From Candidatus Woesearchaeota archaeon (lineage in GTDB: Archaea > Nanobdellota > Nanobdellia > SCGC-AAA011-G17 > ARS1403): 42,638 bases of DNA. The notes below the pieces were generated by a model, which saw only the letters and a list, made by a program, of their open reading frames with translations, searched no databases and was not told where the DNA came from. Location of the stretch: contig JACOZQ010000025.1 in NCBI GenBank assembly GCA_016181275.1, positions 1 through 42,638 on the forward strand, written 5' to 3'. Each line of letters starts with the position of its first letter. The first letter of the stretch is position 1. The position numbers were made by a program, and so were the translations under genes. Shown here in pieces: positions 1 to 42,638 of this stretch.

Positions 1-114
1 AGTAAAATTTATAAAGCTTTTAAAGATTATTATATTAACATGATCCCCAGTGATCCAAATGGGTCGCTGGATGAGTCCTTTTTCTTGTTGAACCTTAATT
101 GGAGCGATACATAA
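1..114 (+). CDS. C-terminal end of an unidentified protein (partial)
   Basis: Frame 1 is open from the first base and ends with TAA at 112-114, giving 37 residues that finish ...FFLLNLNWSDT. The stop overlaps the ATG of the next gene by one base (TAATG), the usual arrangement of translationally coupled genes, which is the main reason to believe this frame. The residues do not look like the C-terminus of PheS, which one might expect upstream of pheT. No function can be assigned from so short a piece. Confidence 0.6.
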   Translation, partial: SKIYKAFKDYYINMIPSDPNGSLDESFFLLNLNWSDT

Positions 115-725
115 TGGAAGATACATTAGTTTTTCTTGATGCAGGATTTTTATCCAAGCTTTCAAAGCATTTTGGAAAAGGAAAATATTTAGTTTATGAT
201 ATTGTTAGATTTTCAGAGCATATTTCGAAAAAACAAAATCTATCCTGTAAAAACATTTTTTATTATACTGCTCCTCCTTTTATGCCGGGGAGGCCTTCAA
301 AAAAAGAAACAAAAAGAAAAAAATTGTATGATGACTTTATTTCAAAGCTTTCAAAAAACAAAAATCTTACTGTACGTGAAGGAAGATGCCAAAGATTAAA
401 AATAAATAATAAATTTGAATATATCCAAAAGGGAGTAGATTCATTAGTTGTAATAGATTTAATGAATGTTTGTATAGATTATCCTGAAATTAAAAAGATA
501 ATCATTATTGCTTGTGATTCGGATTTTGTTCCAGTAATTGATGATTTAAAAAGGAAGGGGATAAAAACTACCCTCTATACTTATTATGAAAGAGGAAGAA
601 AGGCAAAGTTTTCAACATCAAATGAATTAATAAAATCTGTTGATAAATATGTTTTGCTATTAAAAGAAAACTTTACTTCCTTTCAATTAACTAAAATTCA
701 AAATGCCAACCATAACATTAAATAA
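114..725 (+). CDS. NYN domain protein (LabA/DUF88-like, PIN-fold RNase)
   Basis: A 203-residue protein with the landmarks of the NYN family, PIN-like fold metal-dependent ribonucleases: FLDAGF with Asp9 in the first strand, KGVD at 106-109, a further acidic residue at Asp115, and ACDSDFVPVI with Asp135 and Asp137. These acidic residues would form the metal site. A TTG at 99 lies in frame, but the ATG at 114 overlaps the preceding stop and places the first strand normally. The last seven or so codons run, in another frame, over a duplicated copy of the pheT start, so the native C-terminus may have been altered. RNA processing or defence roles are known for the family; the role here is inference. 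Confidence 0.8.
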   Translation: MEDTLVFLDAGFLSKLSKHFGKGKYLVYDIVRFSEHISKKQNLSCKNIFYYTAPPFMPGRPSKKETKRKKLYDDFISKLSKNKNLTVREGRCQRLKINNKFEYIQKGVDSLVVIDLMNVCIDYPEIKKIIIIACDSDFVPVIDDLKRKGIKTTLYTYYERGRKAKFSTSNELIKSVDKYVLLLKENFTSFQLTKIQNANHNIK

Positions 726-745
726 AAAACAATTTGAAGAATTGG
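692..745 (+). repeat. Left copy of 54-bp direct repeat (pheT 5' end)
   Basis: This 54-bp stretch matches 1861-1914 with one mismatch (ACA against ATA at the fifth codon). It contains the pheT start region and the first 14 codons, and lies before the DUF1016 gene, whereas the other copy starts the intact pheT. It looks like a target duplication or the trace of a recombination that placed the DUF1016 gene at the pheT 5' end. Confidence 0.85.
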
Positions 746-774
746 AGTTAAGACTTTCAGAAGATTATATCTGA
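703..774 (+). pseudogene. Orphan pheT 5' fragment (23 codons)
   Basis: ATG at 703 opens a frame that reproduces the first 14 codons of pheT with one change (Ile5 to Thr), then diverges and stops at TGA 772-774. It sits upstream of the DUF1016 gene and overlaps the NYN C-terminus in another frame. It is best read as the residue of the pheT start left behind by the insertion; it could still act as a small leader ORF because the sequence before its ATG is that of pheT. Confidence 0.7.
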
Positions 775-777
775 TTA

Positions 778-1839
778 ATGAACATTAAAATGGTTTCAGA
801 AAGAAATAAAATATTGAAAGAGAATCATTATGGTAGTTTGATTACTAATATCGGCAGTATTCTTGAAAAAAGGAGACAACAAGCATACAAAGTTATTAAT
901 GAAATCCTTGTTAAAACATATTGGGAGATAGGAAGACAGATTGTAGAGTTTGAGCAAGAAGGGAAGGAAAAAGCAGAATATGGTTCGTCACTTCTTAATA
1001 ATTTATCAAGAGATTTAAGATTAAAATATGGAAAGGGATTTAGTAAAAGCAATGTCTATCTTATGAGATTATTATATACTAAATACCAAAAATTCCAGAC
1101 ACCGTCTGGAAAATTGAATTGGAGTCATTATGTGGAACTACTTGGCATTGAAGAAGATTTAGAAAGAAAATTTTATGAGAAACAATGCATTTCAGATGGA
1201 TGGAGTGTAAGAGAATTAAAACGACAAATAAATTCTGTTTTATTTCATAGAATAGCATTAAGTAAGAATAAAAAAGAGATTTTAGAATTATCAAAAAATG
1301 GGCAGATTATTAATAAAGATGAAGATATCCTCAAAGATCCTTATGTATTAGAATTTTTAAAAATACCTGAAAATTATAAATATACGGAAAAACAATTAGA
1401 ACAGAAGATAATTGATAATCTTCAGATGTTTTTATTAGAATTAGGAAAGGGATTTACTTTTGTAGCAAGACAATATAGAATATCTTTGGACAATAATCAT
1501 TTTTATGTAGACTTAGTTTTTTACCATAGAATTCTAAAATGCTTTGTTCTTATTGACCTAAAGGTTGGACAAGTTACTCATCAAAACATTGGTCAGATGA
1601 ATTTATATCTTAACTATTTTAAAGAAGAAGAAAATAGTGAAAGTGATAATCCCCAAATTGGAATCGTTCTTGGAACTGAGAAAGATCATTTAACAGCAAG
1701 ATATGCCCTTGGTGGCATCTCAAATAAACTTTTTGTATCAAAATATAAGCTATATTTACCTAATAAGGAGGAATTAGAAAGGAAATTGGATGAGTCTTTA
1801 GCAAGAACCAAAAAAGTCAAAAGGCCAGGCACTGTCTGA
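778..1839 (+). CDS. DUF1016/YhcG family PD-(D/E)XK nuclease
   Basis: 353 residues with the DUF1016 (YhcG) architecture: an N-terminal helical DNA-binding half (about 18-160, with YWEIGRQIVEFEQ and FSKSNVYLMRLLY) and a C-terminal nuclease half (about 185-345). The PD-(D/E)XK core is visible as FYVDLVFYH (Asp245) followed by LIDLKVG (Asp260, Lys262) and GQMNLYLNY. The family is scattered by horizontal transfer and is often found near restriction, defence or mobile loci; its exact role is unknown. The gene is framed by the 54-bp pheT repeat and by a 10-bp direct repeat (770-779 and 1835-1844), suggesting a mobile cassette. A second ATG at 790 is an alternative start. Confidence 0.88.
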   Translation: MNIKMVSERNKILKENHYGSLITNIGSILEKRRQQAYKVINEILVKTYWEIGRQIVEFEQEGKEKAEYGSSLLNNLSRDLRLKYGKGFSKSNVYLMRLLYTKYQKFQTPSGKLNWSHYVELLGIEEDLERKFYEKQCISDGWSVRELKRQINSVLFHRIALSKNKKEILELSKNGQIINKDEDILKDPYVLEFLKIPENYKYTEKQLEQKIIDNLQMFLLELGKGFTFVARQYRISLDNNHFYVDLVFYHRILKCFVLIDLKVGQVTHQNIGQMNLYLNYFKEEENSESDNPQIGIVLGTEKDHLTARYALGGISNKLFVSKYKLYLPNKEELERKLDESLARTKKVKRPGTV

Positions 1840-1860
1840 TTAATTAAGACTCCATTGTAT

Positions 1861-1914
1861 TAAAATTCAAAATGCCAACCATAATATTAAATAAAAAACA
1901 ATTTGAAGAATTGG
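1861..1914 (+). repeat. Right copy of 54-bp direct repeat (intact pheT start)
   Basis: Partner of 692-745. It covers 11 bp of leader plus the first 14 codons of the complete pheT and differs from the left copy at one base. Confidence 0.85.
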
Positions 1915-3494
1915 CAGGAAAGAAACTGCCATTAGAAGAGTTAAAAGACAGGATTTCCATGCTAGGAACTGATCTTGAAAAAATAGAAGGCAATGAAATT
2001 ATTGTAGAAGTTTTTCCAAACAGGCCGGATATGCTGAGTGAGCAGGGATTTGCAAGAGCCTTTAGCTCTTTTATTGGTGTTAAGAAAGGATTGAGAAAAT
2101 ATCATGCTAGAAAATCTAATTATAAAGTTGAGGTTGATGCAAGCGTTAAGAAAGTAAGACCTGAGACTGTTTGTGCTGTTGTTAAAAATTTAATATTGGA
2201 TGATGAGAAAATTAAAAGCATTATCCAGATTCAGGAAAAATTACATATCGGATATGGAAGAAATAGAAAGAAAGCTGCTATCGGAATTTATCCATTAAAT
2301 AAAATTAAATTTCCTGTAAGATATTTAGCTAAAAAACCAGAGGAAATTAAGTTTAAACCATTAGAAATGAGCCAGGTTTTAAATGGAAAACAAATATTAG
2401 AACTGCATCCTACTGGGAGGGAATATAAGAATTTATTAGAGAATGAGAAAACCTATCCAATATTTATTGATGCTAATGATAATATTTTATCAATGCCCCC
2501 GATAATTAATTCTGATGATGTTGGCAAAGTGACTGAAGACACGAAAGATGTTTTTGTTGAATGCTCAGGATTTGATTATAATATTTTGAGCAAATGCTTG
2601 AATATAATTGTGGCTGCTTTAGCTGACATTAATGGAAGGATATATGAAGTTAAGATAAATAATAAAATAAGTCCAAATTTAGAACCTAAAGAAGAAAAAT
2701 TAGACATAAAATATGTTAATAAGATGTTAGGTCTTGAGCTTAAAGAAAAAGATGTTAATGAACTGCTTGAAAGAATGGGATATGATTATAATAACGGAAA
2801 AGTTTTAGTTCCTTGTTATAGGACGGATATTTTGCATCAGATTGACTTTGTTGAAGACATTGCAATTGCTTATGGCTATGAGAACTTTGTTGAGGAAATA
2901 CCTAATGTAAGCACAATTGGAAAAGAAAGCGGGAAAGGCAAGTTTAATAAAAAAATTTCTGAGATATTGATTGGATTGGGATTATTGGAATGCAGCTCTG
3001 TAAGTTTAAGCAATGAAGAAATTCTAAATAGAAAAATGAATGTTAAGAATAAACTAGTGAAAGTTGAATCTCCGGTTAACCAGGATTATGATACTTTAAG
3101 GAATTTTATGCTGCCTGGATTGCTAAAGATTCTATCTGAGAATAAAAGATATGAATATCCGCAGAATATTTTTGAGATTGGAAAAATTTTTGATGATATT
3201 ACAGATAAAGATTCTTTAGGAATTGTTGTTACTGGAAATTTTACTATGATTAAGCAGAAGTTAGATGTTTTATTTTCTTTATTAGATATAAAATATGAAA
3301 TAAAGGAAGATGAAAATGGAAGTTTTATTATTGGAAGATGCGGGAAGATAATTGTTAATGAAAAAGAATTGGGTGTTATTGGTGAAATGAGTCCCATTGT
3401 TTTGGATAGTTTTGGAATTGATGTGCCTTGCAGCGGATTGGAAATTAATTTAGAAAGGTTAGATCTGTTTACTAGAGTTATTGAGGAACTCTAA
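1872..3494 (+). CDS. pheT: Phenylalanyl-tRNA synthetase beta subunit, archaeal type
   Basis: 540 residues, the length of archaeal/eukaryotic-type PheRS beta rather than the approximately 800-residue bacterial form, and lacking the bacterial N-terminal tRNA-binding extension. Recognisable parts are the N-terminal segment with IIVEVFPNRPDMLSEQGFAR, a B3/B4 region (about 90-255), a B5 domain (about 275-350, LGLELKEKDVNELLERMGYD), and the catalytic-like core (VEDIAIAYGYENF onward). With PheS (not in the window) it forms the alpha2beta2 enzyme that charges tRNA-Phe. The start ATG is fixed by the family N-terminus, but the upstream DNA has been rearranged by the DUF1016 cassette, so its promoter context may be new. 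Confidence 0.95.
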   Translation: MPTIILNKKQFEELAGKKLPLEELKDRISMLGTDLEKIEGNEIIVEVFPNRPDMLSEQGFARAFSSFIGVKKGLRKYHARKSNYKVEVDASVKKVRPETVCAVVKNLILDDEKIKSIIQIQEKLHIGYGRNRKKAAIGIYPLNKIKFPVRYLAKKPEEIKFKPLEMSQVLNGKQILELHPTGREYKNLLENEKTYPIFIDANDNILSMPPIINSDDVGKVTEDTKDVFVECSGFDYNILSKCLNIIVAALADINGRIYEVKINNKISPNLEPKEEKLDIKYVNKMLGLELKEKDVNELLERMGYDYNNGKVLVPCYRTDILHQIDFVEDIAIAYGYENFVEEIPNVSTIGKESGKGKFNKKISEILIGLGLLECSSVSLSNEEILNRKMNVKNKLVKVESPVNQDYDTLRNFMLPGLLKILSENKRYEYPQNIFEIGKIFDDITDKDSLGIVVTGNFTMIKQKLDVLFSLLDIKYEIKEDENGSFIIGRCGKIIVNEKELGVIGEMSPIVLDSFGIDVPCSGLEINLERLDLFTRVIEEL

Positions 3495-3802
3495 AATTTA
3501 AATAAAACCTTTTCAAAATCTACAATCTTTTCACCTTGAAATTTGATGCCTTCTTTTTCTAACATTTTAATTTTTTTCTGAATTTCTTTTCCAGAGGTTT
3601 TTCCTTTAAAACCACAAATATCTCCAGAGGAAGAAACAACACGATGACAGGGTGTTGAAGGTGCATTTGGATTATTTTTCAAACATTGTCCTATTGCTCT
3701 GTAAGCTTTTGTATCTAATGCTTTACCTAATTCCAAATATGTAGAAATCTTTCCTTCAGGAATTTGTTTACATAATTCATATATTTTTTCAGCTAATTTC
3801 AT
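3491..3802 (-). CDS. ogt: O6-alkylguanine-DNA alkyltransferase (C-terminal domain only)
   Basis: 103 residues corresponding to the DNA-binding and methyltransferase domain of Ogt/MGMT. The active site PCHRV is at 51-55 with acceptor Cys52, preceded by YRAIGQCLKNNP, the helix-turn-helix with the arginine finger. The PCHRV motif argues for a true alkyltransferase and against alkyltransferase-like proteins, which carry Trp in place of the cysteine. The N-terminal domain of full-length Ogt is absent, as in many short homologues. It starts inside the last codons of the MazF-like toxin gene (4-nt overlap) and converges on pheT, so it probably belongs to the toxin-antitoxin transcript. Confidence 0.9.
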   Translation of the reverse strand: MKLAEKIYELCKQIPEGKISTYLELGKALDTKAYRAIGQCLKNNPNAPSTPCHRVVSSSGDICGFKGKTSGKEIQKKIKMLEKEGIKFQGEKIVDFEKVLFKF

Positions 3803-4146
3803 TCTAATCCTAAACTGACTTTTATGGCTGAATCAATTCTTTTCATTATATAACTTTCAAGTGCACTTATTTTTTTAATGATTCTTGATTTGTCAATTGT
3901 TCTTATTTGATTAAGAAGAATTTTTGATTCTTTTTCTAATTTAGAATCTTTAGGTAAAACCTTTACATCTGTAGGAAACTCTTCTTCAATGCCTTTTGAT
4001 GTTATTGGTGCAATAATTGTTGTTGGGCTATAATTGTTTCCTATATCATTTTGGATTACCAAAACAGGCCTTACACTTCCTTGCTCACTTCCCTTGACTG
4101 GCTCAAGGTTTACCATAAGAATATCTCCTCTTTTTATATTTACCAT
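3799..4146 (-). CDS. MazF/PemK-type mRNA interferase toxin
   Basis: 115 residues with the PemK/MazF signature: an N-terminal KRGDILMVNLEPVKGSEQG loop, RPVLVIQND, then TTIIAPITSK, and a C-terminal ILLNQIRTIDKSRI. Such toxins cut single-stranded mRNA at short motifs when the antitoxin is degraded. It overlaps the upstream antitoxin by 7 nt and the downstream alkyltransferase by 4 nt, so all three are likely co-translated. Family is clear; cleavage specificity cannot be read from sequence. Confidence 0.9.
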   Translation of the reverse strand: MVNIKRGDILMVNLEPVKGSEQGSVRPVLVIQNDIGNNYSPTTIIAPITSKGIEEEFPTDVKVLPKDSKLEKESKILLNQIRTIDKSRIIKKISALESYIMKRIDSAIKVSLGLE

Positions 4147-4370
4147 TCCCAGTCCAACTCTTTATCTGTTGCTTCCCAATCTCTTGTTATCCTCAGACTT
4201 TCTTTAGCCATTTTTTTATAACCTTTAATCATTAATTTTTCATTTAGTATTTTTTGTTTGTTCTCTAAATCTAAAAGTCTACTTATCACACTTTCATAAC
4301 TTTCCCTCTCATTTTTAATTAAATCTAATCCTTTCTTTATGTCTTTATGTATTTGAATGGTTGTAATCAT
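4140..4370 (-). CDS. MazE-like antitoxin of the 3799-4146 toxin
   Basis: 76 residues: a short N-terminal ITTIQIHKDIKKGLDLIK segment typical of ribbon-helix-helix/AbrB-like archaeal antitoxins, then a charged helical tail ending RITRDWEATDKELDWEW that would wrap the toxin. It is the first gene of the operon and overlaps the toxin by 7 nt. A strong palindrome sits between its TATA box and start codon, consistent with autorepression. Assignment rests on size, position and tail composition. Confidence 0.8.
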   Translation of the reverse strand: MITTIQIHKDIKKGLDLIKNERESYESVISRLLDLENKQKILNEKLMIKGYKKMAKESLRITRDWEATDKELDWEW

Positions 4371-4376
4371 AAGAAT

Positions 4377-4401
4377 CTATAGAATTTCTATAGTATTTAA
4401 A
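4377..4401 (-). promoter_or_regulatory. Promoter and palindromic operator of the MazEF-like operon
   Basis: On the minus strand a TATA box TTTAAATA (4394-4401) lies about 27 nt from the antitoxin ATG at 4370, as expected for a leaderless archaeal transcript. Between them is a near-perfect palindrome, CTATAGAATTTCTATAG on the plus strand (4377-4393), with 8-bp arms around one base. A protein bound there would block the initiation complex, so it is the obvious operator for the toxin-antitoxin complex. Confidence 0.65.
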
Positions 4402-4422
4402 GTTTTCTAAAATAAAAAGAGA

Positions 4423-4444
4423 TAATCCCCTAATTAGAGGATTA
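4423..4444 (-). terminator. Possible terminator after the small exported protein cluster
   Basis: A hairpin with a 6-bp stem (4423-4428 with 4439-4444), extended past one mismatch, overlaps the stop codon of the 4442-4849 gene and is followed on the minus strand by a T-rich run (TCTCTTTTTATTTTAG). It separates that operon from the toxin-antitoxin operon transcribed in the same direction. Confidence 0.45.
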
Positions 4445-4849
4445 CGTAACTGTAAAGTAAGCTCTTCCCAGCTCTTTATTTGTCTGGTATTCTTTCAACA
4501 GCGCATAATAGCCGCCATTCCATCCTGGGCTTGTTACACAATTGGCTATCAATGTCTTTCCTGCTTCTCCAAATCTTGGCTTGCTGCACCAGTTTCCATC
4601 ACAATTGTCAAAGCTGCAGGTTCTTACTTCCGAGCCGCCGACTTTTCTCAGCTCGACTGCATTCTTGATTCTGTTTCCATTTGCATTTACCATGACTGTA
4701 ACTTGATCGCCTGATGTTACTGATGGGGTGACAGAAACATCAACATTAGAAACAGCTGCACCGGTTATCTTGTCGAAATTAACTGCAACTAATGCAACAG
4801 CAACTACGACTGCAGCAACTAAAAGCACTGTCCTGTTTTTCTGATCCAT
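4442..4849 (-). CDS. Small exported protein with N-terminal anchor and TGAAV motif
   Basis: 135 residues. A single hydrophobic segment (about 8-24) is followed by KITGAAV, then a polar, beta-rich region of about 100 residues with four cysteines (CSFDNCDGNWC and NCVTSPGW) likely to form disulfides, and a C-terminal LGRAYFTVT. It resembles a membrane-tethered immunoglobulin-like domain. GGAGG stands a few bases before the ATG. It is the last of four similar genes in tandem; function unknown. Confidence 0.75.
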   Translation of the reverse strand: MDQKNRTVLLVAAVVVAVALVAVNFDKITGAAVSNVDVSVTPSVTSGDQVTVMVNANGNRIKNAVELRKVGGSEVRTCSFDNCDGNWCSKPRFGEAGKTLIANCVTSPGWNGGYYALLKEYQTNKELGRAYFTVT

Positions 4850-4891
4850 ATTTCATCCTCCTTTTTTGATTATAATTTTTTATTTTTATTT

Positions 4892-5293
4892 TCAAGCTAC
4901 TGTGAATAATGCTTTATTGCCAACCATCTCTCCTCTTCTATTCTTTGCTTGAATATAATAACTTCCTGAGCTCATTGTTGTTGGAATTTTGTATTCCAAA
5001 TCACAATCATAAGTTCCTGAAACTTTTCTGCTGCTGCATTTTGATGCCCTTGCAAAAAATCTCTTTGCTGTATATTCACCATCAACCTCGTATATTTTGA
5101 ACTCTTGTGAAGTAGTCTCTGCATCTCTTACACTTACCAAAACACTAAAGCCCTGCATAACCGGGGAATTTGTAACTGTAACTACTGGATCAATTTTCGC
5201 TTTTGCTACGTTTCCCGTTAATCCGTCGATATTAAACAAAAATGCTGCAGCTACAATGATTCCAACTGCCCAAAGCAAAACATTTCTTTCCAT
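4892..5293 (-). CDS. Small exported protein, paralogue of its neighbours
   Basis: 133 residues with the same plan as the adjacent genes: hydrophobic N-terminus, LTGNVAKA, then a beta-rich domain (VVTVTNSPVMQGFSVLVSVRDAE) with two cysteines (CSSRKVSGTYDCDLEY) and the C-terminal signature GNKALFTVA. The preceding GGAAGGT is a ribosome binding site inside the 3' end of the previous gene. Four bases or fewer separate it from that gene, so the cluster is one operon. No enzymatic motif is visible. Confidence 0.75.
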   Translation of the reverse strand: MERNVLLWAVGIIVAAAFLFNIDGLTGNVAKAKIDPVVTVTNSPVMQGFSVLVSVRDAETTSQEFKIYEVDGEYTAKRFFARASKCSSRKVSGTYDCDLEYKIPTTMSSGSYYIQAKNRRGEMVGNKALFTVA

Positions 5294-5296
5294 TTT

Positions 5297-5749
5297 TTAC
5301 CTTCCTGTTTCCTGATATTTTGAATCTGAAACTGTGAAAAATGCTTTATTGCCAATTAATTCCCCTGATGCATCGTCTTTTACCTGGATAAAATACTTTC
5401 CATTTGGCAATTCTGAAATTGGAATATTGAAGCCTGCTTCGCATCCATAATAACCGGCTGTTGCGAACTTGCAATCACCTATTCCGAACTCAAAACTTAT
5501 TCCGGTATAACTTTCATATTCAGAATAAACATATAACTTTGATGAGCTCGATGATTTAATATTATCTGCTGAAACAACAAGATCACTTCCTGCTGAAACA
5601 GCTGCATCTGAGTTTAAAACTTTTAAAACAGGAACTTTAACTGCTGGTGTTCCTGATTTTGCAACATTGGCCGTAAAATTACTTAAATTAAAAATCACAA
5701 CCGCAACAACAACCACTCCTAGAATCCAAAATATTGTCTTTTTTTCCAT
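5297..5749 (-). CDS. Small exported protein, paralogue of its neighbours
   Basis: 150 residues: MEKK, a hydrophobic segment (about 6-22), FTANVAKS in the motif position, then a beta-rich domain with CKFATAGYYGCEAGF and the ending GNKAFFTVSDS shared with the 4892-5293 protein. A GGAGGA ribosome binding site overlaps the stop of the upstream gene. The conserved C-terminal strand (GNKA-FFTV) and the disulfide loop suggest a common fold, probably Ig-like. Function unknown. Confidence 0.75.
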   Translation of the reverse strand: MEKKTIFWILGVVVVAVVIFNLSNFTANVAKSGTPAVKVPVLKVLNSDAAVSAGSDLVVSADNIKSSSSSKLYVYSEYESYTGISFEFGIGDCKFATAGYYGCEAGFNIPISELPNGKYFIQVKDDASGELIGNKAFFTVSDSKYQETGR

Positions 5750-5755
5750 TTTAAT

Positions 5756-6178
5756 TTATCTTCCTCCATATAAAGAATCTTGAAATAAAAATTCTGCTTT
5801 TCCTGAAACCCCTGCAACCTTAATTGTATAGATTCCATCCTTCCATTGGTCTACCGGGGTTTTGTATATTGCCAATGAAGAAATGCATCTGCTTCCTGAT
5901 TTTTCAAAGCAGCTCATTTTTAAAGATCCTGATTTTGATGAGTAACGAGGATCATAAATAAAAACTCTCTTATTAGCTTCTGATGGGGTTATTTTAATAT
6001 AAACAGCATCGCCTGCCGAGATAGCAACCGAGCTTCCAGATGGGTTATCAAAGAAATTTTCTCCATCTGCTGATAAAGATATAACATGGTTTTCTGAAAC
6101 AACTGCCGATCCTGTAATTCTTTCAACATTGAATAATAATGCTATGAATACTATAACAGCGACTGCAGAAATAATCAC
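5756..6178 (-). CDS. Small exported protein, first gene of the cluster (start uncertain)
   Basis: 140 residues from a GTG at 6178: hydrophobic N-terminus, RITGSAV, then a beta-rich domain with CFEKSGSRC and a C-terminal KAEFLFQDS matching the pattern of the next three genes. The siblings begin M-D/E-x-K before the hydrophobic run; here the same residues (E-K-K) are in frame but with no ATG, GTG or TTG in front. A TTG preceded by AGGTGAT lies just upstream but is out of frame by one base across an A7 run. Either GTG is used or one A was lost. Confidence 0.65.
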   Translation of the reverse strand: MIISAVAVIVFIALLFNVERITGSAVVSENHVISLSADGENFFDNPSGSSVAISAGDAVYIKITPSEANKRVFIYDPRYSSKSGSLKMSCFEKSGSRCISSLAIYKTPVDQWKDGIYTIKVAGVSGKAEFLFQDSLYGGR

Positions 6179-6274
6179 CTTTTTTTCAACCAGATTTATT
6201 TAAATCACCTTTAACTACTATAAACAACCTCATTTATAAATTTTTCCTAAAATTTTTTTAAAAATTAGCTATGC

Positions 6275-6282
6275 TTAAATAT
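6275..6282 (+). promoter_or_regulatory. TATA box of the thermonuclease gene
   Basis: TTAAATAT lies about 25 nt before ATG 6303, which places transcription start at or near that ATG. An in-frame TTG at 6285 would be upstream of the transcript, so the box decides the start. Confidence 0.55.
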
Positions 6283-6302
6283 TTTTGGATGCTCAATTTA
6301 GC

Positions 6303-6938
6303 ATGAAATTTAAAATCTTTATTTTTATATTCTTGATTTTTCTTAATGGATGCATTGCAAATACTGGGAATGCGGTATTGGAAATTGAAAAACTTGAAGG
6401 CCCTTTTCTTGTTGTCAACGTAGTGGATGGAGACACCTTGGATCTTGCAAATGGAGACAGATTAAGATTTTCCGGAATAAACACACCTGAAACCGGCGAG
6501 TGCTATTATCAAGAAGCGAAAGATAAACTGGGAGAGTTGACTTTGAGGAGAAATGTTCTTCTGGAAAAGGATAGAACGGATATTGACAAATATGAAAGGA
6601 AATTAAGATATGTTTACATTAATGAAAGCTCTGAATTAATTTTGATAAATGGAATTTTAGTTGAGAAAGGATATGCCAGAGTTTATGACAAGTATAAAAG
6701 CGACACAAAAAGATACGAACAGCTGAAAAAATTGGAGAGGAATGCAATCGAAAATAAACTCGGGGTTTGGAGCTGCATTGACAATAAAGAAAATTGCTTG
6801 TTTGTTGGAAGCGCTAATTCTGAAAAATATCACACGCCCGACTGCAAGTTTGCCAAGAAAATAAAACCTGAAAACTTGGTTTGCTTTGAAACCTTTGAAG
6901 AAGCTGAATCAGAAGGAAGGGAATTCAGCGGATGCTAA
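6303..6938 (+). CDS. Secreted thermonuclease lipoprotein with C-terminal Ada-like metal-binding domain
   Basis: 211 residues. A lipoprotein signal with LNGC (lipid Cys17) is followed by NTGNAV and a staphylococcal-nuclease domain (about 35-160): VVDGDTLDLANGD, LRFSGINTPE and DKYERKLRYVY carry the calcium and catalytic positions; the second acidic ligand is Asn in GINTPE, as in several homologues. The tail holds YHTPDCKFAKKIKPENLVCF and a final GC, an Ada-type zinc-binding module common at the end of such nucleases. It probably degrades external nucleic acid for salvage at the cell surface. Confidence 0.88.
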   Translation: MKFKIFIFIFLIFLNGCIANTGNAVLEIEKLEGPFLVVNVVDGDTLDLANGDRLRFSGINTPETGECYYQEAKDKLGELTLRRNVLLEKDRTDIDKYERKLRYVYINESSELILINGILVEKGYARVYDKYKSDTKRYEQLKKLERNAIENKLGVWSCIDNKENCLFVGSANSEKYHTPDCKFAKKIKPENLVCFETFEEAESEGREFSGC

Positions 6939-7642
6939 GCAATAGTCCAGATCCAAAAGATAAGCAGTGAATATATTAAAACCCCGATAATAAAAAATAA
7001 AGGATTTCCTTCTTTGTCTCTTGGAATAGTTTCTCGAATTACAACATATAATAAAATTCCTGCAACCAATCCTGTTAATGAGTGAGATAATTTTGAACTA
7101 ACTGAATAGAAGTTTGCTAATATAACACCATATACGCTTGCTCCGGCCAGCAAGATTCTTGTTAATTTACTTTCTATAATTATTTTTTTGTGATGATGCA
7201 AACCATGAATTTTTGTTATAGACAAATTGCTTAATGCTGTATGCGGGAGAATTACTATGAAGAAAAGAATTGCTTCTATAAATCCTCGACCTGCAAATCC
7301 TGCCAGCACCATTCCAACTGAAAAATCATACAAAAACAATCCCAATGAGTGACTTAAGTTCAAGTCTTCCGATATTTTTCCTTTTCCTACATGCTGATAA
7401 ATAAATTTTTCAACTAAATGGAAGCTTGCAAACCCAATTAAAACAAAAATAAATAAAGATCTGCTAATCAGGCCTACTGATTCGTATAATTCCGGCAGCA
7501 AACTTAAAAATATATAAGCAACCGAAATTCCTGAAACAAGTGAAATTATTTCTGCTTTATATTTTGAGCAATGATAAGAAATCCTATCACTTAGATAATT
7601 CGACGCTCCTAAAATAAATGCTAAAATAAATGCCAGCACCAT
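6935..7642 (-). CDS. ZIP-like divalent metal transporter family membrane protein
   Basis: 235 residues with about seven membrane segments. SGISVAYIFLSLLPEL near residue 40 and GILLYVVIRETIPRDKEGN near residue 200 resemble the paired metal-binding helices of ZIP transporters, and a KIHGLHHHKK loop could bind zinc. It overlaps the nuclease by 4 nt at convergent ends. Metal transport is inferred from these motifs; substrate is open. Confidence 0.6.
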   Translation of the reverse strand: MVLAFILAFILGASNYLSDRISYHCSKYKAEIISLVSGISVAYIFLSLLPELYESVGLISRSLFIFVLIGFASFHLVEKFIYQHVGKGKISEDLNLSHSLGLFLYDFSVGMVLAGFAGRGFIEAILFFIVILPHTALSNLSITKIHGLHHHKKIIIESKLTRILLAGASVYGVILANFYSVSSKLSHSLTGLVAGILLYVVIRETIPRDKEGNPLFFIIGVLIYSLLIFWIWTIA

Positions 7643-7710
7643 CTTTATTTACAATACTACCTGATATAAATATTTTTTGTAAAATTATTTTAGTAAAATT
7701 ATTTTTGGCA

Positions 7711-8736
7711 TTATTTCTGATAAAGTTCTGTTTCAGGATGGAAAGCGTACCAAGCAAACCACATATCCTCTTCTTTTATTATTTCTTGATTTGTATCTTC
7801 ATTAATAATTACAATTCTATCGTCTTCTAATTTTTCCATTTTTATATTTGTTCCTGCCAAATTATCTTTAATCACTTTTCCTTTTTTCAGCTCATCCCTA
7901 ATATATGCCTTGTACTTTCCATTAATTTCTATTCCAACAATTTGTGTCTTTGGATGTATCTTGTTATCTTCATCTTCATTTTCTACTGGAAAGATTAAAA
8001 AACTATCTTCGTAATAATTTCCATAAGGATCTCTTCCATAATTCCTCTTCATCCCAGTATCTTGAGAAAGAACTTCTGAATCCTGATGCGCTGCTTTCCA
8101 GGTTCCCCATGAAACAGTATCTATAGAAATCTCTTTTAGCTCCTGTCCTGTTAATTCTCCAACTATTGCTTTTCCATCTATTTGCTGCCAATATGTATCT
8201 GTCTCTTCATCGTACATAACTAAATTAGAATTGTATAATTTTCCTGAAGTGCCAAACCTTGTTTCTGCTTTTTTTCCATCAATCTTAACTTGTCTTTCAT
8301 ACGCAATTCCAGACCCGCATAAAGGGCAGTATGTAATTAATAATGAATCTCCAGCTACAACATCATTTGCAATCTCATGCCATACTAGGATTTGCAGAGG
8401 ATAGACACGCTTTTCATTTTTATAAACTAATGCCAAAACTAATTCATTGTCTTCTATCCATTCATCCGCCTCTTCTACAGAAACAAATTTTATATTTTTT
8501 TCAGCCAATGCAGGAATTCCCCTATCAACTCCAATGCCTCCTTTTCCTGGACCGCCGCCCTGGATTTTATTTGGATCAATAATGTATTTTGTTCCATCGC
8601 TTGTTACTTGCACTCCTTGCTCTTGCTGCTGAGGTGTTAATCCAATCTCTGTTTTTGTTACATTGATATGACTGCATCCCGTTATAAAAACTACAGCCAA
8701 TAATGCAAAGATTCCAAGAATATTTTTGAAAATCAT
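7711..8736 (-). CDS. DUF3179 domain lipoprotein
   Basis: 341 residues. Lipoprotein signal FITGC at the N-terminus, then a DUF3179 domain (about 90-330) with its hallmark blocks: YPLQILVWHEIAND, LLITYCPLCGSGIAYER, FGTSGKLYNSNLVMYDE and DTYWQQIDGKAIVGEL. The paired cysteines of CPLC may bind a metal or form a disulfide. The biochemical role of the family is not established. The location next to thiol-redox genes fits an extracytoplasmic protein. Confidence 0.85.
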   Translation of the reverse strand: MIFKNILGIFALLAVVFITGCSHINVTKTEIGLTPQQQEQGVQVTSDGTKYIIDPNKIQGGGPGKGGIGVDRGIPALAEKNIKFVSVEEADEWIEDNELVLALVYKNEKRVYPLQILVWHEIANDVVAGDSLLITYCPLCGSGIAYERQVKIDGKKAETRFGTSGKLYNSNLVMYDEETDTYWQQIDGKAIVGELTGQELKEISIDTVSWGTWKAAHQDSEVLSQDTGMKRNYGRDPYGNYYEDSFLIFPVENEDEDNKIHPKTQIVGIEINGKYKAYIRDELKKGKVIKDNLAGTNIKMEKLEDDRIVIINEDTNQEIIKEEDMWFAWYAFHPETELYQK

Positions 8737-8793
8737 GATATTTATTTGATATGATTATATTTTAATGTTTTGTTTTGATGATAAAAATTAATT

Positions 8794-8952
8794 TTATATT
8801 TCAACTGCATGCCTTGTTATTTCCAATGAGCAGGAGTTGTGTTTTTTGCAAAAATTTTCGCATTTTTCTGCCCACTTTTTTTCTTTGTAATAAAACTTGC
8901 AGATTTCACATTGATAATATTTCTTGTTTTCTTTTTTTATTTCTTTCACCAT
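8794..8952 (-). CDS. 52-residue Cys-rich protein
   Basis: Too short for usual gene finders: ATG at 8952, TAA at 8794-8796. It has YYQCEICKFYYKEKKWAEKC followed by ENFCKKHNSC: a CxxC, two further spaced cysteines and a KKHNSC end, a regular zinc-binding pattern. From memory, small proteins of this pattern are common in archaea and of unknown function. It overlaps the 3' end of the interrupted zinc-ribbon gene and lies downstream of the DUF3105-like gene in the same direction. Confidence 0.65.
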   Translation of the reverse strand: MVKEIKKENKKYYQCEICKFYYKEKKWAEKCENFCKKHNSCSLEITRHAVEI

Positions 8953-9073
8953 CTTCTTCTAAAATTAAAGCTCCAACGTAGCCGCATTTTTTGCAATAAT
9001 ATTTTCCAAACTGAGCTCCCATGTAAGTTGTGATGTTTTTTTATTTGCAGATGGGGCATTTATTGATTTTCAT
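8906..9073 (-). pseudogene. Small zinc-ribbon protein interrupted by an in-frame TAA
   Basis: ATG at 9073 overlaps the TGA of the preceding gene (ATGA). The frame reads KCPICK, then TAA at 9041-9043, then continues without a break as KNITTYMGAQFGKYYCKKCGYVGALILEED to a TGA at 8906. The CPIC and CKKC pairs make a classic zinc ribbon, so the TAA breaks what was one 55-codon gene. A C-to-A change in a Ser codon would produce it. Nonsense mutation or base error are the two readings. Confidence 0.6.
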
Positions 9074-9624
9074 AATCTGTTATTGATAAAAGCCTCGATT
9101 TTGTTTTCATCAAAAGTTTCTAAAATCTCTATTTTATTTAGTCTTGTTAAAACAATCTTAGCATCCATATTTTTAAATGGAGCAACATATAAATTAGCAG
9201 GATATTTTTCTGCAAATGCTTCTATTTTTTCAATTAAATCTGGTTCGCAAGCATAGTCTTCACAATTGTAGTTAATTATTATTCCTGGTGGACCTTTCCC
9301 ATCTGCATGCTCCAGCATATGTTTTTGCACTTCTAATCGCATTGGTTCTTTTAAAATATGTGAAGGAGGAGAGACCTCTATATGTCCTTGATCTGATATT
9401 GGAGGAAGTGTTTTTGAGGAAGCTATTAAATAAGTTATTCCAACAACCAATACCAAAATAATAATTGTAAAAATAGACCAGTTTTTTATTTTTCTTTTTT
9501 GCCTTTCTGTAAATTTACTTCTATTTTTCGGCTCATTGTATAACTCTAAATGTTTGGATTTATTATGCTGATTTAAAGATTCTTCTGATGCAAATTCCTT
9601 ATTACATTTTTCACACTTTGGCAT
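9070..9624 (-). CDS. Membrane protein with C2H2 zinc finger and DUF3105-like domain
   Basis: 184 residues in three parts: a C2H2 finger at the N-terminus (CEKCNKEFASEESLNQHNKS plus KH), one membrane segment (about 50-70), and an extracytoplasmic domain (about 75-184) with DQGHIEVSPPSH, a HMLEHADGKGPPGIIINYNC stretch and LYVAPFKNMDAKIVL, the pattern of DUF3105. With N-in topology the finger would be cytosolic. The DUF3105 role is unknown. It heads the small group that includes the two Cys-rich mini-genes and is 11 nt after the CPSC membrane protein. Confidence 0.7.
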   Translation of the reverse strand: MPKCEKCNKEFASEESLNQHNKSKHLELYNEPKNRSKFTERQKRKIKNWSIFTIIILVLVVGITYLIASSKTLPPISDQGHIEVSPPSHILKEPMRLEVQKHMLEHADGKGPPGIIINYNCEDYACEPDLIEKIEAFAEKYPANLYVAPFKNMDAKIVLTRLNKIEILETFDENKIEAFINNRL

Positions 9625-9635
9625 TGAAAATTATT

Positions 9636-10121
9636 TTAGTCAAGATTTATTTTGCATATATTATCCCTTGTTAAAAAATATATTGATATTAATAATAAAA
9701 CTGCTGATCCAAACAAAATTTCCAAACCAAAAAACGGCAGGCTTGACAATGATGCAGTAACACCGAATAATCCCAGGAAAGCAGGGAATAATCCGACGAA
9801 GCAGCTCGGGCATCCTCCTCCAAGTAATCCTCCAAAGATTCCCAAAAATCCTACACTACCGGATTTTTTTATTCCCCTTACCTCTTTGAACTTAAAAATA
9901 ATCAGATTGATGTTTACTGCTACAAGAAAAGCAATTAGAACTGTTAAAAATAGAAAGGGTATGATGATTTTCAAATTGTATGAAAATAACAAAGGTGTGC
10001 TGACATATATCTTGTTTACAAAAAAGTTTACAAGAAGATAAATGAAAAATATTGCCAAAAAATAATATACATATGGCTTCCTGAAATTTGTTTCCTTGAT
10101 TTTCTCTAATCTTTTTTTCAT
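9636..10121 (-). CDS. Polytopic membrane protein with CPSC motif
   Basis: 161 residues, four predicted membrane segments. The third carries GGLLGGGCPSCFVGLFPAFL with Cys104 and Cys107, a CxxC inside a glycine/proline-rich helix reminiscent of the thiol-relay helices of CcdA/DsbD. Not recognised as a named family. The setting among DsbA, CcdA and TlpA-like genes suggests a part in electron or disulfide transfer across the membrane. Confidence 0.65.
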   Translation of the reverse strand: MKKRLEKIKETNFRKPYVYYFLAIFFIYLLVNFFVNKIYVSTPLLFSYNLKIIIPFLFLTVLIAFLVAVNINLIIFKFKEVRGIKKSGSVGFLGIFGGLLGGGCPSCFVGLFPAFLGLFGVTASLSSLPFFGLEILFGSAVLLLISIYFLTRDNICKINLD

Positions 10122-10184
10122 GCCAATTTTCCTCTCTTGATTAGGCTATTTAATTATTCGTTCTTATTATCAAAACAAAATTTT

Positions 10185-10772
10185 TTATGTTTCATGTTCA
10201 CCAGCATGGCCTGAACCCCCACAACCATCTTCTAAATCCCAAATGTCTGCAATCTGCTCTACATTGAAATCATATTCTGTAATTAGATATTTTGCCAATC
10301 CTTCAAATGCATACCATCTCCAGCATTTACAACAGCAAGGACCACCTTCATGAGATAATTTCATTGCTTCATCATAAATTTTCTGCTGTTCTTGAGATAA
10401 TACAATTGTTTTTTGAAAATTTAATAACTCATCTACTAATGAACGTGAAATGTCATAGGGATCTGTTGGAATTTTATCGATGTGAGAATATTTCTTTAAT
10501 CCTTCAACTTGTTCTTTATACCTGTGGAAATCCATTTTAGAGCAACATGAGCCTTGCAACCTGTCAGTGTCAACTTTTTTTAGAATATCAGGGCCTGCGC
10601 AGAAATTTGTGTTTGCATTATTAAGCTGATTAAATTTAGCTTCCAGAGCTGAAACCTCTTTAATGGTATTACCTGTTTGAAATGGAGAGAAAAATAAAAG
10701 AGAAAAAATAACAACAAGCAGTCCAGCTATAACAAACAATTTTTTCTTTGATATACTAATAGTTCTTTCCAT
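10185..10772 (-). CDS. Anchored Cys-rich protein of unknown function
   Basis: 195 residues from ATG 10772, chosen because the longer frame would overlap the dsbA-like gene. Membrane anchor at about 10-28, QTGNTI motif, then an exported domain with FCAGPD (Cys58), GSCCSKMD (Cys76, Cys77), PCCCKCWRW (Cys146-148, Cys150), Cys184 and a terminal GHAGEH. Eight cysteines plus histidines suit a metal site or a redox cluster. It follows the DsbA-like gene by 16 nt, so the two probably work together. The family is not one I can name. Confidence 0.75.
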   Translation of the reverse strand: MERTISISKKKLFVIAGLLVVIFSLLFFSPFQTGNTIKEVSALEAKFNQLNNANTNFCAGPDILKKVDTDRLQGSCCSKMDFHRYKEQVEGLKKYSHIDKIPTDPYDISRSLVDELLNFQKTIVLSQEQQKIYDEAMKLSHEGGPCCCKCWRWYAFEGLAKYLITEYDFNVEQIADIWDLEDGCGGSGHAGEHET

Positions 10773-10788
10773 CTTGTCTTTTTTTAGT

Positions 10789-11532
10789 TTAAAGCTGCGA
10801 TTCAATTGCTTGCTGGAATGCAACAAATGGTTGAGCTCCACTTATCTGCTGGTTTCCGACGAGGAAATAAGGTGTTCCTTGACCTCCAGATCTTGTTGCA
10901 TCATTCAAGTCTTTTTCCACTTCATCCTTATATTTTCCAGAATCTAAGCAATTATCAAACTCGTTCGAATTTAGATTGAGCTCTTGAGCATATTGCTTAA
11001 ATATCGAAACTCCTGAGCTTGCCCATACCGACTGGCCTTCAAAGATTTTGTCATGCATTTCCCAGAATTTTCCTTGGTCGTCTGCGCACTCTCCTGCCTC
11101 AGCTGCTTTTTGTGCCATTGGATGTATACTACTCAAAGGAAAATCTCTATAAACAAACTTTACTTTTCCTGCATCAATGTATTGCGATTTTAATTGGTCG
11201 AATGCTTGATCCCTAAATCGTTTGCAGAAAGGACATTGGAAATCTGAAAATTCTATCATTGTAATTGGTGCATTTTCATCTCCTATAAATGGGTCATCGT
11301 CTACAAAGTCTTCTGCATTTACACTAGCAATGCCTGTCGGGATACTTGGAGATGGAGCACTTGGAGCTGATGGATCGATTGCACTACCTGTCGCATTTCC
11401 TATACCAAAACCTCCTGTAAATAAAGATATTACAAATAAAGCTGCAAAGATAAAAACTCCAACTTTCCATAAAGTTGATTTCCTTAAAGTTACAGAACCA
11501 GAATCTTTTTTTGATATCAAATCATTTTCCAT
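10789..11532 (-). CDS. DsbA-family thiol-disulfide oxidoreductase, membrane anchored
   Basis: 247 residues: N-terminal membrane segment (about 22-40) ending NATGSAI, a Pro/Ser-rich linker, then a DsbA-like thioredoxin domain with inserted helices (Thioredoxin_4 type). Active site DFQCPFCKRF (Cys100, Cys103) and cis-Pro loop GGQGTPYFLVG are intact. It should oxidise or isomerise disulfides of exported proteins. A GGTGG ribosome binding site precedes ATG 11532, and the upstream region holds an inverted repeat that may be an operator. Confidence 0.92.
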   Translation of the reverse strand: MENDLISKKDSGSVTLRKSTLWKVGVFIFAALFVISLFTGGFGIGNATGSAIDPSAPSAPSPSIPTGIASVNAEDFVDDDPFIGDENAPITMIEFSDFQCPFCKRFRDQAFDQLKSQYIDAGKVKFVYRDFPLSSIHPMAQKAAEAGECADDQGKFWEMHDKIFEGQSVWASSGVSIFKQYAQELNLNSNEFDNCLDSGKYKDEVEKDLNDATRSGGQGTPYFLVGNQQISGAQPFVAFQQAIESQL

Positions 11533-11584
11533 TTTTCCACCACCACATATTATTTTAATTTAATCTTGCTTATGTTATATAGGG

Positions 11585-11666
11585 ATTAAATATATATAAT
11601 TAATCTTGTGAACGATACATTAAAAAAACCTTAAAACTGTAAAATTATCGATTATTATCGTTCATA
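11585..11666 (-). promoter_or_regulatory. Promoter and inverted-repeat operator of the dsbA-like operon
   Basis: A long AT box (ATATATATTTAAT on the minus strand, about 11585-11597) lies 55 nt before ATG 11532. Upstream of it are two 11-bp arms in inverted orientation, 11607-11617 (TGTGAACGATA) and 11656-11666 (TATCGTTCATA), matching at 10 of 11 positions, with ATCGAT between them. This is unusual order for an AT-rich spacer and suggests a regulator site, perhaps for the membrane winged-helix protein encoded next door. Confidence 0.5.
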
Positions 11667-11690
11667 ACGGCAAAATAGATTATATCTCAA

Positions 11691-12194
11691 CTAAAAATTC
11701 TCTTTTAAATGAACAGCTAATGTTTTTCCTTTTTTGATTCTTTTTATTAATCCTTTTTTTTCCAAGTCTTGAAGAACGTAACTTAACTTTGCTTTAGACA
11801 TGTCTGTTCTTATTCTTAATGTGTTCTGGGTTATACCATCTTGCCCCTTAACTATATTCATAACTTTCTTTTCATAATTATTGAGTCCCTTCATTACAAA
11901 ACCAAATTTCTCTTCTTTTAAGCTAGCATTTTTGTTCTCTTTCAATTGCCTTAATATTTCTTCTTCTGTTTTTGAAAAAAATATTAGATAAAAACCAAGA
12001 GATAACATAAATCCAAGAAATCCGAATGCAACATGAACAATTGATAAACCAGATTCAACTTTAATACAATTCTTATTTTCAAAGCATCCAAATTCCTCTG
12101 CTTGATTGCTTAAATTATTTACAAGAATAATTATTATGATTGTAAGCACAATACTACATACCAAAAACAAACCCCCAAGATTTTTGTTGTTCAT
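11691..12194 (-). CDS. Membrane-bound winged-helix transcriptional regulator
   Basis: 167 residues: two membrane segments (about 8-26 and 48-72) flanking a short external loop with FGCFENKNC, then a cytosolic winged helix (about 98-165): NYEKKVMNIVKGQDGITQNTLRIRTDMSKAKLSYVLQDLEKKGLIKR. The paired loop cysteines face outside and could sense the redox state of the cell surface. A TATA box (12218-12226) lies 28 nt before ATG, so it is leaderless and transcribed on its own. A link to the inverted repeat at 11607-11666 is inference. Confidence 0.75.
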   Translation of the reverse strand: MNNKNLGGLFLVCSIVLTIIIIILVNNLSNQAEEFGCFENKNCIKVESGLSIVHVAFGFLGFMLSLGFYLIFFSKTEEEILRQLKENKNASLKEEKFGFVMKGLNNYEKKVMNIVKGQDGITQNTLRIRTDMSKAKLSYVLQDLEKKGLIKRIKKGKTLAVHLKENF

Positions 12195-12236
12195 CAGTAA
12201 ATTATATATTGGAAGAGTATATAAATTTTTAGTAGA

Positions 12237-12908
12237 TTATCCTCCAAAGATTCTGAAAACAAAAATCAAGTAGTACAGGGAAATTCCAAGCATTATAATT
12301 CCAGCTAGCTTATTGATTGCTGACTTACGCTTGATTGTAAATTCTATAATCTTATCACTCCACTTTGCAGATAGAAGAGAAAATAAGAGCAGTGGGAATC
12401 CTAACCCTAATCCAAATAAAAAAAAGTTAATCATGCTTGAGAAAAAACTTTCAAATATTAGAGCTCGAGCAAAGAAAATAGCTATGAATGCCGGATTACA
12501 TGGAATTACAATAGCTCCAAAGAAAAACCCGTAAAGAAATGCATTTAATTTTGGATTTTTACTAGTCGGGGTTTTGGATTTTGGAATAAATTCTGAAAAG
12601 TCTAAATCGAAAATTAACAACAGGCTGATTATCCCCAATATAGAAAATGCTATCGGCGAAATTATTCCAATTACGTCTGTAAGAGACACTTGAAATATTG
12701 TAGTGAATATTAGTCCTAACAAGAGCATGAAAATAATTACTCCAAGGGTTATGATTAATCCAAATAAAGCATAAGTTTTTTTATCTTCTTTCTGAGAAAA
12801 CTGATTTGCTATATAAGCCAAAAATGCAGGGTAGAGTGGGAGAACACAAACTGCTGTTAATGGAGTTAATAAACCTAAAATAAAAGATGAAAGATCCAAT
12901 AATGCCAT
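12237..12908 (-). CDS. ccdA: CcdA/DsbD-type transmembrane thiol transporter (canonical order)
   Basis: 223 residues from ATG 12908 (a GTG at 12917 is an alternative that overlaps the upstream gene). Six membrane segments in the usual CcdA order: the first carries LTAVCVLPLYPAF (Cys21) and the fourth GAIVIPCNPAF (Cys137). The two cysteines relay electrons from cytosolic thioredoxin to extracytoplasmic acceptors. The gene directly follows a TlpA-like lipoprotein that is its probable partner. Confidence 0.85.
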   Translation of the reverse strand: MALLDLSSFILGLLTPLTAVCVLPLYPAFLAYIANQFSQKEDKKTYALFGLIITLGVIIFMLLLGLIFTTIFQVSLTDVIGIISPIAFSILGIISLLLIFDLDFSEFIPKSKTPTSKNPKLNAFLYGFFFGAIVIPCNPAFIAIFFARALIFESFFSSMINFFLFGLGLGFPLLLFSLLSAKWSDKIIEFTIKRKSAINKLAGIIMLGISLYYLIFVFRIFGG

Positions 12909-12909
12909 C

Positions 12910-13512
12910 TTAACCACACGAGCTTATTGCTTCCTTTAATTCTGAAGCAGATTTTACACCTCTCCTTAATATTTCTGCTGATTGATCCGGACAGATTAGC
13001 ATTACGGGAGCTTGAGGTGCATTAATTATTGCTGTGCTGAATTGCTCTATTAATTCTTTTGTCAAATCAGAGGGAGAGACCGCATAATACCAATTGAAAC
13101 CATTTGCTTTTAAATGTTCTTTCACTTTTTCTTCATCCTCATTTGGATCTGTGTCTAATGATACTGAAATAACTTCGCCTCCAACATCATCATGCAGTTT
13201 TTTTATTTCCTGCTGCTGTTTTGTGCATACTGGACACCATACTGCAAAGCTTTCAACTAAAACAGGTTTGCCTTTGAAATCATTTAAAGAAAAAAATTTT
13301 TGAGAGTTAACATCCTTAAGTTGCGCGCTTAGAATTGTTTCGGGAAGTTTTTCTCTCATTGTCTTTGTTTCTGGATTGAACCCAATCGGCTCAGTGTCTA
13401 CAATAGATGAATCTATTGAGGTCTTTGAAATTTCTGTATGAGAACATCCAGATAATAAAAACAGAGTGGCAGCAATAATCCCCATCAAACCAAATACAAT
13501 TTTGTAATTCAT
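12910..13512 (-). CDS. TlpA/redoxin-like lipoprotein with intact CxxC
   Basis: 200 residues from ATG 13512 (the longer frame starts before the signal peptide). Lipobox LLSGC with Cys23, then a TlpA-like thioredoxin domain (about 60-195): FAVWCPVCTKQQQEI with Cys93 and Cys96, SVSLDTDPNEDEEKV, and cis-Pro INAPQAPVMLI. It would sit on the outer face of the membrane and take electrons from the adjacent CcdA. A paralogue at 18099-18653 keeps the same layout but lacks the second cysteine. Confidence 0.88.
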   Translation of the reverse strand: MNYKIVFGLMGIIAATLFLLSGCSHTEISKTSIDSSIVDTEPIGFNPETKTMREKLPETILSAQLKDVNSQKFFSLNDFKGKPVLVESFAVWCPVCTKQQQEIKKLHDDVGGEVISVSLDTDPNEDEEKVKEHLKANGFNWYYAVSPSDLTKELIEQFSTAIINAPQAPVMLICPDQSAEILRRGVKSASELKEAISSCG

Positions 13513-13551
13513 ATTACTGTTAAAGCAGACTAGCATAGTATAAAAAAGTTT

Positions 13552-13668
13552 TTATATTTCCATTATCTCATATTCTTCCAACAATGTTAAATAATCATCT
13601 AAATCTTTTCTGCTTAGACTTGTAATGTCTACACAAACACCATCATGGCAAAGAATTTTTTGCTGCAT
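13552..13668 (-). CDS. 38-residue peptide with CHDGVC motif
   Basis: Small frame supported by a near-ideal GGAGGTGATAAA ribosome binding site before ATG 13668 and a TATA box at about 13703-13715. The peptide begins MQQKILCHDGVCVDITSL and ends with an acidic helix. Two cysteines four apart with His-Asp between could bind metal or be redox-active. It is the first gene of the TlpA-ccdA transcript (40 nt to the next start). Function unknown. Confidence 0.6.
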   Translation of the reverse strand: MQQKILCHDGVCVDITSLSRKDLDDYLTLLEEYEIMEI

Positions 13669-13702
13669 TTTATCACCTCCTTTATTTTTCTGTTAATTTT
13701 TG

Positions 13703-13715
13703 TTTATATATATTT
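13703..13715 (-). promoter_or_regulatory. TATA box of the 38-aa peptide-TlpA-ccdA operon
   Basis: The minus strand reads AAATATATATAAA about 40 nt before ATG 13668; the start would give a short leader with the strong ribosome binding site. Confidence 0.45.
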
Positions 13716-13757
13716 GATGTGTGGGGGTTAAAAGAAAATTTTTTTATTTGAAACAAC

Positions 13758-13766
13758 TTTTAAAAA
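13758..13766 (+). promoter_or_regulatory. TATA box of the glycosyltransferase gene
   Basis: TTTTAAAAA lies 26 nt before ATG 13788, the spacing of a leaderless archaeal transcript. Confidence 0.5.
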
Positions 13767-13787
13767 CTAGTAAAATAAAAACCAATT

Positions 13788-14453
13788 ATGATCTCTGTTA
13801 TTATCCCTGCGTACAATGAAGAAAAATATATTGAAAAAATATTATTGGAGCTGAAGAAGCAAGAAGGTGATTTTGAAATCATTGTAGTTGATGGAGGAAG
13901 CAAGGATAAAACTGCAGAAATTGCAGCCAAATATGCAAAAGTTTATATGAGTGAGAAAGGGAGGGCTGTACAGATGAATTATGGTGCGGGTAAATCTACT
14001 GGTGAAGTTTTGCTGTTTCTGCATGCCGATACTATCTTGCCTGAGAATGGAATTAAGGAAATAACACAATCCATAGAAAAAGGATTTGACGGCGGCAGGT
14101 TTAAGCACAGTTTTGATCATCATAGTAAGATCCTAAAATTCAGCAGTTTTTTAGTAAATCTTGGAATTATCCCATTTACCTTTGGCGATATGGGGTGGTT
14201 TATCACAAAAGAAAAATTTAACAAGCTTGGCGGATATAAAAAAATGGGTTTTCTCGAGGATGTTGATTTTGTCAAGAGATTTTATTTTAATAGCAACATA
14301 ACACAACTAAATTCCAGAGTTATAACCTCTGCAAGAAGATTTTTGAGAAGAGGAATTGTCAAACAACTTTTGACGGATTTTTATATCTTGATTCTGTACC
14401 TTTTTGGGGTCTCAGAAAAAAAATTAAGCAGTATGTACAAGGATGTGAGATAA
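13788..14453 (+). CDS. TIGR04283-type family 2 glycosyltransferase
   Basis: 221 residues. Starts MISVIIPAYNEEKYI, with VDGGSKDKT, the acidic LFLHADT (DxD-like) around residue 80, and FGDMGWFITKEKFNKLGGYK followed by EDVDF, the arrangement of the 'rSAM/selenodomain-associated transferase 2' group. These are GT-A fold enzymes using nucleotide sugars, membrane-associated through the C-terminal helix (FYILILYLFGV). The next gene starts 4 nt after its stop, so a thioredoxin-fold protein is co-expressed with it. Natural acceptor unknown. Confidence 0.85.
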   Translation: MISVIIPAYNEEKYIEKILLELKKQEGDFEIIVVDGGSKDKTAEIAAKYAKVYMSEKGRAVQMNYGAGKSTGEVLLFLHADTILPENGIKEITQSIEKGFDGGRFKHSFDHHSKILKFSSFLVNLGIIPFTFGDMGWFITKEKFNKLGGYKKMGFLEDVDFVKRFYFNSNITQLNSRVITSARRFLRRGIVKQLLTDFYILILYLFGVSEKKLSSMYKDVR

Positions 14454-14457
14454 CAAC

Positions 14458-14778
14458 ATGGTTGTAAAAATTGTTGTAATAACAGAATACTATTGGGGTG
14501 GAAAGAGATTCGGATTTAAAATAAAGAGCCACTGTGAAGAATGTACTTTAATCAGATCTATGATTGAAGATATGTTAAAGAAAGAATTCAAAGGAAAAGA
14601 TATCAAATTTGTTGAAAAACCTTGGCTTACTTATTTGTTTGAGGCATTATCCAAAGGGATATATCATCCTCCTGGATTAACTCTCAATGGGAAAAAAATT
14701 TTTCAGTATTCCCCTAAGCAACCCATTCTGGATAAAAAAAACATAGAAAGAAAAGTCAATGTCTTATTATCAAAGTAA
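14458..14778 (+). CDS. Thioredoxin/glutaredoxin-fold protein with CEEC
   Basis: 106 residues fitting a short thioredoxin fold: first strand KIVVITEYYW, SHCEECTLIRSMIEDML with Cys26 and Cys29 at the start of a helix, then PGLTLNGKKIF, where the proline before the strand is the cis-Pro position. No signal peptide, so cytosolic. It could feed electrons to a CcdA protein. The CxxC residues (Glu-Glu) are unusual for glutaredoxins, so its partner is unclear. Confidence 0.65.
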   Translation: MVVKIVVITEYYWGGKRFGFKIKSHCEECTLIRSMIEDMLKKEFKGKDIKFVEKPWLTYLFEALSKGIYHPPGLTLNGKKIFQYSPKQPILDKKNIERKVNVLLSK

Positions 14779-14800
14779 AATTTGAAAATTAAAAGAAATT

Positions 14801-14808
14801 TTTAAAAA
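14801..14808 (+). promoter_or_regulatory. TATA box of the CARF-HTH gene
   Basis: TTTAAAAA is 26 nt before ATG 14831, matching a leaderless start. Confidence 0.5.
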
Positions 14809-14830
14809 GCATAGTTTTCTTAATATTAAT

Positions 14831-15466
14831 ATGGGATACAAGGTCATTGCTCCTGTCGGGGACAATTTGAAAGCTTTGTTTATTGGAATGAAAGAATTTC
14901 CTACTGAAAGTGTTTTCTTAATCACTCCCCAAAATAAATTAAAAGAAGCTGATGAGCTGAGCAAAAAATTAGAAGAATTTACTATTGGAAGCAATATTAT
15001 AAAAATAAATGGAAATATAATGGAAGAAATGTTCCGCTCTTTTGGTAAAATATGTGCTACTCATGATGAAGACGAGCTCATAGTTAATGTTGCTACCGGC
15101 GACAGAATGAGCACTTGTGCTGCTTTATCCGCTGCTTTTGCCAACGGCTTGAAAGCTTTTGGAATCATTGATAATAAACCAATTCTGTTGCCCATAATGA
15201 AGTTATCTTATTATAGAGAATTGAGTGATAATAAATTAAAGATTTTAAATGAACTTGATTCGGAGAAATACATTTCTTTAAAGGAATTAAGTGATAAAAC
15301 AAAAATGTCTGTATCTCTTGCCTCTTATCACATTAATGGCAATTATAAGCATAAGGGCTTGAAAGAATTTAGATTGGTCGACATAAAAGATGAAAATAAA
15401 AACTTGTGCATAAAGCTAAGCGATATGGGCAGGTTGCTATTAAAAGGATATATAAAAACAAAATAA
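14831..15466 (+). CDS. CARF-like domain plus winged-helix regulator
   Basis: 211 residues: an N-terminal Rossmann-like part (1-125) with the CARF pattern, including VFLITPQNK, ELIVNVATGDRMSTCAALSA (the ligand loop that in relatives reads NxTGGT) and a C-terminal winged helix (about 135-208, LKILNELDSEKYISLKELSD). Similar to the archaeal Csa3 and HFX_2341-like regulators. Csa3 proteins respond to cyclic oligoadenylates, but no cas gene or CRISPR array is in the window, so the ligand may differ. Own promoter; convergent with the DipZ-like gene. Confidence 0.72.
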   Translation: MGYKVIAPVGDNLKALFIGMKEFPTESVFLITPQNKLKEADELSKKLEEFTIGSNIIKINGNIMEEMFRSFGKICATHDEDELIVNVATGDRMSTCAALSAAFANGLKAFGIIDNKPILLPIMKLSYYRELSDNKLKILNELDSEKYISLKELSDKTKMSVSLASYHINGNYKHKGLKEFRLVDIKDENKNLCIKLSDMGRLLLKGYIKTK

Positions 15467-15491
15467 AGCTAAATAATATTAATATAAATTT

Positions 15492-16586
15492 TTATCCAAA
15501 TGTAAATGCACTAAATTTAAACCCTTTTTCTGCTGTTAACTCTAAAACCCCATTAATATAATCTCCTTTGTAAACATTATACAATCTCGGCTCTTTTATT
15601 TCTATATAAGAGATTTGATCTTTTATTATAACATCTTGCCCTGCTTGCTCTTTTGTCAGATAATTATCATTTACTTTCACTTCTAATTTCAATTCTTGAG
15701 ATTCGGCTGAAACAATATTAACTTCTGATGCTGTGAAATCCAAAATTATTTCTGCATTTTCAGCTGCCTCTAAATTATCTGGATTTGATTTCCATTTTCC
15801 ATTTAAATAAATTATATTTGAATTAATTTTCCCGGGCGAAGCATAATCGGCAATCTGCTCTGGCTGCAATCCCACATCGTTTCCAATGTTTTGATTTCTC
15901 GGAAGAGCAAAATCATAACCAGCATAAAGCTCAGGTGTTATTGTTAATTGCTTTAAATTAGATAAATCTGGAATTTCTATTCTTGGCTTTTCATCTGGAT
16001 TCATTCCTGCTTCCAGCAATAATTCCTGAATTTTATTTTCTGTTTCTGCATATGCACCTTCTCCAATATGATCATAGCGAATGAAGCCGTCTTTGTCGAT
16101 GAGATATTTTCTCGGCCAATATCTGTTCCTAAAAGCATTCCATGTTGCATAATCATTGTCCTGGACTATTGGATACATTATTCCATATTTTTCAGCTGCC
16201 ATCTTGACATTTTCATATTTTTTTTCAAATTCAAATTCTGGAGTATGGACTCCGATTATGACTAATCCTTTATCAGAATATTTTTCATGCCAATCAATTA
16301 AGTAAGGCAAAGTTCTTATGCAGTTAATACAAGTATATGTCCAAAAATCAATTAAAACAATTTTTCCCTTCAGCTCGGAAATTTTTAGATCTGAAGCTGT
16401 GTTGAGATAACCAGAAATTCCTGCCAGCTCCGGGGCTTTTGGATATTTTCCATCTTTTAATTCTGCTGTTTCCTGAGCTGATTTTATTTCTGGAGCTACT
16501 TTCTGCTTTTCCAAATATATTATTGAAATTAAAACTAACAAAATTACTATAAGAAGAATTGTTTTCCTGTTTGCTTTTAGAAACAT
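15492..16586 (-). CDS. DipZ-like membrane-anchored thioredoxin
   Basis: 364 residues. One N-terminal membrane helix (about 9-25), a TlpA-like thioredoxin domain (about 50-195) with DFWTYTCINCIRTLPYL (Cys86, Cys89) and the cis-Pro segment YWPRKYLIDKDG, then a C-terminal beta-rich domain (about 225-364, GLQPEQIADYASPGK and IIYLNGKWKSNPD). That is the C-terminal half of bacterial DipZ, where the carbohydrate-binding-like module follows the thioredoxin; the CcdA-like half is absent here and is encoded by the CcdA genes nearby. Extracytoplasmic disulfide reduction is the expected role. Confidence 0.9.
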   Translation of the reverse strand: MFLKANRKTILLIVILLVLISIIYLEKQKVAPEIKSAQETAELKDGKYPKAPELAGISGYLNTASDLKISELKGKIVLIDFWTYTCINCIRTLPYLIDWHEKYSDKGLVIIGVHTPEFEFEKKYENVKMAAEKYGIMYPIVQDNDYATWNAFRNRYWPRKYLIDKDGFIRYDHIGEGAYAETENKIQELLLEAGMNPDEKPRIEIPDLSNLKQLTITPELYAGYDFALPRNQNIGNDVGLQPEQIADYASPGKINSNIIYLNGKWKSNPDNLEAAENAEIILDFTASEVNIVSAESQELKLEVKVNDNYLTKEQAGQDVIIKDQISYIEIKEPRLYNVYKGDYINGVLELTAEKGFKFSAFTFG

Positions 16587-16646
16587 AATTTTCGATAAAG
16601 ATTAATTCTTTAAATATTATTCGCTTTTATTTTACATTACCAAAAG

Positions 16647-16655
16647 TTTTATAAG
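16647..16655 (+). promoter_or_regulatory. TATA box of the 68-aa gene
   Basis: TTTTATAAG lies about 29 nt before ATG 16681. Confidence 0.4.
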
Positions 16656-16680
16656 CAAATATTGGTCTAGAAATATTAAT

Positions 16681-16887
16681 ATGATAAAGAAAGAAGATAT
16701 ACTGAAGATTGATATGTCTCCTGAAAAGATGAAGAAAGTGAAGGAGATGTTTAAGGATATTGAGCACATCAAAGTTCCTTATAGTGGTGCTGAAATTCTA
16801 AAGATGGTTAGGACTGATACAAAACTTTTCCCAATTATGCGGAAGACTAAAAATAATAAATCTAATGGTAATGGCAAGATTGTTTAA
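16681..16887 (+). CDS. Small hypothetical protein, 68 residues
   Basis: A charged, helical, lysine-rich protein (KEDILKIDMSPEKMKKVKEM) with no recognised motif. It has a TATA box at leaderless spacing, diverges from the DipZ-like gene and ends 2 nt from where the original frame of the broken PIN gene would have ended. Composition resembles a small nucleic-acid or partner-binding protein; an antitoxin role is possible but the PIN gene is on the other strand. Confidence 0.5.
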   Translation: MIKKEDILKIDMSPEKMKKVKEMFKDIEHIKVPYSGAEILKMVRTDTKLFPIMRKTKNNKSNGNGKIV

Positions 16888-16951
16888 TATTAAAATACTT
16901 CAATTTTTAATCCTTTTTCCTTGCAGAAGTTTTTAAAAGCCTCATTTTCAG

Positions 16952-17335
16952 CTAACTCCTTTCTCCTAATGTTGAAAATATTTTTGCTCCTTTATTTATT
17001 GCCATAGCTAAATGTAGCGCATCTGCTGGTTCAAGTTTGTAATATATTTTCCTTAATTCCAGTGCAAGCTCAAAATCATCAAATTGTGGTGAGGTTATCT
17101 CTATATTTTCTAAAATATCATTAATCTTGTGGAAGGCCATAGCTCTTTCTGTCTCTTTTGGAATTATTTTGACAAGCCCTCTTGATATTTCTCCATAAGT
17201 GAGATTTGATATTATTGCTTTATATTTTCTATTGATGTCATAAAGATATGCTTGGGCCTGTTGTTTTTTATTTTCTTTTTCCTTAGAAAACAATTCAAGA
17301 AAAATGCATGAGTCGGGATAGTGCAATAGCAGCAT
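16952..17335 (-). CDS. PIN domain protein (VapC-like), C-terminus cut by a frameshift
   Basis: PIN fold ribonuclease signature: HYPDSCIFLELF (first acidic residue), TYGEISR (Glu), EPADALHLAMAINKGAKIF (acidic pair). ATG 17335 is chosen over TTG 17338; a TATA box at 17358-17366 is about 27 nt upstream. The frame stops at TAG 16952, but in the -1 frame it continues as ELAENEAFKNFCKEKGLKIE to a stop at 16890, which is a normal PIN end. One base lost from an A run near 16960 would explain this. No antitoxin is adjacent on this strand. Confidence 0.7.
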   Translation of the reverse strand: MLLLHYPDSCIFLELFSKEKENKKQQAQAYLYDINRKYKAIISNLTYGEISRGLVKIIPKETERAMAFHKINDILENIEITSPQFDDFELALELRKIYYKLEPADALHLAMAINKGAKIFSTLGERS

Positions 17336-17365
17336 CAATCTATATTTCTGCTTGTTCTTTAAATA

Positions 17366-18097
17366 TCATTCGCTTTTATTTATTGCTGCTGATGCCAAAT
17401 ACATCAAGAAAGCCGGGATTAACGGAAGAACACATGGACTTAAAAATGAGACTATACCTGCAATGAAAGCTATTCCCAAATTCAAGCTTCCAAAACTTGC
17501 TATTCCTGCATCAAGATTTATCAAAAAATCTACTGCAAATGGAAAGCTTGCTATTCTTGACAGCTGGCTTGTGAAAACAAACATACCTATTACAATCAAA
17601 ACAGCTCCAAACAAATATCTCAAATAAACAAATATATTCTGGAATTTTGCTATAAAATTCTGGGCTTGATTTGTGAATAATCCAACCAGCATGAAGGGAA
17701 TTCCCAAACCCAAAGAGTAAGATAATAAAAATAAAAACGCCATCGAAGGTTGAGAAATTGCCAATGTTAATATCGCTCCCAAAATTGCTCCGATGCATGG
17801 AGTCCAACCAACTGCAAATGCTGCTCCGAAAATAAACGAAGTTAAATATGATGAGCTGAATCTTCTTTTTATTTTGAACTTGTATTCTTTTTCCAGAAAA
17901 TTAATTTTAATTAACCCCGTGATATACAATCCAAAGATTATTACTAATATTCCGCCGACCCTTCCAAGCCATTTCTGCACTTCATATGAAGAGCCTGAAA
18001 AAATACTCTGCAAAACAACTCCAAGCAATGAAAATATAACTGAGAAACCTAAAACAAAGAATACACTGCTAAAAAAAATATTCCAGTTCTTTTTCAT
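17366..18097 (-). CDS. CcdA-family protein, apparently circularly permuted
   Basis: 243 residues from ATG 18097, just after the upstream stop. Six membrane segments, but order differs from normal CcdA: it begins with the part that usually follows the first helix (NWNIFFSSVFFVLGFSVIF), continues through GWTPCIGAILGAIL (Cys101, normally helix 4) and two more helices, and only then gives the normal first helix SFLSPCVLPLIPAFLMYLA (Cys222), ending AAINKSE. The C-terminal end would join the N-terminal end seamlessly. Topology still works: both new termini fall on the cytosolic side and an approximately 30-residue external loop links old end to old start. Electron transfer to the TlpA-like neighbour is expected. 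Confidence 0.82.
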   Translation of the reverse strand: MKKNWNIFFSSVFFVLGFSVIFSLLGVVLQSIFSGSSYEVQKWLGRVGGILVIIFGLYITGLIKINFLEKEYKFKIKRRFSSSYLTSFIFGAAFAVGWTPCIGAILGAILTLAISQPSMAFLFLLSYSLGLGIPFMLVGLFTNQAQNFIAKFQNIFVYLRYLFGAVLIVIGMFVFTSQLSRIASFPFAVDFLINLDAGIASFGSLNLGIAFIAGIVSFLSPCVLPLIPAFLMYLASAAINKSE

Positions 18098-18098
18098 T

Positions 18099-18653
18099 TT
18101 ACATACACATGACAATCTCTTTTTTTAAATCTTCTGATGATTTTACTCCTTTTTCCAGCATCCTTACTTGGCCATTGCATATCAATATCATAGGAGCTTG
18201 AGGAGCATTTACAATATCAACTCCAAACTGGGAGATTAATGATCTTGTTAAATCTGCTGGTGAGTTTGCAAATTTCCAGGCATATCCATTTCTTTCAATA
18301 TGTTTTTTTACTTTTTCTTCGTTTTCATTTGGATCTGTGTCTAGAGATATTGAAACAAAACTCTCACCGAGCTCGTCATGAAGCTCTTTTGTTGCTCTCT
18401 GCTGCCTTATTGATGAAGGGCACCACACTGCAAAACTTTCTAATAAAACCGGCTTGTCCTTGAAATCATTTATCCTAAAATATTTCCCTGTGTTTATATC
18501 TTTTAATTCAAAATCTTTCCAGTCTGTTCTTTCAACCTGCTTTTGAGCTGAATTATTTGATTGTATTCTTGGATCTTTTGACAAGTCAATTGTAGCAGAG
18601 CACGCAGTAACAAAGAAAATAAAAATTAAAAATAAAATCAACGAATATCTCAT
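18099..18653 (-). CDS. TlpA/redoxin-like lipoprotein with single active-site cysteine
   Basis: 184 residues, clear paralogue of 12910-13512. Lipobox FVTAC (Cys18), thioredoxin domain with FAVWCPSSIRQQ: Cys78 is kept but the second cysteine is Ser81. Downstream SISLDTDPNENEEKV and VNAPQAPMILI (cis-Pro) are conserved, and the extreme C-terminus ends VMCM. A single-cysteine thioredoxin could form mixed disulfides, act as a 1-Cys peroxidase, or use Cys183. TATA box at 18674-18683 sits about 25 nt from ATG, so leaderless and first of the pair with the permuted CcdA. Confidence 0.85.
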   Translation of the reverse strand: MRYSLILFLIFIFFVTACSATIDLSKDPRIQSNNSAQKQVERTDWKDFELKDINTGKYFRINDFKDKPVLLESFAVWCPSSIRQQRATKELHDELGESFVSISLDTDPNENEEKVKKHIERNGYAWKFANSPADLTRSLISQFGVDIVNAPQAPMILICNGQVRMLEKGVKSSEDLKKEIVMCM

Positions 18654-18695
18654 TACAATTTGATATAGACTATTTTATATAAATTTTTTTATTAA

Positions 18696-19988
18696 TTATT
18701 TTTTCAATAAAGAATATAACAAGTAGCCAATAATGGTCAAAATAATTCCTCCGATGATGACTTTTGGCTCCAAATTAAACAACATGAAAAAAGAGGTAAC
18801 CCCGCCTAGAAAAGCAAGAACTGGAAAATTTCCTATATTCATTGGAGATTTGAATGGTCTTTTAAGATTCGGATATTTATATCTGGAAACTATTAGAGCC
18901 GCATTTACAGTTATGAATGTTCCATATATTGTAAAATCCGTTATAGAAGCTACTAGATTTATATCCTTGAATAAAGCGAAAGCCATTGTGAAAAGCATGA
19001 CGATAAGAACTGCTATCCACGGAGTTTTTCTTTTTTCATGAATTCTCGACAAAAATTTTAAAGATTTATATTCATGCCCCATTCCATAAGTTAATCTTGA
19101 AGTTGTTACAAGCAGCAAGAGAACTGTATTTCCTGTTGAAAATAAAGCTATGATTGACAAAATTAAAAACGCCTTGCTTCCAAAAACAGAGGCTGCTACA
19201 TCTGCCAATGGAGCTTTGCTCTCTCCTAAAACTTTGTAATCGAGTATACTAACTGCTGTTATTGCTACTAAAATATAGATTATTGTCGTGATTATTATTG
19301 AAAGGACAAGCGCTTTTGGAATAATCTTCTTTGCTGATTTTGTTTCCTCTGCTAATTTTATCACAGCTTCAAATCCAATGAAAGCAAAAAATATAAGGGC
19401 TGCAGCTGATGAAATTCCAGCAAAGCCATTCGGCATTTCCAACAAACTGACCGATCCAATTCTTGGTATTCCAATAAAGATTATAAAAAGCAATCCTAAA
19501 GTTTCTATTGCTGTAAATAAAACATTTAACCAAGAACTTTGCTCAATTCCGTAATAATTTATGAAAGATAAAACTGCAATTAAAACTAAAGCGACAAGAA
19601 AAATTGGAATTGAAAAGAAATTAGCAAATAAAGATGAAAAATAACCACCAAAACCTAAAGCTACTGCTGCTGATGAAACTACACCTTCAAAAAATATAAG
19701 CCATATAACTAAAAATCCAATTCTTTTTGAAAATGATTTTTCTGCATAAATATACTCACCTTCATCTTTCGAGTAAAGCGAGCTGAACTCAGCATAGCTC
19801 AATCCGGTGAATGCTGCTACAAGAGCTGCGAATAAAAAAGATATCCATAGAGCACTTCCAGCCATTCCAGCTGCCGAGCCAATCAAAACATAAATTCCAG
19901 CTCCTAAAATTATTCCTACTCCGGCAAATGTTGTCTGCCAGAGCGAGAGCTCTTTTTTAAGCTTTGAACCGTCTTTTGATATTGCCAT
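18696..19988 (-). CDS. APC family amino acid permease
   Basis: 430 residues, twelve membrane helices. N-terminal signature LWQTTFAGVGIILGAGIYVLIGSAAG with the unwound GAGIY helix that binds substrate, later EGEYIYAEKSF and FFAFIGFEAVIKLAEETKSAKK. These are landmarks of the amino acid-polyamine-organocation family; the substrate cannot be read. GGGGTGATCA precedes the ATG as ribosome binding site. It could supply amino acids for the fermentation enzymes further on. Confidence 0.9.
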   Translation of the reverse strand: MAISKDGSKLKKELSLWQTTFAGVGIILGAGIYVLIGSAAGMAGSALWISFLFAALVAAFTGLSYAEFSSLYSKDEGEYIYAEKSFSKRIGFLVIWLIFFEGVVSSAAVALGFGGYFSSLFANFFSIPIFLVALVLIAVLSFINYYGIEQSSWLNVLFTAIETLGLLFIIFIGIPRIGSVSLLEMPNGFAGISSAAALIFFAFIGFEAVIKLAEETKSAKKIIPKALVLSIIITTIIYILVAITAVSILDYKVLGESKAPLADVAASVFGSKAFLILSIIALFSTGNTVLLLLVTTSRLTYGMGHEYKSLKFLSRIHEKRKTPWIAVLIVMLFTMAFALFKDINLVASITDFTIYGTFITVNAALIVSRYKYPNLKRPFKSPMNIGNFPVLAFLGGVTSFFMLFNLEPKVIIGGIILTIIGYLLYSLLKK

Positions 19989-19998
19989 TGATCACCCC

Positions 19999-21216
19999 TT
20001 AACAAGTAATTTTATTTAATGAACTAATAAATATATCTATCTCTTCTTCTGTATTGTAAATATAAAATGAAATTCTTGCTACCCCTTTTTTATCCAGGCC
20101 TTCAACTAATGGCTGAGCACAAAGCATTCCTGATCTTAGCATTATGTTATTCATGCTATCCAGAACTCCTGCGAGCTCGTGAGCTGAAACATTTTTCATA
20201 TTAAAACTTATAATTCCTGTTCTCTCTTCAACATTCATAGGCCCATAAATTTCAATATTATTAACTGCTTTCATCCTCGCTAGAGCATATTCAGCCAGTT
20301 CTTTTTCATGCTTTCTTAGTTTTTCAATTCCAATTTTTTCTAGATACTTTACTGCTTCTGCAAAGCCAACACCCCCTGCAATATTTGGGGTTCCTGCCTC
20401 GAACTTCCATGGCAATTTGTTCGGCTTCCAGCTATTTTTATGAACTTCCTGAATCATATCTCCCCCTAATAAAAAGGCCGGCATCTTTTCAAGCAAATCT
20501 TTTTTTCCAGCCAGGGCTCCGATACCAGTAGGGCCTAGCATTTTGTGAGCTGAAAAAGCAATAAAATCGGCATTCAATTTTCTGAAATTTATTCTTATGT
20601 GAGGAGCTGACTGAGCTGCATCTACTATAAATAAAGAATTATTTTCATGTGCTAATTTTTCAATTTTCTCAACAGGATTTATTGTGCCAAGAACGTTTGA
20701 TGAATGGGCGACAGTTATTATTTTTGTTCTCTTTGTAATCTCTTTCTTATACTGGTTTAAATCTAAAGTCCCATCTTCATTTACATCAATGAATTTTACT
20801 TTTATACCATTTAATTTCTGCAGTTCAAGCAAGGGAACTATGTTGCTATGATGTTCCATCAATGTTGTTATTATTTCATCTCCTTTTTTCAAGTTCTTTG
20901 AAAGAGAATAATAAATTAAATTTAATGATTCTGTAGTATTTCTTGTAAAGATTATTTCTTTCTGTTTTGCATTTATAAATTTCCCAATAGTTCTATGAGC
21001 TTGCTCGTATAAATCAGATGCTTCTCTTGACAATCTATGGACTCCACGATGAATATTTGCATTGTGCTGCTTGTAAAAATCCATAATTGACTCTAAAACC
21101 TGCTTTGGCTTTTGTGTTGTTGCAGCATTATCAAAATAGATTATTTCTTTTCCATTAATTTTTCTATCAAATATCGGAAAATCTGATCTTATTTTTTCAG
21201 GATTAAGATTAAACAT
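19999..21216 (-). CDS. sufS: Cysteine desulfurase, SufS type
   Basis: 405 residues of a class V PLP enzyme: YFDNAATTQKPKQVLESI near the N-terminus, EHHSN, SAHKMLGPTGIGAL with the PLP lysine (about residue 225), and the short active-site loop RSGMLCAQPL with the catalytic cysteine. The loop length and motif match the SufS/CsdA group, which mobilises sulfur from cysteine as persulfide for Fe-S clusters; the usual His before Cys is Leu here. No SufU or SufE in the window. Ribosome binding site GGAGGA overlaps the end of the upstream membrane gene. Confidence 0.93.
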   Translation of the reverse strand: MFNLNPEKIRSDFPIFDRKINGKEIIYFDNAATTQKPKQVLESIMDFYKQHNANIHRGVHRLSREASDLYEQAHRTIGKFINAKQKEIIFTRNTTESLNLIYYSLSKNLKKGDEIITTLMEHHSNIVPLLELQKLNGIKVKFIDVNEDGTLDLNQYKKEITKRTKIITVAHSSNVLGTINPVEKIEKLAHENNSLFIVDAAQSAPHIRINFRKLNADFIAFSAHKMLGPTGIGALAGKKDLLEKMPAFLLGGDMIQEVHKNSWKPNKLPWKFEAGTPNIAGGVGFAEAVKYLEKIGIEKLRKHEKELAEYALARMKAVNNIEIYGPMNVEERTGIISFNMKNVSAHELAGVLDSMNNIMLRSGMLCAQPLVEGLDKKGVARISFYIYNTEEEIDIFISSLNKITC

Positions 21217-21664
21217 TATTATCCTCCTTAGAAGAGTAATCTCCTAAATATACTGTATAATTATCTTCTTCAGTGCAGTTTTCTTCATTCGAGCCATAAC
21301 TTGTATCATTTTTGCTGAAATTGATAATACAAAACTCTTCGGAATTTACTCCATTGCAGTTTCCATGTTTTATGTAATTATATATCCCTTGAGCTGAAAA
21401 AATAAGACTTAATATTAACAAGATTATTAGAATCCATGAGATTAATTCAAAATTTTTGAAAACAAAAATTCCTAATTTCTGATTTTTATCTAAAAGTCTT
21501 CCAGAGATTTGCGACTTCAACCTTTCATCCAATCTTGACCGGCATTTTCTGAAAGTTGCTTTTCTTAAAACGCAATCTAATGCCTCAATAAACAAACGAC
21601 GATGCGTTGCACTGAAAATTGCAAGTATACCTAATATTGGAAGAGTTATCAAGCAGATTACCAT
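21209..21664 (-). CDS. Conserved membrane protein of unknown function
   Basis: 151 residues with two hydrophobic segments: the N-terminal VICLITLPILGILAIFSA and another at about 72-92. Between them is a basic Cys-containing stretch (LDCVLRKATFRKCRSRLDER); after the second segment comes GNCNGVNSEEFC, then an acidic tail. The 8-nt overlap with sufS links the two. From memory this family recurs in uncultivated archaea with no assigned role. Confidence 0.65.
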   Translation of the reverse strand: MVICLITLPILGILAIFSATHRRLFIEALDCVLRKATFRKCRSRLDERLKSQISGRLLDKNQKLGIFVFKNFELISWILIILLILSLIFSAQGIYNYIKHGNCNGVNSEEFCIINFSKNDTSYGSNEENCTEEDNYTVYLGDYSSKEDNNV

Positions 21665-21735
21665 AATTGCATTATAAATATTTATAATTTAAAAGAAATA
21701 AAGTTACCAAACAGATAGTTAATAATTCTAAGGGA

Positions 21736-22446
21736 TTAATTTCTTATAACAATTTCTTCAAATCCATCGAATATATCTCTCTTTATTTCCTCGAGCTCTT
21801 CTGTGCTGAAAGATTTTATACTCTCAAACTTTTTATCAATAAGTCCATCTTTTCTTGCAACAAAATTTTGTATCGCATACTTTTTTGCTTTCTTTTCAAT
21901 CAAATTGTAAATCCATCTACTTATTTCATTAATTTTTTGTGGGTCATGATATCCTGGAACAACCGTAGTTCTGAGCTCATAATCCAATTCAGATCCTGCA
22001 ATAATTTTTATACTTTTTTCAATATTATTTAGATTTATATTAATTCCTGTAATGCTCTCGTAAAATTCTTTGCTGTGTTTTATATCAATAGCAACATAAT
22101 CAATTAATTTTTTATCAATAATTTCCTGCAATAATTTTGGATTGCTCCCATTTGTGTCGAGCTTAATTTTATAATCTAATTTTTTAATCTCCTTGAGAAA
22201 ATCGGGCAGTTCTGTGTTAATCAAAGCTTCACCACCTGTAATACAAACACCATCAAGATATTTTTTTCTCTCTTTTAAAAATAATAGAACTTCTTTTTTG
22301 TTCAAAAATTTACTCTCATGCGATATTACTAATTTTGGATTGTGGCAATATCCACACCTGAAATTACATCCATGCAAAAAAATTGTGCATGCCAATTTTC
22401 CAGGATAATCTATCAAAGTAAATTTCTGCAATCCTGCTATATTCAT
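21736..22446 (-). CDS. nrdG: Anaerobic ribonucleotide reductase activating enzyme (radical SAM)
   Basis: 236 residues. GCNFRCGYCHNP gives CxxxCxxC at Cys27, Cys31 and Cys34 for the 4Fe-4S cluster; ITGGEALI is the SAM-binding GGE. The N-terminal MNIAGLQKFTLIDYPGKLAC matches the NrdG-type activases. It would install the glycyl radical on the separate 40-residue peptide encoded just upstream, with which it overlaps by 4 nt (ATGA). Confidence 0.92.
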   Translation of the reverse strand: MNIAGLQKFTLIDYPGKLACTIFLHGCNFRCGYCHNPKLVISHESKFLNKKEVLLFLKERKKYLDGVCITGGEALINTELPDFLKEIKKLDYKIKLDTNGSNPKLLQEIIDKKLIDYVAIDIKHSKEFYESITGININLNNIEKSIKIIAGSELDYELRTTVVPGYHDPQKINEISRWIYNLIEKKAKKYAIQNFVARKDGLIDKKFESIKSFSTEELEEIKRDIFDGFEEIVIRN

Positions 22447-22565
22447 CTTGCTTTCATTTCAAATGTTTTCCTTTCTTTAAATTCAGCTGCTTTTCCTTCA
22501 TTCCACTGCTCTACGGGTCTCAAATATCCCACTACTCTTGAATACACCTCGCATTTTGTTTTCAT
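22443..22565 (-). CDS. Separate glycyl-radical peptide of class III ribonucleotide reductase
   Basis: 40-residue gene with a strong GGAGGTGAAA ribosome binding site before ATG 22565. It reads CEVYSRVVGYLRPVEQWNEG then KAAEFKERKTF, the C-terminal glycyl-radical segment of NrdD; the radical glycine is Gly13 in RVVGY. The main NrdD chain ends right after its zinc-binding CPKC, exactly where this peptide would continue. It is therefore a split subunit, lying between nrdD and nrdG. The missing part cannot be a simple frameshift because 33 nt with its own ribosome binding site separate the two. Confidence 0.85.
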   Translation of the reverse strand: MKTKCEVYSRVVGYLRPVEQWNEGKAAEFKERKTFEMKAR

Positions 22566-22598
22566 TTTTCACCTCCATGAATATTAATATTATTAATT

Positions 22599-24578
22599 TT
22601 AATCTATTAATTCACATTTAGGACAATACTCGTGCTCTCCTGAAAGATAACCATGGATTGGGCATATTGAAAACGTTGGTGTTAAAGTGAAATACGGCAG
22701 ATTAAAATTCTGAGCTATTTTTTTAACTAATAGTGGAACAGCTTCTTTATTAATTCTCTCTCCTAAGAATGCATGAAAAACAGTCCCTCCAGTATATTTT
22801 ATTTGCAATTCGTCCTGTAATTCCAAAGCATGAAATAAATCTGTAGTGTAACTAACTGGAAGGTGAGTTGAATTTGTATAATAATCCTTGAAACCATTTT
22901 TATTAGCTGTCATTATATTGCCAAATCTTTTTTTATCGATGCTGGCAAACCTATAAGTTGTTCCTTCTCCGGGTGTTGCTTCTAAATTATATATATTCCC
23001 TGTTTCTTCCTGGTACTCGGCTATTTTATTCCTCATGAAATCTAAAACCTTTAAAGCAAATTTTCTTCCTTTTTCACTTGCTATATTTTCGTTCATGAAA
23101 TTTAAAATTGATTCATTCATTCCTAATAATCCTATTGTTGAGAAATGATTATTCCAATATCTTTCATATCCATCATAAACATCTCTCATGTAAAATTTTG
23201 AATATGGATACAATCCTTTTTGTGTGAAATTTTCAAGGACTTTTCTTTTTATTTCCAGGGAATCTTTTGCAAGATCCATCATCTCATTCAATCTTGAAAA
23301 GAAATCTTCTTCATTGGAAGAGATATATCCTATTCTTGACATATTTATGGTTACTACTCCAATCGAGCCTGTTTTTGGATTTGCTCCAAACAAGCCGCCT
23401 CCTCTTTTTCTCAGCTCTTTATTGTCGAGTCTAAGCCTGCAACACATACTCCTAGCATCTTCAGGTTTCATATCAGAATTTACAAAATTTGAAAAATAAG
23501 GTATCCCGTATTTTGCAGTCATCTCCCATATCGGATCATGATCTTCATTTTCCCAGTCAAAATCTTTTGTTATATTATAAGTTGGAATTGGAAAAGTAAA
23601 AACTCTCCCTGAAGCATCTCCTTCCATCATTGCTTCTGCAAATGCCCTGTTTATCATGCTCATCTCTTTTTCAAAATCCTTGTATGTTTCTTCTTTTTCT
23701 TCTCCACCAATTATTACATGCTCATTCTTCATATAATCCGGAACTTTCAGATCCATTGTGATATTTGTAAATGGGCTTTGAAAACCAACTCGCGTCGGGA
23801 CAGACATATTAAAACAGAATTCCTGCATGCACTGCTTAACTTCTTTATAACTTAAATTATCATATCTAATAAAAGGTGCTAATAAAGTATCAAAATTTGA
23901 AAATGCCTGGGCTCCTGCAGCTTCTCCCTGCAATGTGTAGAAAAAATTAACTACTTGGCCGAGAGCTGTCCTAAAATGCTGAGCTGGTTTTGACTGAACC
24001 TTTCCCGGAACTCCTGTAAATCCCTTTAATAATAAATCCCTTAGATCCCAACCTACACAATACGGACCAAGAACACCTAAATCATGTATATGAAAATCAG
24101 CTCGCTCATGGGCTTTTCTTATTTTTTCAGGATAGATTCTTCCGAGCCAATAATTCTTAACTATTTTTTCAGTAATAAAATTGTTCAATCCTTGAAGAGA
24201 AAAGGCCATGTTAGCATTTTCCTTGACACTCCAATCTTTTTCTCCAATATAGTCTTCGACGACTTCAATCGTATCAAATACTGCCTTTATATCTCTTAAC
24301 TCCCTGTGGCTTTGCCTGTAAAGAATATAACTTTTTGCTGTTTTTGCATGTCCTTCTTCTATCAGAACTTTTTCAACAATATCCTGGACTTCTTCAACTG
24401 AAGGAGTGATGTCCTTAAATCTTTTTTCAATCTCTTCAACAACTAGATTTCCAAGAGATTCTGATCTTTTTCTATCTTCTCCGCCTACTGATTTGGCAGC
24501 TTTCCAGATAGCTGTAATAATTTTTTCCTTGTTAAAATCTACAACCCTTCCATCTCTTTTTCTTATCTTGTTTATCAT
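22599..24578 (-). CDS. nrdD: Anaerobic (class III) ribonucleoside-triphosphate reductase, catalytic chain without its glycyl-radical tail
   Basis: 659 residues: an ATP-cone regulatory domain (about 3-95, RKRDGRVVDFNKEKI), the ten-stranded catalytic barrel with AHERADFHIHDLG and the Cys-Cys region ARSMCCRLRL, and the C-terminal zinc site CPIHGYLSGEHEYCPKC. In complete NrdD the radical loop with RVxGY follows the zinc site, but here the chain ends after CELID. The radical peptide is the following gene. It makes deoxynucleotides anaerobically, reducing NTPs with formate or a thioredoxin/glutaredoxin, and shares a bidirectional promoter with the HxlR-type gene. Confidence 0.95.
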   Translation of the reverse strand: MINKIRKRDGRVVDFNKEKIITAIWKAAKSVGGEDRKRSESLGNLVVEEIEKRFKDITPSVEEVQDIVEKVLIEEGHAKTAKSYILYRQSHRELRDIKAVFDTIEVVEDYIGEKDWSVKENANMAFSLQGLNNFITEKIVKNYWLGRIYPEKIRKAHERADFHIHDLGVLGPYCVGWDLRDLLLKGFTGVPGKVQSKPAQHFRTALGQVVNFFYTLQGEAAGAQAFSNFDTLLAPFIRYDNLSYKEVKQCMQEFCFNMSVPTRVGFQSPFTNITMDLKVPDYMKNEHVIIGGEEKEETYKDFEKEMSMINRAFAEAMMEGDASGRVFTFPIPTYNITKDFDWENEDHDPIWEMTAKYGIPYFSNFVNSDMKPEDARSMCCRLRLDNKELRKRGGGLFGANPKTGSIGVVTINMSRIGYISSNEEDFFSRLNEMMDLAKDSLEIKRKVLENFTQKGLYPYSKFYMRDVYDGYERYWNNHFSTIGLLGMNESILNFMNENIASEKGRKFALKVLDFMRNKIAEYQEETGNIYNLEATPGEGTTYRFASIDKKRFGNIMTANKNGFKDYYTNSTHLPVSYTTDLFHALELQDELQIKYTGGTVFHAFLGERINKEAVPLLVKKIAQNFNLPYFTLTPTFSICPIHGYLSGEHEYCPKCELID

Positions 24579-24596
24579 CTCTTTAATTTTTAGGAA

Positions 24597-24608
24597 ACTT
24601 TTAAAAGT
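24597..24608. promoter_or_regulatory. Shared palindromic TATA element of nrdD and the HxlR-type gene
   Basis: ACTTTTAAAAGT is a perfect 12-bp palindrome and can serve as TATA box in both directions: its centre is about 24 nt from ATG 24578 of nrdD (minus) and about 41 nt from ATG 24644 (plus). It is the obvious place for the HxlR-type protein to act. Confidence 0.5.
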
Positions 24609-24643
24609 AAATAAAGATTATAGTTACTAACAGGAAAGTTGAA

Positions 24644-24985
24644 ATGAAAAAATGCAATGTATTGAGTTTCACTGGCTTGATGGGGAAAAAATGGACCTTT
24701 GTGATTCTCGAGCAGATAGCCTTAAACAAGGATGAGGGATTTAATTTCCTAACTAAAAAAATCAAAAATATAAGCCCGAAGATCTTATCTTCCAGATTAA
24801 AGGAGCTTGAGCTGGCTGAATTCTTGGATAAAGATATTGAGCAAAACCCCTTGAGAAGCCATTATAAATTGAGCAAAAAAGGAAAAGAAATTTATCAAAT
24901 ATTTAAATCTCTTAAATTGTGGAATTCAAAATACTCTGAAAACTGCTACAAAAAAGAATGTGCTAATTGCGAGCTACTTCAATAA
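24644..24985 (+). CDS. HxlR family winged-helix regulator
   Basis: 113 residues with the HxlR signature: GLMGKKWTFVILEQI, ISPKILSSRLKELE and HYKLSKKGKEI. Cys4 and a tail cluster (Cys101, Cys106, Cys109) could bind a metal or sense oxidants, as in related HypR/QorR proteins. The gene diverges from nrdD across 65 nt, so control of anaerobic dNTP synthesis is plausible. Ends overlap the carbamoyltransferase by 12 nt, convergent. Confidence 0.82.
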   Translation: MKKCNVLSFTGLMGKKWTFVILEQIALNKDEGFNFLTKKIKNISPKILSSRLKELELAEFLDKDIEQNPLRSHYKLSKKGKEIYQIFKSLKLWNSKYSENCYKKECANCELLQ

Positions 24986-25834
24986 TCTCAGTAAAATGCT
25001 TTTTTCTATATGCAATCTATTTTCAGCTTGATCGTAAACTAAACTTTGCCTTGAATCCATAACTTCATCTGTTACTTCCTCATTTCTAGAAGCTGGAAGG
25101 CAGTGCATAAACTTTGCATTACCTAAAAGTTTTTTATTGACCTGAAATTTTCTCAGCAGCTTTTTTCTTTTTGCATATTGTGATTTTTCAACATGATATG
25201 AATACCAAGTATCTGTATAAATTATATCTCCTTTAGCATCAGCTGGATTATATGAAAGAGAATATTTTCCTTGGATCTTTGGCTTGAGTTGCTTTGGACA
25301 GATAATTTTTAATTTTATTCCAACTTTTGGACAAGCATAAATCAATGAGGTTGTTATATTATTGTCAGCATCTCCGATGAAAGTCAATTTTATTCCATTT
25401 AATTTTCCAAATTTTTCTTTTATCGTCAACAAATCTCCTAAGATTTGGCAAGGATGAGAAAAATTCGTCAAACCATTAATTATTGGAACTGATGAATATC
25501 TTGATAGCTCCTCTAGCTGCTCGTGCTCATACAATCTTGCCATGATAATATTTACATATCTTGAAGTCACTTTTGAAAAATCCTTGATAGATTCTTTTTC
25601 TCCTAAAACAGAATGCGACAAGTCATAAAAAATAGCATGCCCACCTAATTGATACATTGCTATATCAAAGGATAGATGCGTTCTTAATGATGGTTTTGCA
25701 AAAAGCATGAGCAAAGTTTTTCTTGATAATTTTTTTGAAAATCTTTTAGGCCGTTTTTTTATTTTTTCTGCTAGCTTTATAAAATCTAGAATCTCTTCTT
25801 CTGAATAATTTTTCAATGTTAGTAAATGTTTCAT
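24974..25834 (-). CDS. Ornithine carbamoyltransferase-like enzyme
   Basis: 286 residues. Carbamoyl phosphate loop is KPSLRTHLSF (Ser49-His53; canonical STRTR/K), then GEKESIKDFSKVTSRYVN, NFSHPCQILGDLLT (His127 to Gln130) and HCLPA near residue 250. The SMG loop that binds ornithine reads DTWYSYHVE. These changes keep the carbamoyltransferase fold but leave substrate open: ornithine is the default, with another amine possible. Partner genes are carbamate kinase and class III aminotransferase in the same operon, the setting of catabolic citrulline-to-carbamoyl phosphate breakdown. ATGA overlap with the upstream gene. Confidence 0.85.
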   Translation of the reverse strand: MKHLLTLKNYSEEEILDFIKLAEKIKKRPKRFSKKLSRKTLLMLFAKPSLRTHLSFDIAMYQLGGHAIFYDLSHSVLGEKESIKDFSKVTSRYVNIIMARLYEHEQLEELSRYSSVPIINGLTNFSHPCQILGDLLTIKEKFGKLNGIKLTFIGDADNNITTSLIYACPKVGIKLKIICPKQLKPKIQGKYSLSYNPADAKGDIIYTDTWYSYHVEKSQYAKRKKLLRKFQVNKKLLGNAKFMHCLPASRNEEVTDEVMDSRQSLVYDQAENRLHIEKSILLRLLK

Positions 25835-27186
25835 GTTTTTTTCTTGATCTTAAAATTTTTTAATAATTTTCTCAAATCTAAATGAGAAACTTCGTCCAAT
25901 TCGTAATCGACATTTATAATGGGCTTGTTTATTCTTAACAATTTTGATAAATTAAAAGGACTGCCATCAATTACAAGATCACATCTCGCCTTGTTTATTG
26001 TATTTTCCAGGTCTTTAATCTGTTTATGGTTATAACCCATTGCCGGCAGAAGTTTTTTTAATCTTGGATATTTCTTGTACACATCTTTTATTGAGCCTAC
26101 TGCATATTTTTCAGCATCTACTATGTTTTTTGCCTTATATCTTTTAGCTGCTACTGTTCCTGCACCATATTCCATCTCTCCATGAGTTAATGTTGGACCA
26201 TCTTCTACTACCAAAACTTGTTTATTTTTAATCATCTCAGATTTATCAACAATTATTTTTGATTTAGCCATAATTACTTTTGCTTTTGGATTATATTGTT
26301 TTATATTTTCTAATACTGTTTTAATACCTTCTTTTGGAGCCGTATCAAGTTTATTCACAACAAAAACATCTGCCATTAAAAAGTTGGCTTCACCAGGATG
26401 ATATCTTAATTCATGTCCTGCTCTAAGAGGATCCACAACGACGATCAGCAAGTTTGGTTTATAAAAAGCTAAATCATTATTTCCTCCATCCCATACCACT
26501 ACTTCTGCTTCTTTTTCAGCTCTTTTTATTATCTTCTTATAATCAACTCCTGCATAAATAGGAATTCCTAAATTTATCCAAGGCTCATACTCTTCTCTTT
26601 CTTCTATTGTAACATCTGCTTTTTTTAGATCTTCATAATTAGCAAATCGTTGGACTTCTTCTTTTAACAAATCTCCATAGGGCATTGGATGTCTTATCGC
26701 AGCTACTTTATATCCCATATCTCTTAAAATAATTCCAATCTTTCTTGATGTCTGTGATTTCCCACTTCCTGTCCTAACTGCACATACTGCAATAATAGGA
26801 ATATTATTTTTTATCATTGTCGAGCTCGGTCCTAATAGATAAAAATCAGCTCCTGCTGCCAAGCACATTGAAGCCTTGTGCATTACATATTCATGAGAAA
26901 CATCTGAATAAGCGAAAACAACTTTATCCACTTTTAATTTCTTTATTAAGTGTGTGAACTGAGACTCAGGATAGAAAGGAATATTTTTTTTATATAATCT
27001 TCCTGCTAATTTTTGAGGAAAACTTCTTTTTTCTATTCCAGGAATTTGGTTTTGTGTAAATGCTACAACTTCATAATATGGATTGTCTTTGAAATACTGC
27101 AGGAAAACATGATACACGCGGAGTTCTCATAGAGATACTCTATCGCGACCTGCAGCTCCCATAATTAACACTCTTTTTTTCTTCAT
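25831..27186 (-). CDS. Cyclic 2,3-diphosphoglycerate synthase-like GTPase, interrupted near N-terminus
   Basis: From ATG 27186, with ribosome binding site GAGGTGA, the frame reads MKKKRVLIMGAAGRD (a Rossmann start), then nine extra codons including TGA at 27127-27129, then YHVFLQYFKDNPYYEVVAF and an uninterrupted 420 residues. The P-loop AVRTGSGKSQTSR and VVVDPLRAGHELRYHPGE are the cDPGS-family features. Relatives read GRDFHNFNVYF directly, so 27 nt look inserted in frame. A GTG at 27117 could reinitiate a chain lacking the first strand. The gene lies between carbamate kinase and carbamoyltransferase genes. Confidence 0.85.
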
Positions 27187-27230
27187 TATTCACCTCTTTG
27201 TTATTCTCTTTATTTTTGTTTTTTATAAAT

Positions 27231-27587
27231 TTATGGCTTTCTTTTTATCAATGACATTCCTAATATATCACATTTAACGCCAAAACAGCTTACTCTAACA
27301 TCTTTATCATTATATTTTCCAGCTAGTACTGAGAAGCCTAAAAATATGTCTGGTTGTTTTATCACCTCCTTAAATATATAGAAAGCTTCTTTTGGAACTA
27401 TGTGGATAAAATAACTATTTAGTCTGTTCTCTTCAGTTAGGATATAATGCTCTTTAAATTCTTTAACTCCTGGTTTGATTGGAACTTTATTATCTTGAAC
27501 ACGCGAAACTAATTGGGAGAATAATTTTTGGTATTTTGCTTTGTTTTTTACATCTAATTCTGAGAGTTCGTTTTTCCAAAAGTTCAT
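27231..27587 (-). CDS. Hypothetical protein, 118 residues
   Basis: No family recognised. Mixed alpha/beta composition, a short C-terminal VSCFGVKCDILGMSLI with two cysteines, no signal peptide or membrane segment. It lies between the RelE toxin and the cDPGS-like gene and may have come with the toxin cassette. The frame has typical local codon use. Confidence 0.5.
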   Translation of the reverse strand: MNFWKNELSELDVKNKAKYQKLFSQLVSRVQDNKVPIKPGVKEFKEHYILTEENRLNSYFIHIVPKEAFYIFKEVIKQPDIFLGFSVLAGKYNDKDVRVSCFGVKCDILGMSLIKRKP

Positions 27588-27619
27588 TTTATTATTGTAC
27601 CTTTTTTTATTTAAAGCTT

Positions 27620-27892
27620 TCAGTATATTTTATCATGATGGTCAAAATCTTCAAATAAAATAAAGTTATTTTCCTTATCAACCTTAAAGATTAAGACAAA
27701 ATGCTTGTCTATATGGACCCTCTTGAAATCTTTTAATTCACGTCTTAGGTTTTTATATCTCTCTATTGAATTTATGTCATTATTTACAATCTCTTTTACC
27801 TTTTCATTTATTATTTTAACCTTTTCTTTATCTTTCTTTAGAAGTTTCCTTATTTTTATTTTTAATTCGTCACTTAGATCAAAATCAAACAA
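27620..27892 (-). CDS. RelE/ParE-type toxin
   Basis: 90 residues starting at TTG 27892, one nt after the antitoxin stop. FDFDLSDELKIKIRKLLKKDKE, ERYKNLRRELKDFKRVHIDK and HFVLIFKVDKE followed by DFDHHDKIY follow the RelE/YoeB pattern of a basic ribosome-dependent RNase. A Tyr/His-rich end (FDHHDKIY) is where catalytic residues lie in relatives. Confidence 0.85.
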   Translation of the reverse strand: MFDFDLSDELKIKIRKLLKKDKEKVKIINEKVKEIVNNDINSIERYKNLRRELKDFKRVHIDKHFVLIFKVDKENNFILFEDFDHHDKIY

Positions 27893-27893
27893 T

Positions 27894-28148
27894 TTAAGAG
27901 ACCTCGCATAATTTATCCAACTCTTTTAGAGTCATTTTTCTGTTACCATATCTCCTAAGATGTTTTTTATCAATTTCTATTAGTTCTTTGATATATTCAT
28001 CTTTTGCTTCTTTTTCAACAATTTCCTCTCCGAACATATTAGTAAATTTGTTTAGGGCTTCAGATTTGTCTTTTAAGTCAAATTTTACTTTTATCATATT
28101 TAGAACTTTGTTTGTATACTCAGTTATATTTAATCTTGCAGCTATCAT
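27894..28148 (-). CDS. DUF2683-like antitoxin
   Basis: 84 residues: N-terminal AARLNITEYTNKVLNMIKVKFDLKDKSEALNKF, a ribbon-helix-helix-like module that would bind DNA and dimerise, followed by an acidic-basic helical tail (IDKKHLRRYGNRKMTLKELD). It stands before the toxin with a GGAGG site and its own TATA box; tandem repeats at the promoter suggest autoregulation. Confidence 0.78.
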   Translation of the reverse strand: MIAARLNITEYTNKVLNMIKVKFDLKDKSEALNKFTNMFGEEIVEKEAKDEYIKELIEIDKKHLRRYGNRKMTLKELDKLCEVS

Positions 28149-28162
28149 TTTGCCTCCTGTGA

Positions 28163-28201
28163 TTTTATGTGTATATGAAGTGCTTTTATGTGTATATAAA
28201 G
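28163..28201 (-). promoter_or_regulatory. Promoter with tandem 18-bp repeats before the RelE-type module
   Basis: TTTTATGTGTATATGAAG (28163-28180) and TTTTATGTGTATATAAAG (28184-28201) differ at one base and repeat with a period of 21 bp, about two helical turns, so both would face the same side of the DNA. The distal copy contains the minus-strand TATA box TTTATATA at 28193-28200. Likely operator pair for the antitoxin. Confidence 0.65.
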
Positions 28202-28205
28202 ATTT

Positions 28206-29120
28206 CTATCTAAGAATTATTGTCCCTTTCTTTCCTTCCAAAGCCTTCTGTAAATTTTCAGAAGAAGTAATTATAACTTTTTTTCCTTTATCTTCCAGAA
28301 AATTAATCGCCGCTTGTATTTTAGGTCCCATGCTACCTGGCGGAAAATGCCCTTGAAATTGTAATTCTTTTATTTTTTCCAAGGAAATTTCCTTTATTGG
28401 CTTTTGTTTTTTTGTTCCATAATTTAAATAAGCATATGGAACTGATGTTAACATAATCAGATAAGATGCCTTTATTGAAGAAGCTAAACAAGCTGAAGCC
28501 AGATCTTTATCAATAACTGCTTCAATTCCTTTTAATCTAGAATTTGTTTTTACAACAGGGATTCCTCCTCCACCCGCTGCTATTACTATGGTATCCTTTA
28601 TTAATTTTTTAATTGTCTTTTTTTCTATTATTTCAATAGGCTTTGGTGAAGAAACAACTCTTCTATATCCTCGATTAGAATCTTTTTTTATTTTATATTT
28701 ATTCTTTAATTTTTGAGCTTGGGATTTTGTGTAAAATGGGCCAATGAACTTAGTTGGATTTTTGAAAGCTGGATCATCTTTGGAAACTAAAACTTGAGTT
28801 AAAATGGTTGCAACATTTTTTTTATGATCTCTTAAAGAATTAATTAGCTGCTCTTCTAAAGGATAGCCGATTAAGCCCTGTGATTCAGCTCCTAAAATAT
28901 CTAAAGGCATAGGAGGAATTTTATTTTTTGCTATTTCATTTTGAAGGGCTAAATAACCGATTTCTGGACCATTTCCATGAGTTATAACAACTTGATTTTC
29001 TTTTATTATTCTAGACAAGTAATTAGAAGTTTTTTTAATATTTGAGATTAAAGTTTCATATTTTTGTTTTTCATTTTTTTGCAATAATGCATTTCCACCC
29101 AGAGCTATGACAATTTTCAT
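28206..29120 (-). CDS. arcC: Carbamate kinase
   Basis: 304 residues of the amino acid kinase fold: KIVIALGGNALLQ, THGNGPEIGYLALQ (canonical GNGPQVG), AAGGGGIPVV, and GSMGPKIQAAINFLE near the C-terminus. It converts carbamoyl phosphate and ADP to ATP, or the reverse. It directly abuts the aminotransferase (TAA followed by ATG) and ends just before the toxin promoter repeats. With the carbamoyltransferase it gives the ATP-making end of an arginine/citrulline breakdown route; no arginine deiminase is in the window. Confidence 0.93.
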   Translation of the reverse strand: MKIVIALGGNALLQKNEKQKYETLISNIKKTSNYLSRIIKENQVVITHGNGPEIGYLALQNEIAKNKIPPMPLDILGAESQGLIGYPLEEQLINSLRDHKKNVATILTQVLVSKDDPAFKNPTKFIGPFYTKSQAQKLKNKYKIKKDSNRGYRRVVSSPKPIEIIEKKTIKKLIKDTIVIAAGGGGIPVVKTNSRLKGIEAVIDKDLASACLASSIKASYLIMLTSVPYAYLNYGTKKQKPIKEISLEKIKELQFQGHFPPGSMGPKIQAAINFLEDKGKKVIITSSENLQKALEGKKGTIILR

Positions 29121-30398
29121 TTAGGTATGGCTTTCTCCGCATGTCAGATAATTACAAATTTTTCCTGTATGTTTAAATCCTGGCTTGTTGATTTTTTTAT
29201 TTACTGATTCAAAAATTTCCAATGCCTGATCAACTTCTTTTTCTGAAACAATATAAGGAGGGATAACTCGAATTCCTTTTTGACCACATCCTAATAAAAC
29301 TAAACCATTTTTTAATGCTTCAATAATGAAATTATTTCTTGTATCTTTATTTTTTAAATCGAATGCAAGCATCAATCCTTTGCCGCGAACGTTTTCAAAA
29401 TTTAAATCTTCTAAATTATTTTTTAGATAATTTCCAACATTGGAAATATGATTCAGCAATTTTTTCTTTTTTATTATTTCAATTGTCTTTAATCCGAGAG
29501 CTAAATCCAGAGTATGACCTCCACCCCATGTTGATGAGATGCTTCCTGATTCTACTGAAAATTTTTTACTTGCTACCGTAGCTCCAACTTGCAATGCTTT
29601 AGCTGAGCTCATCAAATCCGGCTGGATATTAAAATGCTGATGTGCCCACCATTTTCCTGTTCTTCCCATTCCTGACTGGACCTCGTCTAGAATTAATGGA
29701 ATGCCATATTGCTTCGTTATTTTTCTAATATCTTTGACTAATTTTTCAGGAGCTACATTATAACCCCCTTCTCCCTGGATTGTTTCCATCAAAACAAATG
29801 CTATACTAGAAGTGGAATTTTGCTTTATTATTTTTTTAAATTTCTCGATAGCATCTTCTGAAAATGGAAGTGTTTTATTTGGGACTGTAAAATAATTTAA
29901 TTTTTGAATTGGTTTTGAATGAGTGTAAGACAATGCTCCTAGAGTTCTTCCATGGAAATCATTTTGAAAAGAAATTCCAAATTTTGCTTTTTTCTGCTTC
30001 CTCATTGCTAACTTAATGCAGTTTTCAACAGCTTCAGCTCCTGAATTAATTAAAAAAGCCTGATTTAGATTTTTTGGAACTATTGTCATCAATTCTTCCA
30101 ATAAATCAGCATGCTCTTTTACATTGAAATCTTGTCCTGCATATTTTACGGGATGTTTTTTATAGCTTTTAATTACTTTATTCAGCCCTTTATTATTATA
30201 GCCAAGAGGATTAGAAGCTATCTGAGAAGCAAAATCCAAAAAGATATTTCCGTCTATGTCTTGGAAATAGCAACCATTTCCTTTTTTAGAATGAACATAA
30301 GGATAGGGATCTGAATAAGCGATGTTTAATTTTCTAATTTTTTTTATAATTATTTCTGATCCAGGTCCCGGCAGGCTTGTTTTTATTCTAGGTTTCAA
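29121..30398 (-). CDS. Class III PLP aminotransferase (ornithine/lysine type)
   Basis: 425 residues. TSLPGPGSEIIIKK start, INSGAEAVENCIK (119-131), LILDEVQSGMGRTGKW with Asp238, and the PLP lysine Lys267 in SSAKALQVGAT; SSTWGGGHTLDLAL is a later fold marker. It resembles archaeal ornithine aminotransferase/amino acid racemases and lysine 6-aminotransferases more than ArgD. The C-terminal HTGKICNYLTCGESHT is an unusual Cys-containing tail. First gene of the operon with carbamate kinase, so ornithine or a related diamine is a likely substrate. Confidence 0.87.
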   Translation of the reverse strand: MKPRIKTSLPGPGSEIIIKKIRKLNIAYSDPYPYVHSKKGNGCYFQDIDGNIFLDFASQIASNPLGYNNKGLNKVIKSYKKHPVKYAGQDFNVKEHADLLEELMTIVPKNLNQAFLINSGAEAVENCIKLAMRKQKKAKFGISFQNDFHGRTLGALSYTHSKPIQKLNYFTVPNKTLPFSEDAIEKFKKIIKQNSTSSIAFVLMETIQGEGGYNVAPEKLVKDIRKITKQYGIPLILDEVQSGMGRTGKWWAHQHFNIQPDLMSSAKALQVGATVASKKFSVESGSISSTWGGGHTLDLALGLKTIEIIKKKKLLNHISNVGNYLKNNLEDLNFENVRGKGLMLAFDLKNKDTRNNFIIEALKNGLVLLGCGQKGIRVIPPYIVSEKEVDQALEIFESVNKKINKPGFKHTGKICNYLTCGESHT

Positions 30399-30596
30399 AA
30401 TAATACACCCTTTCTTCTATGTTGTTTAATATATATTTAATTTTATGTTTTTTATAATTACTGATATATTTATATATTAATAAAGTAGATGATTGAATAG
30501 AGAGGTGATAAAATAATTTTTGTGTATGCTATTATGAATTGTTTACGATAAAGATACACTTACAATTAATTATTGCCTTCTAAAATAGTGATAACG

Positions 30597-31775
30597 ATGA
30601 AAAAGATTGGAAGGATATTGACTAAAGCGATTACAAGTGCAGTTATTGCTTTAGGATGCGATAATTTTGATTCGAAAGAAAATCCAGTATCCTATAAAAA
30701 TGCCAATAGGTCTGTTGTAATAGAAAATAGATTATTCGAGGAAAATTCTCCTGATCTGGAAAGCAAAATACAAGAGTTAAGAGAAGAATATGGAATTGAA
30801 AAATCTAAATCCGATAATTTTAGAATTATAGATAAACAGAGCTCGAGGAGGTTATCAAAAACAACTGCTGGAAATGAAACACCAGAATGGATAAATTTCT
30901 TTCAAATCTCTGGAGACTTTAATGATGATGGAAAAGTCAGTTTTGAAGACTTGGTCTTGCTTGCTCAGGGATATAATTTAAAAGACTTAAAATATGATCT
31001 TAGTGGAGATGGAATCATCGATAAGCTTGATTTTGGAATTTTTGTAGGTCAGTTTGGTAGAGAATTAAAAAATAATTTAGAAATTAAAGCTTTTCCAACT
31101 TGGGCTTATGGATATAACAATATAAGTAATATGGTGGGAGCAAAATTAAATGAAGGAAATGCTTATAGTTATTTAATTGATGGAAAAATTGTAAATTCTA
31201 GAATGATACAAAGCCATATGGTCTACTCGGGAGATCTTTTAATGAGATTAAATTTAGATAATTTTGCTGGAAAAAATGTAAAAATCGGAATGGTTGAGCA
31301 TGAAATACAACAAATCGGAGATTTCTTATGGGCGGATCCGGTACAATGGGGGGAGAGGGAATATCGAGTTCCTAAGGTGATATATAGAGGAAAAGACAAA
31401 TATTTAATATTAAGATTTTTTGAAGATCAAGAGCAATATGAAAAGATTGTTCCAAAACCTGCAAGAGACTTTGATGCTAAAAATCCAAATCATTTAGTTT
31501 ATTTTGGTTATAAACCCAAAGAAGTGGAATTTAATATTTTTTCTCCTTATAATGCATTCATGACGATTGAGATTAATGGAAATCCTTTAAATTTAAATGG
31601 TGATGATATTTCTCTTACAACTTCTTATGGTCATGCTTATGTTGTTCCTTATAGCATTAATGGAAATGAGATTAGAATTGATATTTGGAATGGATTTTCT
31701 CTAAGAGAAACAATAGCTACAGATCAAAGAATAAGGTCTGGATTAAATATACTGCCAATAGCAACTGAGTTTTAA
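30597..31775 (+). CDS. Lipoprotein with dockerin-like EF-hand pair
   Basis: 392 residues from ATG 30597, which gives a lipoprotein signal ending IALGC (a frame extension to 30573 precedes it). Around 100-155 lies a duplicated calcium loop, SGDFNDDGKVSFEDLVLLAQ and DLSGDGIIDKLDFGIFVGQF, the pattern of a type I dockerin. The remainder is a beta-rich region without recognised motif. Dockerins bind cohesins, but none is visible. It may instead be a calcium-stabilised surface protein. Confidence 0.75.
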   Translation: MKKIGRILTKAITSAVIALGCDNFDSKENPVSYKNANRSVVIENRLFEENSPDLESKIQELREEYGIEKSKSDNFRIIDKQSSRRLSKTTAGNETPEWINFFQISGDFNDDGKVSFEDLVLLAQGYNLKDLKYDLSGDGIIDKLDFGIFVGQFGRELKNNLEIKAFPTWAYGYNNISNMVGAKLNEGNAYSYLIDGKIVNSRMIQSHMVYSGDLLMRLNLDNFAGKNVKIGMVEHEIQQIGDFLWADPVQWGEREYRVPKVIYRGKDKYLILRFFEDQEQYEKIVPKPARDFDAKNPNHLVYFGYKPKEVEFNIFSPYNAFMTIEINGNPLNLNGDDISLTTSYGHAYVVPYSINGNEIRIDIWNGFSLRETIATDQRIRSGLNILPIATEF

Positions 31776-31789
31776 AGTGATAAAAGAAA

Positions 31790-33244
31790 TTAATCAATAC
31801 CTTGGGCTTTCTGCAGCTTTCCTGAAAAATCAATGTAAACTGCTTTCTCCTCGCTGAATTCATCTAAGCTCCAGCCAGCTTCTTTTCCCCAACCAGTATC
31901 TTTTGTCCCACCAAACGGAAGATGAACTTCAGCTCCTATTGTCGAAGAATTGACATATATAATTCCAAATTCTAATTCATTAATTGCTCTGAATGCATAC
32001 TGCATATTTTCTGTATAAATTGCCGAGGACAAGCCATACTTAACTCCATTGCAAACTTTTATTGCTTCATCTATATTTTTTATTTTTATTAAAACCGTTA
32101 TCGGCCCGAAAATTTCCTCCTGAGCTAATCTTGAATTTGGCTTAACATCTGTGAAAACTGTTGGCTTGAAAAAAAATCCTTTTCCTTTTACCCCCTCTCC
32201 TCCACACAATAATTTTGCTCCTTCCTGCTTGCCAATATCAACATACTGATAAGATTTTTGCAGAGCTGATTTGTTTATTAATGGGCCTATATCTGAATTT
32301 TTCGACATACCATTTCCACATCTTAACTTTTTAGCTTTACCAGTTAGCATCTTTTCAAACTTGCTGAAAATTTTTTCATGAACAATAACTCTAGATGCGG
32401 CCGTGCATCTTTGCCCTGTTGTTCCAAATGCGCCCCATAAAACACCTTCTAAAGCAAGCTTAAGATTAGCATCTTCCATAATTATAATTGCATTCTTACT
32501 TCCCAATTCCAAACTAACTTTTTTAAGCCCTGCATTTTCTCTTATGAATTTTCCTGTATCTCTCGAGCCTGTAAATGACAAACCGTGAATTCTTGGATTC
32601 CTTATTATTGGATTTCCAACTTTATTTCCTGAACCGGTTACTAAATTCAAAACACCCTTTGGCAATCCTGCTTTCTCTATTATCTTTATCAGCTCAACTG
32701 CGCATAAAGGCGTATCTGAAGCCGGCTTGAAAATAATTGTATTACCACAGATTAATGCCGGAGCTATTTTCCATGATGGAATTGCTATCGGAAAGTTCCA
32801 GGGAGTAATTAAACCAACAACGCCAATTGGAATCCTGATTGTCGCATCGAATTTATTTTTTAATTCGCTTGGAGTTGTCCTTCCAAATAACCTGCGACCT
32901 TCTCCTGCCATGTATTCAAAAATATCAATTGCCTCCTGGACATCTCCAGCTGCTTCCTTGTAAACTTTCCCCATTTCTTTAACTTCTAACTTAGTTAAAC
33001 GGTCTTTATCCTTCTTTAATAAATCACGAATCTTGAAAAGGATTTCAGCTCGTTTTGGAGCTGGCGTATCTCTCCATAAAGAAAAATATTTTTCAGCTGC
33101 CTGAACAGCGAGCTCAACATCATTCTCATCAGAATCCTGAAATTTTGCAATTGGCTGCTCAGTAGCCGGGTCTAAAGAAACAAATAATTTTTTAGTCTTT
33201 GAAGAGATCCATTTTCCATCTATGTAATTTTTATAAGTTTGAAT
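31790..33244 (-). CDS. NAD(P)-dependent aldehyde dehydrogenase; start codon appears to be ATT
   Basis: The canonical frame from ATG 32974 (394 aa) lacks the first 90 residues of the fold, but the same frame continues upstream as YKNYIDGKWISS, DPATEQPIAKFQ and WRDTPAPKRAEI, a normal ALDH N-terminus, for 484 residues in all. The only candidate start is ATT at 33244, five bases after GGTGAT; there is no in-frame ATG, GTG or TTG before 32974. Catalytic features are intact: GLITPWNFPIAI, SLELGSKNAII (Glu), TGQRCTAASRV (Cys), EEIFGP. Likely oxidises an aldehyde from amino acid catabolism. Confidence 0.88.
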   Translation of the reverse strand: MQTYKNYIDGKWISSKTKKLFVSLDPATEQPIAKFQDSDENDVELAVQAAEKYFSLWRDTPAPKRAEILFKIRDLLKKDKDRLTKLEVKEMGKVYKEAAGDVQEAIDIFEYMAGEGRRLFGRTTPSELKNKFDATIRIPIGVVGLITPWNFPIAIPSWKIAPALICGNTIIFKPASDTPLCAVELIKIIEKAGLPKGVLNLVTGSGNKVGNPIIRNPRIHGLSFTGSRDTGKFIRENAGLKKVSLELGSKNAIIIMEDANLKLALEGVLWGAFGTTGQRCTAASRVIVHEKIFSKFEKMLTGKAKKLRCGNGMSKNSDIGPLINKSALQKSYQYVDIGKQEGAKLLCGGEGVKGKGFFFKPTVFTDVKPNSRLAQEEIFGPITVLIKIKNIDEAIKVCNGVKYGLSSAIYTENMQYAFRAINELEFGIIYVNSSTIGAEVHLPFGGTKDTGWGKEAGWSLDEFSEEKAVYIDFSGKLQKAQGID

Positions 33245-33302
33245 TGAACATCACCACTGAAATAATATTAATTAGAAAATATATAAAACTTATTATTATC
33301 AA

Positions 33303-34346
33303 TTATTTTTTACCAACTTTCCCCTTAAGTAATTCAAACAAAGGATTATCTGTACCAATCACCATCTTTGTTGAATCTGGCAAAGATTCTTCATAAAGAG
33401 TTAATGTTCTAACAAATCTGTAAAATTCAGGATCTTTACTAAAACCATCTGCATAGACTTTCAATGCTTCAGCATCACCTTCACCTTCTATTCCTCTTGC
33501 TTCCCTATATGCTTCAGATGTAATCTGCCTTAGATCTCTTTCTTTTTCACCCATTATTCTTTCATATTCTCCTTGTCCTTCTGAAAGATACCTTTCTGCT
33601 ATTCTACTCCTCTCGGCAATCATCCGATTCTCTACTGCCTCTTTAACGCTTTCAACATAAGTTAAACCTTTAAGCAATATTCCCATATGAGCTATTCCTA
33701 TTCCATACTCAATACAATCTCTTCTAGAATTTTCTGCTATCTCCTGCATTATCTTATCTCTTCCTTCGTAAACAGAATCAACTTTTGAGGTTTCTCTTAA
33801 CTCTGCTTCTGCAATTTGCATTTCTCTGTTATCTGTTCTTACAACCTCTATTAGATTTCTACTTGTAATTGAGTTTCTTGTTTGATTATCAATTATATCA
33901 TCCAATCTTGACTGAGCTTGATCTACATTATTAACCGTTCTCAAAAATTTTAAGGGATCAGCGATATTCCAAAGTGCTGTAAAATCTGTCCATATAAATT
34001 TTTTATCTCTAGTAGGCACTTCTTCAGGATAACCATTCCATCTTAGAAACCTTCTATCAAACTTTTGAACATCCTGAATAAATGGCATTTTAAAATATAA
34101 TCCTGCTCCTTCTGTATAAGACATTCCTTCTTGATTATAAACTTCTTTTATTCTAGAATTATCGTCTAAAGAATTTAATACAACTCTTACAGGCTTGCCA
34201 AATTGAGTAATTACAACATGCTCTGTTTAATCTACTTTATATAATGATGAATTAATTGCGATTAAACTAAATACTGCTAGTCCTAATTTTGTCAAAGACC
34301 TTCTCAAACTTCTTGGCTTATTTTTTATACTTGAGGGCTTATTCAT
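33303..34346 (-). CDS. hflC: HflC-type SPFH protein interrupted by TAA
   Basis: ATG 34346 overlaps the hflK stop (ATGA) and gives a basic start, a membrane segment and NSSLYKVD, then TAA at 34227-34229 followed at once by TEHVVITQFGKPVRVVLNS and the rest of HflC. CAA would read as the expected Gln, so a C-to-T change is the simplest cause. ATG at 34124 gives a 273-residue piece without the anchor. Domain features: SPFH core (FDRRFLRWNGYPEEV, WTDFTALWNIADP), coiled-coil REARGIEGEGDAEALKVYA. Confidence 0.85.
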
Positions 34347-35464
34347 TTTTCTTTAACTCCAGATAAATTAAACATTCTATAAAAACCAGATCCTAAACCT
34401 TTATCATCAACAATAGTTATATCCAGTCCTAGCAATACTTTTGACATAGTTTCTAAGTACAACCTCTGCTCGGTAATTCTTGGTGCTTCATTATATTCCC
34501 TCAAAACCTGCGAGAATTTATTTACATCCCCTTGAGCTTGATTTACTCTCTCTATTTTATAACCTACAGCAGTTTGAATTTGTCTTTGAGCTTCACCCCT
34601 TGCTTTTGGTATTACTTTGTTATATTCTTCCATGGCTTGATTAATTGTCTCTTCTTTTTTCTGATTAGATTGACTGACTAAATTGAAAGAAGGCCTTACT
34701 CTTAATGGTGCATTTGATGACTGCAATTTAGCAGTAACTATATTGATGCCTGTTTTATAATCATCTAATAGTTTTTGCAACTCTCTTTTTATCATAGCCT
34801 CATTTTCTATTCTGCCAATTGTTATTGCTTCATCAACACTTCCATTTCCTATTACTCTTCTTGTTACAGCCTGACTAGCATCTCTTAGTGTTTGTTTTGG
34901 ATTTTCTAAATTAAATAAATATAAAACTGGATCACTTATTTGATACTGAACAATCAACTCTACATCTGCCATATTTAAATCCCCTGTTAACATTAAGTAT
35001 TCGCTTTTTAAAACACCTTTAGCTTGTTCTCTTAGTCCTTTATCATCTTCTACAGGTTTTAATTCTGCGCTTCTAATAAGATTTTCTAAATCATTATTAC
35101 TAACTTTTCCTTGATCTATTTCTGCAACCCCCAGATATTCAGAAGTTACTCCGGGCCTTAAGGTTCTAAATCCGAACTCTTCTTTCTTGATGGTCTTAAC
35201 TGGAACTTTATCAATTCTCTCAATTCCAAACGGCCACATTAATCTTAATCCTGGTTCTGTTGTTCTAACATATTCTCCAAATCTTCGCACTACCGCCTTT
35301 GATTCTGGAGGCACAGTATATAAAGATGAAAATAAAGTCAAGGCGGCTACTGCCGGGATACCAATATTTCTAATCTTTCTTTTTAAAGACTTAAATTGTC
35401 TTATTGGTTGTTCTGGATTAGCTCCATCTTTTTCAGCAAGATATCTTATAATCTCTTCAATCAT
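34343..35464 (-). CDS. hflK: HflK-type SPFH protein
   Basis: 373 residues: one membrane helix (about 34-50), SPFH start VPPESKAVVRRFGEYVRTTEPG and LMWPFGIERIDKVPVKT, then ADVELIVQYQISDPVLYLFN and a long C-terminal coiled coil (EEYNKVIPKARGEAQRQIQTA). An approximately 50-residue charged insertion at about 105-155 is not usual. With HflC it forms the ring that controls FtsH. The paired bacterial arrangement in an archaeon suggests transfer from bacteria. Confidence 0.9.
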   Translation of the reverse strand: MIEEIIRYLAEKDGANPEQPIRQFKSLKRKIRNIGIPAVAALTLFSSLYTVPPESKAVVRRFGEYVRTTEPGLRLMWPFGIERIDKVPVKTIKKEEFGFRTLRPGVTSEYLGVAEIDQGKVSNNDLENLIRSAELKPVEDDKGLREQAKGVLKSEYLMLTGDLNMADVELIVQYQISDPVLYLFNLENPKQTLRDASQAVTRRVIGNGSVDEAITIGRIENEAMIKRELQKLLDDYKTGINIVTAKLQSSNAPLRVRPSFNLVSQSNQKKEETINQAMEEYNKVIPKARGEAQRQIQTAVGYKIERVNQAQGDVNKFSQVLREYNEAPRITEQRLYLETMSKVLLGLDITIVDDKGLGSGFYRMFNLSGVKEK

Positions 35465-35552
35465 ACAATTATATTAAAGAATAAATCTTATAAACTTATC
35501 GTAGATTAATCACTTTATAATAGTTCTATAATTAAACTATCTGCTTTAGAGA

Positions 35553-35563
35553 AAATATATAAA
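35553..35563 (+). promoter_or_regulatory. TATA box of the flavin disulfide oxidoreductase gene
   Basis: AAATATATAAA lies about 28 nt before ATG 35587, supporting that start over the upstream ATG at 35563, which falls within the box itself. Confidence 0.5.
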
Positions 35564-35586
35564 TGAAAATCTCTTATTTAATTAAC

Positions 35587-36957
35587 ATGATTTATGATTT
35601 AGTTATTATTGGAGGCGGTAGTGCTGGGTTTAGCGCTTCTGGAACTGCTGCTAATAAATTCAACAAAAAAGTCTGCATTATTGAAAAAGGTCCTTTTGGC
35701 GGTCTATGTATTCTTCGTGGATGTATGCCAAGCAAGACTTTAATTTATTCTGCCAGAATTGCAGAGCTGATTAAGAAAGCGAAAGAGTTTGGAATTCATG
35801 TCAATCAAAACATTAAAGTTGATGCTAAGCACATTGTTGAAAGAAAAAATAAAATAATTAAAGGCTTCGCTGACTATAGATTGGAAGCTGTAAAGAAAAA
35901 CAAGAATATTGATCTTGTAAATGGAATGGCTCAATTTATTTCGAAAGATAAAATAAAAGTTGGAGAAAAAATAATCGAAGGAAAAAATTTTTTGGTATCA
36001 ACTGGGAGCAGAGTTTTCATTCCTGACGTTCCAGGATTAAAAGAAATTAAATATCTAACTAGTGATGAAGCTCTTGAGCTGAAAAAACTTCCAAAAAGCT
36101 TGATTGTTCTTGGAGGGGGACCTGTTACACTTGAGCTGGCATATTATTTCCATAATCTTGAAGTTGATGTCACAATCATTCAAAGAAGCAATCATGTGAT
36201 GAGCGACAATGATGAAGACATTGCCGACGTGATTGAAAAAAGCTTTAGGAAAAACGGAATCAAACTTTATACTGGAACTTCATTGAAAAAAATTTATGAA
36301 ATAAATAAAATTAAAATAGTTGAATTTGAGCAGAATAATAAAAATATCAAAGTAAAAGCAGAAGAAATATTGGTTGGGCTTGGAAGAATTCCTGATTTTA
36401 AAAATTTAAACTTGGAGAGAACCGGGATGAAATTAAATGATAAAAGATTGCCTATACTTAATGAGTATTTGCAGACTTCTATAAAAAATATTTATGTTGC
36501 AGGAGATGCCAGCAGAATTTTAGAGGTTGTTAACGTTGCTGTTGAACAAGGCAGAGTTATAGCCAATAACATTTTTGGAAAAAAAGAGAAGATTGATTAT
36601 CATAAATTTCCTGCCGCTGTCTTCACTCATCCTGAAGCTGCATGGATTGGAGTGACTGAGAAGGAAGCTAAAGGAAAAAATATGAATGTTGAAATTGCAA
36701 AACTTCCTTACGAAGATCTTGGGAAAGCTGTTTGTTTGGGAGAAACTGATGGATTTATTAAAATGATTATAGATAAGAAGAGTAAAATAATTTTGGGTGT
36801 TGCCATTGTAGGTCACTTAGCCAGCGACATAATCCATGAAGCAGTTCCTTTGCTCTATAATAAAAATACAATTTATGACCTTACAAAAATGCAGCACATT
36901 CATCCTACATTTGGAGAAATTTACAGCTACTTGGTTGAGGATTGTTGTAATCTGTGA
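35587..36957 (+). CDS. Pyridine nucleotide-disulfide oxidoreductase (Lpd/MerA-like)
   Basis: 456 residues from ATG 35587. FAD motif DLVIIGGGSAGFSAS, redox-active GGLCILRGCMPSK with a Cys-x4-Cys pair, NAD motif LIVLGGGPVTLELAYYF, YVAGDASR, and the C-terminal interface MQHIHPTFGEI with the His-Pro dyad. All class I residues are present. Without lipoyl enzymes nearby, the substrate (dihydrolipoamide, another thiol or a metal) is not determined. The longer frame from 35563 overlaps the TATA box. Confidence 0.88.
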   Translation: MIYDLVIIGGGSAGFSASGTAANKFNKKVCIIEKGPFGGLCILRGCMPSKTLIYSARIAELIKKAKEFGIHVNQNIKVDAKHIVERKNKIIKGFADYRLEAVKKNKNIDLVNGMAQFISKDKIKVGEKIIEGKNFLVSTGSRVFIPDVPGLKEIKYLTSDEALELKKLPKSLIVLGGGPVTLELAYYFHNLEVDVTIIQRSNHVMSDNDEDIADVIEKSFRKNGIKLYTGTSLKKIYEINKIKIVEFEQNNKNIKVKAEEILVGLGRIPDFKNLNLERTGMKLNDKRLPILNEYLQTSIKNIYVAGDASRILEVVNVAVEQGRVIANNIFGKKEKIDYHKFPAAVFTHPEAAWIGVTEKEAKGKNMNVEIAKLPYEDLGKAVCLGETDGFIKMIIDKKSKIILGVAIVGHLASDIIHEAVPLLYNKNTIYDLTKMQHIHPTFGEIYSYLVEDCCNL

Positions 36958-36964
36958 AGATAAG

Positions 36965-36973
36965 TTTTTAAAC
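36965..36973 (+). promoter_or_regulatory. TATA box of the RibD-like gene
   Basis: TTTTTAAAC is 26 nt before ATG 36995. Confidence 0.45.
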
Positions 36974-36994
36974 TTTTATCTAATAAAAATTAAT

Positions 36995-37909
36995 ATGGTT
37001 TCGAAAGAAGATTTAAATTATATTGATAGAGAAAATGATTCTAGGAAATATGGGATAAAAAGATTTGCAAGACTAAAAACTTTATATCAAAATCCTAATT
37101 ATCGAAATTTTACTATAAAAAGCCCTGAGAAAGTAAAAAACATTTATGGTGGTGATGTGATTTGGGTTGACTCTCCTGAAAAAGACAGGGCAAGCGTTGG
37201 ATTAATTTATGTTCAGACATTGGATGGAAGAGCTGCATTTCCTGCTCCCTGGGAAGCTAAAGGCGGGCTTACTGACTGGTATCATTTTAGAGAAATTTTA
37301 AGATTTGGAATTGATGCTGTTGGAGCTGCAAGGAACATGAGAAGAGGAAACAATAATGAAAGGCCTTTGTTATTATCTTTTTATGATCCTGAATTAGTAA
37401 AATATAGAACTAATGAATTACAAAAAGGAAGGCATCCGCTCGGAGTTATTATAACTGGATCAGGAAACATTGATAATGGAATTGATCATCTTGCATTCAG
37501 GTATGAAGGAAAATCTGTAATATTTACATCAAAAGACGGCTTAAAAAATCTTGAAAGCGTTGTCAAGGGAAATTCATCAATGTCTGTTGAGGTAATAGGT
37601 AAAAGCCCTAGAGAACTTGACATGAAAGAGATGCTTAGAATATTAAAATCAAAATATAAAGTTGAAAGATTTTTAGCCCTCGGCGGACCTGGATTTTCAA
37701 CTGATCTTATTAAGCAAGATTGCGTCGATAATTATTTTATTAATATTGCTCCAACATTGTCGGGAGATAATAGAATTAAATCTTTTTTTTCAGCAGAAGA
37801 AAGCCTTCCGAGATTAGTTGACCTGGAACTTGTGAGCTTAAAAATATCAAAAGAGAACACCGGAGAAGGTGGATTTACATTATATCCTCATTATATTCCT
37901 AAAAGATAA
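36995..37909 (+). CDS. RibD C-terminal (DHFR-like) reductase domain protein
   Basis: 304 residues from ATG 36995, chosen by TATA spacing rather than the frame opening at 36836, which overlaps the preceding gene. LIYVQTLDGRAAF, LRFGIDAVGAARNMRRGN, HPLGVIITGSGNID and ALGGPGFSTDLIKQD match the NADPH-binding RibD reductase/DHFR-like fold that reduces a ribosylaminopyrimidine in riboflavin synthesis. Other riboflavin genes are not present, so a different substrate is possible. Confidence 0.78.
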   Translation: MVSKEDLNYIDRENDSRKYGIKRFARLKTLYQNPNYRNFTIKSPEKVKNIYGGDVIWVDSPEKDRASVGLIYVQTLDGRAAFPAPWEAKGGLTDWYHFREILRFGIDAVGAARNMRRGNNNERPLLLSFYDPELVKYRTNELQKGRHPLGVIITGSGNIDNGIDHLAFRYEGKSVIFTSKDGLKNLESVVKGNSSMSVEVIGKSPRELDMKEMLRILKSKYKVERFLALGGPGFSTDLIKQDCVDNYFINIAPTLSGDNRIKSFFSAEESLPRLVDLELVSLKISKENTGEGGFTLYPHYIPKR

Positions 37910-39019
37910 TTAGAATTTAACAGCACAAACATCGCACTTACTTAAAACGCGTTTTTGCGCTATCTCCATTGCTGCTGCTCTTGGATGTATTTTATTTTTC
38001 TTTGCTGAGCTCAAAACTAAATCTGTATTTTTTTTAATTTTTTCTTCAACAAGCTTGAACATTCTCTTTTCATCGCCACCAATATATTCGACATAACTGC
38101 TAATGACACCGCCTGCATTAGCAACAAAATCTGGCACCACTAAAATATTTTTTTTATGCAGCATGATTTCTACTTGCTCAGTCATAGGAATGTTTGAACC
38201 CTCAACAATTAATTTTGCCTTTACTTTGTCTACATCTCCAGGCCTTATTAAATCAGGTATTGCTGCCGTAATCAGGATGTCTGCTTTTACGCCGATGATA
38301 TTGTGGCAGCTCCCTGCTGTTCCAGGATAATTTATAACAGAGCCGGTTTCTTCTTTTATTTTCATTAATTTTTCATAATCCATTCCCCTTTCTAAAAAAA
38401 TACATCCTTGAGAATCTGAAACCGCCACTAATTTAGCTCCTGCTTCTGTCATGAATTTAGCTGCAAATGTTCCAACGTTTCCAAAACCTTCAACGGCAAA
38501 AGTAGCTCCTTTAACATTTTTCTTCATATGCTTTAATGCTACAAAGGTTGCATGTGTTACTCCAAAACCTGTGCTGCCGAGCTCGTGAGGAATGCCGCCC
38601 ATTTTTTTTGGCTTGCCTGTGCATGATTTTTTGTTTCCATTAGCTTTTGCAAACCATTCCATCTCCTGCTCTGCTGTATTTATATCCGGAGCTGCAACAT
38701 ACAAATTAGGACAGATAATTTTCAAAGCCTTTGCAAATGCTTCTATGATTTCTTTTTTCTTTTCTGGCGAGAATTCTTTTGGATTTGCAATTATTCCCGA
38801 TTTTCCTCCGCCAAACGGCAAACCAGCTAGTGCATTTTTCCACGTCATTGTCCTGGCTAGTTTAGCAACTTCATCCATAGAAACTGTTGGCGTCATTCTA
38901 ATCCCGCCTTTAGCAGGACCTAATGCCATATTATCAAGAATTGCATATCCTTTCATTCCAACTTTCGGATTATAGACTTCTATAATTTTTTCCGGCCCAA
39001 ATGCATCAAATTCAACCAC
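37910..39019 (-). CDS. Glu/Leu/Phe/Val-type dehydrogenase, short form
   Basis: 369 residues from GTG 39019, with GAGGTGAACA just before. GPAKGGIRMTP, LPFGGGKSGI (lysine of substrate site), YVAAPDINT, CTGKPKKMGGIP and FAVEGFGNVG (NAD site) are intact. It lacks about 45 N-terminal residues of typical GDH, which brings it close to leucine dehydrogenase length. Oxidative deamination of glutamate or branched amino acids is the expected reaction. It overlaps the K+ channel gene by 40 nt. Confidence 0.9.
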   Translation of the reverse strand: MVEFDAFGPEKIIEVYNPKVGMKGYAILDNMALGPAKGGIRMTPTVSMDEVAKLARTMTWKNALAGLPFGGGKSGIIANPKEFSPEKKKEIIEAFAKALKIICPNLYVAAPDINTAEQEMEWFAKANGNKKSCTGKPKKMGGIPHELGSTGFGVTHATFVALKHMKKNVKGATFAVEGFGNVGTFAAKFMTEAGAKLVAVSDSQGCIFLERGMDYEKLMKIKEETGSVINYPGTAGSCHNIIGVKADILITAAIPDLIRPGDVDKVKAKLIVEGSNIPMTEQVEIMLHKKNILVVPDFVANAGGVISSYVEYIGGDEKRMFKLVEEKIKKNTDLVLSSAKKNKIHPRAAAMEIAQKRVLSKCDVCAVKF

Positions 39020-39423
39020 TGTTCACCTCTGTTTTCACCCGTGCTTACATTATTTTTCTTTCTTATTAAACTTTTTGTCAATATCCTATTAAGCTTTCTC
39101 CTATGTATTGCTGCTCCCTTATATCTTGATTCGTAAATATTTGAAAACAACTTATGGAAATTCTCTCCTTGCTTAATAGTGTGCGCTCCTATTATAGAAC
39201 CTAAAGCATAAAGCATAACACTAATTCCTACTATCGCATATATTGAAACAAAAATCTTTGTCGAATCCTTTGAAGGATATAGATCCCCGTAACCCACTGT
39301 TGTCAGAGTTATTGTTGAAAAATAAAAAGAATCAACATATGACCAGTTTTCGGAGTAATGAAGATAAAAAGTCCCTATCATTAGCAAGAGAACAATGATT
39401 GCAATAGTTATTTTTTCTCTCAT
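38980..39423 (-). CDS. Two-helix K+ channel
   Basis: 147 residues: helix 1 (about 7-23), pore loop with TLTTVGYGDLYPS carrying the TVGYGD selectivity filter, helix 2 (about 58-78), then a basic cytosolic tail. Four subunits would form the pore. The last 13 codons overlap the start of the dehydrogenase gene in another frame. Confidence 0.9.
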   Translation of the reverse strand: MREKITIAIIVLLLMIGTFYLHYSENWSYVDSFYFSTITLTTVGYGDLYPSKDSTKIFVSIYAIVGISVMLYALGSIIGAHTIKQGENFHKLFSNIYESRYKGAAIHRRKLNRILTKSLIRKKNNVSTGENRGEQWLNLMHLGRKKL

Positions 39424-39453
39424 ATAGATTTATCTTTTTTTAAAGATATAAAA

Positions 39454-39702
39454 TTATCTTTTAATTTCCAGCTTCTTTCTTAATTTTGACTCATCAAACC
39501 CCAAGATAAAATCGTCCCAATTACCATCAATTACTGTAACCGGAACTCCCTGCTGAGCTGTTTTTTCTATCATCATTTTTGCTGCTGCCCTATCTTGTAT
39601 AACATTATGCTCTATATAATTCACATTGTGTTTCTTGAAAAACTCTTTAGTGTGCTTGCAATGAATACACGTTGGCGTTGTGAAGATTTCAACTTTTGTC
39701 AT
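39454..39702 (-). CDS. NrdH/glutaredoxin-like protein
   Basis: 82 residues of a minimal thioredoxin fold: VEIFTTPTCIHCKHTKEFF with Cys12 and Cys15, then QQGVPVTVIDG with cis-Pro. Cytosolic. It could reduce the ribonucleotide reductase or CcdA. Confidence 0.9.
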   Translation of the reverse strand: MTKVEIFTTPTCIHCKHTKEFFKKHNVNYIEHNVIQDRAAAKMMIEKTAQQGVPVTVIDGNWDDFILGFDESKLRKKLEIKR

Positions 39703-39771
39703 TTTATCAACTCCTAATTTTGATTTTTGAAAATTCTCAGATTCTGGCGAGTTTATATATTTATTCTTTAG

Positions 39772-40809
39772 TTAAGCAAGATTTGTTCTCGGCGGATTTT
39801 TTAATAATTCATACAAGATTTTTATTATATCATTTATATCTCGCATATCTGCAATACCTATTGTTGAATGTATATTGCGAACTGCAACTCCAATTGCCGT
39901 CGATGGAGTGCCGCCTTTTGAGAGCATTATATTTGTTGCATCGGTTGTACCTCCAGAAGTAACCTCTTTCTGCAAGTTTATTTTTAATTTTTTGGCTATC
40001 TTTTCAATTTCATTGTTTAAATGCCTGTTTGCTATCATCTCTGCATCCTTTATAGTTATTACAGGACCAGCTCCGAGCATTCTTGTTGATCCGATTGCCC
40101 CGTCTTTTGCAGATACAACATCAACTGCTATTCCCCAATCAGGCTCGAGGTTATACACTGAAGTTTTTGCTCCATACAACCCTATTTCCTCCTGAACTGT
40201 AAAAATAAAATATATGTTTGCTTTTGATTTCTTTAATTTTCTTGCGAGCTCGACCAGCACATAACATCCAATTCGGTCATCCAAGGCTTTTCCGGAGATT
40301 ACATTATTGCTGCCTAAAATAGTAAGATGATGCAGAGGAACTATGTAATTACCAACTTCAATGCCTTTTTCCTTGCATTCTTTTTTTGTCAAACCAACAT
40401 CCACATATAATTCTGAAACAGGAGGGATCTCTTTTCTGTCCAAAGGCCTTCCGTCGTGAATTTCTTCAAAAGTAATAATCCCATGGCATATAACTTTATT
40501 CTTATTATTAAGAATATGAACTTTCTGACCTACTAATGCAATTGAGTCTATTCCTCCTATTTCGGAAATTTTCAAATAGCCATCATCGTCAACTTTATTG
40601 ACCATCAATCCGACTTCATCCATATGAGCTGCCAGTATTATTGTCTGCCCTTTTCCCTTTTTATGGCAGATTAAATTTCCAAAATTATCTATCTCAATTT
40701 TATTAATGTGACTTTTTATTGCTTTCTTTATAATGCCCCTTACATTTTCCTCATCACCACTAGGACTGACTGCATTAACTAATTTTGAAAGAAAATCTAT
40801 GCTTGACAT
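39772..40809 (-). CDS. M42 family aminopeptidase
   Basis: 345 residues with the metal ligands of M42 peptidases: AAHMDEVGLMVN, KALDDRIGCYVLVEL, TVQEEIGLYGA (Glu pair) and AVDVVSAKD; the end has IHSTIGIADMRDI. They are di-metal tetrahedral (TET) aminopeptidases that finish peptide breakdown, matching the amino acid fermentation theme. Own promoter region of about 54 nt upstream. Confidence 0.93.
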   Translation of the reverse strand: MSSIDFLSKLVNAVSPSGDEENVRGIIKKAIKSHINKIEIDNFGNLICHKKGKGQTIILAAHMDEVGLMVNKVDDDGYLKISEIGGIDSIALVGQKVHILNNKNKVICHGIITFEEIHDGRPLDRKEIPPVSELYVDVGLTKKECKEKGIEVGNYIVPLHHLTILGSNNVISGKALDDRIGCYVLVELARKLKKSKANIYFIFTVQEEIGLYGAKTSVYNLEPDWGIAVDVVSAKDGAIGSTRMLGAGPVITIKDAEMIANRHLNNEIEKIAKKLKINLQKEVTSGGTTDATNIMLSKGGTPSTAIGVAVRNIHSTIGIADMRDINDIIKILYELLKNPPRTNLA

Positions 40810-40863
40810 TCTAATTAAGTTTCACCTCTTTATTTTATATTACCCGTTTCTTTAATAATCTTT

Positions 40864-42012
40864 TTATTTTAAATATTTTTCAATCCTATCAAGAGCTTTT
40901 TTTATTAAAAATAATTTTGTTGCATATGAAAATCTAATAAATCCTTCTCCATGGTTTCCAAACTCTGTTCCAGGAACAACTGCTACTTTTGCCTTTTTCA
41001 ATAAATCCTGTGAGAAATCATAGCTGTTCTTTTTTGTAATGTGCCGGATATTGCTGAATGCATAGAAAGCCCCCTTCGGCATCTTTGTAATCAATCCAGT
41101 CTTATTCAATCTTTTTACCAGATATTTTCTTCTTCTGTCATATGCTCTAACCATTCTGTCAATATGCCTGTTAGGCAATGACAAAGCTTTGACTGCTACG
41201 AGCTGACCGAGATGAGGAGCTGAAATTGTCAAGAAGTGAGATGATTCCATCAATGGATCTGAAACCTTTTTCGGGACAACTGCATATCCAATTCTAAAAC
41301 CGCACATTGCATAGCTCTTTGAGAAAGTAAAAAGAGAGATAACATAATCCTTCATCCCATTTAATGATGCTATTGAAATATGCTTTTCATCATCATAAAT
41401 TAATCTCTCATAAGCTTCATCTGAATAAATGTAAATATTCTTGTTGCGTGCGATATCTGCTATTTCTTCTAATAATTTTTTAGAATAGACTTGGCCTGTC
41501 GGGTTTGAAGGAGAATTAATTATTATCCCTGCTGTTTTTTTATTTGCTAATTTTTTTATTTCATCAGGATCAGGCTGAAAATGATCTTTTTCTTTTAAAA
41601 AATAAGAAACTGGCTTTGCTCCCCCTAATTCAACTGCCGGATAATAAGCTAAATAACCAGGATTTGGTATGAGCACATTGTCAGCCGGATCTGTTGTAGT
41701 TATCAAAGATGCGAAAATTGCCTCCTGGCTTCCTGTTGTTACAATAATATTTTCTGTGTTTGTTGAAATTTTATTTTCTTTTTTTAACTTTTTACAAATA
41801 GCTTCTCTCAATTCTTTTAATCCTTGAGTCGGAGCATAATGCGATGTCTTATGGACAATGCTCGATGCATATCTCAGCAATGGAGATGGAGCTGAAAAGT
41901 CGGGCTCGCCCGCGCCCATTGAAATAATTGTCCTAGACTCATGCAAGATTCTCAATAATTCCGGCAAGGTATAATTAGGCAAATGCTTTTCCCTTTCAGA
42001 AACACCTCTCAT
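40864..42012 (-). CDS. Class I/II PLP aminotransferase (aspartate type)
   Basis: 382 residues: ISMGAGEPDFSAPSPLLRYA, IIVTTGSQEAIFAS, IIINSPSNPTGQVYS, SDEAYERLIY, and FTFSKSYAMCGFRIGYAV with the PLP lysine. Archaeal AspC-like subgroup I-gamma. It would couple amino acid oxidation to 2-oxoglutarate/glutamate with the nearby dehydrogenase. Confidence 0.92.
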   Translation of the reverse strand: MRGVSEREKHLPNYTLPELLRILHESRTIISMGAGEPDFSAPSPLLRYASSIVHKTSHYAPTQGLKELREAICKKLKKENKISTNTENIIVTTGSQEAIFASLITTTDPADNVLIPNPGYLAYYPAVELGGAKPVSYFLKEKDHFQPDPDEIKKLANKKTAGIIINSPSNPTGQVYSKKLLEEIADIARNKNIYIYSDEAYERLIYDDEKHISIASLNGMKDYVISLFTFSKSYAMCGFRIGYAVVPKKVSDPLMESSHFLTISAPHLGQLVAVKALSLPNRHIDRMVRAYDRRRKYLVKRLNKTGLITKMPKGAFYAFSNIRHITKKNSYDFSQDLLKKAKVAVVPGTEFGNHGEGFIRFSYATKLFLIKKALDRIEKYLK

Positions 42013-42087
42013 AGCATTATCTTAGAAATTCTGATTTATATATCTTATTATATATAAAATTATAAACTTTGATGCAAGATAATTTTT

Positions 42088-42618
42088 ATGGCCATTGAGG
42101 TTGAAATAAGGAGCTTCATAACTGAGCAGAAATACAATGAACTGCTTAAATTCTTCAGCACAAATGGAAGATTTCAAAACGATGATTATCAAATAACATA
42201 TTATTTTGACTGCGAGCACGACTTAAGAATCCAAAAGAATAATTTTTACTCAAAGATATGGATGAAAAAAGGAAAGATACATGATGAAGCGAGAGAAGAA
42301 ATTGAGATTAAATTTGAAAAAGATGATTTTGAAAAACTTGAAAAGATATTTTCTGATCTTGGCTATAAGATAGGAGTTAAATGGTTTAGAAAAAGATATA
42401 ACTTTGAATGGCAATGGGTAAATGTTGCACTTGACTATACAAAAGGATACGGGCACATAATAGAGCTTGAAAAAATTTCTTCTGAAATTGAGAAAGATAA
42501 AACTTTGAATCTCCTGAAAGAAAGATTAAAAGAACTTGGAATTAAATTAACTTCAAGAGAGGAATTTGATGAAAAATATAAGCATTATAAAGAAAACTGG
42601 AAGGAACTGACTAAATAA
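42088..42618 (+). CDS. CYTH domain protein (CyaB/ThTPase-like)
   Basis: 176 residues. The N-terminal EVEIR stands in the place of the CYTH signature ExExK, with Arg replacing Lys; later IEIKFEKDDFEKL, FRKRYNFEW and LDYTKGYGHIIELEKIS give the tunnel-fold residues and acidic partners. Such proteins act on triphosphates (thiamine triphosphate, polyphosphate) or make cAMP. Diverges from the aminotransferase. Confidence 0.85.
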   Translation: MAIEVEIRSFITEQKYNELLKFFSTNGRFQNDDYQITYYFDCEHDLRIQKNNFYSKIWMKKGKIHDEAREEIEIKFEKDDFEKLEKIFSDLGYKIGVKWFRKRYNFEWQWVNVALDYTKGYGHIIELEKISSEIEKDKTLNLLKERLKELGIKLTSREEFDEKYKHYKENWKELTK

Positions 42619-42638
42619 GTATTCTCGAGAACCTAAAA

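Follow-up and report, generated by a model that had tools for sequence, protein, structure and literature searches.

The window (the whole 42,638-nucleotide stretch analysed, contig JACOZQ010000025.1 of a Candidatus Woesearchaeota archaeon) encodes a cysteine-rich protein, here called Fam1 together with its homologues, among the genes collected in Table 1. A GTG upstream of its start codon, at 10841, would give a longer open reading frame, which overlaps the DsbA gene. The motifs GSCCSK, PCCCKCWRW and GHAGEH, to which the first-pass annotation drew attention, are present letter for letter in the open reading frame, which has eight cysteines in all, and the gene coordinates bear out the 16 nt that were said to separate the DsbA stop codon from the Fam1 start. 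The further description of the two genes as translationally adjacent is apt as to shared direction and close spacing; translational coupling goes beyond this evidence. The part of Fam1 beyond its N-terminal helix presumably lies outside the cell membrane.

Table 1. Fam1, its sequence features and the neighbouring genes (positions are those of the window)
Feature	Position	Strand	Basis or remark
DUF3179 lipoprotein-like protein	7711..8736	-	PF11376, 4.3e-88
Recurrent neighbour combining an N-terminal C2H2 finger with a weak DUF3105-like domain	9070..9624	-	PF11303, 22.0 bits vs cut-off 25; cluster 13, six loci
CxxC membrane protein (GGGCPSC), four predicted transmembrane helices	9636..10121	-	no Pfam or NCBIfam match
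Fam1, 195-aa Cys-rich anchored protein	10185..10772	-	ATG at 10772
Fam1: C184-G-G and His-rich C-terminal tail (H189, H193)	10188..10223	-	C184 and GG conserved
Fam1: C146-C147-C148-K-C150 motif, at helix start	10323..10337	-	invariant in 74 members; helix 151-167
Fam1: C76-C77-x2-M80-x2-H83 motif (GSCCSKMDFHRY)	10524..10547	-	C76, C77, M80 invariant; H83 91%
Fam1: C58, conserved	10599..10601	-	alignments
Fam1: predicted membrane anchor, a hydrophobic helix at the N-terminus (residues 9-27)	10692..10748	-	AlphaFold2 helix; preceded by Lys-rich N-terminus
DsbA-family protein (CPFC)	10789..11532	-	PF13462, 6.5e-36; PF01323, 2.9e-19
Membrane-anchored winged-helix regulator, recurrent neighbour	11691..12194	-	PF24034, 8.7e-10; cluster 12, six loci
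CcdA/DsbD-type membrane protein	12237..12917	-	PF02683, 3.7e-10
TlpA/redoxin-like lipoprotein	12910..13536	-	PF08534, 1.6e-11

The CxxC membrane protein next to Fam1 belongs to a family (alignment A5) in which C104 and C107 are invariant; its structural model is of low confidence (pLDDT 69.7), and a fold search with it gave no match. In a sister species (L026) the corresponding island runs from genes for a DsbB-like protein, a membrane protein, a cupredoxin-like protein, a paralogue of the CxxC membrane protein, an ArsR-type regulator and an HMA protein to those for CopA, the membrane regulator, DsbA, Fam1, the CxxC membrane protein and the DUF3105-like and DUF3179 proteins. The upstream part of this island is found in the window's genome on another contig (C9 of G000, bases 1-3200, L134), which carries genes for DsbB-like (CVLC), membrane, cupredoxin-like, CxxC membrane paralogue, ArsR, Met-rich and truncated HMA proteins. 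A search of the window's own assembly for P1B ATPases found none above cut-off. Since the gene order on contig C9 matches that of the sister species and the contig breaks off within the HMA gene, CopA has probably fallen into an assembly gap.

Fam1 of the window matches no Pfam family above cut-off, and searches of NCBIfam and of PDB sequences with it, as well as a fold search (below), were likewise empty, which upholds the first-pass view that no family could be named. A Pfam scan of 74 members gave no named family either. Identity with MerP or an HMA domain is rejected on the same scan (no PF00403 match in Fam1 or the 74 members). Neither viral contigs searched for Fam1 relatives nor an Rfam scan of the window yielded a match. 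The motif CCCKCWRW was not found in the literature searched, and no paper describing Fam1 was found in the literature on Patescibacteria mercuric reductase, DPANN copper and DsbA proteins, pSinB and rhizobial copper resistance.

Fam1 is nevertheless not an orphan: it constitutes an unnamed family spread across archaea, bacteria and plasmids. A profile built from a five-sequence alignment and run against genome contigs finds it encoded at at least 119 loci, the best 80 of which were retained for locus analyses. A search of 60 relatives turned up four clear homologues, one of them from the same family and the others from the same order. Within the phylum, 371 genomes searched with the five-sequence alignment give 16 strong matches. 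Going by record titles, the hosts include Woesearchaeota, Pacearchaeota, Aenigmatarchaeota, Nitrososphaerota, many lineages of Patescibacteria, one Chloroflexi MAG and one Devosia MAG. Among 74 homologues (to 41% identity), seven of the cysteines (C58, C76, C77, C146, C147, C148, C150) never vary and the eighth, C184, is at least 90% conserved; in an overlapping set of 82 sequences each of the eight cysteines is 99-100% conserved. Judged from these alignments, the cysteine motifs are not chance occurrences. The 82 sequences also conserve M80, Q88, P102, P105, Y106, Y133, K149, W151, G158, K161, L163 and D182, and, among histidines, H83 (91%) and H189 (97%). Histidine makes up 26% of the tail that follows DGCGG (150 of 573 residues) vs 2.5% overall, and 62 of 72 members have at least two histidines there.

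Structure prediction, which the first-pass annotation had also proposed, gives a confident fold: the AlphaFold2 model made on the alignment of 74 members (pLDDT 88.4, pTM 0.76) consists of the N-terminal helix followed by an almost entirely helical domain. A Foldseek search of this model against the PDB returned nothing significant (best E 1.2). The nearest approach to a named family is DUF5714 (PF18978), whose similarity covers residues 132-173, including the CCCKC helix, and is weak (17.5 bits vs a gathering score of 26.2); it is matched at E up to 0.1 by 18 of the 74 members (best E 0.00076). DUF5714 members sought in 99 genomes and 14 controls were not found.

Two other unnamed groups have, like Fam1, a GLxKYL-type helix that begins with a CC...CxC/H motif, and differ from Fam1 in their N-terminal halves and their C-terminal motifs (MVGGC and GGxCGV). 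A3 is a second Cys family, common in Woesearchaeota (CEYCCGA...CGCAHSYAMRGLAKYL...MVGGC); A4 is the C-terminal domain of a membrane protein of ~290-600 residues, cluster 3 (PCCNNSTFFQDCNHG...GGxCGV). Profile-profile comparison of Fam1 with A3 (hhalign probability 97.4%, E 9.5e-12) argues strongly that A3 is a distant relative. A4 may be one too: its direct link with Fam1 is weak (only 71.9%, E 3.4e-5) and is helped by that between A3 and A4 (90.6%, E 1.3e-6). Some Fam1 loci hold members of both groups as well. A3-type proteins (CEYCCGA...CGCAHS...MVGGC) are seen at L006, L007, L009-L012, L014-L016, L021, L027, L028, L032 and L034. Cluster 3 proteins, in which a CxxC transmembrane domain is fused to an outside CCx7CxH domain, occur at L047:2947-4431, L046:3308-4756, L096:10612-12081 and 20 other loci; one of them, when scanned, matched neither Pfam nor NCBIfam.

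Which genes accompany Fam1 was counted at 77 loci, with mechanically called open reading frames and within five genes of Fam1; these loci are drawn from the best 80 of the at least 119 and include related genomes. The most frequent partner is the CxxC membrane protein, alone or fused (47 of the 77), followed by DsbA (~30 of 77, nearly always one or two genes away), a protein with HWHP and HTHDD motifs (22 of 77), P1B ATPases (15 of 77) and MerA (9 of 77). CcdA and multicopper oxidases are recurrent neighbours as well. In a distance control, the CxxC, DsbA and HWHP proteins peak at one to two genes from Fam1 and are almost gone past five, whereas P1B ATPases are spread more evenly and show less clustering around Fam1 than DsbA and the CxxC protein do. 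The His-rich HWHP...HTHDD protein (cluster 4; L051:10380-10937 and 21 other loci) has no Pfam match, only a MoaD-like one below cut-off. A small membrane protein with a Cys/Met motif (MSDCPFTA...MCQM; cluster 6, L097:3049-3471 and 10 other loci) heads many Fam1 gene clusters and belongs to no known family.

Among these 15 P1B ATPases, CPC together with YN and MxxSS (the Cu+ type) occurs in seven and CPH (P1B-3) in six; one lacks a readable CPx and retains YN and M..SS, and one is masked. No Zn/Cd pattern is visible among the 15. P1B-1 and P1B-3 ATPases are described as copper exporters (PMC5552934). P1B ATPases occur in 228 of the 371 genomes of the phylum, and being so common they make co-occurrence with Fam1 at the level of whole genomes uninformative. 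Recurrent regulators near Fam1 are of the CsoR family, ArsR and BlaI/BlaR1 types; most of the CsoR-family neighbours carry C-H-H, not C-H-C, at their metal positions, which makes their metal uncertain. On a quickly built tree with many weak forks, P1B and MerA contexts change independently, at least 10 times and at least six times, respectively.

The loci with MerA form a distinct set. One MerA tested against TIGR02053 passes (501.8 bits, cut-off 454.45), and a C-terminal CC pair is present in nine of the 10 proteins of the MerA cluster. MerA in CPR bacteria has been published before (PMC8261052); what Fam1 draws attention to is mer loci that have MerA and no recognised MerP or MerT. A regular-expression scan of the nine MerA loci for HMA and MerT-like motifs (a motif scan rather than a profile search) gave no MerP or MerT candidate save one spurious reading frame. 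Locus L066 does hold a protein of the HMA cluster and a MerC-like protein. In Patescibacteria, L046, L065, L080 and L096 have a compact arrangement of ArsR, the Fam1 homologue and the CxxC membrane protein and/or MerA, with no recognised MerP or MerT; at L046, MerA is absent within five genes of Fam1.

Fam1 is also found on plasmids of cultured rhizobia. A tblastn search of plasmids gave 13 records, 11 of them with good coverage (Sinorhizobium, Ensifer, Microvirga). At eight of 10 plasmid loci inspected the genes for DsbA, CcdA and Fam1 are consecutive. AK21 has DsbA, an unannotated stretch that could fit CcdA and then Fam1; on the Microvirga plasmid Fam1 stands apart, with TlpA, SCO and DsbA genes ~4-8 kb distant. 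Nine of the 10 loci, those of Sinorhizobium and Ensifer, lie within islands that also carry genes for CusA RND pumps, multicopper oxidase, DUF411, SCO or TlpA/DsbE. Four plasmid Fam1 sequences that were compared keep the candidate ligand residues, and on the inspected plasmids the protein is always annotated 'hypothetical protein'. One of these plasmids, pSinB, has been described as bearing resistance modules for copper and other metals (PMC6115938).

Fam1 is thus associated with copper genes, and its place among copper-resistance and sometimes mercury-resistance genes suggests that it most likely captures copper outside the membrane. We consider it probable that Fam1 is an extracytoplasmic thiolate/histidine protein for Cu(I), or for Hg(II) in mer loci, that is coupled to a DsbA/CcdA redox pair along the lines of ScsC and CueP. 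The protein would be held by its N-terminal membrane helix, with its outside domain capturing soft metal ions: usually copper, probably as Cu(I), and Hg(II) where the locus has MerA. C58, C76, C77, C146-C148, C150, C184, Met80, His83 and the His tail are candidate ligands. The DsbA-family protein and the CcdA/DsbD-type reductant would set the redox state of the thiols, the adjacent CxxC membrane protein may receive metal from Fam1, and the metal would then be exported by CopA or reduced by MerA. The first-pass annotation had suggested metal or heme binding. Its first half is supported by conservation of Cys, Met and His, by the His-rich tail and by the copper and mercury context; the second is not supported, as the sequence has no CxxCH, and identity with a c-type cytochrome is rejected for the same reason.

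Several points count against this reading. A DsbA/DsbB oxidising pair beside Fam1 would be expected to oxidise free thiols, CopA in the window's genome is argued from a contig break in an assembly with no P1B ATPase above cut-off, and P1B ATPases are both common in the phylum and less tightly grouped around Fam1 than its closest partners. An unlikely alternative is that the neighbouring DsbA (with DsbB) links all eight cysteines into four structural disulfides and that the part played by Fam1 in metal-stressed cells is indirect. The closeness of DsbA, the DsbB-like protein on contig C9 and the even number of conserved cysteines are in its favor. On the other hand, adjacent CC and CCC runs would be unusual in such a role, which also leaves the conserved Met, His and His-rich tail unneeded, and the fixed partner on rhizobial plasmids, CcdA, is a component of a reducing pathway. 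The earlier suggestion that Fam1 is a substrate of DsbA could be right: it accords with the frequent proximity of DsbA and with the DsbA-CcdA-Fam1 order of the plasmids, but copper ATPases, MerA and multicopper oxidases nearby tell more than disulfide formation.

Less likely again is a thiol relay, in which the Cys cluster would pass electrons between DsbA and the CxxC membrane protein as a new kind of Dsb partner, metal genes being near because metals damage thiols. Such a relay would fit the identity of the closest and most constant neighbours; it does not explain the His tail, DsbA is absent within five genes at many loci, and Fam1 itself has no CxxC. A role for Fam1 as a copper chaperone in the assembly of cuproenzymes (oxidases, multicopper oxidases), instead of in detoxification, is improbable: several loci do lie near SCO, cytochrome c oxidase assembly, multicopper oxidase and cupredoxin genes, but MerA loci and RND/P1B export islands suggest resistance, and many hosts are Patescibacteria or DPANN archaea, which are expected to lack such oxidases.

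Metal capture of the kind proposed for Fam1 has precedents. CueP with ScsB/ScsC, of Salmonella and others, similarly handles copper outside the cytoplasm with a DsbA-like partner and a DsbD-like reductant; ScsC has sub-picomolar affinity for Cu(I) and interacts with CueP (PMC8900818). Fam1 shares this type of genetic partnership in the copper islands of the eight plasmids with consecutive DsbA, CcdA and Fam1 genes. The hosts are different, the extra CxxC membrane partner is peculiar to Fam1, and the Pfam, PDB-sequence and PDB-fold searches with Fam1 brought up no relation to CueP. Classical mer operons, like Fam1 loci, place a small extracytoplasmic thiol protein (MerP) and a membrane protein with paired cysteines (MerT) beside MerA; Fam1, unlike MerP, lacks the HMA fold (no Pfam HMA match) and is much larger, and the regulator of its compact loci is of the ArsR type in place of MerR. 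It is possible, and we suggest it only tentatively, that a new superfamily of extracytoplasmic soft-metal proteins with its own fold and a new CxxC membrane protein make up a mobile copper/mercury capture-and-transfer module. The module would take the place of MerP/MerT in patescibacterial mer operons, and of CueP-like proteins both in DPANN archaea and on the plasmids of rhizobia.

The proposal provides a function hypothesis, with ligands and partners, for an unnamed family known from more than 100 little-understood genomes (of DPANN, Patescibacteria and ammonia-oxidising archaea) and from conjugative plasmids of cultured rhizobia. It is open to direct test in cultured Sinorhizobium meliloti GR4, which has Fam1 (C770_RS34125) on pRmeGR4a, and its derivative GRM8SR, cured of pRmeGR4a and pRmeGR4b (PMC7010606).

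Two further features of the window lie apart from the Fam1 gene. Positions 4442-6178 (minus strand) encode four secreted proteins, each 133-150 residues long, that lie side by side and are probably related; sister-species proteins cross-match at least two of them. At 35563-36957 there is a pyridine nucleotide-disulfide oxidoreductase-like protein with an active-site-like stretch, GGLCILRGCMPSK, seen by eye.
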